From Polaribacter marinaquae (GTDB lineage Bacteria; Bacteroidota; Bacteroidia; Flavobacteriales; Flavobacteriaceae): a DNA stretch of 64,000 bases. The notes under the pieces are model-generated. The model saw only the letters and a list, made by a program, of their open reading frames with translations. It was not told the DNA's origin and ran no database searches. The DNA lies in assembly GCF_038019025.1 (NCBI RefSeq), contig NZ_CP150496.1:151501-215500 (forward strand), read 5' to 3'. Position numbers and translations under genes: made by a program. Shown piece after piece: positions 1 to 64,000 of this stretch (within the stretch, counting starts at the first letter, position 1; every line of letters starts with the position of its first letter).

Positions 1-300
1 TGCTCCTGAAGAAATACCTAAAACAAAAGGACCTGCTAAAGGATTTCTAAACAATGTTTGCATTAGTAAACCAGCAACAGATAAACCAGAGCCAACCAAA
101 ATAGCGGTAATTGCTTTGGGCAATCTAAAATTTATAATTATTATTTGCCAACTTTCTTTGCTTGTATTATTTGCAAAAAGAATGTTTAAAATGTCTTTTA
201 TTGGTATAGAAACAGAACCTGAACTAATGTTTAAAATAAACAAGAGAAGAAGTACTATAGCTAATAAAATAAAATGTCTTTTATAGTTCTTTTGAAGCAT
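1..300 (-). CDS. FecCD-family ABC transporter permease, partial
   Basis: Only the N-terminal 100 residues are inside the window; the gene runs off the left edge. It starts at an ATG at 300-298. A hydrophobic first segment (about residues 10-25) is followed by the family hallmark: RLPK, then a glycine-rich stretch, then LMQTLFRNPLAGP and LG-SSGA. This is the first conserved block of the BtuC/FecD/FhuB permeases, which form the inner-membrane channel of importers for vitamin B12, haem or ferric siderophores. The substrate cannot be told from this fragment. The gene lies 19 bases downstream of rdgB on the same strand and could share its transcript. A B12 substrate would fit the cobalamin adenosyltransferase and B12-binding regulator further along, but that is only inference. 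Confidence 0.85.
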   Translation of the reverse strand, partial: MLQKNYKRHFILLAIVLLLLFILNISSGSVSIPIKDILNILFANNTSKESWQIIIINFRLPKAITAILVGSGLSVAGLLMQTLFRNPLAGPFVLGISSGA

Positions 301-319
301 TAATTTGTTTTACAAAATT

Positions 320-901
320 TTAAGAATGATTTTTATTTAAGAAATTAACCAACTTCTGTATCGCTAAACCTCTATGCGAAATCTTATTTTTTTCTTCGGA
401 TGGCATTTCTGCAAAAGATTCAGAAAAACCTGCAGGTTTAAATATAGGATCGTAACCAAAACCTTTTTCACCTTGTTTCTCTTTTAAGATTTCTCCTTCA
501 CAAATTCCTTCAAAGATATATTGTTCGTTATTTAAATTTAAGCAAACTGCGGTTCTAAATTGCGCTTTTCTATTTTCTTTGTCTTTTAATTCTAAAAGTA
601 ATTTTTGCATGTTGTTTTCAGAATTTGAAGGCTCACCAGCATATCGAGCAGAAAAAACTCCGGGTTTATTATCTAAACTTTCTACTTCTAAACCAGTATC
701 ATCTGCAAAACAATTAAAGCCATACTTTTTTGTAATATGATTTGCTTTTAATTTAGCATTGCCTTCTAACGTTAATTCAGTTTCATCAACTTCATCAAAA
801 CAGTTTATATCTTTTAAACTTAAAATTTCTATAGAATCAGAAAGTATTTCTTGTACTTCTTTTAGTTTATTTAAGTTATTTGTAGCGAAGACTAATTTCA
901 T
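320..901 (-). CDS. rdgB: RdgB/HAM1 non-canonical purine NTP pyrophosphatase
   Basis: House-cleaning enzyme that hydrolyses dITP, ITP and XTP to the monophosphates and so keeps deaminated purines out of DNA and RNA. The product of 193 residues begins MKLVFATNN, the family's N-terminal phosphate-binding block. It contains FADDTGLEV with the catalytic aspartate, the [11 protein letters not shown] block, [11 protein letters not shown], and SHRGLA near the C-terminus. The frame stays open upstream to a Met at 934, but I place the start at 901 because a -7 promoter box (complement of 922-929) lies inside that extension and the family starts at MKxxxATxN. Length is normal for the family. The FecCD permease gene follows closely. 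Confidence 0.95.
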
Positions 902-921
902 TTTTAAAACGTAGTTTTTTA

Positions 922-929
922 CAAAAGTA
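922..929 (-). promoter_or_regulatory. Promoter -7 box of rdgB
   Basis: On the minus strand this reads TACTTTTG, an exact match to the Bacteroidota -7 consensus TAnnTTTG, 20 bases upstream of the rdgB ATG. I see no clear -33 TTG. It argues for the start at 901 rather than 934. Confidence 0.55.
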
Positions 930-1146
930 ATCAAACAAAAGTGTTGGTAAAAGAATTGTTTATATTAGTCTTTAATTATTTTAAGGTATTAAAACCTTTT
1001 AAAAAGTTGTTTTTTTAATCGAACAGAATAAAATACTTAAAATAGATGTTCTCTGTAAACCCTTGTTATCATTGGTTTGTCGTGGAAATGTCGGGTTAAA
1101 AAGTAACTAATTAATTTGTAATTTTAAATAACAGCATTAACATTGT

Positions 1147-1965
1147 ATGGAATTTAACAAAAAACATATTATGGAACAACCTGCACTAGGAAAAAAGATT
1201 TTAGAATTAAGAAAGCAAAAAGGTTTTACTCAAGAAGAATTGGTAGAACAATGTAATATTAATGTTAGAACAATTCAAAGAATAGAAGCTGGCGATGTTT
1301 CTCCTAGAAGTTATACAATTAAAGCTATTTTAGAAGTTTTAGGTTTTGATTATGAAACGGTTTTTAAAGAACCTTACCAAGTTGGTAACTTCGATGGAGT
1401 TTTAAGAATAAACAAAAATAGTATCAACAAGCAACTAAACCTGGCAATGATTTTTGGTATTGTTTATTTCTTAACTGTTTTCTTTGAAATAGGAGTTGAT
1501 ATAATAAGTTTAGAAAAAGACAGTGCATTTTTTAAAATGATATACATTATTATAAAAAGTGTTGCTATTATTTCTATGTTTTTATTTTACCGAGGATTTG
1601 TGATTACTGGAGTTCTGTTTCGTAATTATTTATTACAAATAAGCGGATTTTTAATTATTGTTTTTACGTTCTTTTTCTCTTTATTAGATATTACATCCTT
1701 ATACATATGGCAAGACTTTATAGGTGTTTTTGGTATTGCACAATTACTAAGTTATGGTGTTTTAAGCATTCTTTTTGGTATTGCAATTAAAAGATTAATC
1801 AATTTTGGAGATTTATCTAAATGGACAGGAATCTTAGAAATAATTACAGGTGTTTGTTTGCTACTAATTATTTTAGCGCCGATTGCAATTTTTACTCAAC
1901 TTACTGTAGAAATTTTCGAAATAATTTTACTTTACAGAATTTTAATCAATAATAAAACGGAATAG
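1147..1965 (+). CDS. XRE-type helix-turn-helix protein with membrane domain
   Basis: A 272-residue protein. Residues about 14-70 form a Cro/CI-type helix-turn-helix, with LRKQKGFTQEELVEQC as helices 1-2 and NVRTIQRIEAGDVSPR as the recognition region. The rest is hydrophobic, with about five or six predicted membrane segments between residues 95 and 262. The ATG at 1171 (MEQPALGKK) is a plausible alternative start, because the helix-turn-helix begins right after it. This architecture suggests a membrane-tethered regulator that may sense something in or near the membrane; the target is unknown. The gene ends exactly where the convergent rlmH ends, with no spacer. It stands alone on its strand, and its upstream gap of about 245 bases shows no strong promoter match. 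Confidence 0.75.
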   Translation: MEFNKKHIMEQPALGKKILELRKQKGFTQEELVEQCNINVRTIQRIEAGDVSPRSYTIKAILEVLGFDYETVFKEPYQVGNFDGVLRINKNSINKQLNLAMIFGIVYFLTVFFEIGVDIISLEKDSAFFKMIYIIIKSVAIISMFLFYRGFVITGVLFRNYLLQISGFLIIVFTFFFSLLDITSLYIWQDFIGVFGIAQLLSYGVLSILFGIAIKRLINFGDLSKWTGILEIITGVCLLLIILAPIAIFTQLTVEIFEIILLYRILINNKTE

Positions 1966-2439
1966 TTACTCGTGATGATAAGGCTCGTTCTTTAGAATTG
2001 TAAAACCTCTATAAATTTGTTCAACAATAAAAAGACGAATCATTTGATGAGAAAAAGTCATTTTAGATAAAGAAATTTTGCCTGTTGCCTTTTTATAAAC
2101 AGCATCAGAAAAACCATAAGGACCACCAATTACCAATACCAACTGTTTTAAACCAGCATTCATTTTTTTCTGTAAATACTTAGAAAATTCAATAGAAGTA
2201 TAATGTTTTCCTTTATCATCTAGCAATACCAATTGATCGGTATTTTGAAGTTTAGATAAAATTAATTCTCCTTCTTTTTCTTTTTGCTGTATTTCGCTTA
2301 AATTCTTAACATTTTTAATATCTGGTATAATTTCTAACTGAAATTTCACATAATGTTTTAATCGGTTTTCATATTCATTAATCAATAATAAAAGGTTTTT
2401 ATTATCTGTTTTACCGATGGCTAATAATTTAATTTTCAT
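1966..2439 (-). CDS. rlmH: 23S rRNA (pseudouridine-1915-N3)-methyltransferase RlmH
   Basis: SPOUT-class methyltransferase that modifies pseudouridine 1915 in helix 69 of 23S rRNA on the assembled ribosome. The 157-residue product begins MKIKLLAIGK and has the conserved knot region: LVLVIGGPYGFSDAVY, then ISLSKMTFSHQMIRL and the C-terminal VEQIYRGFTILKNEPYHHE. The last block is the almost invariant RlmH tail. Length matches the family (about 155). A TAATTTTG promoter box lies only 5 bases before the ATG, so the mRNA probably has almost no leader. It converges on the XRE membrane gene with directly abutting stop codons. Confidence 0.97.
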   Translation of the reverse strand: MKIKLLAIGKTDNKNLLLLINEYENRLKHYVKFQLEIIPDIKNVKNLSEIQQKEKEGELILSKLQNTDQLVLLDDKGKHYTSIEFSKYLQKKMNAGLKQLVLVIGGPYGFSDAVYKKATGKISLSKMTFSHQMIRLFIVEQIYRGFTILKNEPYHHE

Positions 2440-2443
2440 AAAG

Positions 2444-2451
2444 CAAAATTA
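2444..2451 (-). promoter_or_regulatory. Promoter -7 box of rlmH
   Basis: Minus strand reads TAATTTTG, an exact TAnnTTTG match. It ends 4 bases before the ATG, so the predicted transcription start falls at or next to the start codon. No convincing -33 element is seen. Confidence 0.5.
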
Positions 2452-2526
2452 CAAATTATCAATTAGTAAATTGTTATTCGTAATTCATAATATAAAATAC
2501 TATTTTTACATCAGAATACAGAAAAT

Positions 2527-3387
2527 ATGATATCGAAACAACAATTTGAAAAAGAACTAGAACTTATAATAACCAATGCAATTCGTGAGGATATTGGCGA
2601 TGGAGATCACACGTCTCTTTCTTGTATTCCTGCGGATGCTACTGGTAAAGCAAAATTATTGGTAAAAGACGATGGTATTATTGCGGGTGTAGAATTTGCA
2701 AAACAAGTTTTTTCTTATGTAGATAAAGATTTAGAAGTAGAAACTTTTATAAATGATGGAGAAAAAGTAAAGTACGGCGATGTTGTTTTTCATGTTGCAG
2801 GTAAATCGCAATCTATATTAATGGCAGAGCGTTTGGTTTTAAATGCTATGCAAAGAATGAGTGCAATTGCTACTAAAACAGCTTTTTTTGCTGATTTGTT
2901 AAAAGGTACAAAAACAAAGGTTTTAGATACCAGAAAAACTACGCCAGGAATTAGAGCTCTAGAAAAATGGGCTGTTAAAATTGGTGGCGGAGAAAACCAC
3001 AGGTTTGCTTTGTATGATATGGTAATGATTAAAGACAATCATATAGATTTTGCGGGCGGAATTACAGCGGCAATTACAAAAACTAAGAAATATTTAGCAG
3101 AAAAAAACTTAGACATTAAGATAATTGTAGAAGCAAGAAGTTTAGAAGAAATAAAAGAGATTTTATCTGTAGAAGGTGTTTATAGAATTTTAATAGACAA
3201 CTTTAATTATGAAGATACTAGAAAAGCTGTAGCTTTAATTGGTGATACTTGTTTAACAGAATCTTCTGGCGGAATTAACGAAGATACGATTAGAAAATAC
3301 GCAGAATGTGGCGTAGATTATATTTCTTCTGGTGCATTAACGCATTCTGTTTATAATTTAGATTTAAGTTTAAAAGCAATAGACTAA
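2527..3387 (+). CDS. nadC: Nicotinate-nucleotide pyrophosphorylase (carboxylating)
   Basis: Quinolinate phosphoribosyltransferase: converts quinolinate and PRPP to nicotinate mononucleotide, CO2 and pyrophosphate in de novo NAD synthesis. The 286-residue product has the N-terminal EDIGDGDHTS block and the biotinyl-like domain. The catalytic part shows AERLVLNAMQRMSAIAT, the signature DTRKTTPGIRALEKWAV with the catalytic arginines, GGGENHRF, and MIKDNHIDF. Length and motifs are complete. The stop is followed after a single base by the ATG of the pentapeptide-repeat gene, so the two are almost certainly co-transcribed, with yihY downstream. Confidence 0.97.
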   Translation: MISKQQFEKELELIITNAIREDIGDGDHTSLSCIPADATGKAKLLVKDDGIIAGVEFAKQVFSYVDKDLEVETFINDGEKVKYGDVVFHVAGKSQSILMAERLVLNAMQRMSAIATKTAFFADLLKGTKTKVLDTRKTTPGIRALEKWAVKIGGGENHRFALYDMVMIKDNHIDFAGGITAAITKTKKYLAEKNLDIKIIVEARSLEEIKEILSVEGVYRILIDNFNYEDTRKAVALIGDTCLTESSGGINEDTIRKYAECGVDYISSGALTHSVYNLDLSLKAID

Positions 3388-3388
3388 A

Positions 3389-3961
3389 ATGCTAGACAGT
3401 TTTTTTGATAGCGAAACCTACTCGAAAATAGATTTTACTTCGACCAAAATTAAAAAAGGAGAATACGACAATTGTGTTTTTAACAATTGTAATTTCGAAG
3501 GAATTCATGCGTCAAATATTCAGTTTGTAGAATGTGAGTTTATAGATTGTAATTTTAGTAATACAGTTATAGGAAATACTGCTTTTAAAGATGTTTGTTT
3601 TGTAAATTGTAAGATGATTGGTGTTAAGTTTGATGATGTAGATCCTTTTTTATTAGAACTTTCTTTTAAAGAATGTCAATTAAATTTTACATCATTTTAT
3701 AAACTGAAAATTCCGAATTCTAAATTTCTGAATTGTAATTTAGAAGCAGCAGATTTTACAGAAGCAGTTGTAAACAACTCTTTGTTTGATAAATCCGATT
3801 TAAAAGGAGCTGTTTTCTTTAATACAAATATTGAAAAATCTGATTTTAGAAGTGCTAAAAACTTTAATATCAATCCTAATCAAAATAAATTATCTGGCGC
3901 CAAATTTAGTAGAAGTTCTATCGAAGGACTTTTAATTTCTTATAAAATTGTAATAGAATAA
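3389..3961 (+). CDS. Pentapeptide-repeat protein
   Basis: A 190-residue protein made largely of degenerate pentapeptide repeats of the form A(D/N)LxX, with phenylalanine at the central position in many: NCVFNNCNF, ECEFIDCNF, CNLEAADFTEA, KSDLKGAVF, KSDFRSAKNF. Such repeats fold as a right-handed quadrilateral beta-helix. Layout and size recall the Qnr/MfpA-like group, some of which protect DNA gyrase by DNA mimicry, but most family members have no known role and nothing here proves gyrase binding. Many repeats carry Cys (NCNF, ECEF). It lies 1 base after nadC and 26 bases before yihY, in the middle of a three-gene run. Confidence 0.85.
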   Translation: MLDSFFDSETYSKIDFTSTKIKKGEYDNCVFNNCNFEGIHASNIQFVECEFIDCNFSNTVIGNTAFKDVCFVNCKMIGVKFDDVDPFLLELSFKECQLNFTSFYKLKIPNSKFLNCNLEAADFTEAVVNNSLFDKSDLKGAVFFNTNIEKSDFRSAKNFNINPNQNKLSGAKFSRSSIEGLLISYKIVIE

Positions 3962-3987
3962 TATATATTACTAATTAGTATTAGCTA

Positions 3988-4932
3988 ATGACAAAAGAAA
4001 TAGAAGACAAATTAGAAAAAATACCAATTATAAATATTTTGGTAAAACTCGGTAAGAAAATCAAGATTCCGGGTTTAGAAGGTATGTCTTTATATGATGT
4101 TTTAGAAATGTATTTTATTGGTATTGTAGAAGGGGCTTTAACAACAAGAGCAGGCGGAATTGCATATAGTTTCTTTATGTCAATTTTTCCATTTATGCTA
4201 TTTGTGCTTACTTTAATTCCGTTTTTACCAATAGAAGGTGCTCAAGAAGGTTTATTATCTGTAATTTCTGATGTTTTACCACCAAAAACTTTTGATGCAG
4301 TAGATTCTGTGTTAGTCGATATTATCAAAAATCAATATGGTGGCTTGCTATCATTTGGGTTTATTGGTTCAATATTTTTAATGACAAATGGTGTAAATGC
4401 TATTTTTGGTGGTTTCGAATATTCGTATCATGTTAAAGAAGTAAGAAACGTTTTTCGTTCTTATTTTGTAGCAATGTTAGTATCTATAATTATCGTTTTA
4501 TTTTTACTTGTTACGGTATCTTTAATAATATTTTTCGAATTAATTCTAAAAGACATGGTAACATTAGGTTGGTTAGAAGATAACATTATTTGGATTCAGT
4601 TAGTAAGAGGTTTTATATTTTTATTGATGATATTTTTAACAGTTTCTATGTTATATCATTATGGCGTTAAAGAGGGTAAACATTCTAGGTTTTTTTCTCC
4701 AGGAGCTGTATTTACTACGCTCTTATCAATTTTAACCTTTTATTTATTTAGTTATTATGTAAACGAATTTGCCAAATACAACGAGTTGTATGGTTCTATT
4801 GGTACACTTTTAATATTGATGTTGTTCATTTGGCTAAATGCAATTATACTTTTGCTTGGTTTCGAATTAAACGCTTCTATTTACTCTTTAAGAAGGTTAA
4901 ATAAAACCTTTAGAACACCTAAAAAATTATAA
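3988..4932 (+). CDS. YihY/BrkB-family inner membrane protein
   Basis: A 314-residue integral membrane protein of the YihY/virulence-factor BrkB family (once mistaken for ribonuclease BN). Six hydrophobic segments can be seen between residues about 45 and 300. The family-typical TTRAGGIAYSFFMSIFPF comes before the first of them, a GGLLSFGFIGSIFLM block follows in the middle, and YGSIGTLLILMLFIWLNA with a GFELNA motif sits near the end. The C-terminal tail is basic. Function in the family is poorly known. Last gene of the nadC / pentapeptide / yihY run; 103 bases separate it from hisS. Confidence 0.88.
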   Translation: MTKEIEDKLEKIPIINILVKLGKKIKIPGLEGMSLYDVLEMYFIGIVEGALTTRAGGIAYSFFMSIFPFMLFVLTLIPFLPIEGAQEGLLSVISDVLPPKTFDAVDSVLVDIIKNQYGGLLSFGFIGSIFLMTNGVNAIFGGFEYSYHVKEVRNVFRSYFVAMLVSIIIVLFLLVTVSLIIFFELILKDMVTLGWLEDNIIWIQLVRGFIFLLMIFLTVSMLYHYGVKEGKHSRFFSPGAVFTTLLSILTFYLFSYYVNEFAKYNELYGSIGTLLILMLFIWLNAIILLLGFELNASIYSLRRLNKTFRTPKKL

Positions 4933-5035
4933 CTTTTTCACGATATTTGCACTCGCAATTTTTAATTGAGAATATTTAATTTAAGCAATTGGTTTTGGTA
5001 AAACTGCTAAAACTAAAAACTAAAAACTTTTTTTA

Positions 5036-6403
5036 ATGAAACCAAGCATCCCAAAAGGAACAAGAGATTTTTCGCCAACAGAAGTAGCAAACAGAACGTA
5101 TATCATGAATACGATAAAAACTGCGTTTGAAACTTTTGGATTTCAGCCAATAGAAACACCAAGTTTCGAAAACTCATCAACTTTAATGGGTAAATATGGT
5201 GAAGAAGGAGATAGGCTTATTTTTAAGATTTTAAACTCAGGAGATTTTCTTAAAAAAGCTGACGAAAAACTTTTATCAGAAAAAAATAGTTTAAAAGTTA
5301 CTTCTCAAATATCAGAAAAAGCATTGCGTTATGATTTAACAGTGCCTTTTGCACGTTATGTTGTGCAACATCAAAACGATATTACTTTTCCTTTTAAGCG
5401 TTATCAAGTTCAGCCAGTTTGGAGAGCAGATAGACCGCAAAAAGGAAGATTTAGAGAGTTTTTTCAATGTGATGCAGATGTTGTTGGTAGTAAATCTTTA
5501 TGGCAAGAAGTTGAGTTTGTACAATTATATGATGCTGTTTTTAGCGAACTAGGTTTGGCAAAAACAACTATAAAAATGAATAACAGAAAAATACTTTCTG
5601 GTATTGCAGAGGTAATTGGCGCTCAAGATAAATTAATAGATTTTACGGTTGCTTTAGATAAATTAGACAAAATTGGTAAAGATGGTGTTGTAAAAGAAAT
5701 GTTATCTAAAGGAATTACCGAAGATGCTATCGAAAAAGTACAACCATTATTCGATTTTTCTGGTTCTAATATAGATAAATTAACTTCTTTAGAAGCAATG
5801 TTGGCTTCTTCTGTAGAAGGAACAAACGGAGTAGAAGAGTTGCGTTTTGTAATAGATTCTATTGAAGGTTTAGGTTTAGAAACTGCTAACTTAGAAATAG
5901 ATGTAACTTTAGCTAGAGGTTTAAATTATTACACAGGTGCAATTTTTGAAGTTGCAGCACCAGAAGGCGTAAAAATGGGTTCTATTGGCGGTGGAGGAAG
6001 ATATGATGATTTAACAGGGATCTTTGGTTTAAAAGATGTTTCTGGAGTTGGTATTTCTTTCGGATTAGATAGAATTTACTTAGTATTAGAAGAATTAGGA
6101 TTATTTAAATCTGTAGATTTACCAAAACCTAAGGTTGTTTTTCTAAATTTTGAAGCAGAGACGGATTTGTTAAAAATGAAAGCTATTAAAGAATTGAGAA
6201 ATCACAATATCAAATCAGAATTTTATCCAGATTTAGGTGAAAGTAATAAGGCGCAAAAACGACAATGGAAATACGTAACAAATAGAGCAATAGAATTTGT
6301 TGTTTCTAAAGTTGAGAATGATATTTTTACTTTAAAAAATATGATTTCTGGTGAACAGAATGATGTTTCATTAGAAGAATTAATTTCAGAATTAAAAGCT
6401 TAA
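5036..6403 (+). CDS. hisS: Histidyl-tRNA synthetase
   Basis: Class II aminoacyl-tRNA synthetase that charges tRNA-His. The 455-residue product has motif 1 near the N-terminus (GTRDFSP, then PIETPSFE), motif 2 around RYQVQPVWRADRPQKGRFREF, the two histidine-binding boxes LARGLNYYTGAIFEV and GSIGGGGRYDDL, and motif 3 GVGISFGLDRI. The C-terminal anticodon-binding domain starts near residue 365. Compared with the E. coli type it has an insert after the first box (around residues 55-95), which I believe is usual in Bacteroidota. The upstream 103 bases are A-rich with short direct repeats and show only an imperfect -7 box near 4943. Confidence 0.97.
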   Translation: MKPSIPKGTRDFSPTEVANRTYIMNTIKTAFETFGFQPIETPSFENSSTLMGKYGEEGDRLIFKILNSGDFLKKADEKLLSEKNSLKVTSQISEKALRYDLTVPFARYVVQHQNDITFPFKRYQVQPVWRADRPQKGRFREFFQCDADVVGSKSLWQEVEFVQLYDAVFSELGLAKTTIKMNNRKILSGIAEVIGAQDKLIDFTVALDKLDKIGKDGVVKEMLSKGITEDAIEKVQPLFDFSGSNIDKLTSLEAMLASSVEGTNGVEELRFVIDSIEGLGLETANLEIDVTLARGLNYYTGAIFEVAAPEGVKMGSIGGGGRYDDLTGIFGLKDVSGVGISFGLDRIYLVLEELGLFKSVDLPKPKVVFLNFEAETDLLKMKAIKELRNHNIKSEFYPDLGESNKAQKRQWKYVTNRAIEFVVSKVENDIFTLKNMISGEQNDVSLEELISELKA

Positions 6404-6463
6404 TAAATTATAGTTAGATAGTTTATATTTATTAAGAAATTAAGATAATACGTTGCAAAGACG

Positions 6464-6471
6464 TAAATTTG
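6464..6471 (+). promoter_or_regulatory. Promoter -7 box of folE
   Basis: TAAATTTG, an exact match to the Bacteroidota -7 consensus, 19 bases before the folE ATG at 6491. A clear -33 TTG at the right distance is not visible. Confidence 0.5.
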
Positions 6472-6490
6472 CACTATAATTAAGAATGAA

Positions 6491-7177
6491 ATGTTTGAAT
6501 TGAACAGCAAAATGAATGACGAAAGAATTGAAGATTTAGGAGAAAATCACGTGGCAACATCTGCAGAAAACCCTGTAAGACCAGATGCTTTTGATATTTC
6601 TAACGAAGAAAAAATAGCAAAGATAGAAGAAAGTGTTAAAGATATTCTATACACTCTTGGTATGGATTTAACAGATGATAGCATGCAAGGAACTCCTAAA
6701 AGAGTAGCAAAAGCATTTGTTAATGAAATGTTTATGGGCTTAGATCCTAAAAACAAGCCAAAAGCTTCTACATTCGATAATAACTACAATTATGGTGAAA
6801 TGCTAGTTGAAAAAAACATTGTTGTTTATTCTACTTGCGAGCACCACTTGTTACCAATTATTGGTAGAGCTCATGTTGCTTATATTTCTGACGGTAAAGT
6901 AATTGGTCTTTCTAAAATGAATAGAATTGTTGAGTATTTTGCAAAAAGACCACAAGTGCAAGAACGTTTAACTATGCAAATAGTTCAGGCAATGCAAGAA
7001 GCATTAGGTACAGACGATGTTGCTTGTGTAATAGATGCAAAACATTTGTGTGTAAACTCAAGAGGAATTAAAGATATCGAAAGTTCTACTGTAACTGCAG
7101 AATTTGGCGGAAAGTTTAACGAAAAAGAAACAAAAAGAGAGTTTTTAGACTACCTTAAAATGGATACTAAATTCTAA
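6491..7177 (+). CDS. folE: GTP cyclohydrolase I
   Basis: Converts GTP to 7,8-dihydroneopterin triphosphate, first step of tetrahydrofolate and pterin synthesis. The 228-residue product has the zinc site: Cys116 and His119 in STCEHHLLP, and Cys187 in KHLCVNSRGI. It also has the GKVIGLSKMNRIVEYFAKRP block that lines the active site. The N-terminal 35 residues are a poorly conserved extension, so the exact start (6491 or the Met eight codons later) is uncertain. A strong bidirectional terminator follows and separates it from the convergent secA. Confidence 0.96.
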   Translation: MFELNSKMNDERIEDLGENHVATSAENPVRPDAFDISNEEKIAKIEESVKDILYTLGMDLTDDSMQGTPKRVAKAFVNEMFMGLDPKNKPKASTFDNNYNYGEMLVEKNIVVYSTCEHHLLPIIGRAHVAYISDGKVIGLSKMNRIVEYFAKRPQVQERLTMQIVQAMQEALGTDDVACVIDAKHLCVNSRGIKDIESSTVTAEFGGKFNEKETKREFLDYLKMDTKF

Positions 7178-7201
7178 ATTTAGTAAATATTACCATACAT
7201 T

Positions 7202-7236
7202 AAAAAGCCGTTTAGATTTTTCTAAACGGCTTTTTT
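7202..7236. terminator. Bidirectional terminator between folE and secA
   Basis: Hairpin AAAAAGCCGTTTAGA / TCTAAACGGCTTTTT with a TTTT loop, with T-runs on both strands. It fits termination of folE (plus) and secA (minus), whose ends face each other. Confidence 0.9.
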
Positions 7237-7256
7237 GTATATAATAAATTGGTATT

Positions 7257-10200
7257 TTATTTGTTAACTAAAACCCATTCACCTTTTTCAATTAAAGGTA
7301 TTGCTTGTTTAAATTTCACTACTTTTTCTTCGCCACTCATAACGTTTTTAATAGTAACACGCTCGTTTCTACCAACTTTGGGTTGGTCTCTAACAATTGT
7401 TTCTACAGGTTCAGATGGCTGTTGTTTAGAGTTAGAAATAGCTTGCTCTGTAGTATTTTGAACATCGGCTTTACTTGTATTTAAACTCTCTCTTCTAACT
7501 TCCTTTGCTTCAGAAATCTGATTAGAATCTTGTGTTGGTAATTCACCTTTAAATAAGAATGATAATACTTCTTTATTGATTTCATCTACAGTTTTCTTAA
7601 ACAACTCGAACGCTTCAAACTTATAAATTAATAAAGGATCTTTTTGTTCATAAGATGCATTTTGTACAGAATGCTTCAATTCATCCATTTTACGCAAATG
7701 CTCTTTCCAGTTTTCATCTATAATAGCTAAAGTTATATTTTTTTCGAAATCTGTTACTAAACTTTTACCTTCACTTTCATATGCTTCTTTTAAGTTTGTA
7801 ACAACTTGTAAAGATTTTATACCATCTGTAAAAGGAACCACAATTCTCTCATAACGATCACCTTCATTTTCAAAAACATCTTTAATTACAGGAAAAGCTA
7901 AAACTGCATTTCTTTCAATTTTGTTTTTGTAATGTTCTGTTATTAGATCATATAATTTATCTGCCAATTCTTTTTCTGAAAGCTTGTTGAATTCTTCTTC
8001 TGAAAAAGGAGAAGTCATTGAAGAAAACTTAATTAATTCGAATTCGAAATTCTGATAATCTCTTGCGGCTTTATTGTTATTTATTATTGATTCACAAGTT
8101 TCATAAATCATATTTGCAATATCTAATTGCAAACGTTTACCATCTAAAGCATTTCTTCTTCTTTTATAAACAAACTCTCTTTGAGCGTTCATAATATCAT
8201 CATATTCTAAAAGACGTTTACGAATACCAAAGTTGTTTTCTTCTACTTTTTTCTGAGCTCTTTCAATAGATTTAGAAATCATAGAGTGTTGAATTACTTC
8301 ACCTTCTTTTAATCCCATTCTATCCATCATTTTTGCAATTCTATCAGAACCGAAAAGACGCATTAAGTTATCATCTAAAGCAACATAAAATTGAGAAGAA
8401 CCAACATCACCTTGCCTACCAGCACGACCTCTTAATTGTCTGTCTACACGACGAGAATCATGACGTTCTGTACCTATAATAGCCAAACCACCAGCAGCTT
8501 TAACTTCATCTGAAAGTTTAATATCTGTACCTCGACCTGCCATGTTTGTTGCAATTGTAACAACACCAGGTTTACCAGCTTCTGCAACTACATCTGCTTC
8601 TCTTTTGTGTAATTTTGCATTTAAAATATTATGAGGAATTTTACGCATTTGTAACATTCTACCTAATAATTCTGATATTTCTACAGATGTTGTACCAACA
8701 AGTACGGGTCTTTTTTCTGCAACTAATTTAACTATATCTTCTATAACTGCATTGTATTTTTCACGAGCAGTTTTGTAAACTAAATCTTCTTTATCGTCTC
8801 TTTGAATTGGTCTGTTTGTAGGGATTTCTACAACATCTAACTTGTAGATTTCCCATAATTCTCCTGCTTCTGTAATTGCAGTACCTGTCATACCAGATAA
8901 TTTACGGTACATTCTAAAGTAATTTTGAAGTGTAACTGTAGCAAATGTTTGCGTAGCATCTTCAATTTTTACATTTTCTTTAGCTTCGATTGCTTGGTGT
9001 AAACCATCAGAATAACGACGACCATCCATAATACGTCCCGTTTGTTCATCAACAATCATAACTTTATTATCCATAACAACATATTCTACATCTTTTTCAA
9101 AAACGGTATACGCTTTTAAAAGTTGGTTCATTGTATGAATACGCTCGCTTTTAATACTAAAGTCTTTATAAAGTTCTTCTTTTAAAGAAGCTTTTTCTTC
9201 TGGTGAAGCATCAGAACTATCGATACTTCCTATTTTTACACCAATATCTGGTAAAACAAAGAAAGTTTCGTTTTGTGTTTTTTCTGATAAATGTGCGATA
9301 CCTTTATCTGTTAAATCAATTTGATTATTTTTTTCTTCGATAACAAACCAAAGTGCCTCATCTACTTCTGGCATTAATTTGTTATTGTCTTGCATGTAGT
9401 AGTTTTCTGTCTTTTGAAGAATTTGCTTGATTCCTTCTTGTGATAAAAACTTAATTAATGCTTTGTTTTTTGGTAAACCTCTGTAAACTCTTAATAATTG
9501 AAAACCACCTTCTTTTGTATCGCCAGCAGCAATAAGTTTTTTAGCTTCTGCTAAAACACCGATTAAATACTTACTTTGTATTCCTACTAATTCGTTAACT
9601 AAAGGTTTTAACTCGTTAAACTCGTGTCTGTCTCCTTGTGGTACGGGTCCAGATATTATTAAAGGTGTTCTTGCATCATCAATTAAAACAGAATCAACTT
9701 CATCAATAATTGCATAATTTGGCGCTCTTTGCACTAAATCGTCTTTAGAGCTTGCCATATTATCTCTTAAGTAATCGAAACCAAATTCGTTATTTGTTCC
9801 GTAAGTAATATCTGCATTATAAGCTTTTCTACGTGCATCTGAATTTGGTTGGTGATAATCGATACAATCTGTTGTAAAGCCATGGAATTCAAAAATTGGT
9901 CCCATCCAAGCTTTATCACGTTTTGCTAAATAATCATTTACAGTAACTAAGTGTACACCATTACCTGTTAAGGCATTTAAATAAACAGGAAGTGTAGAAA
10001 CTAAAGTTTTACCTTCACCTGTCATCATTTCTGCAATTTTACCTTGATGTAAAACAGAACCACCAATTAATTGCACGTCATAATGTACCATATCCCAAGT
10101 TACAGGTTTCCCTGCAGCATCCCAAGAATTAGCCCAAATAGCTTTGTCACCATCTAATGTAACGTGATCTCTTTCGCCAGATAACTCTCTATCATAAGGA

Positions 10201-10598
10201 GATGCAGTAACCACTATTTCTTTATTCTCTACAAAACGTTTTGCTGTTTCTTTAACTACAGCAAAAGCTTCTGGCATAATTTGCATTAATGTTTCTTCAG
10301 AAACTTTGTATGCGTCATCTTTTAAAGTATCAATTTCTGCATAAATTTCTTCTTGTCTGTCTATATCTGCTTTAACAGCTTCTTCTTCTAAAGCAGTTAT
10401 TTGATCGTCAAACTTTTTAGTTGCCGTTTTAATTCTTTCTTTAAACTCGATGGTTTTAGCTCGTAATTCATCGTTAGTAAGTTTAGAAAAAGTTATTTCA
10501 AACTTTTTTACATCATCTACAACTGGTTGTAAAATCTTTAAATCTTTCTGTTGTTTATCACCTACAAAAAGTTTTATTACAGAATTTAAAATACTCAT
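7257..10598 (-). CDS. secA: Protein translocase subunit SecA
   Basis: ATPase motor that drives preproteins through SecYEG. The product has 1,113 residues, about 200 more than E. coli SecA. Walker A MTGEGKT is at residues 192-198; the DEAD-like box is [14 protein letters not shown]; helicase-type motifs [15 protein letters not shown] and [12 protein letters not shown] follow. An insert of over 100 residues sits between [14 protein letters not shown] and the following conserved [20 protein letters not shown] region, as is typical for Bacteroidota. The C-terminus lacks the usual CxCx8CH zinc motif and instead has a low-complexity linker followed by a conserved tail ending KGEWVLVNK. The gene is alone between two terminators. 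Confidence 0.98.
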
Positions 10599-10701
10599 TT
10601 ATTAATATGTTTTTAGTAGCTAAAAAAATAGCTTTATTATTTGGTTGTATATCAGGTTTTTATAAATAATAAATTTTTGTTTTCTTCTGTTAAAAAGAAA
10701 A

Positions 10702-10726
10702 CAAAAAAAAAGCCTCTTTAGAGACT
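10702..10726 (-). terminator. Intrinsic terminator after the DUF2795 gene
   Basis: On the minus strand: AGTCTC, loop TAAA, GAGGCT, then nine T. One G-T wobble in a six-base-pair stem. It ends the DUF2795 transcript before secA. Confidence 0.75.
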
Positions 10727-10746
10727 TTTATATTTAATTATCATGT

Positions 10747-10968
10747 TTAGTATTCATCCTCGTTCCAAAGATAATCATCTTCGGTTGGATAATCTGGCCA
10801 AATCTCAATAATCGAGTCGTATGCATCACCTTCATCTTCTATGTCTTGTAGATTTTCTACTACTTCTAAAGGAGAACCGGTTCTAATAGCATAATCTATT
10901 AACTCATCTTTGGTTGCTGGCCAAGGCGCATCTGCTAAATAAGATGCTAATTCTAATGTCCAATACAT
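10747..10968 (-). CDS. DUF2795 domain protein
   Basis: A 73-residue, strongly acidic protein beginning MYWTLELASYLADAPWPATKDELIDYA, which matches the small DUF2795 family (LExxLxxxxxPATKxELIxxA). The C-terminal third is rich in Asp, Glu and Tyr (EDDYLWNEDEY). Biochemical function is unknown to me. It is monocistronic: its own promoter box at 10990-10997 and its own terminator at 10702-10726 frame it. High conservation in Bacteroidota is my recollection of the family, not something shown here. Confidence 0.88.
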   Translation of the reverse strand: MYWTLELASYLADAPWPATKDELIDYAIRTGSPLEVVENLQDIEDEGDAYDSIIEIWPDYPTEDDYLWNEDEY

Positions 10969-10989
10969 TTCTTATCGTTTAATTTTGTG

Positions 10990-10997
10990 CAAAAATA
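10990..10997 (-). promoter_or_regulatory. Promoter of the DUF2795 gene (-33 TTG, -7 TATTTTTG)
   Basis: Minus strand reads TATTTTTG here, with TTG (complement of 11017-11019) 19 bases upstream. Both elements and the spacing agree with the Bacteroidota sigma-A consensus. ATG is 21 bases downstream. Confidence 0.7.
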
Positions 10998-11127
10998 ATT
11001 TTTTTGCTGAATTATGCAAGTCTTTTTTAAGAAATTTATTGTGAAGTAATTATTAAATTTTGTGAATCACTTAAAATTAGTGTTTTAAATCTAAAAAAAA
11101 ACTTCAAATCGATAAAAAAAGAACTTA

Positions 11128-11700
11128 TTAATTTTTCTCAGGAATCCATTTTAATTCCTCTACTTGTAAGTCTTTAGACAATTTTCGTGCCAACACAAAA
11201 AGGTAGTCAGAAAGTCTGTTTAAATATTTTAAGATCTCATTATTAATAGTTTCTTGGTCATTTAACTCTACAGATAAACGTTCTGCTCTTCTACAAACAC
11301 ACCTTGCAACGTGACAAAATGACACTGCTTGGTGACCTCCTGGTAAAATAAAGTGAGTCATTTGCGGTAATTCGGCATCCATTTTATCAATTTCTTTTTC
11401 TAAAAACGAAATAGAGTTCTCATTAATTTTAGGAATATTCAATCTTTCTTTACCAGATTTTAGCGTTTCTTTTTCTGTTGGAGTTGCTAACATTGCTCCT
11501 AAAGTAAATAATTCGTTCTGAATTTTGAAAAGTGAAGTTTTAATTTCTGAATCAATTTCTTGGTCTTTAATTAAGCCAATATATGCATTTAATTCATCTA
11601 CTGTGCCATAACTATCGATGCGTAAATTGTATTTTTTAACTCTAGTTCCTCCAAATAAAGCAGTTGTTCCGGCATCACCGGTTTTTGTATATATTTTCAT
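11128..11700 (-). CDS. PduO-type cob(I)alamin adenosyltransferase
   Basis: Transfers the adenosyl group of ATP to cob(I)alamin and so makes adenosylcobalamin (coenzyme B12). The 190-residue product has the N-terminal ATP loop KIYTKTGDAGTTALFGGTRV, the DSYGTVDELNAYIG helix, FILPGGH, and the signature RCVCRRAERLSVEL with conserved arginines, then YLNRLSDYLFVLAR. It is complete. Context gives no B12 pathway next to it, but a B12-binding MerR regulator at 28.2 kb in the same window would need this product as its light-sensitive chromophore. It has its own -7 box (complement of 11727-11734). Confidence 0.94.
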   Translation of the reverse strand: MKIYTKTGDAGTTALFGGTRVKKYNLRIDSYGTVDELNAYIGLIKDQEIDSEIKTSLFKIQNELFTLGAMLATPTEKETLKSGKERLNIPKINENSISFLEKEIDKMDAELPQMTHFILPGGHQAVSFCHVARCVCRRAERLSVELNDQETINNEILKYLNRLSDYLFVLARKLSKDLQVEELKWIPEKN

Positions 11701-11726
11701 TTAATTTTGTCTGAATTTAATATTTT

Positions 11727-11734
11727 CAAATTTA
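11727..11734 (-). promoter_or_regulatory. Promoter -7 box of the cobalamin adenosyltransferase
   Basis: Minus strand reads TAAATTTG, exact TAnnTTTG match, 26 bases upstream of the ATG; no clear -33 element. Confidence 0.45.
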
Positions 11735-11758
11735 CAAAAGTTATTCCTTAGAGTTTTG

Positions 11759-12535
11759 TTAAACTCTAATTTTAAAATGTTCTTTAGCTTGTTCCTTTCT
11801 AAAAAATACCAATCCGAAATAAAATAAATCTACTGTAACGGTTACATTCTTATCGTTTTTTATTTCTAACCATGCTTCTTGCATTTCTTGGTTCCAATAA
11901 ATATCATCAAAAATAAATATTGATTCATTATGTATTGTTTGTAAACAATCATTAAAATATTTTAACGTAGCTTCTTTAGTATGATTTCCATCAAAATAAA
12001 TTAGATCGAATTCTCTTTCTTTTATTGATGTACGTAATGTGTCGTTAAAGTCGCCAACTCTAACTTCAATATTTTCAAAATTATTACTTTCAAACAGGTT
12101 TTTTGCTATTTTAATGGTTTCTTGGCATCCTTCTAAAGTTGTAATTTTTGCCGAATGATTTGCAATTTTAAATACGGAAGTGGCTAAACCAAGAGATGTA
12201 CCAAACTCTAAGATATTTAATGGTTTAAAATAAGTTACAATTTTTAAAAGAATGGAAGCTTTTTTATTCGAAATACCAGCAACTTTGGCTATTTTAGAAA
12301 CTTGTCTTTTATTATTTTTAAAAACTTTTGAACCCGACCCAAAATCTGTGACTTCAATTATTTTTTTATTGTCTAATAATTGCTGTTTAATATTTTTGAA
12401 TTCAGACCAAAGTTTTTTACTTTTTTTAGAATACAATCCTTTTGTAATTAATTTATACACAAAAGGGGAATGAACACCATGTTGATTACTAGATTTTAGT
12501 AAAAATTGAAGATATTTTTTTTGTTGATACAGCAT
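11759..12535 (-). CDS. Class I SAM-dependent methyltransferase
   Basis: A 258-residue protein with a Rossmann-type methyltransferase core. Motif I is ILEFGTSLGLATSVF (about residue 113 onward), followed by ITTLEG with the acidic ribose-binding residue, VGDFNDTL, and motif IV DLIYFDGNHTKEATL, then FIFDDIYWNQEMQEAW. The DGNH/DDIYW pattern resembles the O-methyltransferase type that uses a metal-assisted site, but the substrate is unknown. The N-terminal 100 residues are basic and specific to this group. It lies 58 bases upstream of the cobalamin adenosyltransferase and diverges from the polysaccharide export genes. Confidence 0.85.
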   Translation of the reverse strand: MLYQQKKYLQFLLKSSNQHGVHSPFVYKLITKGLYSKKSKKLWSEFKNIKQQLLDNKKIIEVTDFGSGSKVFKNNKRQVSKIAKVAGISNKKASILLKIVTYFKPLNILEFGTSLGLATSVFKIANHSAKITTLEGCQETIKIAKNLFESNNFENIEVRVGDFNDTLRTSIKEREFDLIYFDGNHTKEATLKYFNDCLQTIHNESIFIFDDIYWNQEMQEAWLEIKNDKNVTVTVDLFYFGLVFFRKEQAKEHFKIRV

Positions 12536-12593
12536 TATAGATAAATGAAAAAACGAAAATAAAATAAAATTATAGCTTTACACTTATAAAAAG

Positions 12594-12601
12594 TATATTT
12601 G
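12594..12601 (+). promoter_or_regulatory. Promoter -7 box of the polysaccharide export genes
   Basis: TATATTTG, exact consensus, 24 bases before the ATG at 12626. It overlaps the upstream extension of the frame and supports the downstream start. Confidence 0.55.
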
Positions 12602-12625
12602 TAATTATTGACATTAAAATCTAAA

Positions 12626-13423
12626 ATGAAAAAATACTTAATATTACTCTTTGGGGTAGTTTTTTTTAGTTCTTGTTTATCGAACAAAGAGTTAACGTAT
12701 CTACAAGGAAATCCAACTTCTAATTCAGAAATTAAAAGGATTAACAATATACCTTATAAATTACAAGTAGACGATATTTTGAATATTACAATATCTTCTA
12801 AGAAACCAGAAATTGTTGCTGTTTTTCAAAAACAAAATTTAAATAGCAATTTAATGAATAGTGGTGGTTCAAATGAAAATAATCAAGGCTATTTTTCAGA
12901 CTACAGTATTGATAACTATGGTAACATTAGAATACCAACATTAGGTGAAATAAATGTGTTAGGTTATACTGAGTTAGAAGCAAGAAGGAAAATCGAAGAT
13001 ATTTTAAGACAAGATTATATTAATAATGACGAAAGCTTATATGTTTCTGTGAAACTTTCTGGAATTAGATATACTATTTTAGGTGAAATTAATCAAACAG
13101 GAACTAATATAATTTATCAAAATAGAGTTTCTATTATTGATGCAATCGCAAATTCAGGTGATATTACAGATGTTGGTAATAGAAAAGCTGTTGAGATTAT
13201 TAGAAAAACAGGTAATGGAACTAAAAAGTTTGTAGTAGACTTAACTGATATAGATGTATTAAACGATGAAGCTTTTTATATTAAGCCTAATGATATAATT
13301 AATATTAAACCATTAAAAGAAAAATCTTGGGGAACTGGTACTACTGGTTTGCAGAGTTTAACTACGATAGTTTCTTTATTAACACTTATTTCTACAACAA
13401 TAATTTTAGCAAGAAATTTATAA
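12626..13423 (+). CDS. Polysaccharide export lipoprotein (Wza/OPX family)
   Basis: Outer-membrane export protein of a capsule or exopolysaccharide system. Starting at the ATG at 12626 gives 265 residues with a lipoprotein signal: KKYLILLFGVVFFSSC, with the lipobox cysteine. The frame also reads from a TTG at 12608, but that adds charged residues before the signal and sits just after the -7 box. Residues about 45-140 form the poly-export domain (YKLQVDDILNITI, YSIDNYGNIRIPTLGEI), followed by a SLBB-like domain (YTILGEINQTG, ISIIDAIANSGDIT). The C-terminal hydrophobic segment (TIVSLLTLISTTIILARNL) could be the membrane anchor. The tyrosine autokinase follows after 6 bases. Confidence 0.93.
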   Translation: MKKYLILLFGVVFFSSCLSNKELTYLQGNPTSNSEIKRINNIPYKLQVDDILNITISSKKPEIVAVFQKQNLNSNLMNSGGSNENNQGYFSDYSIDNYGNIRIPTLGEINVLGYTELEARRKIEDILRQDYINNDESLYVSVKLSGIRYTILGEINQTGTNIIYQNRVSIIDAIANSGDITDVGNRKAVEIIRKTGNGTKKFVVDLTDIDVLNDEAFYIKPNDIINIKPLKEKSWGTGTTGLQSLTTIVSLLTLISTTIILARNL

Positions 13424-13429
13424 AATACT

Positions 13430-15898
13430 ATGAATAATCAATCTAAAGGTGTTCAAAATAGCGGAGCAAACATAGATGTAAAAGACTATCTATTTAAAGT
13501 GCTGGCTTATTGGAAATTATTTTTGGTAACTATAATTATTGGTTTAATTGTAGCCAAATTTATGAATGGTTACCTACAGAAAACATTTAGTTTAGAGACT
13601 GTTATTTCTGTAAAAGAAGAAAATAATCCGTTGTTTTCTACAGGAACAAATATTGCATTTAATTGGGGTGGTTCTAGTGATGAACTAGAAACGGTAAAAG
13701 TTATTTTACAATCTAGATCTCATAATGAAATAGTAGTAAAACGTTTAAATTTTTATATTCAATATTTTCAAGATGGTAAGTTTAGGTTAGAAGATAAATA
13801 TGGTTATACACCGTTTATAGTTAATTTAAATACCACTAAACCTCAATTACTTAATAAATTAATCAATATTGAATTTACTAGTGATACAACTTTCAAACTT
13901 TCTTTTGATTTTAATGAATCGGGAAATAATGCGATAATTAATTATGATACGAATACAATATCAAGTTTACCTTCATCAGAATTAAATTATTCAAAAGACT
14001 ATAAAGTAGGTGAACTAATAGAAACTCCATTTTTTAGTTTTACAATTAAACAATTAGCTCCTTTTAATGCAGGAGAACAATTTTTTATAAAGTTTGCTAG
14101 TTTTGATGGTACTGTTGGTGCTAATAAAGGTGTTTCTGTAAGTACGATAACAAATGCAGCTTCGATGCTAAGGCTTCGTAAAGATGGTGTTAATAAAAAA
14201 AGATTAGAAGATTATTTAAATGCAACGGTAAAAGTTTTAGATTCTGTTAAGCAAGTTCAGAAAATTGAATATGCAGTCAAAACCAGAGCTTATATTGATA
14301 CATTATTTAAAGATGAAGAACAGAAATTAATAAAACTAGAAAAAGAATTAGGTGAATATAGAGAGAAGAATAATATTTTCGATTTATCTACTCAAGGTAC
14401 AGAAATTTTTGGTGAAGCTATAAGCATAGAAAAAGAGAAACAACAAATACTTAGTTATAGAGAGTATTTAAATAATTTAAAAAGTTACATAAAATCTAAT
14501 AATAAATACAACAGAGATAATTTAGTTCCGGCTACACTTCAAATAGAAGATCTTAAAATAGCTGAATTAATTAATAACTTGGTTACAAAATCTAGTTTTA
14601 GAGAAAGTTTAAGAAATCTTGTAAAAGACAATCATCCAGATGTTATTCAAATATCTAGAGAGATTGAGATTATTAAAAATAATTTACTAGAAAATATTTC
14701 TTCTTTAGAACAGGTAAACAGTAATAGGTTAAGAAAATTAAATGCAAATCTAAATAAGTATCAGTCTCAAAAGAGAAAATTACCTAAGAAAGAGCAGGGG
14801 TTAATAACTTATCAAAGAGATTATGAATTGTCTGAGGCAAATTATAATTATTTAAAGCAAAAAAAATATGAAGCAGGTACAGCTATTGCTGCAAATGTTT
14901 CTGATGTTAAAATTATTGATACTGCTAAAGATTTAGGTCAAGGGCCAAATTATCCAATACCTAGCTTTAACTATTTAGTAGCTATTATGTTAGGTGGTAT
15001 TTTACCGTTATTTTACATTATTATTAAAGAAATTTTAGATAATAAGATTCATACTGCAGAAGAAATTCAAAATAATTATTCAATTCCTGTTTTAGGTGTA
15101 GTTGGTAATAATGCAGGTAATAACAATTTAGCTGTTTTCGAGAGACCAAAATCTTCGGTAGCAGAATCTTTTAGAGCTCTTCGGTCTAATATTCAGTTCT
15201 TATTTAAAGATGCAAGTAATAAGGATTCTAAAACCCTGATTTTAACTTCTTCTGTAAGTGGAGAAGGTAAAACCATGATATCTATAAACATGGCAACTGT
15301 TTTTGCATTAAGTGGTAAAAAGACAGTATTATTAGGTTTAGATTTAAGAAAACCTAAAATTTATGACGATTTTAATTTGCCAAATGACATAGGAATTGTT
15401 AATTACTTGATTAAGCAAAAAACTTTAGAAGAAGTAATTACACCAACAAAAATACCAAACTTAGATTTAATTTTATCAGGTCCAATACCTCCAAATCCGT
15501 CGGAATTATTATTAGGTAATGCTGCCGATGAAATGATAGAACAATTGAAAAAAGATTACGATTATGTAATTATTGATACGCCTCCTGTTGGTTTAGTTTC
15601 TGATGCTTTAGAATTATTTAAACATTCTGATGCTGTTATTTATGTGGTTAGACAGAATTACACAGAAAGAGGTATGATGAGAATGATTGATGATAAGTAT
15701 AAAAACAAAGAAGTTGCTAATATTAGTTATGTTTTAAATGATTTTTCTATCAAAAACAAATACGGATATGGTTACGGTTATGGCTACGGTTATGGTTACG
15801 GCTACGGTTATGGTAAGTACGGTTATGGATATCACGAGAATGAGGAAAGCACGAGTTTTATGTCTAGAGTATTTAATATTTTTAAACCTAAAAAATAA
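13430..15898 (+). CDS. Polysaccharide co-polymerase / tyrosine autokinase (Wzc-like)
   Basis: Inner-membrane regulator of polysaccharide polymerisation and export, 822 residues. An N-terminal Wzz-like region has a membrane helix near residues 27-50 (FLVTIIIGLIVAKFM). A long coiled coil spans about 290-480, and a second helix about 513-535 (YLVAIMLGGILPLFY). The cytoplasmic BY-kinase follows: AESFRALRSNI, Walker A SSVSGEGKT, Walker A' LLGLDLRKP and Walker B YVIIDTPPVGLVSD. The C-terminal tyrosine cluster is unusual: (YG)9-K-(YG)2-Y at residues 778-801, 12 tyrosines in a near-perfect dipeptide repeat, as autophosphorylation target. Tandem with the OPX gene; no glycosyltransferases or phosphatase lie nearby. 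Confidence 0.95.
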   Translation: MNNQSKGVQNSGANIDVKDYLFKVLAYWKLFLVTIIIGLIVAKFMNGYLQKTFSLETVISVKEENNPLFSTGTNIAFNWGGSSDELETVKVILQSRSHNEIVVKRLNFYIQYFQDGKFRLEDKYGYTPFIVNLNTTKPQLLNKLINIEFTSDTTFKLSFDFNESGNNAIINYDTNTISSLPSSELNYSKDYKVGELIETPFFSFTIKQLAPFNAGEQFFIKFASFDGTVGANKGVSVSTITNAASMLRLRKDGVNKKRLEDYLNATVKVLDSVKQVQKIEYAVKTRAYIDTLFKDEEQKLIKLEKELGEYREKNNIFDLSTQGTEIFGEAISIEKEKQQILSYREYLNNLKSYIKSNNKYNRDNLVPATLQIEDLKIAELINNLVTKSSFRESLRNLVKDNHPDVIQISREIEIIKNNLLENISSLEQVNSNRLRKLNANLNKYQSQKRKLPKKEQGLITYQRDYELSEANYNYLKQKKYEAGTAIAANVSDVKIIDTAKDLGQGPNYPIPSFNYLVAIMLGGILPLFYIIIKEILDNKIHTAEEIQNNYSIPVLGVVGNNAGNNNLAVFERPKSSVAESFRALRSNIQFLFKDASNKDSKTLILTSSVSGEGKTMISINMATVFALSGKKTVLLGLDLRKPKIYDDFNLPNDIGIVNYLIKQKTLEEVITPTKIPNLDLILSGPIPPNPSELLLGNAADEMIEQLKKDYDYVIIDTPPVGLVSDALELFKHSDAVIYVVRQNYTERGMMRMIDDKYKNKEVANISYVLNDFSIKNKYGYGYGYGYGYGYGYGYGKYGYGYHENEESTSFMSRVFNIFKPKK

Positions 15899-15906
15899 TT
15901 TTATAA

Positions 15907-16416
15907 ATGATTTCTAAATCAGAATACGCACCTTATTTTGAGCAATACATGCAGTTGGTTTCTGTAGAAGAGATGTCTATAGTTGATAATTTAGAAGCAT
16001 CTCAAAAAAAGTTTCATAATTTATTAGACAATTTACCTGTAGAAAAACATAACTATGCTTATGATGAAGATAAATGGACGTTAAAAGAACTGATACAACA
16101 TGTAATAGATACAGAGAGAGTATTTTGTTACAGAGCATTATGTTTCGCTAGAAATGATAAAACAGAATTGCCAGGTTTTGATCAAGATATTTTTGTTGAT
16201 AATGATAATGCAAACGATAGAGATTTTTATGAGTTACTTTCAGAGATGGATGTTTTAAGAAAATCAACCATACAAATGTTTAAAAGTTTTACTTCTGAAG
16301 CTCTTTTAAGAAAAGGAATTGCTTCTAAAAACTCAATTTCAGTTAGGGCATTAGGTTATTTATTCTCAGGTCACCAATTACATCATGTAAATATTATAAA
16401 AGAAAGATATTTGTAA
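15907..16416 (+). CDS. DinB/YfiT-like four-helix protein
   Basis: A 169-residue protein of the DinB-like superfamily: helical bundles that often carry a metal site of three histidines. Visible histidines are in LIQHVIDTERVFCYRA, and in the closing block GYLFSGHQLHHVNIIKERYL, which matches the family's HxxxHxxH pattern. Members include bacillithiol and mycothiol S-transferases and many uncharacterised proteins; the substrate is not predictable. It starts 8 bases after the tyrosine autokinase stop, so it is probably transcribed with the export genes even though no functional link is known. A bidirectional terminator follows. Confidence 0.85.
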   Translation: MISKSEYAPYFEQYMQLVSVEEMSIVDNLEASQKKFHNLLDNLPVEKHNYAYDEDKWTLKELIQHVIDTERVFCYRALCFARNDKTELPGFDQDIFVDNDNANDRDFYELLSEMDVLRKSTIQMFKSFTSEALLRKGIASKNSISVRALGYLFSGHQLHHVNIIKERYL

Positions 16417-16418
16417 AA

Positions 16419-16449
16419 AAAAACCGAAGCATTTAAGCTTCGGTTTTTT
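16419..16449. terminator. Bidirectional terminator after the DinB-like gene
   Basis: AAAAACCGAAGC, loop ATTTAA, GCTTCGGTTTTT: a strong hairpin with T-runs on both strands, between convergent genes. Confidence 0.88.
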
Positions 16450-16451
16450 AT

Positions 16452-16931
16452 TTAATATTCGGTTTTGTCTTCTTTTTCAGACCATTTTTGAAAAGGTTCT
16501 AAAGCAATTTCTCTTCCAATTTGTTCAAAAGGAATACTTCTTTTTTCGTAAGGTAACGGAATTTCTTTATATATAAACTCATCATCAAAACCAATATTTG
16601 CAGCATCTTGCTGATTGCTTCCGTAATAAACTTTATCTGGTCTTGCCCAATAGATTGCACCTAAGCACATAGGACAAGGTTCGCAAGAAGTGTAAACAAT
16701 ACAGCCATCTAACTGAAAAGAGTTTAAGTTTTTACAAGCATCTCTTATTGCAGTAACCTCTGCGTGTGCTGTTGGGTCGTTTGTAGAAGTAACCTTGTTG
16801 TTTCCTCTACCTACAATTTCACCGTTTTTTACAACAATACAACCAAAAGGTCCTCCTTCATTGTTACTCATTCCTTTTAATGCAGCTTTTACTGCTTCAC
16901 TCATAAATCCTTCGTGATTTGTCATCTTCAT
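16452..16931 (-). CDS. guaD: Guanine deaminase (cytidine-deaminase fold)
   Basis: Hydrolyses guanine to xanthine in purine salvage and breakdown. The 159-residue product shows the zinc-deaminase site: HAE at residues 56-58 (DPTAHAEVTAIR) with the catalytic Glu, and PCPMC (Cys86, Cys89) in YTSCEPCPMCLGAIYWARP. The later GFDDEFIYKEI block and the C-terminal PFQKW match the Bacillus-type GuaD rather than TadA tRNA deaminase, which has different downstream sequence. Met1 and Met3 are both possible starts. A terminator separates it from fumC upstream. Confidence 0.88.
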   Translation of the reverse strand: MKMTNHEGFMSEAVKAALKGMSNNEGGPFGCIVVKNGEIVGRGNNKVTSTNDPTAHAEVTAIRDACKNLNSFQLDGCIVYTSCEPCPMCLGAIYWARPDKVYYGSNQQDAANIGFDDEFIYKEIPLPYEKRSIPFEQIGREIALEPFQKWSEKEDKTEY

Positions 16932-16960
16932 TAACTTTAATTATAATTATTTTTTAAGCC

Positions 16961-16996
16961 AAAAAAAAGCTGTAAAATTAATTACAGCTTTTTTAA
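16961..16996 (-). terminator. Terminator after fumC
   Basis: AAAAAAGCTGTAA...TTACAGCTTTTTT hairpin; on the minus strand the stem is followed by eight T. It lies 19 bases beyond the fumC stop. Confidence 0.82.
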
Positions 16997-17013
16997 TTCT
17001 TGTAATTTCATTT

Positions 17014-18414
17014 TTATTTTAAGCTACCAGTCATTTCTTCTGGTTTAACCCATTCGTCATATTCTGCTTCAGTAACATACCCTAAACGAACAGCTTCTGT
17101 TTTTAGTGTTGTTCCGTTAGCATGAGCAGTATTAGCTATTTCTGCAGCTTTATAATATCCTATTTTGGTGTTTAAGGCAGTAACTAACATTAAAGAGTTA
17201 TTTACCAACTCTGTAATTCTAGACTGGTTTGGCTCTATACCTGTAACACAATTTTCTTCAAAAGAAACACATGCGTCACCAATTAATTGTGCAGATTGTA
17301 AAACATTTGCAGCCATCATTGGTTTAAAAACATTAAGTTCATAATGACCTTGCGTACCACCAATTGTTACGGCAACATCATTACCCATAACTTGTGCACA
17401 AACCATTGTTATTGCTTCTGCTTGTGTAGGATTTACTTTACCTGGCATTATAGAAGACCCTGGTTCGTTTGCAGGGATAATAATTTCTCCTATTCCAGAT
17501 CTTGGTCCAGAAGACATTAAACGAATATCGTTTGCTATTTTATTTAAAGAAACGGCAATTTGCTTTAAAGCGCCATGTGTTTCTACCAATGCATCATGAG
17601 CAGCTAAAGCTTCGAATTTATTTTCTGCAGTAATAAAAGGTAAATCGGTAAACTCTGCTATATATTTAGCAACCATTACATCATAACCTGCAGGTGTATT
17701 TAAACCTGTACCCACAGCTGTACCACCAAGTGCTAACTGACTTAAATGTGCTAAAGTATTTTCTAAAGCTTTTAAGCCAAAATCTAATTGTGCTACATAA
17801 CCAGAAAATTCTTGCCCTAAAGTTAAAGGTGTAGCATCCATTAAGTGAGTTCTACCAATTTTAACTACATCTTTAAAAGCAACGGCTTTATCATTTAAAG
17901 TATTTCTAAGTTTTATTATACCTGGTATTGTTGTCTCTTTAATCTTCTTATAAATTGCAATATGCATTCCTGTTGGAAATGTATCGTTAGAAGATTGAGA
18001 TTTGTTTACATCATCATTGGGTTGAATTGTTTTCTCGCCTTCACCGATAACTTTTCCAGCTATTTCATGAGCTCTGTTTGCGATAACTTCATTTACATTC
18101 ATATTAGATTGCGTACCAGAACCTGTTTGCCATATAACTAATGGAAATTGATCATCTAGTTTACCTTCTAAAATTTCATCACAAACTTGTGCAATTAAAT
18201 CTCTTTTTTCTGTAGCTAAAACTCCTAACTCTGCATTTGTAAAAGCTGCTGCTTTTTTTAAATATGCAAAACCATATACTATTTCTAGAGGCATAGAAGC
18301 TGCAGCACCAATTTTAAAATTGTTTCGAGAACGTTGTGTTTGTGCTCCCCAATATTTATCAGCAGGAACTTCTACATTTCCCATTGTGTCTTTTTCTATT
18401 CTGTATTTTGACAT
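17014..18414 (-). CDS. fumC: Class II fumarate hydratase
   Basis: Oxygen-stable, iron-free fumarase of the citric acid cycle (fumarate and water to L-malate). The 466-residue product has the superfamily signature [13 protein letters not shown], the [13 protein letters not shown] block, the [11 protein letters not shown] region, and [18 protein letters not shown] with the catalytic histidine. The length is right and no motif is missing. It is monocistronic, with a -7 box at 18437-18444 and a terminator at 16961-16996. Confidence 0.97.
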
Positions 18415-18436
18415 TTTAACTTTATTTTAGATCGAA

Positions 18437-18444
18437 CAAATTTA
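18437..18444 (-). promoter_or_regulatory. Promoter -7 box of fumC
   Basis: Minus strand reads TAAATTTG, exact consensus, 22 bases upstream of the fumC ATG. Confidence 0.5.
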
Positions 18445-18532
18445 CAAAAACTAAGCTAAATCTTAATAATACAAACTATTAAATACTATTGAAAAAAAAT
18501 AATTTTTGATAGTAATTTTTAAAAATTAGTAT

Positions 18533-18540
18533 TATTTTTG
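18533..18540 (+). promoter_or_regulatory. Promoter -7 box of the 57-residue membrane protein gene
   Basis: TATTTTTG, exact consensus, 26 bases before the ATG at 18567. A TTG at 18506-18508 is 24 bases upstream, slightly longer than usual spacing. Confidence 0.55.
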
Positions 18541-18566
18541 CTGTAATAATTTTTCAAAATATATAA

Positions 18567-18740
18567 ATGTTAGATTTTTCACAATTTTCAGGTTTAGTTT
18601 TATTTATGTTTATTTTTACAGCTGGTTTTTGGTTGTTAATTTTCTTGTTAACATTTGTAGTACCTTATTGGATTGGTGGAACTATTTGGGAAAATTTAAA
18701 ACTTAAAAGTGATGCAAAAAAGGCAGCAGAAGGTAAATAG
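18567..18740 (+). CDS. Small single-pass membrane protein, 57 residues
   Basis: A short open frame with its own consensus -7 box upstream and its own strong terminator 21 bases downstream, which is good evidence for a real gene. The product begins MLDFSQFSGL. It has a hydrophobic stretch of about 25 residues rich in Phe, Leu, Ile and Trp (residues 10-34), then VPYWIGGTIWENLKL, and ends in a short charged tail (KSDAKKAAEGK). That looks like one membrane helix with a basic cytoplasmic end. I do not recognise a family. It lies between divergent fumC and the outer-membrane barrel gene. Confidence 0.72.
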   Translation: MLDFSQFSGLVLFMFIFTAGFWLLIFLLTFVVPYWIGGTIWENLKLKSDAKKAAEGK

Positions 18741-18761
18741 TCTTTTTTCTTAAAATATTAA

Positions 18762-18796
18762 AAAAACTCGTTCAATTTATTTGAACGAGTTTTTTT
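18762..18796 (+). terminator. Terminator after the small membrane protein gene
   Basis: AAAAAACTCGTTCAA, loop TTTAT, TTGAACGAGTTTTTTT: long stem with a T-run on the plus strand (and A-run upstream, so it may work both ways). Confidence 0.88.
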
Positions 18797-18844
18797 GTTT
18801 TTAATTCTGAGGGATTTTACATAATTAATTTTCTATCTAAATAT

Positions 18845-18878
18845 AAACGCTCAGAGTTTTATAAAACTCTGAGCGTTT
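18845..18878 (-). terminator. 34-base perfect palindrome after the barrel gene, likely terminator
   Basis: AAACGCTCAGAGTTTTA followed directly by its exact reverse complement. It lies 4 bases beyond the stop of the outer-membrane gene. The stem core GCTCAGAG is GC-rich for this genome. The T-run on the minus strand is short (GTTTATATTTA), so termination is likely but less certain than for other hairpins here. Confidence 0.6.
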
Positions 18879-18882
18879 AATA

Positions 18883-21348
18883 TTAAAACTCGTCTCCGCC
18901 ACCGTCATCATCTCTTTGTTGTTGGTTTCTTTCTTTCTGACTTTTATTCTGATTAAATCTATATGTAAAGTTTAAAGAAACTTGACGAACACGCCATTGA
19001 AAGGTTTGGTTCGAAATATTTGTAGGGTTTTCTCTACTTGGTGCAAAAGCGTTTGTTACATATTTTCTAGAGTTAAAAACATCACTAACATTTAAGACCA
19101 ATGTACCTTTGTCTTTTAAAATATCTTTACTAAAAGCTAAGTTTGCAGAGAAAACTCCGTCTGTGTCACTCTGAGCATCACTTCTTGGTCCTCTGTAAAA
19201 CAATCTTGTTTGCCATTCGATATCTAAAGGCAAGCTAACTCTTGCATCAAACCTTGTAAACCAAGATGTATTTTTTGCATCAAAATCTTGTGTAACACTT
19301 GTAACTGTATTCGTTGTTGGGTTTGTTATATCATAAGTATATTCTCCGTTTGTTTCAAACTGAAAAAAGTTAAAACTACCAGAAAGCTTTATTTTTCTTG
19401 ATGGATTGTAGTTGGCATTAAACTCGAATCCCATTCTATCTTCCGAAGCCAAATTAATAGGTTCTCTAACTAATACATTTGTTTCTTTGTTATTGATAAT
19501 TCTCACTTCTTCTCTGTTTACTCGTACAATGTTATTTGTAGAATGCTGATAATAGATAGAAGAGTTTAATGTTAATTTTCCCCAACGGTTTAAGTAACCT
19601 AAGTCAAAAGAATTTGTATAAGTTGGGTCTAAGTTAACATTACCTTTAGAAATAACAGTTTCGCTGGCTCTGTTTTCAAACGGATTTAAAAAACGAGATC
19701 TTGGTCTTCTTAATCTTCTACCATAACCCAAAGTAAAACTTTGATCATCGTTAACTTCATAGCCTAAATTTACCGTAGGAAAAAAGTCTGTAAATCTTTT
19801 CTTATAATTTTCTTGAGTTGTTAAAAGATTTATATCTATTGCTGTAATTTCTGCTCTTAAACCTAATAAATAAGAGAACTTATTTATCTTGTTTCCGAAT
19901 TGAGTGTAAAATGCATTTACGTTTTGAGTAAATTCTAAGTTATTAGACGGATTAAATCTTGGATCTAAATTAGGAGCAACAACTAGATAATCAGAAGTTA
20001 AATCTTGAAAATTACCTCTATAACCAGCTTCAAATTGCGCGCTTTCTCCGATTGGTAAAACATAATCTGCCTGAAATAGGTTGTCAATAGAAATCTCTTT
20101 TGTTGAATTAAACTCTAAATTTGTGTCAAAAATATCTGCACTTTCAAATTCATTACTAGCGTTGTACTGATAATCAACAGTAAGTTTATGACCTTTGTCA
20201 TTAAAGTTATTAGCATAATTTAAAGAGAATTGTAAAGATTCGTCTTTTTCGTCTTCATCTTGAATTCTTACTGAGTTGTATAAATTGTTACCAGAAGGAT
20301 CAAAAGAACTTATGTTGTTTGTAGAATAAGAATTGTTATTAGAACTTCTTACAAAAACAGTACCTGTAATAGAGCTATCATCATTTAAATAATACTCTAA
20401 ACCTACATTACCATTAAAACCAGCACGATTTCTGTCGAAGTTTCTTTTTTCTGTTCTTAAACTATCGATTGCACCGTTAGATAAATAAGTAATATCTGCC
20501 AAATAATTACCAGGTCCTTTTCTATCATTATAGCCAAAATTAGAAAAAACATTAACTTTTTCTGTACGCATATTTAAATTTACGGCACCTTGATAGTTCT
20601 GCGGATCACCTACAGTTACATTTACAGAACCATTAAAACCGACAGCTTTTCCTTTTCTTAAAATAATATTTAAAATTCCTGCAGTACCTTCAGCATCATA
20701 TCTTGCAGATGGTGATGTAATAACTTCTACACGTTCTATGGCATCAGAAGGTAATTGTCTTAAGGCATCTGCACCATTTAAACCAACTAAAGCAGATGGT
20801 TTTCCGTCAATTAAAATTCTTACGTTTTCACTTCCTCTTAAACTTACTGCTCCTTCCGGATCAACATCAACAGAAGGTACATTGTCTAAAACATCAGAAG
20901 CAGTACCACCTTTTACCGTCATATCTTTACCAACATTGTAAATCTTTTTATCTAAACGAATATCTACTGTAGATTTTTCTGCTACAATTACAATTTCATT
21001 TAAACTATTAGTATCTTCTGCTAGTTTAATTGTACCTAAATTTTTGTTGGATGTAATTTCTTCTGCAGGAAAATTTATCGATTTAAAAGAGATAAATTCT
21101 ACACTAATTTGATAATTAGCCTTTGGTAGTTGAATCGAAAAGTTTCCGTCTAGATCTGTAATTCCTCCAGAAACTTTTTCTGTTTTGGTGTTTTTTATAA
21201 TTATAGTAGCGTATTCTAAAGGTTGATTAGTTTTAGCATCTATAACTTTACCAAAAATTTTAATTGTGTTTGCAGCGTCTTTGCTTTGCGAGAATGTTGT
21301 TGAAATAGTAAATAAACAACAAATAAAGAATGTAATTTTTTTTATCAA
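18883..21348 (-). CDS. Outer-membrane beta-barrel receptor, TonB-dependent-receptor-like
   Basis: An 821-residue exported protein. The start codon is TTG (complement of 21346-21348), as no in-frame ATG precedes the signal peptide IKKITFFICCLFTISTTFS. Residues about 27-112 are a carboxypeptidase-regulatory-like domain (IFGKVIDAKTNQPLEYATI, GGITDLDGNFSIQLP). A plug domain follows, about 130-235 (VLDNVPSVDVDPEGAVSLRG, IERVEVITSPSARYDAEG, GILNIILRKG), and then a large barrel of alternating strands of the outer-membrane beta-barrel family-3 type. The C-terminal tail is acidic (DDDGGGDEF) and does not end in the usual aromatic residue. Substrate unknown. Confidence 0.9.
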   Translation of the reverse strand: MIKKITFFICCLFTISTTFSQSKDAANTIKIFGKVIDAKTNQPLEYATIIIKNTKTEKVSGGITDLDGNFSIQLPKANYQISVEFISFKSINFPAEEITSNKNLGTIKLAEDTNSLNEIVIVAEKSTVDIRLDKKIYNVGKDMTVKGGTASDVLDNVPSVDVDPEGAVSLRGSENVRILIDGKPSALVGLNGADALRQLPSDAIERVEVITSPSARYDAEGTAGILNIILRKGKAVGFNGSVNVTVGDPQNYQGAVNLNMRTEKVNVFSNFGYNDRKGPGNYLADITYLSNGAIDSLRTEKRNFDRNRAGFNGNVGLEYYLNDDSSITGTVFVRSSNNNSYSTNNISSFDPSGNNLYNSVRIQDEDEKDESLQFSLNYANNFNDKGHKLTVDYQYNASNEFESADIFDTNLEFNSTKEISIDNLFQADYVLPIGESAQFEAGYRGNFQDLTSDYLVVAPNLDPRFNPSNNLEFTQNVNAFYTQFGNKINKFSYLLGLRAEITAIDINLLTTQENYKKRFTDFFPTVNLGYEVNDDQSFTLGYGRRLRRPRSRFLNPFENRASETVISKGNVNLDPTYTNSFDLGYLNRWGKLTLNSSIYYQHSTNNIVRVNREEVRIINNKETNVLVREPINLASEDRMGFEFNANYNPSRKIKLSGSFNFFQFETNGEYTYDITNPTTNTVTSVTQDFDAKNTSWFTRFDARVSLPLDIEWQTRLFYRGPRSDAQSDTDGVFSANLAFSKDILKDKGTLVLNVSDVFNSRKYVTNAFAPSRENPTNISNQTFQWRVRQVSLNFTYRFNQNKSQKERNQQQRDDDGGGDEF

Positions 21349-21444
21349 AACTGAGTTGGGTTTTCTTTTAAGACTACAAAAATCATTTATAGTTTAATCC
21401 AACTCATTTAAAGAAAAGTTAAAGAAATGCTAATTCATTTTTAA

Positions 21445-21786
21445 CTATAAAATTGTAGCAATATTTTCTGGCGGTCTACCAATTACTGCTTTGTTGTTAT
21501 TTATAACGATTGGTCTTTCTATTAATTTAGGGTTTTCTATCATAGCACTAACTATTTCATCATCAGAAAGCTCTTTTCCTTTAAAATTTTCTTTCCAGAT
21601 TTTTTCTGTTTTTCTAACTAATTGAATAGGAGAGATGCCTAGTTTTTCAATAATAGCTTTTAATTCTTTTTCTGATGGAATTTCTTCTAAATATTTAACT
21701 ATTTCGAACTCTTTTTTAGATTCTTCTAATATTGCTAAACCTTGTCTAGATTTAGAACAACGCGGATTGTGGTATATTTTTATCAT
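21445..21786 (-). CDS. ArsC/Spx-family arsenate reductase-like protein
   Basis: A 113-residue thioredoxin-fold protein starting MIKIYHNPRCSKSRQGL, with the ArsC active-site cysteine in NPRCSKSR, then YLEEIPSEKEL, and the closing LIERPIVINNNKAVIGRPPE block with the Arg that contacts arsenate in ArsC. That fits a glutaredoxin-coupled arsenate reductase. No ars efflux or ArsR gene lies nearby, so it may act on another thiol or oxyanion substrate. It starts 14 bases downstream of prfB on the same strand and probably shares its transcript. Confidence 0.85.
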   Translation of the reverse strand: MIKIYHNPRCSKSRQGLAILEESKKEFEIVKYLEEIPSEKELKAIIEKLGISPIQLVRKTEKIWKENFKGKELSDDEIVSAMIENPKLIERPIVINNNKAVIGRPPENIATIL

Positions 21787-21800
21787 AATTAGGATTATTT

Positions 21801-22898
21801 TTAAGAGGTTTCTTTTTGTCCGTTCATCATTAAATAAGATTTTAAAAACGGATTAATATCACCATTCATTACATTATCTACATTACCGGTTTCATGGGCA
21901 GTTCTAACATCTTTTACTAATTTATAAGGATGCATTACATAGTTTCTAATTTGACTTCCCCATTCGTTTTTTAATTTTCCAGATTCTATTTCGTCTCGCG
22001 TTGCTTGTTGTTTCTGCAATTCGATTTCATACAGTTGAGATTTTAACATTTTTAAAGCTGTAGCCCTATTATCGTGTTGAGATCTAGAGTTAGAGCAAGA
22101 AATTTGAATTCCGGTTGGTTTATGCGTTAGTTGTACTTTTGTTTCAACTTTATTTACATTTTGTCCGCCGGCACCACTAGATCTAGCAGTTACAATTTCA
22201 ATATCAGCAGGATTAATTTCAATTTCTATAGAATCATCAGCAACCGGAAAAACGTAAACAGAACCAAAAGTTGTATGTCTTTTTGCATTCGAGTCAAACG
22301 GAGAAATTCTAACCAATCTATGCACACCATTTTCTCCTTTTAGCCAACCAAAAGCATAATCGCCTTCAATTTCTATAGTTATAGTTTTAATACCAACAAC
22401 ATCGCCAGCTTGATAATTTAAAGTTTTAAGTTTGTAACCTTGTTTTTCTGCCCACATTGTGTACATTCTAGATAACATATCTACCCAATCGCAACTTTCT
22501 GTTCCGCCAGCACCTGCATTAATTTGTATCGTTGCAGATAAAGAATCTCCTTCATCAGAAAGCATATTTTTAAATTCTAAATCTTCTAAAAAAGTACTTG
22601 TTTTTTCAAACTGGGTAATTACTTCACTTTCATCTACTTCGCCTTCTTTATAAAATTCATATAGCACATTTGTGTCTTCATATAAAGAAATGGTTTTATT
22701 GTAGTCTTCTACCCACTTTTTTTTGAACCTTAATTCTTTCATTAATACTTCTGCTTCTTTTGGGTTGTTCCAAAAATCTGGGTTTGCAGTTTTTTCTTCC
22801 TCATTGGCAATTTCAATGAGTTTTTTATCAATTTCTAAATAAGATTTTAATTTATCTATTCTTGTAGCTATGTCTTTTAACTGTTCTTGTGTAACCAT
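21801..22898 (-). CDS. prfB: Peptide chain release factor 2
   Basis: Releases finished protein at UGA and UAA. The 365-residue product has the stop-recognition tripeptide SPF ([14 protein letters not shown]) and the catalytic GGQ in [13 protein letters not shown], with the N-terminal helical domain intact. Many bacteria control this gene with an in-frame UGA and a +1 frameshift near codon 25. Here the region around [13 protein letters not shown] reads straight through with no stop, so that autoregulation is absent. A -7 box lies at 22907-22914, and arsC-like follows 14 bases after the stop. Confidence 0.97.
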
Positions 22899-22906
22899 AT
22901 ATAAAG

Positions 22907-22914
22907 CAAAAATA
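22907..22914 (-). promoter_or_regulatory. Promoter -7 box of prfB
   Basis: Minus strand reads TATTTTTG, exact consensus, 8 bases before the ATG, giving a very short predicted leader. No clear -33 element. Confidence 0.45.
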
Positions 22915-22985
22915 AATGAAATTTTAAGATTTCTTGTTTTTTAAGTTGATAGTTATTTTATAGATTTATAAAAAATATACCAAAC

Positions 22986-25400
22986 ATGAAAAAACTACTA
23001 CTTATTCTCTTTTTTATTACAATTTCTTTTGATGGATTTTCGCAATTTTTTACTGATAAAAAAAATGACAAAATGCAAAAAGGAATTACAAAATACGAAG
23101 GTTATTTTACGTATTATTATGATGTAAATTCAGATAAAATTTACCTTCAAGTAGAAAAAATAGATTCAGATTTTTTATATGTTCGTTCTCTTTCGGAAGG
23201 TGTGGGTTCTAACGATATTGGGTTAGATCGAGGGCAATTGGGTAGCGGCGTAGTTGTGCATTTTAAAAAAGCGGGTAATAAATTATTACTTGTTCTGCCA
23301 AATCAAGATTTTAGAGCAATAACTTCTAATAAAGAAGAAAAGCAATCTGTTAAAGAAGCCTTTGCTAAATCTGTTTTACATGGTTTTGTAATTAAAGAAG
23401 AAAAAAATGGCAAGTTTTTGGTTGATGCAACCTCTTTTTTTATGAGAGATGCGCATGGTGTTGCAAGAACTTTGGCAAGAAATAATCAAGGCAATTATAG
23501 TTTAGATAAAAGCAAGTCTGCGTTTAATTTAGAGCGTACCAAAGCGTTTCCAAAAAATGTAGAATTCGATGTTTTATTAACTTTTAAAGGAAGTGCTAGA
23601 GGTTATAATATTAGAAGTGTTACGCCAGATGCAAGTTTGGTTACTGTAAATCAACACCATTCTTTTGTAGAATTACCAGATGATAATTACAAACCAAGAA
23701 AATTTGATCCAAGATCTGGTGGTTATCCAATGTCTTATTTAGATTATGCGACTCCTGTAAACGAATCGATTACAAAACGATTTATTTATAGACATCGATT
23801 AGAAAAGAAAAATCCGAAAGCCGCAGTTTCTGAAGCTGTAGAACCTATAATTTATTATTTAGATAGAGGTACACCAGAACCTGTACGTTCGGCTTTATTA
23901 GAAGGTGGTAGATGGTGGAATCAAGCTTTCGAGGCAATTGGTTACAAAGATGCTTTTCAAATGAAAATGTTGCCAGAAGGTGCAGATCCTTTAGATATTC
24001 GTTACAACATGGTACAATGGGTTCATAGATCTACAAGAGGTTGGAGTTACGGTGGAAGTATTTCTGACCCAAGAACAGGTGAAATTTTAAAAGGACATGT
24101 TAGTTTGGGGAGTTTAAGAATTCGTCAAGATTTTTTAATAGCACAAGCTTTACAAGCTCCTTATAAGAATAAAAAAGCAGAAGATGATTTTGCTTTGCAA
24201 ATGGCAATTGCAAGAATTAGACAGTTATCTGCACACGAAATAGGGCATACATTAGGCTTTGCACACAATTTTGCCGCAAGTACAAATGGTAGAGCTTCTG
24301 TTATGGATTATCCGCATCCGCAGTTTTCATTAAAAAATGGTAAAATTGATTTTTCTAAGGCTTATGATGATAAAATAGGTGATTGGGATAAGGTTACTGT
24401 TGCTTATTTTTATCAAGATTTTGAAAAAGATGAAGAAAACGAACTGAATAAAATTTTAGACAATGCAACTGCAAAAGGTTTAAAATACTTATCAGATTCT
24501 GATGCTAGATCACAAGGAAGTGCAAGTATTTCTGCGCATTTGTGGGATAATGGTGGTAATGTTCACGATGAATTATATAATATTTTAGAAATTAGAAAAA
24601 ATGCAATTCAAGATTTTTCTACGGATAATATAAAATCTAATCAACCATATTCTGTTTTAGAAGATGTATTTGTTCCGTTGTATTTTTTTCATAGATTTCA
24701 AACAGAAGCTACTGTGAAAATTATTGGTGGTTTAGAGTATTCTTATGCAGTAAAAGATGGTAAAGAAACAGTTGTAAAAAACGCTTCTGGTACATCAGAA
24801 AGAATAGCATTGCAAGCTGTTTTAAAAACTATTGATGTAAATGAAATCGCAATTCCGAAAGATAAGTTGTCTTTATTTCCGCCAAGAGCAATGGGGTTTA
24901 GCAGATCTAGAGAATCTTTTAAAAGTAAATTAGGTGTAGAGTTTGATGCTTTTAGTGCAGTAGAAACAGCAAGTGAAATGACGTTGAATTTATTATTGAA
25001 TCCGCAAAGAGTCTCTAGATTAGTAGCTCATAAAAGCTTAAACAAAAATAATTTAGGCTTTAATGAGTTATTGCAAGAATTGATTACAAAATCAATAAAA
25101 AAGAATTACAACGATTCTTATTACCAAGAACTACAAAATGTTATAAATGTTAAGGTTTTAGAACAATTATTTTATTTAGCAGCTAATAAAAATCAGTACA
25201 AACAAGTAAATGCAATTGTAGATTATAATTTAAATGAGATTAAAGATTATTTAAAAAACACGAATAAAACAGGAGTTCAGAAAATGTATAATTTATCGTT
25301 GATTAAAATGATAGATAATTTTATGAAAAATCCAGCGTCATTTAAAAAAACAAGAGCACCAAAAATTCCAGATGGTTCGCCAATAGGAAGTTTTAATTAA
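22986..25400 (+). CDS. Secreted zinc-dependent metalloprotease (DUF5117/DUF5118 type)
   Basis: An 804-residue exported protein. Signal peptide at residues 1-20 (KKLLLILFFITISFDGFSQ). The N-terminal half matches the DUF5118/DUF5117 regions (YEGYFTYYYDVNSDKIYLQV, RDAHGVARTL). The catalytic domain carries the extended zinc motif HEIGHTLGFAHN, i.e. HExxHxxGFxHN, as in the metzincin-like group, followed by SVMDYPHPQ, the conserved Met-turn area. Such proteins are common in Bacteroidota and are probably periplasmic or surface peptidases; physiological substrates are unknown. An aldolase gene starts 20 bases downstream on the same strand. Confidence 0.9.
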   Translation: MKKLLLILFFITISFDGFSQFFTDKKNDKMQKGITKYEGYFTYYYDVNSDKIYLQVEKIDSDFLYVRSLSEGVGSNDIGLDRGQLGSGVVVHFKKAGNKLLLVLPNQDFRAITSNKEEKQSVKEAFAKSVLHGFVIKEEKNGKFLVDATSFFMRDAHGVARTLARNNQGNYSLDKSKSAFNLERTKAFPKNVEFDVLLTFKGSARGYNIRSVTPDASLVTVNQHHSFVELPDDNYKPRKFDPRSGGYPMSYLDYATPVNESITKRFIYRHRLEKKNPKAAVSEAVEPIIYYLDRGTPEPVRSALLEGGRWWNQAFEAIGYKDAFQMKMLPEGADPLDIRYNMVQWVHRSTRGWSYGGSISDPRTGEILKGHVSLGSLRIRQDFLIAQALQAPYKNKKAEDDFALQMAIARIRQLSAHEIGHTLGFAHNFAASTNGRASVMDYPHPQFSLKNGKIDFSKAYDDKIGDWDKVTVAYFYQDFEKDEENELNKILDNATAKGLKYLSDSDARSQGSASISAHLWDNGGNVHDELYNILEIRKNAIQDFSTDNIKSNQPYSVLEDVFVPLYFFHRFQTEATVKIIGGLEYSYAVKDGKETVVKNASGTSERIALQAVLKTIDVNEIAIPKDKLSLFPPRAMGFSRSRESFKSKLGVEFDAFSAVETASEMTLNLLLNPQRVSRLVAHKSLNKNNLGFNELLQELITKSIKKNYNDSYYQELQNVINVKVLEQLFYLAANKNQYKQVNAIVDYNLNEIKDYLKNTNKTGVQKMYNLSLIKMIDNFMKNPASFKKTRAPKIPDGSPIGSFN

Positions 25401-25420
25401 AAGTTTAGAAAGATTAATAC

Positions 25421-26440
25421 ATGATTATAGATTTAATTTCGGATACAGTTACAAGACCAACAAAAGAAATGTTGGCTTCGATGATGAGTGCTAAAGTTGG
25501 TGATGATGTTTTTAACATGGATCCTACGGTAAATGAATTGCAAGAAAAAGCTGCTAAAATGTTTGGTATGGAAGCTGCTTTATTTTTTCCTTCTGGTACT
25601 ATGGCAAATCAAACAGCTATAAAATTACATACACAACCAGGTGATCAATTAATCTGCGATAAATATGCACATGTTTATAATTACGAAGGTGGTGGTGTTG
25701 CTTTTAATTCTGGTGTAACTTGTAAATTGATTGATGGTAACAGAGGTATGTTTACTGCGGAACAGTTAGAAGAAGTTGCTAGTACAACACCTCAAATATA
25801 TTTACCTTTTAATAAATTAGTTTGTATAGAAAATACAACAAACAAAGGTGGTGGAGCATGTTGGGATTTTTCTGAATTAGAAAAAATAAAAAAAGTAACT
25901 AAAGATAATAATTTAAAATTTCATTTAGACGGAGCACGTTTATTTAGTGCTTTAGTCGCTAAAAATGAAACTCCAAAACAATACGGGCAATTGTTTGATA
26001 CTATTTCTATCTGTTTGTCAAAAGGTTTAGGTGCCCCAATTGGATCAATCTTATTAGGTTCTAAAAAAGATATAGAAAAAGCCTTAAGGTTAAGAAAATT
26101 ATTGGGAGGTGGTATGAGACAAGTTGGTTTTTTAGCAGCTGCGGGAATTTATGCATTAGACAATCATGTAAATAGATTAGCAGAAGACCATCAAAAAGCA
26201 AAAGAAATAGGAATTGTTTTAAAATCTTGCTCTTACATTACTAAAGTAGAAAGTATAGAAACAAATATTGTTATTTTTTATGTTGATAAAGAAATAGGAG
26301 CAGACAATTTTATAGCTAAAATGAAAGACAAAAATATTTTATTAACTCCTATGGGAGAAGGTAAAATAAGAATTGTAACGCATTTAGATTATACCAATGA
26401 GATGCATGAAATCTTATTAAGAGAATTAAAAAATTTTTAG
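25421..26440 (+). CDS. Threonine aldolase-like PLP enzyme (GntG family)
   Basis: A 339-residue fold-type I PLP enzyme. It has the N-terminal IDLISDTVTRPTKEML block, GDDVFNMDPTVNELQ, FFPSGTMANQTAIK, and a glycine-rich DGARLFSALV with the PLP-binding aspartate. The Schiff-base lysine is in CLSKGLGAPIGSILLG, followed by RKLLGGGMRQVG. All match low-specificity L-threonine aldolases, which cleave threonine or allo-threonine to glycine and acetaldehyde. Related members use other beta-hydroxy amino acids. It follows the metalloprotease by 20 bases. Its stop codon overlaps the convergent barrel gene by 4 bases. Confidence 0.92.
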   Translation: MIIDLISDTVTRPTKEMLASMMSAKVGDDVFNMDPTVNELQEKAAKMFGMEAALFFPSGTMANQTAIKLHTQPGDQLICDKYAHVYNYEGGGVAFNSGVTCKLIDGNRGMFTAEQLEEVASTTPQIYLPFNKLVCIENTTNKGGGACWDFSELEKIKKVTKDNNLKFHLDGARLFSALVAKNETPKQYGQLFDTISICLSKGLGAPIGSILLGSKKDIEKALRLRKLLGGGMRQVGFLAAAGIYALDNHVNRLAEDHQKAKEIGIVLKSCSYITKVESIETNIVIFYVDKEIGADNFIAKMKDKNILLTPMGEGKIRIVTHLDYTNEMHEILLRELKNF

Positions 26441-26916
26441 AAGTAAAAGCGAACTATAGGAGAAATAGGTGAAGCAAAAACACTTTTATTTTCATCATAT
26501 AAAACATCATATCTAATTCCGACAGCAAATCTACCTTGGTTGTAAGCCACACCCAAGTGTAGTGCTGGGAAATTTGTATTTACTGATGCAAATTGATCTT
26601 TTTGATTCGCAAAGTTGTAATCAAATTCGCCAGATAATTGTACACCAAATTTTGTTTGATATAAAGAGATAATACTTGCGCCATAAACACTTGTAGAAAA
26701 ATCGTTAATTTCTGAATACAAATAATTTAAACCTGCACCTAAAGCAAAACCGTTATCAAAATTATAAATAGCACTCGGTGAAATACCAATAGTAGTTTGA
26801 CTTCCGAAACCTAAACTAACACCACCACCAAATTGTACGTTTTCCCAAAAATCTGACTTTTGAGAAAATAAAGACATCGATAAACATAGGCATACAAGTA
26901 AAAAAATCTTTTTCAT
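26437..26916 (-). CDS. Small outer-membrane beta-barrel protein
   Basis: A 159-residue exported protein with signal peptide (KKIFLLVCLCLSMSLFSQ) and alternating amphipathic strands ending in FYF, the terminal aromatic signature of outer-membrane barrels. Visible strands include FGGGVSLGFGSQTTIGISPSA and LHLGVAYNQGRFAVGIRYD. Similar small barrels in Flavobacteria are often mis-annotated as enzymes; I see no enzymatic motif. It is the third gene of a minus-strand run beginning with an ECF sigma factor, 11 bases after the preceding membrane gene. Confidence 0.8.
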   Translation of the reverse strand: MKKIFLLVCLCLSMSLFSQKSDFWENVQFGGGVSLGFGSQTTIGISPSAIYNFDNGFALGAGLNYLYSEINDFSTSVYGASIISLYQTKFGVQLSGEFDYNFANQKDQFASVNTNFPALHLGVAYNQGRFAVGIRYDVLYDENKSVFASPISPIVRFYF

Positions 26917-26927
26917 AGCATTTAATT

Positions 26928-27542
26928 TTATAAGTTGCCGTCTAATTTAGCTAATTCTTTATAGTTTCTATTTAGTTTTCTTAATAAAAATCCATAAAGT
27001 AATTGATAAAATAACCACAATATAGCCAAAGCTACTATTGTAACTACCAATGTTAGTAATACAATAAGTAGTATTTGCTTTCTTGATAAATCATCAATAT
27101 TTAAATTGATATTAGCTACAGAAACAATTATTAGCAATAAAGCCATGTAACCTAAATTAAATAGCATGTAGTTTCTAACAGTTTTTCTAGTTTTAAGAAT
27201 TTTCTTCATCAACAATTTTGTAGAATCAGATGTTGAAATTTTTTGGTAGTTCTTATAAAACATTATCAAAAAATAGAAAATTATTAAATAGGCAAGTATT
27301 TGTGAATAATATACAAAGTTCTCTAAACCTAACTTTTTGTATTCGTCATACGCTTCATCCATATCAACAAAAAAGTACATAGAATTTAAAATTACAAATT
27401 CTAAAATACCAATAATAAATATCCATTTTACAATAGATGATGATCTAGATTGTGCAAGTTTGTAAATTTCTACAGTAGAAAATTTACTTTCTTCTTCTGG
27501 TTGATTTTTCCAGGCTTTTTTATAATTATCTAATAAATCCAT
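26928..27542 (-). CDS. Integral membrane protein encoded after the ECF sigma factor
   Basis: A 204-residue protein with a soluble N-terminal segment of about 35 residues and four hydrophobic helices (about 38-58, 80-100, 122-142, 155-185). It begins MDLLDNYKKAWKNQPEEESKF. It starts 3 bases after the sigma-factor stop, the usual place for an anti-sigma factor. The N-terminal part is short for a classic anti-sigma domain and lacks a clear zinc (HCC) motif. An anti-sigma role is therefore inferred from position only. The downstream barrel gene is probably in the same operon. Confidence 0.75.
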   Translation of the reverse strand: MDLLDNYKKAWKNQPEEESKFSTVEIYKLAQSRSSSIVKWIFIIGILEFVILNSMYFFVDMDEAYDEYKKLGLENFVYYSQILAYLIIFYFLIMFYKNYQKISTSDSTKLLMKKILKTRKTVRNYMLFNLGYMALLLIIVSVANINLNIDDLSRKQILLIVLLTLVVTIVALAILWLFYQLLYGFLLRKLNRNYKELAKLDGNL

Positions 27543-27545
27543 AGT

Positions 27546-28040
27546 TTATGGGTTTAGAATGTTTTTTAATTTTTCTTTTGCTCTATTCATTTTAACTCTT
27601 GCATTTACACTAGATATTCCCAGTGTTTCCGAAATTTCTTTATACGGTTTATCTTCTAAGTATAAAAAAATGAGCGCTTTATCAATATCATTTAACCTAT
27701 GAATCGCTTTATAAAGTGCTTTTAATTGCACTTCTTCGGTATCATCATAATCTGTAGCTTTAATTTTAAAGGCAACATCACTAAAATCTTGAGTTTTTAC
27801 TCTTCGTGTAGATTTTCTATATAATGAAATTGCTGTATTTAAAGCTACTCTATACATCCAAGTACTAAATTTAGAATCTCCCCTAAATTTTGGGTAGTTT
27901 TTCCAAACTTGTATGGTTATTTCTTGAAACAAATCGTTATGAGCATCTTTATTTGTAGTATAAATTCTACAAATTTTATGCGCAATATTTTGATTTGTTT
28001 CAAAGTCTACTAAAAATTTAGCTTCTAAATCTTTTTGCAC
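27546..28040 (-). CDS. ECF-type RNA polymerase sigma factor
   Basis: A 164-residue extracytoplasmic-function sigma factor. Region 2 is visible at about 15-80 (DLFQEITIQVWKNYPKFRG, STWMYRVALNTAISLYRK). Region 4 is at about 110-160 (LNDIDKALIFLYLEDKPYKEISETLGISSVNARVKMNRAKEKL), with its helix-turn-helix. The spacing between domains is short, as expected for this class. It is divergent from the MerR/B12 regulator and heads a three-gene run with a four-helix membrane protein and a small barrel protein. Its own promoter shows no clean housekeeping -7 box, which would fit autoregulation. Confidence 0.93.
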   Translation of the reverse strand: MQKDLEAKFLVDFETNQNIAHKICRIYTTNKDAHNDLFQEITIQVWKNYPKFRGDSKFSTWMYRVALNTAISLYRKSTRRVKTQDFSDVAFKIKATDYDDTEEVQLKALYKAIHRLNDIDKALIFLYLEDKPYKEISETLGISSVNARVKMNRAKEKLKNILNP

Positions 28041-28130
28041 TTTTGTAATTAGGTTAGTTATTTATAAGTAGCGTAAATGTAGAAAATGTTACAATTATTA
28101 TAAAAAATATTTTTTTGAATTAAATTTCTT

Positions 28131-28138
28131 TACATTTG
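28131..28138 (+). promoter_or_regulatory. Promoter -7 box of the MerR/B12 regulator
   Basis: TACATTTG, exact consensus. It overlaps the first possible TTG codon of the frame (28136), so translation must start further down, at TTG 28160. No good -33 TTG at the expected distance. Confidence 0.55.
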
Positions 28139-28159
28139 TTGAATAATAAACGAGAAACA

Positions 28160-29053
28160 TTGAACAATATTAAGCAAGATTTTACGATTAAGGACCTAGA
28201 AAATATATCTGGTATAAAAGCACATACTATACGTATTTGGGAAAAAAGGTATAATTTGCTAGAACCACAAAGAACAAACACCAATATAAGATATTATTCT
28301 CACAAGAATTTACAAAAGCTATTAAATGTTGTTTTACTATCTAAAAACAACTTTAAAATATCTAAAATAGCAAAAATGACTGATGAAGAAATTTTTGAAA
28401 ATTCTAGAGAAGTAGCTTTTAAAGAAGGTTTAAACGACGAAGCAATTAATGCATTTAAGTTATCCATGCTTCAATTTGATAAAGTTTTATTTAATGAAAC
28501 TTACAATAGATTATTAGAGGTTAAATCTTTTAAAGACATTTTTAAAGATGTTTTTATTCCGTTTTTAAATTATATAGGTTTATTATGGCAAACAGATACT
28601 GTGTTGCCAGCGCATGAACATTTTATATCGAATTTAATTTCTCAAAAAATTCACATAAAAACAGAAAATTTAGAACAGCAAAATACAGCTTCAGATAAAG
28701 TTTTTGTATTATTTCTTCCAGAAAACGAAATTCATGAATTAGGTTTATTATATTTAAATTATGAATTAGTTCTTAAGGGATATAATACTATTTATTTGGG
28801 GCAAAATTTACCTCTAAACAATCTTAATTATTTCTTTAAACACAATACTAAACTTTGTTTTGTAACTTCATTAACAGTGCAGCCTTATGAAGATAAAGTG
28901 GAAGACTATTTTAATGAAATTGAAGAAATTTTACAGAACACACATCACGATTTTATTGCAATAGGAAGAAAAACAAATTTAATAAAACATAATACCTATA
29001 ACTTTAATGTATCATTTTTTGATACTGTTACAGATGTGTTAAAACAAATATAA
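28160..29053 (+). CDS. MerR-family regulator with B12-binding domain, CarH/LitR-like
   Basis: Transcription regulator of 297 residues from a TTG start at 28160 (MNNIKQDFTIKDLENISG). The frame is open further up, but those codons lie inside the promoter box. The N-terminus is a MerR winged helix with IKAHTIRIWEKRYNLL. The middle helical domain carries a perfect W-x9-EH motif (Trp143, Glu153, His154; codon for Trp at 28586-28588), which in CarH contacts the adenosyl group of coenzyme B12. The C-terminal Rossmann domain has E-x-H-x-x-G (His192), the lower ligand of cobalamin. In known CarH proteins the B12-bound tetramer represses carotenoid genes in the dark and light breaks it. crtI, crtB and crtZ follow 61 bases downstream, so the same role is likely here. 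Confidence 0.9.
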   Translation: MNNIKQDFTIKDLENISGIKAHTIRIWEKRYNLLEPQRTNTNIRYYSHKNLQKLLNVVLLSKNNFKISKIAKMTDEEIFENSREVAFKEGLNDEAINAFKLSMLQFDKVLFNETYNRLLEVKSFKDIFKDVFIPFLNYIGLLWQTDTVLPAHEHFISNLISQKIHIKTENLEQQNTASDKVFVLFLPENEIHELGLLYLNYELVLKGYNTIYLGQNLPLNNLNYFFKHNTKLCFVTSLTVQPYEDKVEDYFNEIEEILQNTHHDFIAIGRKTNLIKHNTYNFNVSFFDTVTDVLKQI

Positions 29054-29075
29054 AATTTACATTAAATAAATAAAA

Positions 29076-29105
29076 TGTTTAATAATTATATATATTTGTT
29101 AAACA
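29076..29105. promoter_or_regulatory. Inverted repeat TGTTTAA-N16-TTAAACA over the crtI promoter
   Basis: Left arm 29076-29082, right arm 29099-29105, 16 bases between. The right arm abuts the -7 box and would cover the transcription start. The same element with the same spacing occurs at 63746-63775. It is a candidate operator for the adjacent B12-binding MerR regulator. Confidence 0.5.
29091..29098 (+). promoter_or_regulatory. Promoter -7 box of crtI
   Basis: TATATTTG, exact consensus, 16 bases before the crtI ATG. It implies that crtI has its own promoter in addition to read-through from the regulator gene. Confidence 0.55.
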
Positions 29106-29114
29106 AAATTAAAT

Positions 29115-30578
29115 ATGAGCAAAAATATATATATTATTGGTTCTGGTTTTTCTGCTTTATCAGCTTCTTGTTATTTAGCTAAAGAAGGATATAAGGTTAC
29201 AGTATTAGAAAAAAATGATACTTTAGGTGGTAGAGCAAGACAATTTAAAAAAGACGGTTTTACTTTTGATTTAGGTCCGTCTTGGTACTGGATGCCAGAT
29301 GTTTTTGAAAGGTTTTTTGCAGATTTTGGTAAAAAAGCATCAGACTATTATGTTTTGGATAAATTAAATCCTGGCTATGAAGTATATTTCGGAGAAAACT
29401 CATCGTTAAAAATTTCTGAAAATTTAGAAGAGATTTATCAAATGTTTGAGAACGAAGAGGCTGGTAGTGCAAAGCATTTAAAAAGCTTTATAAGTTCTGC
29501 AAAATCAAATTATGATACAGCAATAAAAGATTTAGTTTATAAACCTGGTGTTTCTCCTTTAGAATTGGTTACAACAAAAACTGTTACAAGAGTTTCTCAA
29601 TTTTTTTCTACTATATCTAAACAAGTCAGAAAAAATATAAAAAGTAAAAAACTCATAAAAATATTAGAATTTCCTGTGTTGTTTTTAGGTGCAAAACCAA
29701 GTGATACGCCTGCTTTTTATAATTTTATGAATTATGCAGATTTTGGATTAGGTACTTGGCATCCAAGAGGAGGAATGTATAAAGTAGTAGAAGGAATGGT
29801 CGCTTTAGCAACTAGTTTAGGCGTAGAGTTTAAAGTAAATGCTAATGTAGATAAAATTGTTACAAATAGTAATAATGAAGTTGCTGGTTTAGTTGTAAAT
29901 GGCGAAAAAATTGATACAGATTTAGTATTGAGTGGTGCAGATTATCATCATACAGAAACTTTATTAAATGAAGACGAAAAGCAGTATTCAGAAAAATACT
30001 GGAGTAAGAAAACTTTTGCGCCTTCATCTTTGCTTTTTTATGTAGGTTTCGATAAGAAAGTAGAAAATGTAAGTCATCATACATTATTTTTTGATACTGA
30101 TTTTGAATTACATGCAAAAGAAATTTATGATAATCCTAAATGGCCTTCAGATCCATTGTTTTATGCAAATTTCACATCTATAACAGATAAAACTTCTGCA
30201 CCAGAAGGTAAAGAAGCAGGTTTTTTTCTAATTCCTTTAGCACCCGGAATAGAAGATACTGAAGCTTTAAGAGAAGAATATTTTCATAAAATTTTAGATA
30301 GATTTGAGATTTTAACAAACCAAGAAGTTAAAAAACACGTATTGTTTAAAAGGTCTTTTTGTGTTAAAGATTTTAAGCAAGAATACAACTCTTATAAAGG
30401 TAATGCATACGGAATGGCGAATACGTTATTGCAAACTGCATTTTTAAGACCAAAAATTAAGAGTAGTAAAGTTAAAAATTTGTATTTTACTGGACAATTA
30501 ACAGTTCCGGGACCAGGTGTGCCACCAGCTTTAATTTCTGGAAAGATTGCAACAGAACTAATAATTAAAAACCAATAA
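29115..30578 (+). CDS. crtI: Phytoene desaturase (CrtI type)
   Basis: FAD-dependent desaturase that converts phytoene to lycopene in carotenoid synthesis. The 487-residue product starts with the dinucleotide-binding fold IYIIGSGFSALSASCYLAKEGYKVTVLEKN and the GGRARQF block. It has SWYWMPDVFE after it, FGLGTWHPRGGMYKVVEGM in the middle, and the bacterial-type phytoene dehydrogenase signature at the C-terminus (NLYFTGQLTVPGPGVPPALISGK). Complete length. It is first of crtI-crtB-crtZ, with 4 bases before crtB. The promoter lies inside an inverted repeat that may be the regulator's operator. Confidence 0.96.
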   Translation: MSKNIYIIGSGFSALSASCYLAKEGYKVTVLEKNDTLGGRARQFKKDGFTFDLGPSWYWMPDVFERFFADFGKKASDYYVLDKLNPGYEVYFGENSSLKISENLEEIYQMFENEEAGSAKHLKSFISSAKSNYDTAIKDLVYKPGVSPLELVTTKTVTRVSQFFSTISKQVRKNIKSKKLIKILEFPVLFLGAKPSDTPAFYNFMNYADFGLGTWHPRGGMYKVVEGMVALATSLGVEFKVNANVDKIVTNSNNEVAGLVVNGEKIDTDLVLSGADYHHTETLLNEDEKQYSEKYWSKKTFAPSSLLFYVGFDKKVENVSHHTLFFDTDFELHAKEIYDNPKWPSDPLFYANFTSITDKTSAPEGKEAGFFLIPLAPGIEDTEALREEYFHKILDRFEILTNQEVKKHVLFKRSFCVKDFKQEYNSYKGNAYGMANTLLQTAFLRPKIKSSKVKNLYFTGQLTVPGPGVPPALISGKIATELIIKNQ

Positions 30579-30582
30579 TAAA

Positions 30583-31425
30583 ATGAAAGAATTATTTGAT
30601 AGTGTTTCTAATGATTGTAGCAAATTAGTTACTAAAAAATATAGTACATCATTTTCTCTTGCGGTTAATATGTTATCGCCAAAAATTAGAGAAGATATTT
30701 ATAATATTTACGGCTTTGTGCGTTTTGCAGATGAAATTGTAGATTCTTTTCATGATTATGATAAAGAACATTTAATGGAACATTTTGAAAGAGATTATTA
30801 TCTTTCTAAAGAGCATGGTATTAGTTTAAATCCTATTTTAAATTCTTTTCAGCGTACCATAAAGAAATATAAAATTCCAGATGAAATGGTGCAAGCCTTT
30901 CTAAAGAGCATGAAAGCAGATTTACACAAAACTACTTACAATACAAAGCAAGAATATGATGAATATATTTATGGTTCTGCAGATGTAGTTGGTTTAATGT
31001 GTTTAAAAGTTTTTGTTGATGGAGATGACAAAAAATACGAAGAATTAAAAGATGCTGCAATGCGTTTGGGTTCTGCGTTTCAAAAAGTGAATTTTTTACG
31101 AGATTTGAAAGATGATTTTGAGACTTTAAACCGTTCTTATTTTCCAAATATTGACTTAGGAAAATTAGATGCATCTTCTAAACAAATAATTATTGATGAA
31201 ATTGAAGCTGATTTTGAATATGCATATAGCAACGGAATTTTAAAATTACCGGTTGAAGCAAAATTCGGAGTTTATACAGCTTACAGATATTACAGAAGGT
31301 TACTAAAAAAGTTAAAAATGGTGCCATCAGAACAGATTATGGATTCTAGAATTAGAATTTCTAATCCTATGAAAATTAATTTGTTAGCAAGAAGTTACGT
31401 AAAATATAAATTAAATATTATTTAA
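30583..31425 (+). CDS. crtB: Phytoene synthase
   Basis: Condenses two geranylgeranyl diphosphates to phytoene, the first committed carotenoid step. The 280-residue product is an all-helical trans-prenyltransferase with both metal-binding motifs: FVRFADEIVDSF (DxxxD) near residue 50, and GSAFQKVNFLRDLKDDFE (DxxxD) near residue 170. TKKYSTSFSLAV near the N-terminus and GVYTAYRYYRRLLKKL near the end also fit. The stop overlaps the start of crtZ by one base (TAATG), so the two are translationally coupled. Confidence 0.95.
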   Translation: MKELFDSVSNDCSKLVTKKYSTSFSLAVNMLSPKIREDIYNIYGFVRFADEIVDSFHDYDKEHLMEHFERDYYLSKEHGISLNPILNSFQRTIKKYKIPDEMVQAFLKSMKADLHKTTYNTKQEYDEYIYGSADVVGLMCLKVFVDGDDKKYEELKDAAMRLGSAFQKVNFLRDLKDDFETLNRSYFPNIDLGKLDASSKQIIIDEIEADFEYAYSNGILKLPVEAKFGVYTAYRYYRRLLKKLKMVPSEQIMDSRIRISNPMKINLLARSYVKYKLNII

Positions 31426-31871
31426 TGATTTATGCCCTTATAACATTAGCGGTTTTTTTAATAATGGAATGTGTAACTTGGTGTACACACAAATATGTAA
31501 TGCATGGTTTTGGTTGGTTTTTACATGAAGATCATCATCAACCAAAATATAGCGGATTCGAGAAAAATGACGCTTTTTTTGTAGTATTTGCTATACCTAG
31601 TATTGCGTTATTTTATTTTGGAACTTATACAGAACATACTTATTTGTTTTTTATTGGTTTAGGTATTTTATTTTATGGTTTAGCGTATTTTTTAGTGCAC
31701 GATGTTTTAATTCATCAAAGATTTAAATGGTTTAAAAATACCAATAACAACTATTTAAGAGGATTAAGAAAAGCTCATAAAATACATCATAAAAACATGG
31801 GGAAAGAAGATAGCCAATGTTTTGGGATGCTCTTTGTACCTTTAAAATATTTTAAAAAGCCGAAAGTTTAA
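31425..31871 (+). CDS. crtZ: Beta-carotene hydroxylase (CrtZ type)
   Basis: Membrane di-iron hydroxylase that turns beta-carotene into zeaxanthin. The 148-residue product has the histidine clusters of the fatty-acid hydroxylase superfamily: HKYVMHGFGWFLHEDHH, HDVLIHQRF and HKIHHKNMG. Four hydrophobic stretches are seen, the usual CrtZ layout and length. A lycopene cyclase, needed to make beta-carotene, is not encoded in this window, so the last steps depend on a gene elsewhere. A hairpin terminator follows. Confidence 0.95.
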   Translation: MIYALITLAVFLIMECVTWCTHKYVMHGFGWFLHEDHHQPKYSGFEKNDAFFVVFAIPSIALFYFGTYTEHTYLFFIGLGILFYGLAYFLVHDVLIHQRFKWFKNTNNNYLRGLRKAHKIHHKNMGKEDSQCFGMLFVPLKYFKKPKV

Positions 31872-31885
31872 TTATTTATAAATTA

Positions 31886-31917
31886 AAACTGAATAATTAA
31901 TTTTATTCAGTTTTTTT
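31886..31917. terminator. Terminator between crtZ and the DUF1853 gene
   Basis: AAAACTGAATA, loop ATTAATT, TATTCAGTTTTTTT. It ends the crt transcript and touches the stop codon of the convergent gene. Confidence 0.8.
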
Positions 31918-32731
31918 ATGTCCACCAAACAAGAAAAAATTTCTCAATTTCTCCGTTTTCTTTTTTCAACCAACATAAAGGAGAAAATTGTCTTTTTAAA
32001 ATAGATGTAACTTCATTTTGAAAGTCTGAGAATTGTAACCAATTCACATTTTTATGCGGAATAATTAACCAATCTTTTTTTATTGGTATATAAAATTTAC
32101 AGGTAAGAAACTGACTTAAATCTTTTAAATTACAATAAAAACCAACTATACAATTGTTATTTAATACACTTAAATTAATGTTCTTTTTATTTATCGGCAC
32201 AAATAATTGTGCTTTAAAATAAATTTGTTGCGAGATATCTTTTAAAGAAATTCCTAAGTTATCAAGTAGATTTTCACATTCTTTTGCGAACAAAATTGGC
32301 AGTTGTTTACCTTTAAGTTTTGTTAGTTTTTCTATTAGAGCATCTTTTCTGTTTGGCCCAATAAAATGCTCAATTTCAGTATTACCAATTTTATCATCAA
32401 AAAGATAAAATTTATAAATAATTTCTAAATGTATAGGAGAGTTGTTCTTTAATAACAGACAATCTAACTCGCCAAGTGTAATTTTATTTCTTTGAATTTG
32501 TATGTTTTCTGCTAAAATTTCTATGGATTTGTTTTGAGATAATTCAAAAGAAACAAAACGCTCTATGTATTTCCCTAATCTTAATTTTTCATCAATTTCA
32601 ATATCAATTTTTGATGATTTATAAGGTGTTTCAAACTGATTTAAATTAAAAACAGCGTTATTTTTCCACAGATTATGAGTCTGTAAAAATCCGTCGAATC
32701 TTTTCTGAATATCTTTTGTTTTTTGATGCAT
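31916..32731 (-). CDS. DUF1853 family protein
   Basis: A 271-residue protein matching the DUF1853 family. It shows the block TLGELDCLLLKN followed by HLEIIYKFYLFD, then GPNRKDALIEKLTKLKGKQLP. The E...E-x-K arrangement (GELD, then LEIIYKF) resembles the core of PD-(D/E)XK nuclease-like folds, but catalysis has not been shown for the family to my knowledge. It ends in SPLCWLKKENGE followed by FFLVWW. It has its own promoter box at 32748-32755 and is divergent from the DUF2461 gene. Confidence 0.78.
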   Translation of the reverse strand: MHQKTKDIQKRFDGFLQTHNLWKNNAVFNLNQFETPYKSSKIDIEIDEKLRLGKYIERFVSFELSQNKSIEILAENIQIQRNKITLGELDCLLLKNNSPIHLEIIYKFYLFDDKIGNTEIEHFIGPNRKDALIEKLTKLKGKQLPILFAKECENLLDNLGISLKDISQQIYFKAQLFVPINKKNINLSVLNNNCIVGFYCNLKDLSQFLTCKFYIPIKKDWLIIPHKNVNWLQFSDFQNEVTSILKRQFSPLCWLKKENGEIEKFFLVWWT

Positions 32732-32747
32732 ATCAAATTCGAAGTTA

Positions 32748-32755
32748 CAAATCTA
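32748..32755 (-). promoter_or_regulatory. Promoter -7 box of the DUF1853 gene
   Basis: Minus strand reads TAGATTTG, exact consensus, 16 bases before the ATG. Confidence 0.45.
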
Positions 32756-32788
32756 TTTTGTAAATTTATACTTTAAAAGATCTATAAA

Positions 32789-33463
32789 ATGCAAATCGAA
32801 AAATCTACTTTAAAATTTTTAAAAGACTTACAAAAAAACAATAATAGAGATTGGTTTGCAGAACATAAAGAAACTTATGTTTTAGAGCAAAAAAAGGCAA
32901 AAGCTTTTTTTGAAGAAGTACATTTAAACCTACAAAAGCATGATGATATTGAGAAATCAAAAATGATGCGTATTTATAGAGATGTTCGTTTTTCTAAAGA
33001 TAAAACACCGTATAAAGCCCATTTTGCAAATTCTTTTTCTAGATTAGGTAAAGAATTAAGAGGTGGTTATTTTTTGAGAATAAGACCAGGAGAATCTTTT
33101 TTAGCTGGCGGGTTTTGGGAGCCAAATAAAGAAGATTTATTTAGAATTCGTAAAGAAATAGAGTTAGATGCATCAGAAATAAAAGATATTTTAAAGGATA
33201 AAAATTATCAAAAATATTTTGGAAAAGAATTTGGTAGTTTTTCTGAATTAAAAACGGCTCCAAGAGGTTTTGATAAAGAGCATCCAGATGTAAATCTTTT
33301 AAGGAAGAAAGGTTTTATTGCCACAAGAAATTTTACAGATACAGAAGTATTAGCGCCAAATTTTATAGAAGAAGTAGATAAAAGTTTTAAAGCTTTACGA
33401 CCGTTTTTCAACTTGTTTAGCGATATTTTAACTACTAATTTAAACGGAGAATCGTTATTGTAG
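32789..33463 (+). CDS. DUF2461 domain protein
   Basis: A 224-residue protein of the DUF2461 family. Recognisable blocks are FLKDLQKNNNRDWFAEHKE at the N-terminus, MMRIYRDVRFSKDKTPYKAHF, GGYFLRIRPGESFLAGGFWEP, and the later APRGFDKEHPDVNLLRKKGFI. The role of the family is unknown to me. The last 9 bases overlap the end of the convergent MATE transporter gene. Confidence 0.9.
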   Translation: MQIEKSTLKFLKDLQKNNNRDWFAEHKETYVLEQKKAKAFFEEVHLNLQKHDDIEKSKMMRIYRDVRFSKDKTPYKAHFANSFSRLGKELRGGYFLRIRPGESFLAGGFWEPNKEDLFRIRKEIELDASEIKDILKDKNYQKYFGKEFGSFSELKTAPRGFDKEHPDVNLLRKKGFIATRNFTDTEVLAPNFIEEVDKSFKALRPFFNLFSDILTTNLNGESLL

Positions 33464-34792
33464 ATTTTTATCTATTTCTCTTTTTAAAACTATAACAGTT
33501 ATTATCGTTGATAATAAATCGGCAATCGGAAAAGACCACCAAACCCCAAGAACACCATAATATTTTGGTAAGATATACGCTAACGGAATTAAGAAAATTC
33601 CTTGTTTTAATAGCGTAAGAAATAATGCTGGCATTGCTTTACCAGCTGCCTGAAAGTAGGCAGAACCTATCAATTGCATTGCCACAACTGGTGTTACTAA
33701 AAATACAATTAGCATTGCATTAGGTGTTTTGTTTAAAAGTGTAGCATCATTAGTAAATATCCAAATTATTTGCTCTTTAAAAGTTGCAACTGCTATAAAT
33801 ATGATGGTTCCAATAATAGATCCAAAATAAATAGATTTTTTAATAGTTTCTTTAACTCTTTCGTTTTTTTCTGCTCCAATATTAAATCCAGCTACAGGTA
33901 AAAAACCTTGTGAAACGCCTAAAATAGGAGAGAAGGCAAACATCATCACCCTATTAATAATCCCAAAAACAGCAATCGAAATTTCATCACCATAGGTAAA
34001 AAGAGAGTAGTTTAAAACAATCATTAAAATACTTACTGCACCTTGTCTTACAATAGAAATACTACCTAATTGAGCAATTTCTTTTACAATATCGAAATTA
34101 AGTTTAAAGTTTTTTGGTATAATTTTTAATTCACTTTTAGATGATAAAAAGAAATACAAAATATACAAACCACAACTAGCATAAGAAAGCGATGTTGCTA
34201 AACCAGCACCCCACATTCCCCAATTAAAATATTTTATAAATAAAATATCTAAAACAACATTTAAAACTGCAGGCACCATCATTGCATACATTGCAAATTT
34301 TGGTTTTCCTTCAGCACGAATGGTTGGATTTCCCATCATTGCAAATGCTAGAAAAGGAACACCGTAAATAATAACACTAAAATATTCTGATGCAATTGGT
34401 AAAATTTCACCTTTAGCACCGAATAAATCCAAAATAGGAATGCTAAAAACATTTCCTAAAACTACAAATAGTATCGCTAAAATTACTGTTAAACAAATTT
34501 GATTTCCGAAGGTTAAAAAAGCCTTTTCGGTATTATTAGCGCCTAAAGCTCTCGAAATGATTGAACTTCCTCCAATACCGATTCCCATTCCGATAGAAGA
34601 AATTAAAAAAGCAATTGGTAAAACTACAGTTATTGCTGCAATAGCTAAAACACCAATCCATTGTCCTACAAAAATAGTATCAACAATCATGTTTAAAGAC
34701 ATTACTAAAATACCAATAGTTGCAGGAACTGCTTGTTTTAAAAGCAATTTGCTAATTTTTTCTGTACCTAATTCGTTTGCAAGTTTATTCAT
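33455..34792 (-). CDS. MATE-family efflux transporter
   Basis: A 445-residue multidrug and toxin extrusion type transporter with about 12 membrane helices. Visible family features include the N-terminal LLKQAVPATIGILVMSLNMIVDTIFVG and the GSSIISRALGANN block, both matched in the second half (ISIVRQGAVSILM, GVSQGFLPVAGFNIGA). Substrate (sodium- or proton-driven export of cationic compounds in known members) is not predictable. Convergent with, and overlapping, the DUF2461 gene. Its start is 95 bases from the divergent thioesterase gene. Confidence 0.92.
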   Translation of the reverse strand: MNKLANELGTEKISKLLLKQAVPATIGILVMSLNMIVDTIFVGQWIGVLAIAAITVVLPIAFLISSIGMGIGIGGSSIISRALGANNTEKAFLTFGNQICLTVILAILFVVLGNVFSIPILDLFGAKGEILPIASEYFSVIIYGVPFLAFAMMGNPTIRAEGKPKFAMYAMMVPAVLNVVLDILFIKYFNWGMWGAGLATSLSYASCGLYILYFFLSSKSELKIIPKNFKLNFDIVKEIAQLGSISIVRQGAVSILMIVLNYSLFTYGDEISIAVFGIINRVMMFAFSPILGVSQGFLPVAGFNIGAEKNERVKETIKKSIYFGSIIGTIIFIAVATFKEQIIWIFTNDATLLNKTPNAMLIVFLVTPVVAMQLIGSAYFQAAGKAMPALFLTLLKQGIFLIPLAYILPKYYGVLGVWWSFPIADLLSTIITVIVLKREIDKNLQ

Positions 34793-34865
34793 AGAAGAAG
34801 TTGCAAATTACGGTATTTAAATAGAAAATGAAACCACTTTTATTGTTATAGAATTATTAATGTTT

Positions 34866-34873
34866 TAGTTTTG
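34866..34873 (+). promoter_or_regulatory. Promoter of the acyl-CoA thioesterase gene
   Basis: TAGTTTTG at the -7 position with TTG at 34843-34845, 20 bases apart: both elements of the Bacteroidota consensus. ATG is 15 bases downstream. Confidence 0.65.
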
Positions 34874-34887
34874 TAGAAAATTAATAA

Positions 34888-35283
34888 ATGAAAGATATTT
34901 TTGAATTAAATATTACAGTAACTTCTAATGATATTGATGATTTAAACCATGTAAATAATGTGGTTTATGTAAAATGGATGGATAAAGTTGCTTTTGAACA
35001 TTGGGCATATTTAACTAGAAACAATCCTTTACCAGAATATGTTTGGGTTGTAATTAAGCACGAAATTGAATATTTAAAACAAGCTGTAATTGGCGATGTA
35101 ATTACTGTAAAAACTTGGGTTGGTGAAACAAAAGGTTTTAAATCTGAACGTTTAATGGAGTTTTATAAAAATAAAATTTTACTTGTAAAAGCTAAAACTG
35201 TTTGGGGAATGTTAGATGCTAAAAGCTATAAACCTTCTAGAATTAGAGAAAATGTTCTAAAAGTATTACAACCTGTTAAATAA
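34888..35283 (+). CDS. Hotdog-fold acyl-CoA thioesterase (4HBT type)
   Basis: A 131-residue hotdog-fold protein related to 4-hydroxybenzoyl-CoA thioesterase and YbgC. It shows DIDDLNHVNNVVYVKWMD with the typical D-x-NxHVNN active-site helix, IEYLKQAVIGDVITVKTWV and RLMEFYKN. It probably hydrolyses short or medium acyl-CoA; the true substrate is unknown. The DEAD-box helicase follows 30 bases downstream with its own -7 box. Confidence 0.88.
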   Translation: MKDIFELNITVTSNDIDDLNHVNNVVYVKWMDKVAFEHWAYLTRNNPLPEYVWVVIKHEIEYLKQAVIGDVITVKTWVGETKGFKSERLMEFYKNKILLVKAKTVWGMLDAKSYKPSRIRENVLKVLQPVK

Positions 35284-35286
35284 AAG

Positions 35287-35294
35287 TATCTTTG
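35287..35294 (+). promoter_or_regulatory. Promoter -7 box of the DEAD-box helicase gene
   Basis: TATCTTTG, exact consensus, 19 bases before the ATG at 35314. Confidence 0.5.
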
Positions 35295-35313
35295 CACAAA
35301 ATTTAGAGACAAA

Positions 35314-36435
35314 ATGGCATCATTTTCAGAATTAGGTATCAAACCTTCATATATAAAATCGATTAAAGAATTAGGTATTTCTAAACCAACAGAAATTCAA
35401 GAAAAAGCAATTCCTGTATTAATAAAATCGAAAACAGATTTTATTGGTTTAGCGCAAACAGGTACGGGTAAAACTGCAGCTTTTGGATTGCCTATTTTAC
35501 ACCATATTGATGCTAAATCTGATTATATTCAAACGTTAATTTTGTCACCAACTAGAGAATTGGTTCAGCAAATTAAAAAGCAACTTTTTAAGTTTACGAA
35601 ATTTAATGAAGATAAAATTTTTGTTGAAGCTGTTTTTGGTGGAGAAAAAATTGACAGACAAATCAATAATCTAAAAAGAACTACTCATATTGTAGTTGCT
35701 ACACCTGGTAGATTAATCGATTTAATAGAAAGAGGAGATATTGATATTAGACATGTAAAAACAGTTGTTTTAGATGAGGCTGATGAAATGTTGAGTATGG
35801 GTTTTAAACAAGATTTAAATAGAATTTTAAAATTCTCTTCTCAAAGTAATCGTAATACTTGGTTGTTTTCTGCAACAATGCCAGAAGAAATTAAGCGTAT
35901 TATTAAAACTTACATGGATGCTAATGCGCCAAGAATCGAAGTCAATAAAAATGCTTTGGTAAATGCAAATATTAGACATCAATTTGTAAAAACTACTTTA
36001 AAAACGAAAGCAGATGATATTGTTACGTTTTTAGAAAAAAGAGGTACGCAAAGAGGTATTATATTTTGTAGAACTAAAGCAGGTGCGCAAAATCTTGCAA
36101 ATTTTTTAATAGAAGAAGGTTTTTCTGCAGGCGCTTTAGAAGGTGATATGCAACAAAAAGAGCGTGATAAAGTTATGCGTGCTTTCAAAAAAGAAAATTT
36201 ACAATATTTAGTTTCTACAGATGTTTCTGCTCGTGGTATCGATGTTAGTGGTTTAGAATTTGTAATTCATCATCAATTACCAGAACAGTTAGAATATTAT
36301 ACACACAGAAGTGGTAGAACCGCAAGAGCAGGAAATACCGGTACTTCTTTGGCTTTTATTCTTTCTAATGAATTAGATAAAGTACATCAAATTCAAAAAG
36401 AATTAAACATCAAATTTACAGAAGTTAGCGTTTAA
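35314..36435 (+). CDS. DEAD-box ATP-dependent RNA helicase
   Basis: A 373-residue minimal DEAD-box helicase without the long basic C-terminal tail of some relatives. The motifs are all present in order: Q motif (GISKPTEIQEKAIP), motif I AQTGTGKTAA, Ia SPTREL, Ib TPGRL, II DEAD (VVLDEADEMLSMGF), III SAT, IV IIFCRTK, V STDVSARGID and VI HRSGRTARAG. Likely roles are RNA remodelling in ribosome assembly, translation or decay. The next gene starts 1 base after the stop. Confidence 0.96.
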   Translation: MASFSELGIKPSYIKSIKELGISKPTEIQEKAIPVLIKSKTDFIGLAQTGTGKTAAFGLPILHHIDAKSDYIQTLILSPTRELVQQIKKQLFKFTKFNEDKIFVEAVFGGEKIDRQINNLKRTTHIVVATPGRLIDLIERGDIDIRHVKTVVLDEADEMLSMGFKQDLNRILKFSSQSNRNTWLFSATMPEEIKRIIKTYMDANAPRIEVNKNALVNANIRHQFVKTTLKTKADDIVTFLEKRGTQRGIIFCRTKAGAQNLANFLIEEGFSAGALEGDMQQKERDKVMRAFKKENLQYLVSTDVSARGIDVSGLEFVIHHQLPEQLEYYTHRSGRTARAGNTGTSLAFILSNELDKVHQIQKELNIKFTEVSV

Positions 36436-36436
36436 A

Positions 36437-37066
36437 ATGGATGTTGTTTATGTACTAGATATTTTAGGAACTTTTGCTTTTGCGGTAAGTGGTGCCTTAG
36501 TAGCTTCTGATAAAAAGTTCGATTTATTTGGTGTAATTATAATTGCTTTTGTAACCGCGGTAGGTGGCGGAATGTTAAGAGATGTTTTAATAAATGCACA
36601 TCCTATAAATTGGATTGCAGATCTAAATTATTTGTATGTAATTTTTACTGCTGTTGTATTTACATTTTTGTTTAAAAGTAAAATAGCATTTTTAAGTAGA
36701 ACCATGTTTTTATTTGATACTATTGGTATTAGTGTTTTTACTTTGTTAGGTTTACAAAAAGGACTTTCATTTAATTTACACCCAATAATTGCTTTAATTA
36801 TGGGAATGATATCTGCTGTGTTTGGAGGTGTTTTAAGAGATGTTTTAACAAATAAAGTACCTTTAATTTTTGAAAAAGAAATTTACGCTTCTGCTTGTTT
36901 AGCTGGAGGAATAATTTATTTATTACTTTTTAAATTCTCAATTTTACCAGAGAAATTTATTTTTATAATTGCGGCTTTGGTGGTTATAACTATACGGGCA
37001 ATTTCTGTAAAATATCATTTAAAATTACCTAGAATTAAAGACGATCTTTTTGGTAAACTTAAATAA
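36437..37066 (+). CDS. TRIC-like (UPF0126) membrane channel protein
   Basis: A 209-residue integral membrane protein with seven hydrophobic segments and the internal repeat of the UPF0126/trimeric intracellular cation channel family. Each half has the glycine-rich motif TAVGGGMLRDVL and SAVFGGVLRDVL, whose GGG-RD pattern forms the kinked helices of the pore. Bacterial and archaeal relatives form trimeric potassium- or sodium-conducting channels; an equivalent function is inferred. It begins 1 base after the helicase stop, so it is co-transcribed, and is followed by a terminator. Confidence 0.9.
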   Translation: MDVVYVLDILGTFAFAVSGALVASDKKFDLFGVIIIAFVTAVGGGMLRDVLINAHPINWIADLNYLYVIFTAVVFTFLFKSKIAFLSRTMFLFDTIGISVFTLLGLQKGLSFNLHPIIALIMGMISAVFGGVLRDVLTNKVPLIFEKEIYASACLAGGIIYLLLFKFSILPEKFIFIIAALVVITIRAISVKYHLKLPRIKDDLFGKLK

Positions 37067-37098
37067 AAAATGCGAAGATTTCTCTTCGCATTTTTTTT
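37065..37098. terminator. Bidirectional terminator after the TRIC-like gene
   Basis: AAAAATGCGAAGA, loop TTTC, TCTTCGCATTTTTTTT. Strong hairpin with T-runs on both strands, serving two convergent genes. Confidence 0.9.
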
Positions 37099-37102
37099 AC
37101 TT

Positions 37103-40100
37103 TTAGTTTACATCTTTTAATAATTCTCGAATAGATATAATTAATTGCTCATCGATGCCATTATCTATTTTACCTGGCATATTTTTTACTTTTATTGTAG
37201 GTTCTGTTTGGTTGTTTTCCATCCATTCTCCAGCTTTATTTTTAGCTGAAACAGGTACAATTCCCCAATAACTGCCATTAGGTAACGTTTCCCATCCTGC
37301 AAAACTACAAGTTCCTGGAACTGGCATACCCACAGTTTTACCAATTTTTAAATCTGTATAACCAGAAGCATAACAATGTCCGTCTGAATACATACTTTCA
37401 TTAAATATAGATAAAGTTGGTTTTGTCCATCTCGAAGTTGGTTCTCCGCCAACAACTTTAGCCTCTGTTTCATAAGTTAAAAATGGTACACCCGTAAAAA
37501 ACATTGCTAAATCTGCAACTAAATCTCCACCACCGTTAAATCGAGTATCGATTATTACACCTTTTTTATCTATATATTTACCCATCATGTCTTGGTAAAT
37601 ACTTCTATAAGGTCCGTCACTCATACCAGGAATATGAACATAGCCTAATTGGCCATTACTTTCTTTTTCTACTTGTTTCTCATTTATTTTTACCCATCTT
37701 TTGTATAATAATCTGTTTTCTTGTCCTAATGTGATAGGTTTAACTGTAATTGTTTGTGACTTTTTTGTTGATGGATTTTCTATTTCTAATAGCATAAACT
37801 TATTTGCTGTACGATTTAAATATTTGGCAACATCTGTATTTTTATCAATTAAATCGCCATTAATTTTTTTAATAATCATGCCAGCTTTAATATTAAATTT
37901 AGCTTTGTCTAAAGGACCGCCTTTAATAACTTCATCAATTAAAATACCGTCTTCTTTAAAATTATGGTTCATAAAAATACCTAAAGAAGCTGTAGCATCT
38001 GCATTTTTAACATTTCCTCCTCTAAAACCAGCACCAGAATGTGATACATTTAATTCTCCTAATAACTCTGATAACATTTCAGAAAACTCAAATTCATTAC
38101 CAATATATGGGATGTATTTCTGATATTCTTTTTTTAATTTTTTCCAGTCTTTTCCATGAAAATTCGAATGATAAAAAACGGCGTTTGTCCTTAGCCAAAC
38201 ATGATCAAACATTGCTTGCTTTTCTGCAATTTTATCAAACTCTATTTCCGCTTTAATGCTAACTGGTTTTTGTTTATTTGTACTTGGATTTAATTTTGTG
38301 ATTCTACCGCTGCTAAGTAAATACAGATTTTTCATTTCTTTATCCCAAGTTAAACTACCGTAACCAACATTTAACTTCATTAGCATTTTTGTTGCTCTGG
38401 TTCTTAAATTTGTAGTCCATAAATTAGAACGACCTTCAAAACTTGATAAATAATAAAGTTTATCGCCATCTTTAGAAAGTACAGCATCACCTAAACGAGA
38501 AGAATGAATTGTTAATCTCTTTGTTCTATCTTGTAAATTATCCCAATCGAACTGTAAAGGTTTAACATCTTTTTTGTCTTTTTTATCGGCATCTTTTTTC
38601 TTAGTATCTTTTTCTTTCTTCTTGCTAGAGTTTTTCTTTTCTTCCTCTTTGATAGCTTTCATTAGTTTATAATCCTCATCACTTAGATTAAATTCATCCC
38701 AAGCATCTTGTGTAAAAAACATGCTATAAACATCGCTTTGAGAACTACCACTTGTTGCGTAAGATTTTAATCCGTTTCTATTGCTAAACCAAATCATTTG
38801 TTTACCATTATTTACCCATTTAGGATTCGAATCGTAATAACCACTTTCGTTTAAATTTACACGCTTAGAACCGTCTGCGGCCATTAATAAAATTTCACCA
38901 TTATTTAAGGTTTTAGACCAATCTACAAGTAGCCATTTACTATCTGGACTCCAAGTAAAATTCTTGTCGCCATCTCTCATGTGAAATAAATCTTTAGGAG
39001 TTAAAAGAGTTACTTCTTTCTTAGATTTTACGTCTAAAATTTTTAAAGTTCTTCTTCCTTCAATAAAAGCAATTTTTTTTCCGTCTGGTGAGTATTGTGC
39101 TAAATAATTGTCTTTTTTATTATTTATTAAAGCACTTTCTTTAACAAGTGTAGCTGCGTAAAAGAAAGGTTCTTCCTTGCGTTGTTTTTCAGTTTTAAAA
39201 ACGCTCCATTTTCCATTTCTTTCACTAGAATATATTACAGATTTTCCATCAGAACTCCAATTTACAAAACGTTCGTTTTCTGGTGTGTTGGTTAATCTTT
39301 TTGTAAAAGTTTTATCTACAGAAGTTACAAAGACTTCACCGCGAGCAATAAAAGCAATTTCTTTACCATTTGGTGAAACAGCCATTTCGTTAATTCCGCC
39401 ATTTACAGAAACATATTTATCTGTATTTTCTTTATCTTGAGTAGTAATTGTTATGGCAACTTTTTTAGGTTTTTCACCTTCTTTTAATGTATAAATTTCA
39501 CCATCATAACCAAATGAAAGCATATCATTAGCAATACTTAAAAAACGTACAGGATGAGTTTTAAAGTTTGTTATTTGTTCTGCGGAAGCTCCGCTTTCTA
39601 AATTCGATTTAAAGACATTAAAGGTTCCGTTTCTTTCACTTAAAAAATACATGCTTTTTTCATCCGAAGAAAAAACAGGTTGTCTGTCTTCCGCAGTATT
39701 TGTAGTAATCATTTTATGCTTTTGAGTTTTGGTGTTATATATCCAAATATCTCTGGTAATAGAAGATGTGTGATGTTTTCTCCATTCGTTTTCGCCTCCT
39801 TTTTTATCTTGATAAAGCATTGTTTTACCATCTTTAGAAAATTGTGTGTATTCTGCAGGAATGGTTAACAATTGCTGTACTTTACCAGCTTTTACAGGTA
39901 CAGTGTAAAGTTCTGTTTGAGAACCGTGCGGATATTGTCTGTGACGAACATCATCTTGTCTTAAAGCACTAAAAACTACATTTTTATTGTCTGATGTAAA
40001 GCTATACGGAGTTTCGTTATTAGAGTGAAAAGTTAATCTTTTTGCGGTTCCTCCGTTTGCGTTCATTACAAAAACATCAAAATTACCATACCTATTAGAT

Positions 40101-40336
40101 GCGAAAGCAATTTTAGATCCATCTTTGTTCCAAGTTGCCATAAAATCATGCGCACTATGAAAAGTAAGTTGTTTTGCGGTTCCGCCAGAACTTGCTACAG
40201 TATATAAATCACCTTTATAAGTAAAAGCAATCTTAGATCCGTCTGGTGAGATACTAGAATGTCTTAGCCATTTTGGGTTTGTTTGTGCACTTAAAATACA
40301 CGTAAATAAAATGAGGAAATAGGTTAGTTGTTTCAT
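37103..40336 (-). CDS. Tricorn-like S41-family protease, exported
   Basis: A 1,077-residue protein with signal peptide (KQLTYFLILFTCILSAQ). The first 560 residues contain repeated PD40/WD40-like propeller units (SPDGSKIAFTYKGDLYTV, NKDGSKIAFASNRYGNFDVF, SPDGKKIAFIEGRR), as in the two propellers of tricorn protease. A Lys/Asp-rich low-complexity stretch follows at about 565-595. A PDZ domain lies at about 780-850 (GILIDEVIKGGPLDKAKFNIKAG). The C-terminal S41 peptidase core follows (GYVHIPGMSDG, VIIDTRFNGGGDLV), with a probable catalytic Ser in ESMYSDGHCY. Likely a periplasmic or surface peptidase that trims peptides. Stands alone on its transcript. Confidence 0.9.
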   Translation of the reverse strand: MKQLTYFLILFTCILSAQTNPKWLRHSSISPDGSKIAFTYKGDLYTVASSGGTAKQLTFHSAHDFMATWNKDGSKIAFASNRYGNFDVFVMNANGGTAKRLTFHSNNETPYSFTSDNKNVVFSALRQDDVRHRQYPHGSQTELYTVPVKAGKVQQLLTIPAEYTQFSKDGKTMLYQDKKGGENEWRKHHTSSITRDIWIYNTKTQKHKMITTNTAEDRQPVFSSDEKSMYFLSERNGTFNVFKSNLESGASAEQITNFKTHPVRFLSIANDMLSFGYDGEIYTLKEGEKPKKVAITITTQDKENTDKYVSVNGGINEMAVSPNGKEIAFIARGEVFVTSVDKTFTKRLTNTPENERFVNWSSDGKSVIYSSERNGKWSVFKTEKQRKEEPFFYAATLVKESALINNKKDNYLAQYSPDGKKIAFIEGRRTLKILDVKSKKEVTLLTPKDLFHMRDGDKNFTWSPDSKWLLVDWSKTLNNGEILLMAADGSKRVNLNESGYYDSNPKWVNNGKQMIWFSNRNGLKSYATSGSSQSDVYSMFFTQDAWDEFNLSDEDYKLMKAIKEEEKKNSSKKKEKDTKKKDADKKDKKDVKPLQFDWDNLQDRTKRLTIHSSRLGDAVLSKDGDKLYYLSSFEGRSNLWTTNLRTRATKMLMKLNVGYGSLTWDKEMKNLYLLSSGRITKLNPSTNKQKPVSIKAEIEFDKIAEKQAMFDHVWLRTNAVFYHSNFHGKDWKKLKKEYQKYIPYIGNEFEFSEMLSELLGELNVSHSGAGFRGGNVKNADATASLGIFMNHNFKEDGILIDEVIKGGPLDKAKFNIKAGMIIKKINGDLIDKNTDVAKYLNRTANKFMLLEIENPSTKKSQTITVKPITLGQENRLLYKRWVKINEKQVEKESNGQLGYVHIPGMSDGPYRSIYQDMMGKYIDKKGVIIDTRFNGGGDLVADLAMFFTGVPFLTYETEAKVVGGEPTSRWTKPTLSIFNESMYSDGHCYASGYTDLKIGKTVGMPVPGTCSFAGWETLPNGSYWGIVPVSAKNKAGEWMENNQTEPTIKVKNMPGKIDNGIDEQLIISIRELLKDVN

Positions 40337-40435
40337 GGGTTTAAAATTTTTTCTAAATTAATAATTTGATATAGTTTAGAACTTGTTTATTTTGTTAAAT
40401 TAGAAGTTGATTTTTTAACATTTAAATTAGATATA

Positions 40436-40900
40436 ATGAAGCCATTAATATTAAATACGTTAAGTGAGTTTATAAGTTTAGAAGGTAAAGAATTGCCAGT
40501 TGGCGAATGGTATACAGTAACTCAAGAAATGATTGATGATTTTGCTAATGCCACTTTAGATAAACAATGGATTCATGTAGATGAAGAAAGAGCTTTAAAA
40601 GAAAGCCCTTACAAATGCACAATTGCCCATGGTTTTATGTCTGTTTCTATGATTTCTAAATTGTTAGAAAACATTTTTACTATTAAAAGTTTAAAAATGG
40701 GTTTAAACTACGGGTTGAATAAAGTTCGCTTTCCGAACCCTGTTCTTGTAAACAGCAAGTTAAGAATGATTTCAAAATTAAAGAAAACAGAAAGTTTAGG
40801 TGAAAATGGTATAAAAGCTACTTTTTCTTGCACAATAGAAATTAAAGGACAAGAAAAACCAGCTTGTGTGGCAGAATTTATAGCTGCTTTTTTTGAATAG
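40436..40900 (+). CDS. MaoC-like dehydratase
   Basis: A 154-residue hotdog-fold protein of the MaoC family (R-specific enoyl-CoA hydratase type). It shows DFANATLDKQWIHVDEERAL with the catalytic D-x(4)-H pair, then CTIAHGFMSVSMIS, the conserved hydratase block, and GLNYGLNKVRFPNPV. It probably hydrates or dehydrates an acyl-CoA; relatives are also annotated as nodulation protein N-like. It lies alone between the divergent tricorn-like gene and the convergent membrane gene. Confidence 0.88.
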   Translation: MKPLILNTLSEFISLEGKELPVGEWYTVTQEMIDDFANATLDKQWIHVDEERALKESPYKCTIAHGFMSVSMISKLLENIFTIKSLKMGLNYGLNKVRFPNPVLVNSKLRMISKLKKTESLGENGIKATFSCTIEIKGQEKPACVAEFIAAFFE

Positions 40901-40912
40901 GATTTACACTAA

Positions 40913-41332
40913 TTATTTTAGAATTCCGTCTGCAATACATTTTTTAGAATACCAAATTAAAAATAGGCAAACTAAAATTACCAATATTGGCATAATGTAC
41001 ATGCTTAAATCGATATCTATTAAAATATAAACCTGTTGTATTGTTGCACAAATTCCTGATAAAAGAAACAAATAATAAGATAATTTCTTTTTAGCAAGAA
41101 AAAAAATACAACCTATAACTCCGCCAAACACAGCTAATGCAAATAATGCAGTTAACCATGCCGGATGTTCTATCATCATTTCTGCTTGCTGTTCTGGTGG
41201 CATATTTGCAATCATTTCATCTGTAGCTAATGTTTGAAACATATAAGCGCTTGCACCCATTAAATTCCATAACAAAGCAAGTATACCAATTATCCAAAAA
41301 GCTTTACTAGGTTTATTCGAATTTGTAGTCAT
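40913..41332 (-). CDS. Four-helix membrane protein of unknown function
   Basis: A 139-residue protein with four hydrophobic helices (about 12-32, 60-80, 84-104, 110-130). The loop between the first two contains MIANMPPEQQAEMMIEHPAW, a block I recall from a family of small membrane proteins sometimes mislabelled as sugar transporters. There is no known function and no motif that points to one. Transcribed alone on the minus strand. Confidence 0.7.
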   Translation of the reverse strand: MTTNSNKPSKAFWIIGILALLWNLMGASAYMFQTLATDEMIANMPPEQQAEMMIEHPAWLTALFALAVFGGVIGCIFFLAKKKLSYYLFLLSGICATIQQVYILIDIDLSMYIMPILVILVCLFLIWYSKKCIADGILK

Positions 41333-41402
41333 TTAAAAAAAAGTTTAGTTGATTGATTTTTAAATATACTTAAAAATATTTGTAAAATTATAAAATGTAA
41401 AG

Positions 41403-41410
41403 TATATTTG
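41403..41410 (+). promoter_or_regulatory. Possible promoter -7 box upstream of the membrane protein / XRE pair
   Basis: TATATTTG, exact consensus, 44 bases before the ATG at 41455. A second match, TAGTTTTG at 41445-41452, sits directly before that ATG; either or both may be used. Confidence 0.4.
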
Positions 41411-41454
41411 ACATTATATAAAGTTTATTTGTCTAATTGTAAAATAGTTTTGTT

Positions 41455-41898
41455 ATGTCGAAAATGTCTGTTTGTGAACGAGAAAGAAGTTATATTGAAA
41501 AAATGAATAAATTTCAATTGTCAAATAAATTTAAAAAGATTGGTTATTATGCTACCTTTTTTATTTTTGGATTGATGATTGCCAAAAAGTTTTTTGACGA
41601 ACCAATTTGGGTAAAACCGTTGTTATCTGGTTTACTTTTGGTTGGTATGTTGCTAATTTCTATATCAAAAGATAGGGAAGAAGATGAGTTTATAGAAACT
41701 TTAAGAGCACAATCATACAGAATAGCTTTTGTTTTAGCAATTTTATACTCTTTGCTGCAACCAATTATTAATTATGGTGTGGGTAAACTTTTTAATGCTG
41801 ATGAAAAATTAGTAGGTTTTACTTATTTTGAAGTGTTATTTTATATGTTAGTTGTGCAACTAATGATTTTTTGGCAGTTAAAAAGACTAAATAGATAA
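41455..41898 (+). CDS. Membrane protein paired with an XRE regulator
   Basis: A protein of up to 147 residues with four hydrophobic segments (about 30-46, 51-68, 90-110, 122-142) separated by a charged loop ISKDREEDEFIETLRAQSYR. The start is uncertain. The ATG at 41455 is 2 bases behind a -7 box, while the Met at 41503 (MNKFQLSNKFKK) gives a cleaner N-terminus. The downstream XRE gene starts 1 base after the stop. Such pairs, a small multi-helix membrane protein plus a 66-residue Cro-like regulator, are common, and the membrane partner is usually uncharacterised. Confidence 0.72.
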   Translation: MSKMSVCERERSYIEKMNKFQLSNKFKKIGYYATFFIFGLMIAKKFFDEPIWVKPLLSGLLLVGMLLISISKDREEDEFIETLRAQSYRIAFVLAILYSLLQPIINYGVGKLFNADEKLVGFTYFEVLFYMLVVQLMIFWQLKRLNR

Positions 41899-41899
41899 C

Positions 41900-42100
41900 A
41901 TGAAAAACACTTTAAAAGTACAAAGAGCTATTTTAAATTTAACTCAAGACGATTTAGCAAAAGCAATTGGTGTTTCTAGGCAAACTATAAACTCTATAGA
42001 AAAAAATAGGTATGTGCCTTCTACAGTTTTGTCTTTAAAGTTGTCTAAAGTGTTTAAGATACCTGTAAATGAATTTTTTACGTTAGAAGAATCAGATTAG
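41900..42100 (+). CDS. Small XRE-family transcriptional regulator
   Basis: A 66-residue protein that is essentially one Cro/CI helix-turn-helix: KVQRAILNLTQDDLAKAIGVSRQTINSIEKNRYVPS, with the recognition helix at SRQTINSIEKNRY. It belongs to the YozG-like group of short regulators that sit behind a membrane protein gene and often control their own pair. One base separates it from the membrane gene. Its last 4 bases overlap the end of the convergent TolC gene. Confidence 0.9.
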   Translation: MKNTLKVQRAILNLTQDDLAKAIGVSRQTINSIEKNRYVPSTVLSLKLSKVFKIPVNEFFTLEESD

Positions 42101-43500
42101 TTATCGTTAATAGTAAAAACTGCTTCTTTAAATAGTTTTGCTTTCGTTTTAAAGAATTTGTTTTCTAATTTGATAGCTTTTAACTGCGCATCAATAAATT
42201 TTTCTTCTCTATAATTCACTAAGAATAAAGAGCTTTCTCCTAAGAAAAACTTTCTTTCTTCTGCTTTTAATAAAACATTATAATCTCTTACTATGGCATC
42301 TGTAAAGTTATTTTGATTATCAAAAGAATCTAATTCTAATAACAAACTATTCAATTTGTTTTTTATGGTGACTTTAGCAGTTTTAGCTTCTAACTGTTGA
42401 TCTTGTAATTTTATTTTAGCTAATTTTAAATCACCTCTTTCTTTTCTGATAAATATTGGAAAACTAAAATTTAAACCAGCTTTGTAATTCGATGAATTAA
42501 AAGAATTAATTTGATTTCCATCCGCAGAAATAAAATTATACTGAATATCTATTTTTGGAAGTAAATTATTCTTTTTTAAACGCTTTTCTACTATTAAACT
42601 TTTTACCTTAAAGTCTAACGCTTTTATTTTAGGATGATTTTCGATATCGAAATCTTCTTGATTAAATAAAGCTATATTAAATGTTTTATCAACAGAGTTT
42701 TTTGCTTCTAAATCCGGAATTATATTTTCTTTTAACTCGATAGGTGTGTTGTTATTTAGCCACAAAAAATTAGACAATTCTAAAGATGCTTTGGTATAGT
42801 ATATTGCAGATTTTTCTAAATTTAATTTTCTTGAGTTTAATGTTATACCTGCTTCTAAAGTATCTATAGCTGGTTTTTCACCTTCTTGAAAAGCTCTTTT
42901 AGTTCCTTCAAATCTAATTCTTGCATTTTCTAAGAAAGAAGTAAAAACTAATTTTTCTTTATATGCTTTTAACCAATTAAAGTAACTTAATGAAGCATCA
43001 AAAAGAATTTTATTTACCAATATTTGTTGTTCTTCTTTTGCTTGATTTACATAATATTTTGCTTGTTTTAAAGCAGCCATTCTTTTATTAGTAAGTAAAC
43101 CCTTAGCTAAAGATACAGAAACACCTGCACTGTACAAACCATCTAGTGGTACATTGTTTTCTGGATTCAAAAATAAACCATCATTTTTTTCGAAATTAGC
43201 TTTAAATTCTACTCCGTACCAAGTTGGTATTTTAAAAGAACTATTTAATTTGTTGTAATATTCTTTTTCTTTGAATAGTTTTTTGTCAAAATCTACTTCT
43301 ATCTTGGGGTCAAATGCACCTCTAGCTTTTAACAATTTAGCTTCACTAGAATTTAAAACTAAATTAGCTTGTCTTACTATTGGATGGTAATTTTTAACGT
43401 AACTTAAAAACTCTGATAAAGTTAGTTGATTGCTAATTTCTTCTTGTGCATAATTGGTAGAAAAAAATAACATTGTTAGTATTAGTAAAAACTTCTTCAT
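42097..43500 (-). CDS. TolC-family outer-membrane efflux protein
   Basis: Outer-membrane channel-tunnel of the exporter encoded here. 467 residues with signal peptide (KKFLLILTMLFFSTNYAQ) and the two-fold repeat of TolC-like proteins: long helices rich in Leu, Lys and Glu (around 140-230 and 330-450) between strand segments (GLYSAGVSVSLAKGLL; AGLNFSFPIF). It is the last gene of the tetR-ABC-hlyD-tolC operon and starts 4 bases after the HlyD gene. It carries cargo from the periplasmic adaptor to outside; the cargo is unknown. Confidence 0.9.
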   Translation of the reverse strand: MKKFLLILTMLFFSTNYAQEEISNQLTLSEFLSYVKNYHPIVRQANLVLNSSEAKLLKARGAFDPKIEVDFDKKLFKEKEYYNKLNSSFKIPTWYGVEFKANFEKNDGLFLNPENNVPLDGLYSAGVSVSLAKGLLTNKRMAALKQAKYYVNQAKEEQQILVNKILFDASLSYFNWLKAYKEKLVFTSFLENARIRFEGTKRAFQEGEKPAIDTLEAGITLNSRKLNLEKSAIYYTKASLELSNFLWLNNNTPIELKENIIPDLEAKNSVDKTFNIALFNQEDFDIENHPKIKALDFKVKSLIVEKRLKKNNLLPKIDIQYNFISADGNQINSFNSSNYKAGLNFSFPIFIRKERGDLKLAKIKLQDQQLEAKTAKVTIKNKLNSLLLELDSFDNQNNFTDAIVRDYNVLLKAEERKFFLGESSLFLVNYREEKFIDAQLKAIKLENKFFKTKAKLFKEAVFTINDN

Positions 43501-43504
43501 TGTT

Positions 43505-44860
43505 TTACTTTTTAGTTTCTTTTTTGCTTTTGTTTGTATTTGGTTGATAGTAATTAGGCGGAAAGCTGTTTAACTGTCTCCATAACTCGAACCAAATTGG
43601 TACATCTTCTAATAATGCGATTGTTTTTGCTCCAGAGCCAACCCTAATTGCTTCTGGCCATTTATATTCTCTTTCGTCTGGTGCCAGTAAAACACGGTAT
43701 TTACCGTTGTCACTTATAAAGTTTTCTATTGCAACTACGGTACCACCATATGTACCATAAGATACATTTGGCCATCCAGAAAAAACTATTGCAGGCCAAC
43801 CGTCAAACTGAACTCTTACTTTTTCACCTATGTGTAAAAGCGGTAAATCTATTGGTTTTACATAAGTTTCTACAGCTAAATCATACTTTTCTGGCATAAT
43901 ACCAACTAAAGATTCACCTTCTTTAAAAGTGCCTCCAATTCCTCCTTTAATAGCTTTGTTGATGTATCCATTTTGTGGAGAAGTTACGTATAACAGACTA
44001 TTTCTAACTTTATAGTTGCTATTGCTATTTTCTAATTTAGAGACTTGTGCTTCAGCATCAAAACCATTAGATCTAGCAGTAAACATATCACTTTGTGCTT
44101 TCGAAATTTTATCTGTAAAAGTTGCTTTAATTCTAGATAATTCTAATTTCGCATTAATCACATCATTTTTACTTGCTAGTAATTTATTTTGCTGAGCTAT
44201 TAATTTAGCTTGAGTTTCTTGCAGTTTCAAACGTTTTTGTTCTACATCTACAACAGCTTTTAAACCTTCTTTTTGCAACGTTTCTGTTCTTAAAAACTGC
44301 TTTTCTGCAATAGATAAATTTGTTTTTGCAGCTTGTAAGGCAATACTATCACTTTGTACTTTAAGTTTAGATTGCAAAAGTTTGTTTTGTGATTGAGCAG
44401 TTTTTAAAACTTGCTCGTCTTTTAATGCATTTATTTGTCTTTGTAAAGCATTAGATTTTTGTTGATATGCATTTACAGAAGAATTTTTTGCATTTATTTG
44501 ATTGTTTGTTCTTTCGATTAATCGGTTGTCAAAATAATCACTTTTAATTTCAGAGATTCTTAAAATAGTATCTCCTTTTTTTACATAATCTCCTTCTTTT
44601 ACAAACCATTCTTCAACCCTTCCAGGTATTTGAGATTGTATACTTTGTGGTCTTTGTTCTGGAGTTAATGTGGTAACTAAACCTTGACTAGTAATGTTTT
44701 GCGTCCAAGGTAAAAATAAAAGGATAAAACCAATAATAGCAAAAGCTAACAAAAATTTATTTAAAGATTTGTAGTAGTTTTTAGTAAAAATATCTTTACC
44801 AGATTTAAATCGTTTTAAATCTACTTTATCATTTAATTGATTGTTAGAAATATTTAACAT
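43505..44860 (-). CDS. HlyD-family periplasmic adaptor (membrane fusion protein)
   Basis: A 451-residue adaptor with a short cytoplasmic N-terminus, one membrane helix (about 33-52, FLLAFAIIGFILLFLPW), the lipoyl half-motif GRVEEWFVKEGDYVKKGDTIL, and a long coiled coil (about 115-275). The second lipoyl half and beta-barrel follow (SLLYVTSPQNGYINKAI, GIGGTFKEGESLVGIMP, IGEKVRVQFDGWPAI). It links the ABC protein to the TolC channel. It lies 5 bases after the ABC gene and 4 bases before tolC. Complete. Confidence 0.92.
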   Translation of the reverse strand: MLNISNNQLNDKVDLKRFKSGKDIFTKNYYKSLNKFLLAFAIIGFILLFLPWTQNITSQGLVTTLTPEQRPQSIQSQIPGRVEEWFVKEGDYVKKGDTILRISEIKSDYFDNRLIERTNNQINAKNSSVNAYQQKSNALQRQINALKDEQVLKTAQSQNKLLQSKLKVQSDSIALQAAKTNLSIAEKQFLRTETLQKEGLKAVVDVEQKRLKLQETQAKLIAQQNKLLASKNDVINAKLELSRIKATFTDKISKAQSDMFTARSNGFDAEAQVSKLENSNSNYKVRNSLLYVTSPQNGYINKAIKGGIGGTFKEGESLVGIMPEKYDLAVETYVKPIDLPLLHIGEKVRVQFDGWPAIVFSGWPNVSYGTYGGTVVAIENFISDNGKYRVLLAPDEREYKWPEAIRVGSGAKTIALLEDVPIWFELWRQLNSFPPNYYQPNTNKSKKETKK

Positions 44861-44865
44861 GATTA

Positions 44866-46533
44866 TTAATTTATAGATTTAATTTCTCCTTTTTCTAGAG
44901 TTATTATTTGACTGCATTGTGTTTTCCAACTCTTTTTACTACTTACAACAATTAACGCCCAAGGTCTTCTAGCATCTGTTAAATAGCTAATTATTTTAAC
45001 AGTTTCTTCTAGATTAAATTGATCTAATGGATCTTCTAAGATCATTACTTTTGGCGCTTTTATTATAGATCTTGCTAAAATTATTTTCTTAGCAATTGTA
45101 TAAGACATTTGTTTACCTTCTGGATATAAAACAGTCTCTAATCCGTTAGGTTGTTCTTTTAAAAATTGATTTAAACCAACAATATCTAAAGCTTCAAAAA
45201 TTGTGTCATCTGTAATTTCTTGATTACCAAAAACTAAATTATTTCTAATAGAGCCTTCAAAAGGTGTTTCATCTGAAAGAGATAAACCTAATTGAGATCT
45301 GTAATGATTAAGGTGTAAGCTATTTAAAGATAAATTATTGATATAAATATTACCTTCTGTGGGTTCTATTACACCAGCAATTAATCTTAAAAGGCTAGAT
45401 TTACCAGCGCCACTTTCTCCGTGTACAAGAATTCTAGATTCTGGTTTTATAGTTAAAGAAATATCTTTAATAATTGGTTTTTTTCTATCTTCTACAGCAT
45501 AAGAAACGTTGTCTAATTCTATAGATAAACCTTTCTTAAAAATTGGTTTTTCACCTTCTTGCGATTCCAATTCTTTATCAACAACTTGTCCTATTTTTTC
45601 TATGGATGTAAGTACATCATAAAAAGACTCTAAGCCAACAATTAATTTTTCTACAGACTGTATTACCAATAAAATGATAATTTCTGCAGCAACAAACTGT
45701 CCTATATTCATTTCTTGATTAAGAACTAATGCACCACCAATTAATAATAAACTAGCAGTAACAATAACTTTAAAGCCTATCATTTGGCTAAATTGTAAAA
45801 TTAAAATTCTAAAGTGATTTTCTCTAGCTTCTAAATATTTACTTACCAAATCGTCATTTTTCTTTAATGCTAAATTTGTATTACCAGATAGTTTAAAACT
45901 TACAACGGTTCTTGCAACTTCTTGAATCCAATGGGCAACTTTATATTTAATTTTAGATTCTTTTAAACTAGTTTCTAAACCTCTTTGTGCAGTAAATTTA
46001 AAAACGATATAAATTAGAAGTAATAAAAGAATGCCAAAAATTATAAAGAAAGGATGATAAAAAGAAAGCAATATTAAAGCAAATACTATTTGTAATAAAG
46101 CGGTAGGTACATCAATTAATATTTTAGACAATCCTTTTTGTATTGTTAATGTATCAAAGAATCTATTTGCTAATTCTGGCGGATAATTATTACGTAGCTC
46201 ATTCATTTTAATTTTAGGAAACCTATAGCTTAACTCAAAAGAAGCTCTAGTAAAAATTCTTTGTTGAATTGTTTCTATAATTCTTAATTGCATTAATTGC
46301 AAAGCGCCAGAAAATATAACGCCAATTGTAACAACAATAACTAAAATTACCCAAGAAGTAGATATTTGAGCTCCTTGAATTAAATTAATAATTGCCTGTA
46401 TTCCTAAAGGTAATGATAGTGCTACAACACCACCAAATATGGCATAATAGAAAATTTGAAAAATATCTTTTTTTTCTAGTTTTAAAAGTCCCACAAAACG
46501 TCTCCATGGTGTTATTTTATCTGTAGTATTCAT
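44866..46533 (-). CDS. ABC exporter, permease fused to a degenerate ATPase domain
   Basis: A 555-residue half-transporter of the type-I-secretion or multidrug kind. A six-helix membrane domain spans about residues 25-310, without an N-terminal C39 peptidase. The nucleotide-binding domain is about 336-555. Walker A is intact (GESGAGKSS, 372-380). The other motifs are not: the Q-loop Gln is Ser420, the LSGGQ signature is MSYTI (476-480), Walker B ends in Glu500-Asp501 instead of Asp-Glu (MILED), and the H-loop His is Ser (531-532). So ATP may bind, but hydrolysis looks impaired. It sits between tetR (1 base) and hlyD (5 bases), where a working exporter ATPase is expected. The reading frame is otherwise clean, so this is not a decaying gene. 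Confidence 0.88.
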   Translation of the reverse strand: MNTTDKITPWRRFVGLLKLEKKDIFQIFYYAIFGGVVALSLPLGIQAIINLIQGAQISTSWVILVIVVTIGVIFSGALQLMQLRIIETIQQRIFTRASFELSYRFPKIKMNELRNNYPPELANRFFDTLTIQKGLSKILIDVPTALLQIVFALILLSFYHPFFIIFGILLLLLIYIVFKFTAQRGLETSLKESKIKYKVAHWIQEVARTVVSFKLSGNTNLALKKNDDLVSKYLEARENHFRILILQFSQMIGFKVIVTASLLLIGGALVLNQEMNIGQFVAAEIIILLVIQSVEKLIVGLESFYDVLTSIEKIGQVVDKELESQEGEKPIFKKGLSIELDNVSYAVEDRKKPIIKDISLTIKPESRILVHGESGAGKSSLLRLIAGVIEPTEGNIYINNLSLNSLHLNHYRSQLGLSLSDETPFEGSIRNNLVFGNQEITDDTIFEALDIVGLNQFLKEQPNGLETVLYPEGKQMSYTIAKKIILARSIIKAPKVMILEDPLDQFNLEETVKIISYLTDARRPWALIVVSSKKSWKTQCSQIITLEKGEIKSIN

Positions 46534-46534
46534 T

Positions 46535-47206
46535 TTATTTTAGTGTGTTTTTAACAAGTTGCGTAAAGAAACGAGTAGGTGTGGCACCTTTTTTACTATT
46601 TGTAATAGACGGAAAATGTTCTTTTAAAAAATGTTGATGCAAACCACCTTCTAAAATTGTGCTCGATAGGCTAAGTGCAAATTCATAATCTGGTTTTAAA
46701 GCTAATATCATTTCTTTTATTCTTGTTATTAATCTTTTGTAGACTTCAAAATAACCTTCTTTATTATCTGTATCTACTTCTTTTGTTAAGAAAGATTTAG
46801 AACTTTCATTTACAATTATTTTATATAAAATAGCTTCATTTATATGAGAATAATTACTGTCTAACGATACCGTTCTAGTAATTACCTCTATTGCTTTTTC
46901 TAGTTTTAATTCATTGTCTGATATGCTAAATGTTTCTATAACTAATTGATATTCTAACCAAGCCCAATACCAAGACGATAAATACAATAGTAATTTATGT
47001 TTGCTTTCAAAATATCTATAAATAGAACTTTCATTAGACTGTATCTTTGTTCCTAGTTTTTTAAAGGTAAAGTTTTCGAAGCCAATTTCGTCTATTAGAA
47101 GAATACTATTTTCAATTATTTTTTTACCTAAGTTCGAGGTTTCTGGATCTTTAATAAAAATCTTATCGGGTACTGTAATTTTTAATATTGATAATAAGTT
47201 TTTCAT
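46535..47206 (-). CDS. TetR-family regulator of the export operon
   Basis: A 223-residue regulator with an N-terminal TetR-like helix-turn-helix (NSILLIDEIGFENFTFKKLG, then QSNESSIYRYFESKHKLLLYL, the recognition and helix-4 block) and a helical ligand domain without clear relatives. It is the first gene of the operon, 1 base before the ABC gene. A 17-base inverted repeat at 47233-47249, right next to its -7 box, is the likely operator, so the protein probably represses its own operon until an inducer binds. Confidence 0.88.
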   Translation of the reverse strand: MKNLLSILKITVPDKIFIKDPETSNLGKKIIENSILLIDEIGFENFTFKKLGTKIQSNESSIYRYFESKHKLLLYLSSWYWAWLEYQLVIETFSISDNELKLEKAIEVITRTVSLDSNYSHINEAILYKIIVNESSKSFLTKEVDTDNKEGYFEVYKRLITRIKEMILALKPDYEFALSLSSTILEGGLHQHFLKEHFPSITNSKKGATPTRFFTQLVKNTLK

Positions 47207-47226
47207 GCTGAAACTATTTTAGATTG

Positions 47227-47234
47227 CAAATATA
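47227..47234 (-). promoter_or_regulatory. Promoter -7 box of the tetR/export operon
   Basis: Minus strand reads TATATTTG, exact consensus, 20 bases before the tetR ATG. It overlaps the palindrome by two bases. No clear -33. Confidence 0.55.
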
Positions 47235-47249
47235 ATAGTATTACTATTA
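47233..47249. promoter_or_regulatory. Predicted TetR operator
   Basis: TAATAGT-ATT-ACTATTA, a perfect 7-base inverted repeat around a 3-base centre, between the -33 and -7 positions of the tetR promoter. Size, symmetry and place fit a self-regulating TetR repressor. Confidence 0.65.
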
Positions 47250-47302
47250 AAAAAGAAAGTGTTACTGAAATTTGGTGTTTTTTTAACAATAAATTAATAC
47301 AC

Positions 47303-47332
47303 AAAAAAAAGCCTTCCGAATTAACGGAAGGC
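47303..47332 (-). terminator. Terminator after the propeller-like lipoprotein gene
   Basis: GCCTTCCG, loop AATTAA, CGGAAGGC; on the minus strand the stem is followed by a run of T. It lies 48 bases beyond the stop. Confidence 0.85.
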
Positions 47333-47379
47333 CCAACATTAACATAAAACATTCAACCAAAAATGTTTTTGTATAATTT

Positions 47380-48408
47380 TTATTCCTTATGTAAATACAC
47401 AGCAGAAGCAGAAGCTAACGTGGCATTGTAAGAAGGTGTTAAATTACCTCCATTATTTATGTTATTAAAAGCTAATATTCTTCCTCCGCCGTTTCCAGCT
47501 TCAGCAATAAATACAGTTTTTGTATCGCTATCATAAGCAACATCAACAGGATTACCTAATAAAGTACTTGCACCAGAAACTCTTGTTTGTTGCGAAACTG
47601 CTAAAGTAGCATTGTTAGCTGTTGCGTTAAATTTTGATGTAAAATCTTCAATGATATGAAAACCACCATCGTCTTGTCCGTTAGAAGCTTCACCAATATC
47701 TGTTAATATCATAACATCGGTTGTAGCATCATAAGTTAAACCATGCGTTCTAACAATTCCTTCAATGGCAATTGTTTTAGTAGCCTCTACAGTTGCTGTA
47801 CTTGTATTACTTAAAAAGTTAGAAAATACTGCTAATTCATTTGTAGTATCAACAATCGCAAATAAATCATTTCCTTTAAATACAATTCCCCATAATTTAA
47901 AGTTTGTTGTAATTGTATTTCTTAAAGTAAAAGAATTTCCATTTTTAGAGTAGATAAATAATCTACCATCTTTAGTAGTATCATCTCCGTCTACATCTGC
48001 ATTATCTGCAACCACATAAAAGTTACCACTTACAGCCAATTCTCTCGGACTTGTCATATCTAAAGAACCTGTAACACCAACATTAGCTGTTAATGAAGTA
48101 CCAGAAACATCGATACCTGTATAACCTTCTAAACCAAATGTGCTTCTAGAGGCTTGTACAACAAGGTCTTCTGAACCGTCATAATAAATTCCGTCTGCTT
48201 TTGTAGTTGCAGTTGTTATTGTAGATGTTGAGATATTATTCATATCAGATACATTGTACATATTTACATTTCCATCAGAATTATTTGAGGTAAATAAAAC
48301 TTTGGTTTCTGTTTGTAGGTCTAAGTCTAAATCTCTATCATTATTAGAACAAGAAGTTAAACCAAGCGTAGTAGCACATACTAGTGCCATAATTTTAATA
48401 GATTTCAT
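47380..48408 (-). CDS. Lipoprotein with probable beta-propeller fold, unknown function
   Basis: A 342-residue lipoprotein: signal peptide with lipobox LTSC (Cys20 in LGLTSCSNN), then a short acidic linker. The body consists of repeated strand-turn units such as GRLFIYSKNGNSF, LWGIVFKGNDLFAIVDTTNELAVF, HGLTYDATTDVMILTD and PVDVAYDSDTKTVFIAEAGNGGG, spaced like the blades of an NHL- or YncE-type propeller. Many Asp, Asn and Thr residues, as in exported Bacteroidota proteins. I cannot name a family with confidence. Located on the cell surface or periplasmic face. Single gene with its own terminator. Confidence 0.78.
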   Translation of the reverse strand: MKSIKIMALVCATTLGLTSCSNNDRDLDLDLQTETKVLFTSNNSDGNVNMYNVSDMNNISTSTITTATTKADGIYYDGSEDLVVQASRSTFGLEGYTGIDVSGTSLTANVGVTGSLDMTSPRELAVSGNFYVVADNADVDGDDTTKDGRLFIYSKNGNSFTLRNTITTNFKLWGIVFKGNDLFAIVDTTNELAVFSNFLSNTSTATVEATKTIAIEGIVRTHGLTYDATTDVMILTDIGEASNGQDDGGFHIIEDFTSKFNATANNATLAVSQQTRVSGASTLLGNPVDVAYDSDTKTVFIAEAGNGGGRILAFNNINNGGNLTPSYNATLASASAVYLHKE

Positions 48409-48554
48409 TCTGTTTATTTTTAGTTTTCAGGTATACATACGAAGTAATTTGATGTATGGTTTTTTTAAAATGATTTTTTTCTGAAAAAAGTTAATTTTTA
48501 CCATATTGTTGGTAATCAGTAATTAAAAAGTATGCATTATTCCTTTAAATTTTG

Positions 48555-48562
48555 TACCTTTG
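48555..48562 (+). promoter_or_regulatory. Promoter -7 box of the cold-shock-domain gene
   Basis: TACCTTTG, exact consensus. It leaves an untranslated leader of about 110 bases before the ATG at 48677, unusually long for this window. Confidence 0.55.
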
Positions 48563-48676
48563 TCGCTGTAAGACAGAATACAATTCCTTCATTATACTAG
48601 TTAGCCTTAATTAGATTTTCTTGTAACGTATTTTATCTTTCTAGAAATATTAATAAAAAAAACCTTTTGTATTTTA

Positions 48677-49129
48677 ATGGCAAAATCGCAGCAAACATTT
48701 AGTAAAAGTGAAAAAGAAAAGAAACGTTTAAAAAAACGTCAGGATAAGATTAAAAAAATGGAAGCTAGAAAAGCTGCCAAAGAAGAAAATGGGTCTACAG
48801 GAATTCAATTTGCTTATGTAGATCACAATGGTAATTTAACAGATACTCCGCCAGATCCAGAATTAAAAGTAGAGTATGAATTAGAAGATATTCAAATTTC
48901 TGTAACTAAAAAGGAAGATTTACCAGAAGAAGATCCTGTAAGAAAAGGTAAAGTTTCTTTCTTTGATACTTCTAAAGGTTTCGGATTTATTATTGATACA
49001 GAAAATAACGAAAAGTATTTTACACACGTAAGTGGTTTGATAGATCAAATTGCAGAAAACGATAAAGTTTCTTTCGAATTAGAAAGAGGTATGCGTGGTA
49101 TGAATGCAGTAAAAGTTAAGAAAGTATAA
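48677..49129 (+). CDS. Cold-shock-domain protein with basic N-terminal extension
   Basis: A 150-residue protein. The C-terminal 62 residues are a cold-shock domain (KGKVSFFDTSKGFGFIID with RNP1 KGFGFI, and KYFTHVSGL in place of RNP2), ending in KVSFELERGMRGMNAVKV. The first 40 residues are almost all Lys, Glu, Arg and Ala, a basic likely coiled coil (KEKKRLKKRQDKIKKMEARK), followed by an acidic linker. Nucleic-acid binding, probably single-stranded RNA, is expected. The long leader may have a structured regulatory role, as for other cold-shock genes. Strong terminator downstream. Confidence 0.92.
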   Translation: MAKSQQTFSKSEKEKKRLKKRQDKIKKMEARKAAKEENGSTGIQFAYVDHNGNLTDTPPDPELKVEYELEDIQISVTKKEDLPEEDPVRKGKVSFFDTSKGFGFIIDTENNEKYFTHVSGLIDQIAENDKVSFELERGMRGMNAVKVKKV

Positions 49130-49148
49130 TTTCATTTTTACAACATAT

Positions 49149-49184
49149 AAAAAAAGCCTTTTCAAATTGAAAAGGCTTTTTTTT
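49149..49184. terminator. Bidirectional terminator after the cold-shock-domain gene
   Basis: AAAAAGCCTTTTC, loop AAATT, GAAAAGGCTTTTTTTT; T-runs on both strands between convergent genes. Confidence 0.9.
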
Positions 49185-49201
49185 ATGAGTAAAAGTTTAT
49201 A

Positions 49202-50263
49202 TTAATTATTGTAAAACTCCATACTTTCTATAATTAAATCTACGGGCACTTTGCAATCAATTTTGTAATCTTCAAAATCATTTAAAAGCACAAAATTAAC
49301 TTGTCCGTTTACGTTTTTCTTATCGTGCTTTAATAATTCTAAAATTGCAGAAAAATCTTCTTTTAATAAATCAATTTTGTCGTAAATAGATAGTACAACA
49401 TCTTTAACCTCTAAAACTTTTTCAGTAGGAAAACCTAAAAGTTTTTCAGATATATAACTTTCACAAACCATACCAATTGCAATAGCTTCGCCATGAGTTA
49501 AGTTTTCTTTGTCTTCAGATTCTAAATAAAAAGATTCTATAGCGTGCCCTAATGTATGACCAAAATTTAAAATTTTGCGTAAGTTTTGTTCTTTAGGATC
49601 TTGTAAAACAACTTCGTTTTTAATTTCTATAGATCTAAAAATTAAGTCTTTAATATCTAAGCCTTTGTTGTTTTTAATTTCATAAAACAGTTTACTATCA
49701 TAAGTAATACCGTATTTAATAATTTCTGCAGTACCAGATTTTATTTCTCTTTCTGTAACTGTTTCCAAATAATTGGTATCAACAATAACCATTTCTGGGT
49801 TTGCAAACAAACCAATTTGATTTTTTAAAACACCTAAATCTACACCAGTTTTACCACCAACAGAAGCATCAACCATAGAAAGTAAAGTTGTAGGGATATT
49901 AACAAAATCGATACCTCTTTTGTAACAAGAAGCAACAAAACCACCTAAATCTGTAATAACGCCACCGCCTAGAGTAATTACCAAACTTTTTCTATCTCCG
50001 CCCAATTCTGTAATCGCGTTCCAAACGCCAGCACAGGTTTCTAAGTTTTTATTTATTTCACCAGATTCTATTTCTATAACTTCTATACGAATATCTGTTT
50101 TTAAATTTGGAATAAATTTAGGGTAACAACATTCAAAAGTATTTTCATCAGCTAAAATAAATAGCGTAGAGTAGTTTTTGTTAGAAATTAAGTTTGATAA
50201 TTCTTCGTATCCTTTTTCTTGAAAATGAACAGGATAACTTACGGCTTTTATAGATTTCATCAT
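49202..50263 (-). CDS. aroB: 3-Dehydroquinate synthase
   Basis: Second step of the shikimate pathway: DAHP to 3-dehydroquinate, NAD- and zinc-dependent. The 353-residue product has the NAD-binding GGGVITDLGGFVASCYKRG, then IPTTLLSMVDASVGGKTGVD, KNQIGLFANP, the zinc ligands in KILNFGHTLGHAIES and the later HGEAIAIGM. First Met and second Met are adjacent, so the start is uncertain by one codon. Convergent with the cold-shock-domain gene and divergent from proline dehydrogenase. No exact -7 box. Confidence 0.97.
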   Translation of the reverse strand: MMKSIKAVSYPVHFQEKGYEELSNLISNKNYSTLFILADENTFECCYPKFIPNLKTDIRIEVIEIESGEINKNLETCAGVWNAITELGGDRKSLVITLGGGVITDLGGFVASCYKRGIDFVNIPTTLLSMVDASVGGKTGVDLGVLKNQIGLFANPEMVIVDTNYLETVTEREIKSGTAEIIKYGITYDSKLFYEIKNNKGLDIKDLIFRSIEIKNEVVLQDPKEQNLRKILNFGHTLGHAIESFYLESEDKENLTHGEAIAIGMVCESYISEKLLGFPTEKVLEVKDVVLSIYDKIDLLKEDFSAILELLKHDKKNVNGQVNFVLLNDFEDYKIDCKVPVDLIIESMEFYNN

Positions 50264-50320
50264 TTTAATATTGAATGTGCAAATTAAATAGAAATTATTG
50301 AATTATTTACAGTCTTAGAC

Positions 50321-50328
50321 TATCTTTG
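50321..50328 (+). promoter_or_regulatory. Promoter of the proline dehydrogenase gene
   Basis: TATCTTTG with TTG at 50298-50300, 20 bases apart; both elements match the Bacteroidota consensus. ATG lies 21 bases downstream. Confidence 0.68.
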
Positions 50329-50349
50329 TTCTAAATTAAAATCTAACGA

Positions 50350-51510
50350 ATGAAATTTTTTGATAATACTGAAATTGCATTTTCATTAAAAACAGACTCA
50401 GAATTAGAAAGAGCATACTTTCTTTTTAAGATGATACAGAACCAACCAATGGTTAGAATAGGTACAGCTGTAACAAATTTCGCTTTAAAAGCACATTTAC
50501 CTGTAGAGGGTTTAATTCGTTCTACAGTATTCGATCATTTTTGTGGTGGTGTAACAGAAGAAGACTGTTTACCAAACATAGAAAAATTGTATACTAAAGG
50601 AGTATCTTCTGTGTTAGATTATTCGGTAGAAGGTAAAGAAGGAGAAGAGGTTTTCGATTTAACTTTAAAGACTATTTTAAAGATTATTAATTTTGGTGAA
50701 GAAAAGAAATCGATTCCGTTTGCGGTTTTTAAACCTTCTGGTTTTGGTAGGTTTGCTCTTTTTCAAAAAATTACAGAAAAACAAACCTTAACAGTAGAAG
50801 AAAAATCTGAATGGATTCGTGTAAAAGAACGTTTTCATACTGTGTGTAAAGCAGCAGTAAAACAAGATGTACCTTTATTGATAGATGCCGAAGAAAGCTG
50901 GATGCAAGATGCAGCAGATGATTTAGTTGAAGAATTGATGGAAAACTACAATAAAGAAAAAGCAATTGTATTTAATACATTACAAATGTATAGACACGAT
51001 CGTTTAGAGTATTTAAAAGGTTTATACGAAAGAGCTTATCAAAAAGATTTTCATATTGGTATGAAAGTAGTTCGTGGTGCTTACATGGAAAAGGAAAGAA
51101 GTAGAGCAGAAGAAAAAGGATATGAATCTCCTATTTGTGCAGATAAACAAGCAACAGATAAAAATTATGATGCTGCTATTTTGTATATGATGGAGCATAA
51201 AAAAATGGCTTTATTTGCAGGCACTCATAATGAAGAAAGTTCTTATTTACTTTTAAAATTAGCAGAACAATATAAAATAGCTAAAGATGATAAGCGTTTG
51301 TGGTTTGGTCAATTATATGGTATGAGCGATCATATTAGTTTTAACCTAGCAGATTTAGGTTATAATGTTGCCAAATATGTTCCTTTTGGTCCTGTTAGAG
51401 ATGTAATGCCTTACTTAATTAGAAGAGCAGAAGAAAATACATCTGTAGCTGGACAAACAAGTAGAGAATTAAATTTGATTAAAGCAGAGCGTAAACGCAG
51501 AAAAATATAA
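50350..51510 (+). CDS. Proline dehydrogenase
   Basis: FAD enzyme that oxidises L-proline to pyrroline-5-carboxylate, the first step of proline use. 386 residues, a stand-alone PRODH domain, not fused to the second enzyme as in large PutA. Recognisable blocks are VLDYSVEGKEGEEVFD, FAVFKPSGFGRFALF, VPLLIDAEESWMQDA, MKVVRGAYMEKER, and the C-terminal GPVRDVMPYLIRRAEEN-S, the signature for substrate binding (two Arg and Tyr). The next gene overlaps by one base (TAATG), so it is co-translated. Confidence 0.95.
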   Translation: MKFFDNTEIAFSLKTDSELERAYFLFKMIQNQPMVRIGTAVTNFALKAHLPVEGLIRSTVFDHFCGGVTEEDCLPNIEKLYTKGVSSVLDYSVEGKEGEEVFDLTLKTILKIINFGEEKKSIPFAVFKPSGFGRFALFQKITEKQTLTVEEKSEWIRVKERFHTVCKAAVKQDVPLLIDAEESWMQDAADDLVEELMENYNKEKAIVFNTLQMYRHDRLEYLKGLYERAYQKDFHIGMKVVRGAYMEKERSRAEEKGYESPICADKQATDKNYDAAILYMMEHKKMALFAGTHNEESSYLLLKLAEQYKIAKDDKRLWFGQLYGMSDHISFNLADLGYNVAKYVPFGPVRDVMPYLIRRAEENTSVAGQTSRELNLIKAERKRRKI

Positions 51511-51794
51511 TGCAGACGATTGATGAAATAAAAATGTTGTTGCATCGAAACAAACTTAGATTGCACCAAGAACTGTTGCAAAGTAAAGAGGCAATGCATT
51601 TAATAAGAAAATCTACACATTCGTCGTTAACAGAAGAAGAGAAGTTAAAAATAAAAGTACAGTTATTAGATATTTGCAAAGCAATACCTGCTTTTACTGT
51701 TTTTATGCTTCCGGGTGGTGCATTACTATTACCCTTACTAATAAAATTAATACCAGATATTTTACCATCAGCGTTTAGAGATGATGTAAAATAA
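51510..51794 (+). CDS. LETM1-like small protein
   Basis: A 94-residue protein. The C-terminal part reads CKAIPAFTVFMLPGGALLLP followed by LIKLIPDILPSAF, which strongly resembles the core of the mitochondrial LETM1 family (IPF-x-FFI-P-x(4)-LLP...LFP-x-LPS-F). The N-terminal half is a charged helix (LLHRNKLRLHQELLQSKEAM). The hydrophobic part could span or lie on the membrane. Eukaryotic LETM1 is a membrane ion-exchange or ribosome-binding protein; nothing here proves the same function. Coupled by TAATG overlap to proline dehydrogenase. Confidence 0.7.
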   Translation: MQTIDEIKMLLHRNKLRLHQELLQSKEAMHLIRKSTHSSLTEEEKLKIKVQLLDICKAIPAFTVFMLPGGALLLPLLIKLIPDILPSAFRDDVK

Positions 51795-51828
51795 TTTTAA
51801 AAAAATATAATTTTAAAAAAATAAAAGA

Positions 51829-51836
51829 TATATTTG
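51829..51836 (+). promoter_or_regulatory. Promoter -7 box of the thiamin operon
   Basis: TATATTTG, exact consensus, just before the TPP aptamer. The predicted transcription start (about 51841) coincides with the first base of the riboswitch. Confidence 0.65.
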
Positions 51837-51841
51837 TCTTG

Positions 51842-51930
51842 TAAACTTTAGGAGTAGCTATTAAATTAGTTTGAGAAACATCCTTAGAACCTGATTTGGT
51901 TAATACCAACGTAGGAAAAAGTTACCTAGA
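51842..51930 (+). promoter_or_regulatory. TPP riboswitch (THI element)
   Basis: Aptamer that senses thiamin pyrophosphate. It has the conserved pieces in order: GGAGTAGC..., then TTGAGAAACATCCTTAG (canonical CTGAGA...CCC; GGA pairs with TCC), GAACCTGATTTGG, TTAATACCAACGTAGGAA. Stem P1 can form between AACTT (51844-51848) and AAGTT (51919-51923), and TTGG/CCAA closes P4. Downstream (51933-51946) a TAGTTATATAACTA palindrome could be part of the switch. No terminator T-run follows, so control is probably at translation of thiS. Confidence 0.92.
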
Positions 51931-51978
51931 TTTAGTTATATAACTACCTCTCTTTGGTTTACAGTAATATTTATACTT

Positions 51979-52182
51979 ATGATTACTATAAATGTAAACC
52001 AAGAAAATCAACAATTTTCTGAAGAAATATCAATAGAAGAATTAATTTGTTTTTTAAAAATAAAAACAAACGGAATTGCTATTGCCGTTAATTCTAATGT
52101 TATAAAAAAAGAAAATTGGTCTTCTAATTTACTTCATAATAATGATAAAGTTTTAATCATAAAATCTACTCAAGGCGGATAA
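51979..52182 (+). CDS. thiS: Sulfur carrier protein ThiS
   Basis: Small ubiquitin-like carrier (67 residues) that brings sulfur as a C-terminal thiocarboxylate to thiazole synthase. It has the beta-grasp pattern with ISIEELICFLKIKTNGIAIAVNSNVI and ends in the essential Gly-Gly (STQGG). The ThiF-like enzyme at the end of the operon adenylates this end. Position directly after the TPP riboswitch. Confidence 0.95.
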   Translation: MITINVNQENQQFSEEISIEELICFLKIKTNGIAIAVNSNVIKKENWSSNLLHNNDKVLIIKSTQGG

Positions 52183-52197
52183 AACTTACAACTATAA

Positions 52198-54057
<1,860 letters not shown>

Positions 54058-54071
54058 TATACTTTTGCCAT

Positions 54072-54113
54072 AAAAGCGATTCTACGTCTTGGGGGAGACG
54101 TAGTTGAGCTTTT
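54072..54113 (+). other. Stable stem-loop between thiC and the TenI-like gene
   Basis: Outer stem AAAAGC (54072-54077) with GCTTTT (54108-54113), a symmetric internal loop GATT/TTGA, then a perfect inner stem CTACGTCT (54082-54089) with AGACGTAG (54096-54103) and a loop T plus five G. GC-rich for this genome. The T-run after it (TTTTCTTTAA) is weak, so it may be an attenuator, a processing or stability element in the operon mRNA, or a leaky terminator. Confidence 0.6.
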
Positions 54114-54177
54114 CTTTAATATACATTGATTATTATTGAAATATTAAAAGGTGTTTTTAAAATAATTTTTACTACTT

Positions 54178-54777
54178 ATGATAATACTTATTGCGCCAGA
54201 AAATGATATTTCTAATGAAATAGAAATTTTAGATACTTTGTTTAAAGAAGGGTTAGAGTATTATCATTTAAGAAAACCCAATAAATCGAAAGAAGAATAT
54301 TTACAATACTTAAGCCAAATAGATACAGCTTTTCATTCTAAGATAGTTTTACATTATTATCATGAATTGATTCACGAATTTAATTTGAAAGGAATTCATT
54401 TTCAAGAGCAAAAGCGTAAAGATGTTTTAGAAATTGGAGCAGATTATTTATCTAATTTTAATTTGAAGGGTAAAACGATAAGCAGTTCTTTTCATGAACC
54501 AAAAGAATTAGAAAGTTGTAAAATAAAATTTGATTACAATTTATTAAGTCCGGTTTTTTCTTCAATTTCAAAACAGGGTTATCAAGGTAGAGGTTTTGAT
54601 GTAAATCATATTGATAAACCAATCATTGGTATGGGAGGCGTAAATAAAGAAACAATACCAAAAGTTTTAGACTTAGGATATAACGGTATCGGAGTTTTAG
54701 GTGGAGTTTGGAATGCGAAAAATCCTATTGAAAGTTTTAAAGGTATCAGAGATCAGTATAAAGTAGCTAAAGGTTAA
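54178..54777 (+). CDS. ThiE-like protein, probable TenI (thiazole tautomerase)
   Basis: A 199-residue TIM-barrel protein of the ThiE/TenI superfamily. It keeps the fold signatures (EYYHLRKPNKSKEEYL, GIHFQEQKR, NLLSPVFSSISKQGYQG, IIGMGGVNKETIPKVLDLGYNGIGVLG). The two metal-binding aspartates of thiamin-phosphate synthase are absent: the IND motif is LHY (about residues 58-60) and the later Asp is Lys79. It does have a His in SSSFH (His106) at the place where TenI has its catalytic His. Thus it more likely isomerises the thiazole carboxylate made by ThiG. The true ThiE is the gene at 55540. It lies 120 bases after thiC and 5 bases before thiD. Confidence 0.8.
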   Translation: MIILIAPENDISNEIEILDTLFKEGLEYYHLRKPNKSKEEYLQYLSQIDTAFHSKIVLHYYHELIHEFNLKGIHFQEQKRKDVLEIGADYLSNFNLKGKTISSSFHEPKELESCKIKFDYNLLSPVFSSISKQGYQGRGFDVNHIDKPIIGMGGVNKETIPKVLDLGYNGIGVLGGVWNAKNPIESFKGIRDQYKVAKG

Positions 54778-54782
54778 TTTTT

Positions 54783-55550
54783 ATGTTAGATGATAATAAT
54801 TTTATTTTAACTATTGCAGGCCTAGATCCATCTAGTGGTGCTGGTTTAACGGCAGATATAAAAACTTTTGAAGCACATGGTTTATATGGTTTGTCTGTTT
54901 GTACAGCTGTAACCGTTCAGAATGATATTGATTTTAAACATTGTCTTTGGATTGCAGAAGAGGTTATTATTAGTCAAATAGAAACTTTATTCGAAAGGTT
55001 TTCTATTGATGTAGTTAAAATAGGTGTTATTGAATCTTGGGAACGTTTATTTAACATTATAAATAAATTAAAAGCGTTAAAAGCATCAATAAAAATAATT
55101 TTAGATCCTGTTTTAAAAACTACTAGTGGTTTTAATTTTCATACAAATCAAAATCTAAAAATTTTAGAAAAAATACTCACATCTTGTTTTTTTGTTACTC
55201 CAAATTATGATGAGATTAAGGCTTTGTTTCCTAAAAAAGATATTGAAGTAACGATAGACTTTATGGCGAATAAAACAAACCTGTATTTAAAAGGTGGACA
55301 CAGAAAAGAGCAGAAAGGTTTAGATGAGGTTTTTTACAATAGTTTGGTTAAGCTAAATTTACCACCAATTGCTGAAAAAGTTTACGAGAAACATGGCAGC
55401 GGTTGTGTTTTATCATCTGCATTAGCTGCAAATATAGCTTTGGGTTTTGGTATAGATGATGCTTGTAGAAAAACAAAGTTATATACAGAACAATTTTTAA
55501 ATTCTAATACAAGTTTATTAGGAAATCACAAAAATAGAAATGATAAGTAA
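54783..55550 (+). CDS. thiD: Hydroxymethylpyrimidine (phosphate) kinase ThiD
   Basis: Ribokinase-fold kinase that phosphorylates HMP to HMP-PP, the pyrimidine substrate for ThiE. The 255-residue product has LTIAGLDPSSGAGLTADIKT, the HGLYGLSVCTAVTVQN block, VVKIGVI, VTPNYDEIKALF and YEKHGSGCVLSSALAANIA with the catalytic Asp position replaced by Cys-Val (HGSGCVLSSALA; usual HGTGCTLSAAIA), so otherwise ordinary. Its last 11 bases overlap the start of thiE. Confidence 0.93.
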   Translation: MLDDNNFILTIAGLDPSSGAGLTADIKTFEAHGLYGLSVCTAVTVQNDIDFKHCLWIAEEVIISQIETLFERFSIDVVKIGVIESWERLFNIINKLKALKASIKIILDPVLKTTSGFNFHTNQNLKILEKILTSCFFVTPNYDEIKALFPKKDIEVTIDFMANKTNLYLKGGHRKEQKGLDEVFYNSLVKLNLPPIAEKVYEKHGSGCVLSSALAANIALGFGIDDACRKTKLYTEQFLNSNTSLLGNHKNRNDK

Positions 55551-56187
55551 ATTACATTATATATCTCAAGGTAAATCACCAGAAGAGCATTTGCAAAATA
55601 TTAAAAATGCATGCAGCTCTGGTGCAGAGACAGTTCAACTACGTTTAAAAAATGTAGAGGAAGATATCGTTTTAGAAACAGCAAAAAAGGTTAAAGAAAT
55701 TACAGATAATTTTCAGACTAGATTAATTATAAACGACTATTACAAAGTTGCAATTGCTATAAAAGCAGATGGCGTTCATTTAGGTAAAACAGATGCTTGT
55801 CCTAATTTGGTTCGTAAAGAATTAGCGTCTTGGCAAATTATTGGTGGTACTGCAAACACTTTAAAAGATTGTGAAGCTTTAATAGAAAAAAAAGTAGATT
55901 ATATTGGTTTAGGTCCGTTTAGATTTACAAATACAAAAGAAAATTTAAGTCCGGTTTTAGGAGTAGCAGGTTACAAAGTTATTTTAGAAGAATTAAAAAC
56001 TACAGTGCCAATAATTGCAGTTGGTGGTATCACTTTAAACGATGCAGAGTCAATTATTGAAACAGGTGTTTACGGATTGGCTGTTTCATCAGAAATAACT
56101 AATAATTACAATGTAATTTCAAACTTTCATAAAATATTGCTTAAAGATAGAGCTCAAGAGCAAATATTTAAGTTTGATAAAAATTAA
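55540..56187 (+). CDS. thiE: Thiamin-phosphate synthase ThiE
   Basis: Joins HMP-PP to the thiazole phosphate to form thiamin phosphate. The 215-residue TIM-barrel product retains all catalytic motifs: [18 protein letters not shown] (Asp66), GVHLGKTD (Asp85), [14 protein letters not shown] and [14 protein letters not shown]. It is the canonical copy, in contrast to the TenI-like gene at 54178. It overlaps thiD by 11 bases and thiG starts 5 bases later. Confidence 0.95.
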
Positions 56188-56192
56188 ATAGC

Positions 56193-56960
56193 ATGGAAAA
56201 ATTAATAATTGCCGATAAAACATTCAATTCTCGTCTATTTACCGGAACAGGTAAATTTAGTTCGTCTAATTTAATGCAAGATGCACTATTAGAGAGTAAA
56301 AGCGAATTGGTTACAGTTGCATTAAAAAGGGTTGATGTGACGAATGAGGAGGATGATATTTTAACACACCTAAATCATGAAAGAATTAATTTATTACCAA
56401 ATACTTCTGGCGTAAGAAATGCTAAAGAAGCCGTTTTTGCTGCAGAATTATCTAGAGAAGCTTTACAGACAAATTGGGTAAAATTAGAAATTCATCCAGA
56501 TCCTAGATATTTGTTGCCAGACCCCATAGAAACTCTAAAAGCTGCAGAAGAATTGGTTAAAAAAGGTTTTGTAGTAATGCCATATATTCATGCAGATCCT
56601 GTTTTATGTAAACGATTAGAAGAGGTAGGTGTACAATGTGTAATGCCTCTTGGTGCTCCGATTGGAAGTAATAAAGGTTTAAAAACAGTAGATTTTTTAG
56701 AAATTATTATCGAGCAATCGAATGTGCCAGTTATTGTTGATGCAGGTATTGGTGCGCCTTCTCATGCAGCATTTGCAATGGAAATAGGTGCAGATGCAGT
56801 TCTTGTAAATACAGCAATTGCAGTTTCTAAAAACCCTGTGGCAATGGCTAACGCCTTTAGAATGGCAGTTGAAGCTGGTAGAATGGCTTTTGAAGCGAAG
56901 TTGGCTCCTGTAAATAAAAAAGCAGTTGCAAGTAGTCCGTTAACATCATTCTTAAATTAA
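56193..56960 (+). CDS. thiG: Thiazole synthase ThiG
   Basis: Builds the thiazole ring from deoxyxylulose phosphate, dehydroglycine and ThiS thiocarboxylate. The 255-residue barrel has [20 protein letters not shown] (catalytic Lys of the Schiff base), [43 protein letters not shown] and [18 protein letters not shown]. Complete. It sits between thiE and thiH. Confidence 0.97.
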
Positions 56961-56963
56961 AAG

Positions 56964-58079
56964 ATGCGCAACTTTAAAACACTTTTTGATACTTATAACT
57001 GGAGTGAAACTTTAAATAGTATTTACAATAAAAGCAATAAAGATGTTGAGTTAGCGCTTTTAAAAGATAATTTAGATTTAGAAGATTTTAAGGCATTGTT
57101 GTCTCCGGCAGCAAAACCATATTTAGAGCAAATGGCTCAAAAAAGTCATGCACTTACTAAAAAGAGATTTGGGAATACAATACAAATGTATGCGCCCATG
57201 TATCTAAGTAACGAGTGTCAGAATATCTGTACGTATTGTGGTTTTAGTATGACTAATAAAATACCACGAAGAACGCTAACAGATGCAGAAATTTTAAAAG
57301 AAGTTGCCTTCCTAAAAAAGAAAGGATATGATCATATTTTGTTAGTTACTGGTGAAGCAAATAGAACCGTTGGTGTAGATTATGTAAAAAATGCGATTCA
57401 ATTAATACGTAGTAAATTTTCTAACATAACTATAGAAATTCAGCCTTTAAATACAGAAGATTACATTCTTTTAAAAGAAAATGGATTATATGCCGTACTT
57501 GTTTATCAAGAAACCTATCATAGAGAAGAATATAAAAAACATCACCCAAAAGGGAAGAAATCTAATTTTGATTATCGTCTAGATACACCAGATCGATTAG
57601 GTAAAGCAGGTGTGCATAAAATTGGTTTAGGCGCTTTATTTGGTTTAGAAGATTGGAGAGCAGATAGTTTTTTTACAGCTTTACACCTAAAATATTTACA
57701 AAAGACGTATTGGAAAACTAAATATTCGATTTCTTTTCCTCGATTAAGACCACATTCTGGTGGTTTAGAACCAAAAGTAGAAATGACGGATAAAGATTTA
57801 GTACAAACTATATGTGCATTTCGCTTGTTTGATGAAGATGTAGAATTGTCTATGTCTACCCGAGAAAGTGAAATTTTTAGAAATCATATTGTTAAATTAG
57901 GAATTACTTCTATTAGTGCAGAGTCTAAAACAAATCCTGGTGGATATTCTGTTGAACCACAATCTTTAGAACAATTCGAAATTTCTGATGAAAGAAGTAC
58001 AGAAGATGTTGTAAAAATGTTAAAAAATAATGGTTTAGAGGTTGTTTGGAAAGATTGGGAACATTTTGAAAAGGTATAA
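56964..58079 (+). CDS. thiH: 2-Iminoacetate synthase ThiH
   Basis: Radical-SAM tyrosine lyase that makes dehydroglycine from tyrosine for thiazole synthesis. The 371-residue product has the iron-sulfur motif CQNICTYC (CxxxCxxC; Cys85, Cys89, Cys92), GFSMTNK, the SAM glycine-rich LVTGEAN and LVYQETYHREEYKKHHPKG. The ThiH-type pathway, rather than oxidase ThiO, works without oxygen in the reaction. It follows thiG by 3 bases. Confidence 0.96.
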   Translation: MRNFKTLFDTYNWSETLNSIYNKSNKDVELALLKDNLDLEDFKALLSPAAKPYLEQMAQKSHALTKKRFGNTIQMYAPMYLSNECQNICTYCGFSMTNKIPRRTLTDAEILKEVAFLKKKGYDHILLVTGEANRTVGVDYVKNAIQLIRSKFSNITIEIQPLNTEDYILLKENGLYAVLVYQETYHREEYKKHHPKGKKSNFDYRLDTPDRLGKAGVHKIGLGALFGLEDWRADSFFTALHLKYLQKTYWKTKYSISFPRLRPHSGGLEPKVEMTDKDLVQTICAFRLFDEDVELSMSTRESEIFRNHIVKLGITSISAESKTNPGGYSVEPQSLEQFEISDERSTEDVVKMLKNNGLEVVWKDWEHFEKV

Positions 58080-58084
58080 TTTAT

Positions 58085-59146
58085 ATGAATTTATCTACCG
58101 AAGAATATAAACAATACAATCGTCATCTTATTTTAGATAAAATAGGAGAACAAGGACAATTAAAATTAAAAAAGGCAAAGGTTTTAGTAATTGGAGCTGG
58201 CGGATTAGGTTGCCCAGTTTTACAATATTTAAGCGCTGCAGGTGTTGGTAATATTGGTATTATTGATGATGATGTTGTAGATCAAAGTAATTTACAACGT
58301 CAAATTTTATATACTATTGATGATATTGGCTTGTCGAAAGCTAAAGTTGCCGCAAAAAGATTATCATCATTAAATCCGTTTATTAAGTTTGATGTATATC
58401 AAGAGAAATTAACAAGAGAAAATGCTATTCGATTATTTAAAAAATATGATATTGTTGTTGACGGATCCGATAATTTTTCAACAAGATATTTAGCAAATGA
58501 CGCAGCAGTTATCGCAAACAAACCATTAGTTTACGGAGCAATTTTTAAATTTGAAGGGCAAGTAAGTGTTTTTAATTACAATAAAAGTGCAACGTACAGA
58601 TGTTTGTATCCAACGCCACCACAGCCAGATGAATCACCAAATTGTTCAGAAATTGGTGTATTAGGTGTTTTGCCGGGTATTATAGGTAGTTTTCAAGCAA
58701 ATGAAACGATAAAAATTATTTGTGAGATAGGAATTGTGTTGTCAAATAAATTGTTATTATATAATACATTAACAATGCAGCAAGTAACTTTAAATTATCA
58801 GAAAAACACTAAAATTGATATTCAGAAATTAGAAGAGAATTACGATGTTTTCTGCGGAATAGAGTTAGACATTGAAGAAATTACTCTTACTTCTTTAAAA
58901 AGCAATATTTCTGATTACAATTTGTTAGATGTTCGAGAAGATGACGAGAGAATAAATTACCATATTGGAGGTCAGCATATTCCGTTAAGTGACCTGAAAT
59001 CAAGACTAGAAGAGGTAAATGTTGTTAAAAGTTTAGTTGTTTATTGTAAATCAGGAATAAGGAGTAGAAAGGCTATCAGAATTTTAAAAGAGTATTTTCC
59101 TTCTTTAAAATTAATAAATTTAAAAGGAGGTTGTTTCGTAAAATAA
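58085..59146 (+). CDS. thiF: ThiF-type adenylyltransferase with rhodanese domain
   Basis: E1-like enzyme (353 residues) that adenylates the C-terminus of ThiS. The N-terminal part has the nucleotide-binding VLVIGAGGLGCPVLQYLS, DDDVVDQSNLQRQILY, DGSDNFSTRYLAND, and the cysteine block PNCSEIGVLGVLPGIIGS. The second half (about 265-353) is a rhodanese domain with VYCKSGIRS carrying the active Cys, so adenylation and sulfur transfer are fused. The paired CxxC zinc cysteines of MoeB are not visible. The same enzyme might also serve the molybdopterin carrier. It ends the thi operon. Confidence 0.92.
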   Translation: MNLSTEEYKQYNRHLILDKIGEQGQLKLKKAKVLVIGAGGLGCPVLQYLSAAGVGNIGIIDDDVVDQSNLQRQILYTIDDIGLSKAKVAAKRLSSLNPFIKFDVYQEKLTRENAIRLFKKYDIVVDGSDNFSTRYLANDAAVIANKPLVYGAIFKFEGQVSVFNYNKSATYRCLYPTPPQPDESPNCSEIGVLGVLPGIIGSFQANETIKIICEIGIVLSNKLLLYNTLTMQQVTLNYQKNTKIDIQKLEENYDVFCGIELDIEEITLTSLKSNISDYNLLDVREDDERINYHIGGQHIPLSDLKSRLEEVNVVKSLVVYCKSGIRSRKAIRILKEYFPSLKLINLKGGCFVK

Positions 59147-59233
59147 AACACTATAATCTTCTCTTAGATATATTAATAGTTATTAGATAGTTAAACTTTT
59201 TTGGTTTGAAACCAATCTTTAAACTAAAAACAC

Positions 59234-59241
59234 TACTTTTG
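59234..59241 (+). promoter_or_regulatory. Promoter -7 box of typA
   Basis: TACTTTTG, exact consensus, 22 bases before the typA ATG at 59264; the -33 region is not clear. Confidence 0.5.
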
Positions 59242-59263
59242 CACGAAATTTAAGAACGCAAGA

Positions 59264-61036
59264 ATGCAACCAATTAGAAACATCGCTATTATAGCCCACG
59301 TAGATCACGGTAAAACAACGTTAGTTGATAAAATTATAGATCAAGCAAAAATCTTAGACGAACGTAAAGAACGTACAGATTTATTGCTAGACAACAACGA
59401 TTTAGAACGTGAAAGAGGAATTACGATTCTTTCTAAAAACGTATCTGTAAATTATAAGAACACAAAAATTAACGTAATTGATACTCCTGGTCACGCCGAT
59501 TTTGGTGGAGAGGTAGAGCGTGTATTAAAAATGGCTGATGGTGTTTTATTATTAGTGGATGCATTTGAAGGGCCAATGCCACAAACTCGTTTTGTATTAG
59601 GTAAAGCCTTAGAATTAGGATTAACACCAATTGTAGTTGTAAATAAAGTAGATAAAGAAAACTGTACTCCAGATTTAGTTCATGAGAAAGTTTTTGATTT
59701 GATGTTTGCTTTAGAAGCAACAGAAGAGCAATTAGACTTTACTACAATTTACGGTTCTGCAAAGAACAATTGGATGTCTACAGACTGGAAAAATGAAACT
59801 GACAATATCGTACCTTTATTAGATGCTGTATTAGAATCTATTCCAGAAACTAAATACAACGAAGGTACTGCACAAATGCAAATTACTTCTTTAGACTTTT
59901 CTGCTTTTACAGGTAGAATTGCAATCGGACGTGTATTTAGAGGGGATTTAGAAGCTGGTAAAGATTACATGTTATGTAAAGCTGATGGTTCTACTAAAAA
60001 AGTTAGAATTAAAGAATTACATGTTTTTGAAGGAATGGGTAAAGTACAAGTAGATAAAGTACCTTGTGGTGATATTTGTGCTATTACTGGTGTAGAAGAT
60101 TTTGAAATTGGTGATACAATTGCAGATTTAGAAAACCCAGAGGCATTACCAAGAACAGAAATTGATAAACCAACAATGAGTATGTTGTTTACTATTAACA
60201 ACTCTCCGTTTTTTGGTAAAGAAGGTAAATTTGTAACATCTCGTCATTTACGTGACAGATTGTTTAAAGAAATGGAAAAAAACCTTGCATTAAGAGTAGA
60301 TACTACAGATTCTGAAGATAAATTTAACGTTTTCGGACGTGGAGTTTTACACTTATCTGTATTAATTGAAACAATGCGTAGAGAAGGATACGAGTTGCAA
60401 GTAGGTAGACCACAAGTTATTTTAAAAGAAATTGACGGAGTGAAATGTGAGCCTTACGAGACTTTATCTATCGATGTTCCAGAAGATGTTGCTTCTAAAG
60501 CAATTAATTTAGTATCTCTTAGAAAAGGAGATTTATTAATCATGGAGCCTAAAGGAGATTTACAGCATTTAGAATTTACAATTCCTTCAAGAGGATTAAT
60601 TGGTTTACGTAATAAAATTTTAACTGCAACAGCAGGTCAAGCTATTATTAACCACCGTTTTTCTGAATATGGACCTTATAAAGGTGATTTCTCTGAGGAT
60701 ATTAAAGGTGCAATTGTATCATCTGCAGCAGGTAAAGCAACAGCTTATGCTATTGATAGATTACAAGATAGAGGTCGTTTCTTTATTGATCCTAATCAAG
60801 ATATTTATATTGGGCAGGTTGTAGGAGAAAACTCGAAAGCCGATGATATGGGTGTAAACTTAATTAAAGGTAAAAAATTAACCAACGTTCGTTCTTCTGG
60901 TACAGATGATAGTGTTAAAATTGCACCGAAAATTGATTTTTCTTTGGAAGAATGTATGGAGTATATTAAAGCTGATGAGTATTTAGAAGTTACTCCAGAA
61001 AGCTTACGTATGCGTAAAATTAATTTTAGACCATAA
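59264..61036 (+). CDS. typA: Ribosome-associated GTPase TypA/BipA
   Basis: Translational GTPase linked to ribosome assembly and stress growth. The 590-residue product has G1 AHVDHGKTT, the effector block [10 protein letters not shown]3 [13 protein letters not shown]4 NKVDKEN, then beta-barrel domain 2, the EF-G-like domains and the TypA C-terminal domain ([30 protein letters not shown]). Complete and alone on its transcript between its promoter and terminator. Confidence 0.97.
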
Positions 61037-61087
61037 CAATATTTAAAATACCTTTTTGATTATAATAATCTAAGATTATTAATATCT

Positions 61088-61117
61088 TAAAAACGCCACT
61101 TTTTAGTGGCGTTTTTT
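61088..61117 (+). terminator. Terminator after typA
   Basis: AAAACGCCACT, loop TTTT, AGTGGCGTTTTTT. Its T-run runs straight into the -7 box of the next gene. Confidence 0.88.
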
Positions 61118-61124
61118 ATATTTG
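61117..61124 (+). promoter_or_regulatory. Promoter -7 box of the 125-residue unknown gene
   Basis: TATATTTG, exact consensus, sharing one base with the typA terminator T-run. The ATG follows after only 4 bases, so the transcript would be leaderless. Confidence 0.5.
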
Positions 61125-61128
61125 TACT

Positions 61129-61506
61129 ATGAGTGAATTTATCCATTTTTTTGAAGTTTTAAAGGAAAGTATAACAAACGATGAGTTTGTAAAATTAACA
61201 GTTAGTAAACCGATTAGAAAAAGTGAAGGTTTATTAAATGTATATGCACGTTTGTTTAAAATTGATAATAAAGATGTTTTCGAATTAAAGTATCGTTATG
61301 CGGATGATAATCAATTTAAGCAATTTACTTTAGAAGAATTAAAATCAGAATTAGAAAGTTTACTAGTAAATAAATTTAGAACAGCTTGCTTATTTACTTT
61401 AAATGAAGATTTAATTGTACTTGTATCTAAAAAGAAACTTGTTTCTTACAGAGATAATGCGCCAAGTTTTAAAAATAAATTACCAGAAATACCTTTACAA
61501 TCTTAA
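61129..61506 (+). CDS. Unknown 125-residue protein, possible stand-alone N-terminal domain
   Basis: Begins MSEFIHFFEVLKESITNDEFVKLTVSKP. It has a pattern of alternating strands and helices (VYARLFKIDNKDVFELKYRY, FRTACLFTLNEDLIVLVSKK) and ends at a clear stop. My impression is that similar sequence forms the N-terminal region of longer Bacteroidota proteins annotated as SAM-dependent methyltransferases, which would make this a stand-alone or truncated version, but I cannot verify it and assign no function. Leaderless mRNA is likely. The convergent MFS gene ends 8 bases downstream. Confidence 0.65.
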   Translation: MSEFIHFFEVLKESITNDEFVKLTVSKPIRKSEGLLNVYARLFKIDNKDVFELKYRYADDNQFKQFTLEELKSELESLLVNKFRTACLFTLNEDLIVLVSKKKLVSYRDNAPSFKNKLPEIPLQS

Positions 61507-61514
61507 AAATAATA

Positions 61515-62693
61515 TTAGTTTTTAGAAAGTTTACTACTAGTTTTTAAAGCGATTAAACCTAGAATAGGACCAATAGCTAATATTAAGTATATAAATGTTG
61601 TGTTGGTTGTATGATATATATAACTAATTATTTGAATGCTTAAAATTGTAATGGCATAACCTATACAGTTTACTATTGTAAGAGCTGTTCCTTTATCTTT
61701 TTGAGGTGCACTTTGGGCAATGAGTGTAGAAAATAGTGGCGAATCTGCTATAACAACCATTCCCCAAAATAATAGAAAACTTATAAAAATTATTGCATTA
61801 TCAACCATAAAAATAAAAGGAGAAATCAAACAACAAAAACAAGATAAAAGTAAAGACCAATAAGCTGTTTTTTTTGTACCAATAGCCGCCGCAACATTGC
61901 TACCAACAATACATCCAATACTTCCTATAGAAATAATAAAAAAAGATAATAATGGAATTTTAAAGTTAACTTCATGTAAGTTAGAGTATGTAATTAAAAG
62001 TATCGGTACAAACGCCCAAAACGTATAAAGTTCCCACATATGACCAAAATATCCAAAAGCAGCTTTTCTAAATTGGTCGTTTTTAAAAACTTTATAACAA
62101 ATAGAAATGTCTAAAGCGGTTCCTTTTTTTCGATAAGGCCCATTAGGAACTAAAATAAATAATAGTAATCCACCAAAAATGGCTAATATCGAAATGAATA
62201 AAACAATATTTTGCCAAGAATAGTCTTGTAAACTATCTTTAAGTAAATGTGGTAAAGCAGTTCCTAACACTAAGGCACCTACTAAATAACCTAAAGATTT
62301 TCCCAATCCTTTTTCAAAATAATCCGTAGCAATTTTCATCCCAACAGGATAAATTCCTGCTAAGAAAAATCCTGTTAAGAATCTTAATATAAGTAAGCTA
62401 AATAAAGTGTTTTCATTAAAAGTTAAACAACCATTAAAAACTGCGCCTAAAGCGGCACAAAAGAAAAATACTTTAGAAGGCGAGAATCTATCTGCTATAG
62501 AAAGGAGTGCAAATAACAATGTTCCTAAAATAAAACCAAATTGAACTGCAGAAGTTAAATTTTCTAAGGCATTAGTTTTTAAATTGAAGTTATCAATTAA
62601 ATCTGTTAATACAGCATTGCTTGCAAACCATAAAGACGTACAACAGAATTGAGAAATAACAATTATAAGTAGAACAAATTTGTGATGTTTCAT
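61515..62693 (-). CDS. MFS transporter
   Basis: A 392-residue major-facilitator protein with 12 predicted helices in two halves of six. The family loop 2-3 motif appears as SIADRFSPSKVFF; loop regions are basic. The first half has GFFLAGIYPVGMKIATDYFEKGLGKSLGYLVG, the type seen in sugar-phosphate or small-molecule permeases. Substrate unknown. Its start lies 84 bases from the divergent HMG-CoA-lyase-like gene; a full promoter (-33 TTG and -7) is seen. Confidence 0.9.
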   Translation of the reverse strand: MKHHKFVLLIIVISQFCCTSLWFASNAVLTDLIDNFNLKTNALENLTSAVQFGFILGTLLFALLSIADRFSPSKVFFFCAALGAVFNGCLTFNENTLFSLLILRFLTGFFLAGIYPVGMKIATDYFEKGLGKSLGYLVGALVLGTALPHLLKDSLQDYSWQNIVLFISILAIFGGLLLFILVPNGPYRKKGTALDISICYKVFKNDQFRKAAFGYFGHMWELYTFWAFVPILLITYSNLHEVNFKIPLLSFFIISIGSIGCIVGSNVAAAIGTKKTAYWSLLLSCFCCLISPFIFMVDNAIIFISFLLFWGMVVIADSPLFSTLIAQSAPQKDKGTALTIVNCIGYAITILSIQIISYIYHTTNTTFIYLILAIGPILGLIALKTSSKLSKN

Positions 62694-62701
62694 TTAGAAA
62701 G

Positions 62702-62709
62702 CAAATTTA
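62702..62709 (-). promoter_or_regulatory. Promoter of the MFS gene
   Basis: Minus strand TAAATTTG with TTG (complement of 62729-62731) 19 bases upstream. Both consensus elements present; ATG is 8 bases downstream. Confidence 0.65.
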
Positions 62710-62764
62710 TTGAAAAGAATGTAATATTCAATTTAAAATTAACATTGAAATCAGTTTGTTTTTT

Positions 62765-62772
62765 TATCTTTG
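62765..62772 (+). promoter_or_regulatory. Promoter of the HMG-CoA-lyase-like gene
   Basis: TATCTTTG with TTG at 62745-62747, 17 bases apart. It lies inside the upstream extension of the frame, and the ATG at 62778 follows after 5 bases, which fixes that ATG as start. Confidence 0.68.
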
Positions 62773-62777
62773 ATTTG

Positions 62778-63635
62778 ATGAAAAAAGTCAAAATTATAGA
62801 ATGTCCTAGAGATGCAATGCAAGGTATAAAATCTCATTTTATTGCAACCGAGCAAAAAGCATTATATATAAATTCTCTTTTAAAAGTTGGTTTTGATACT
62901 ATTGATTTTGGTAGTTTTGTATCTCCAAAAGCTATTCCGCAAATGCGAGATACGGCAGCTGTTTTATCAAAATTAGACTTATCGAAAACAGATAGTAAAT
63001 TATTAGCGATTATCGCAAATATTAGAGGTGCAAATGATGCTTCTGTTTTTGAAGAAATAGATTATTTAGGATATCCATTTTCTATTTCAGAAAACTTTCA
63101 AATGCGTAATACGCATAAAACAATAGCAGAATCTTTAGAAACCTTAGATGCTATTTTAAACATTGCAGATAAGTCTAATAAAGAAGTTGTGGCTTATTTA
63201 TCAATGGGATTTGGTAATCCGTACGGAGATCCTTGGAATGTTGAAATAGTAGGTGAGTGGACAGAAAAATTGTCTAAAATGGGCGTTAAAATTTTATCGC
63301 TTTCAGATACTATTGGTAGTTCTACACCAGATGTTATAGAATATCTATTTTCAAATTTAATTCCAGAATACTCAAATATAGAATTTGGGGCACATTTACA
63401 TACAACACCAGATAAATGGCACGAAAAAGTAAACGCAGCATTTAAAGCTGGTTGTAATAGGTTTGATGGCGCTATTAAAGGTTACGGAGGTTGCCCAATG
63501 GCAAAAGACGACTTAACAGGTAACATGCCAACCGAAAAATTATTATCGTATTTTACTACAGAAAAAGCTTTTACAAATATAAAGCCGATGAGTTTTGAAA
63601 GTGCTTACAATAAGGCCTTAGAAACTTTTCTATAA
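62778..63635 (+). CDS. Hydroxymethylglutaryl-CoA lyase-like enzyme
   Basis: A 285-residue TIM-barrel lyase of the HMGL family: cleaves HMG-CoA to acetoacetate and acetyl-CoA in leucine breakdown. It shows KIIECPRDAMQGI with the catalytic Arg-Asp, VGFDTIDFGSFVSPKAIPQM, YLSMGFGNPYGDPW, LSLSDTIGSSTPD, the histidine pair FGAHLHT and the glycine loop GYGGCPMAKDDLTGNM with the conserved cysteine. The frame reads 32 codons further up (Met at 62682), but that part is not similar to the family and contains the promoter. Divergent from the MFS gene. Confidence 0.93.
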   Translation: MKKVKIIECPRDAMQGIKSHFIATEQKALYINSLLKVGFDTIDFGSFVSPKAIPQMRDTAAVLSKLDLSKTDSKLLAIIANIRGANDASVFEEIDYLGYPFSISENFQMRNTHKTIAESLETLDAILNIADKSNKEVVAYLSMGFGNPYGDPWNVEIVGEWTEKLSKMGVKILSLSDTIGSSTPDVIEYLFSNLIPEYSNIEFGAHLHTTPDKWHEKVNAAFKAGCNRFDGAIKGYGGCPMAKDDLTGNMPTEKLLSYFTTEKAFTNIKPMSFESAYNKALETFL

Positions 63636-63745
63636 ATTTAAAACTTCTTAAAGTTTCTCAATTACTGTTAATTTTCTTAAAGTTACGTTAATTTTTTATT
63701 TGAGTTACTATTTAATCTTAATAAGTCAATCTTTCAATAATGTTT

Positions 63746-63775
63746 TGTTTAACTTTGGTTTAAAATAATTAAACA
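63746..63775. promoter_or_regulatory. Inverted repeat TGTTTAA-N16-TTAAACA at the last lipoprotein promoter
   Basis: Left arm 63746-63752, right arm 63769-63775, 16 bases between; arms extend to TTTTGTTTAA / TTAAACAAAA (63743-63778). The left arm overlaps the -7 box. A second GTTTAA at 63758-63763 lies exactly 11 bases after the first. Same architecture as at crtI. Confidence 0.5.
63750..63757 (+). promoter_or_regulatory. Promoter -7 box of the last lipoprotein gene
   Basis: TAACTTTG, exact consensus, 28 bases before the ATG at 63786 and lying within the inverted repeat. Confidence 0.55.
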
Positions 63776-63785
63776 AAACAATATT

Positions 63786-64000
63786 ATGAAAAAACTAAAC
63801 TTAATTTTATTATTCTTATCATTTGCATTTTACAATTGTAATAATGAAGATGATTTCGATTACAAATTTTACACACCAACGGGAAACTCTATTACGTACA
63901 ACCTTGGTACTAAGGATGTATCAGGAATCTCAGGTAAAGTTTCTTTTGTAGAGAACCAAGATGCTTCTATTAACATTAATATTTCTCTAGATGGAACGCC
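63786..64000 (+). CDS. Lipoprotein, partial, possible CHRD-like domain
   Basis: The gene runs off the right edge; 71 codons are visible. It starts with a lipoprotein signal (KKLNLILLFLSFAFYNC, lipobox FYNC), an acidic linker (NNEDDFDY), then strands ISGKVSFVENQDASINI, ending at SLDGT. The block ISGKVSFVENQDASI followed by a small-residue turn resembles the start of CHRD-like domains in Flavobacteria lipoproteins; that is only a guess from a fragment. Its promoter carries the same inverted repeat as crtI, which suggests shared control. Confidence 0.75.
   Translation, partial: MKKLNLILLFLSFAFYNCNNEDDFDYKFYTPTGNSITYNLGTKDVSGISGKVSFVENQDASININISLDGT

Follow-up and report, generated by a model that had tools for sequence, protein, structure and literature searches.

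Three inner-membrane families, ABC, RND and MFS, are named for tripartite systems in the abstract of a review (PMC8277102). Within the papers cited here, the function of an ABC-exporter membrane domain freed of its nucleotide-binding domain (NBD) has so far rested on two engineered proteins, LmrA-MD and MsbA-MD, and on one natural importer family, SbmA. Purified LmrA-MD is reported to catalyze ethidium-proton symport, and E314 in TM6 is needed for the dependence on the pH gradient (PMC2704374). MsbA-MD mediates ethidium efflux and transport driven by the pH gradient, at a lower efficiency than full-length MsbA (PMC4979069). SbmA is proton-driven and was proposed to descend from a full-length ABC transporter after loss of its NBDs and coupling helices; SbmA/BacA proteins are importers bearing additional TM0 helices as well as a glutamate ladder, in which acidic residues line the path (PMC13316013). 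In degenerate-site exporters such as ABCB2/B3 (TAP), MRP1 and Pdr5, substitutions are found in the signature, Walker B and the H-loop (PMC7756269).

We analyzed a 64,000-nucleotide stretch of the Polaribacter marinaquae genome, hereafter called the window, which carries an operon with the order TetR, ABC, HlyD and TolC-type outer-membrane channel (OEP), all four genes being on the minus strand (Table 1). The ABC protein, hereafter the window protein, combines an exporter membrane domain of six helices with an NBD in a single chain. From the sequence, an earlier note had claimed that Walker A is kept in an intact frame while the Q-loop Gln, the LSGGQ signature, the residue order of Walker B and the H-loop His are lost. 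The alignment confirmed each of these losses and the retention of Walker A, and the intact frame was found again (Table 1); residue 531, beside the H-loop column, is likewise Ser. No second ABC gene is present in the operon.

Table 1. Features of the operon and of the ABC-exporter-type protein (window coordinates).
Feature	Position	Strand	Basis
TetR-family regulator, first gene of the operon	46535..47206	-	PF00440 match
ABC-exporter-type protein, 555 aa, with catalytically degenerate NBD	44866..46533	-	ATG start, frame intact
HlyD-type periplasmic adaptor	43505..44860	-	TIGR01843 101.4 bits, under its cut-off of 208.65
TolC/OEP-type outer-membrane channel	42097..43500	-	PF02321 125.6 bits
Transmembrane domain, residues 1-320, the portion retained in NBD-less relatives	45574..46533	-	PF00664 36.5 bits
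Degenerate NBD, residues 326-555	44869..45558	-	PF00005 72 bits
Walker A, residues 372-379, retained (GESGAGKSS at 372-380)	45397..45420	-	alignment
Q-loop position 420, Ser replaces Gln	45274..45276	-	alignment
Signature position 476-480, MSYTI replaces LSGGQ	45094..45108	-	alignment
Walker B positions 500-501, Glu-Asp replaces Asp-Glu	45031..45036	-	alignment
H-loop position 532, Ser replaces His	44938..44940	-	alignment
Lys255 in TM5	45769..45771	-	K/R in 193/193 family members, 0/23 ordinary exporters
Glu284 in TM6	45682..45684	-	D/E in 192/193 family members, 0/23 ordinary exporters
Glu295-Lys296 in TM6	45646..45651	-	D/E295 in 191/193, basic 296 in 189/193 family members

The window protein was compared with described exporters. 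It scored under the cut-off of the curated NCBIfam exporter families in all 25 rows listed out of 162, with 200.2 bits against a cut-off of 693.1 for the LssB family; it thus differs from the type I secretion permease/ATPases (HlyB, LssB, PrtD) both by these scores and by the missing catalytic motifs. In Pfam, only PF00664 and PF00005 were matched and no C39 peptidase was found at E 0.001, which sets it apart from PCAT1 and the C39 bacteriocin exporters with their N-terminal peptidase domain. When the membrane domain alone was searched against the PDB, the sequence matches were all weak, and an unrelated pannexin (0.055) came ahead of PrtD (E 0.13) and PCAT1 (E 0.43-0.85). Neither the window protein nor an NBD-less relative (L140) matched the SbmA/BacA Pfam family at E 0.001, and no paper describing the family by its title or the start of its abstract was found within the open-licence PMC literature. 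Its ancestry is probably that of a type I secretion-like ABC exporter.

The distribution of the catalytic motifs was determined in 79 near sequences, i.e. the window protein and 78 of 80 loci (L035, which is partial, and L070, which has no full frame, were left out). The Q-loop Gln, the signature, the DE of Walker B and the H-loop His are each kept in 0/79, whereas Walker A is kept in 68/79, its Lys being Arg in the other 11. The earlier note had proposed to look for the same substitutions in homologues together with hlyD and tolC, and had named normal motifs in close relatives as evidence to the contrary; none of the 79 sequences keeps any of the four lost motifs, and HlyD and OEP genes adjoin in all near loci with room for them. 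Wider searches gave 114 distinct far full-length members (four duplicate far loci were removed, bringing the total from 197 to 193). Among these 114, Gln was found in 13, a signature-like S.G in 7, DE in 17, His in 17 and Walker A in 100. All five motifs occur together in 0/193 distinct full-length members, and 159/193 lack all four of the motifs lost in the window protein. As a positive control, the same columns were read in 23 ordinary exporters (19 of 20 loci from other genomes, L253 being left out for want of a usable frame, and four from the window's own genome): 21 have 5/5 motifs and two (L263 and L082) have 4/5. These data demonstrate that the motif loss is not chance. Seven distant members keep four of the five motifs, so that ATP hydrolysis may still be present in the oldest branch of the family. 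Some trace of hydrolysis could persist with the reversed Glu-Asp of Walker B. In one full-length member (L148, genome G045, 4618-6273) Walker A is unrecognizable, and this protein looks like an apparent intermediate preceding NBD loss. Many distant members of 700-840 aa carry 150-260 extra N-terminal residues, for which no Pfam match was found in the four scanned (L154, L162, L164 and L166).

An ordinary exporter decaying as a pseudogene would also lose its motifs. In order to evaluate selection, dN/dS was calculated with our own Nei-Gojobori script on 13 close full-length pairs out of 17 pairs; three pairs without NBD were left out, as was one membrane domain-HlyD fusion pair, because its second stretch lay in HlyD. 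In these 13 pairs dN/dS of the NBD was 0.014-0.148; for the membrane domain, finite values came from 11 pairs and were 0.007-0.053, several dS values being above 1. Purifying selection still acts on the NBD of the window's lineage, so this domain has some role. With an intact frame, relatives across the family and dN/dS far under 1, a sequencing error or a pseudogene is ruled out; conservation throughout the family and operon synteny also speak against decay, to which we give practically no credence. The view of the earlier note that the changes were selected is upheld by the family-wide conservation, the dN/dS of the NBD and the synteny.

The neighborhood of the gene is strongly conserved. 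In the near loci with room for the neighbor, HlyD comes next on the same strand in 75/75, OEP is found in 73/73 and TetR lies upstream on the same strand in 72/76. For the far full-length loci, HlyD is next in 69/71 and OEP in 67/69; one far locus (L146) is without HlyD, and in another (L167) HlyD is present with an overlap exceeding our rule. TetR is found upstream on the same strand in 61/118 far full-length loci and divergent in 10 more. Loci that encode only the membrane domain (TMD-only, see below) have HlyD directly downstream in 22/22 and OEP in 21/21 with room, while TetR is on the same strand in 0/22 and divergent in 5/22 (L215-L219), the other 17 having no adjacent TetR. Hence, TetR linkage is less faithful than HlyD/OEP linkage across loci.

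Some relatives have no NBD. At E 1e-60 or better, a match was obtained in 75/296 genomes of a phylum-wide sample and in 81/196 genomes of the order; the membrane domain alone was matched in 4 of the 75, and in 3 of the 81 it was matched within a frame of about 760 aa. Three family-level searches yielded TMD-only candidate genomes, called by coverage and open frame from the listed rows: 25 among the 101 matching of 120 genomes, 36 among 111 of 121, and 15 among 46 of 121. We inspected 23 short-form loci, and 22 of them encode a membrane-domain-only protein with HlyD directly next. The remaining one (L213, genome G650, 4346-6540) was rejected as TMD-only, since its NBD is encoded by a separate, downstream, overlapping frame. 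It looks like a split or frameshifted gene, and other matching members of its genus have long full frames; it counts neither as a TMD-only locus nor towards the changes below, and was grouped with the NBD-bearing rows in the AU test. In genome G283 (L147), the family gene is also spread over two frames. A homologue search with one TMD-only protein, covering candidates up to 1.75 times the query length, gave proteins of 316-372 aa among the best 120 listed, none of them listed with PF00005. The named ones among these 120 are mostly from Spirosoma, with others from Larkinella, Fibrella and Fibrisoma; a few metagenome bins with other labels were also present. Two genomes (G636 and G604; L221, L222, L223, L233 and L234) carry a full-length copy together with one or two TMD-only copies, each copy having its own hlyD and OEP next to it.

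A second NBD-less form was found in small genomes of another lineage (two loci), where membrane domain and HlyD form a single fused protein of about 750 aa. Thirteen such proteins of 710-754 aa were listed, with 45-100% identity over 94-100% of the query, as well as one of 510 aa (P0249), a piece that was taken out of the alignment; one listed fusion is named as from a Schleiferiaceae bacterium. A fusion protein (P0241) matched only HlyD-type families in Pfam (E 0.001). An AlphaFold2 model of the fusion (13 sequences) had a mean pLDDT of 63.4 and was too poor for use. In the tree, a neighbor of the fusions (P0255) has a tail of about 220 residues without a Pfam NBD match, in which no Walker A was seen by eye. 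A 739-aa relative (P0263) sits on a long branch, and from this protein the family may range beyond Bacteroidota.

The membrane-domain tree (141 rows after thinning; a quick method without bootstrap, with a midpoint root for drawing) places the TMD-only rows in one group with support 100, nested among NBD-bearing relatives, and the fusion rows in a separate group, also with support 100. NBD loss amounts to two changes on this tree, the split gene L213 being left out. When all 29 NBD-less rows were forced into one clade, the constraint was rejected (AU p 0.005). As far as this tree goes, the NBD was thus lost outright twice, the membrane domain, HlyD and OEP staying together.

The earlier note had offered three options for the degenerate protein: an exporter driven by another force, a half-unit partnered with an active ATPase from elsewhere, or a channel or regulator. 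Under the second, ATP hydrolysis would be supplied in trans by a canonical half-exporter or by a borrowed stand-alone ABC ATPase. It is well established that an exporter may combine a degenerate site with a working one (PMC7756269), and the NBD of the window protein shows the same kinds of substitution as those described in that paper. The window's own genome holds at least four other half-exporters, three with 5/5 motifs and one with 4/5, which could act as NBD lenders, and cross-pairing is possible in G636 and G604, which carry both types of copy. However, those degenerate-site exporters keep one working site, whereas here the operon has no partner gene and some relatives are entirely NBD-less. 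A heterodimer-type partner completing a canonical site is absent next door, the adjacent gene being HlyD at all near loci with room. A dedicated neighboring partner of the NBD-less proteins was also rejected, no neighbor family recurring in more than 3/24 NBD-less loci. At L163, L166 and L168, in three genomes of one taxonomic family, a frame of 972-1032 aa with ABC-like stretches, UvrA-like by its size, adjoins the operon.

A split-off NBD was then sought in whole genomes with a profile built from eight family members. In 11/11 NBD-less genomes the best match reached 161.9-181 bits, within frames of 583-1008 aa, and no relocated NBD was found above background. A first control with four NBD-bearing genomes gave 309.5-367.3 bits; because their rows had fed the profile, eight independent NBD-bearing genomes were added, in which the family NBD came top (204.6-338.6 bits) and no other match exceeded 180.8. 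Stand-alone NBD frames reached at most 106.4 bits among the listed rows of NBD-less genomes, against 99.9 in NBD-bearing ones. This result argues against a split-off family NBD in the NBD-less genomes, with a margin (204.6 versus about 181 bits) narrow enough for a very diverged one to hide; a generic NBD might also be borrowed. The intracellular loop where an NBD would dock points in the same direction. Of ten segments, ICL2 (residues 205-218) is the sole one whose conservation drops from full-length rows (0.63) to TMD-only rows (0.56). In the fusions it consists of 57% gaps, and conservation is reduced relative to full-length rows in ICL1 and in the stretch preceding ICL2 as well; since the compared sets differ in diversity, these values are only suggestive of a relaxation of ICL2 once the NBD is gone. 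Decay of the expected NBD contact does not suit a partner supplied in trans. Together, these data weaken the pairing option, which we regard as distinctly unlikely.

The earlier note had called the membrane domain normal-looking, which holds only in part. Four charges in TM5 and TM6 (Table 1) are near-invariant in the family whether or not the NBD is present, and are for the most part missing from ordinary exporters, of which 1 of 23 is acidic at 295, 6 are basic at 296 and 3 are basic at 284. Among 142 TMD-only rows (141 distinct; 120 of them drawn from the best matches of one search), E284 and K296 are present in 142 each, K/R255 and D/E295 in 141 each. The fusion rows have all four charges (255, 284, 295 and 296) in 14/14, with E at 284 in every one. 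TM5 and TM6 are highly conserved as a whole. These charges could be structural salt bridges. They also bear on the possibility that the system is a passive or gated conduit, in which the membrane domain would serve as an assembly platform or gate for HlyD/OEP with no energy coupling, substrates running down their gradient or being loaded from the periplasm. The fusions and the TMD-only proteins suit such a scaffold role. However, near-invariant charges within the membrane, together with strongly conserved TM5 and TM6, point beyond a scaffold role without proving coupling; we hold both versions of the conduit to be unlikely, while giving them some weight.

Retention of Walker A in most full-length members, near and far, and purifying selection on the NBD are what would be expected from an ATP-binding regulator, in which Walker A would bind ATP without hydrolysis and set the open or closed state, the protein being a sensor and not a pump. 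Against this, the Walker A Lys has become Arg in the 11 near sequences mentioned above and the entire NBD has gone in other relatives, so that ATP binding is not essential to the function of the family. This explanation appears very improbable to us.

Our main reading is that the window protein is the inner-membrane part of a TetR-linked HlyD/TolC tripartite system, ABC-derived and independent of ATP hydrolysis of its own; we put its probability at about 0.6. Of the three options of the earlier note, a drive by another force is the best match, since hlyD and OEP persist in relatives whose NBD disappeared entirely, twice on the tree: where the NBD was dropped while the export genes remained, the exporter is probably powered otherwise. 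The sequences show that the catalytic motifs were lost in most of the family, the NBD being retained in the window's lineage; Walker A was lost in some lineages and the whole NBD in others, HlyD and OEP being kept. The membrane-domain dimer would then run its cycle, or conduct, with no ATP hydrolysis of its own. We favor coupling to an ion gradient via K/R255, E284, E/D295 and K296, which would be the likely coupling or gating residues. The leftover NBD of the window protein may serve as a structural or ATP-sensing dimerization module. TetR linkage suggests small toxic compounds as the substrate class, though TetR is adjacent in only 5/22 TMD-only loci.

Such an ATPase-independent exporter would find its closest parallels in the NBD-free proteins introduced above. 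LmrA-MD and MsbA-MD resemble it as ABC-exporter membrane domains reported to use a proton gradient for transporting ethidium or ions without an NBD, but they are laboratory truncations of active exporters, whereas NBD loss is natural and repeated here. LmrA E314 and E284 are both Glu residues of TM6, likened by helix and not by aligned position. SbmA/BacA proteins (SLiPT) share with the TMD-only relatives the type IV ABC-exporter membrane fold without an NBD (PMC13316013). The present family differs in being operonic with HlyD and OEP and in having graded intermediates from a near-canonical NBD to none; the window protein retains a degenerate NBD, which is absent from its TMD-only relatives. 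In TM6 the acidic residues at 284 and 295 hardly vary here, and proton coupling is putative. By analogy, the family might work like SLiPT without being a member, given the lack of a Pfam match at E 0.001.

The retirement of the ABC ATPase, family-wide and in graded steps inside an HlyD/TolC system, is real in the sequences compared. A further reading, which we hold tentatively and at a little short of even odds, is that an ATP-driven tripartite exporter was naturally and repeatedly converted into an ion-gradient-driven one, the catalytic motifs being lost, then Walker A, then the NBD. In this conversion, the NBD would either vanish, leaving the membrane domain alone, or give way to a direct fusion with HlyD. 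If true, an ABC-derived, secondary-active, TolC-linked exporter would be a new inner-membrane engine beside ABC, RND and MFS, and evolutionary intermediates of the conversion would still be alive within one phylum. The name "ABC transporter ATP-binding protein" carried by some TMD-only entries is a misleading annotation. The family forms a natural, export-side series that leads from a near-canonical NBD to its absence, in which synteny is retained and the loss is repeated. These native proteins make the question of NBD-free exporters testable, and they may represent a new energy class for tripartite envelope systems.
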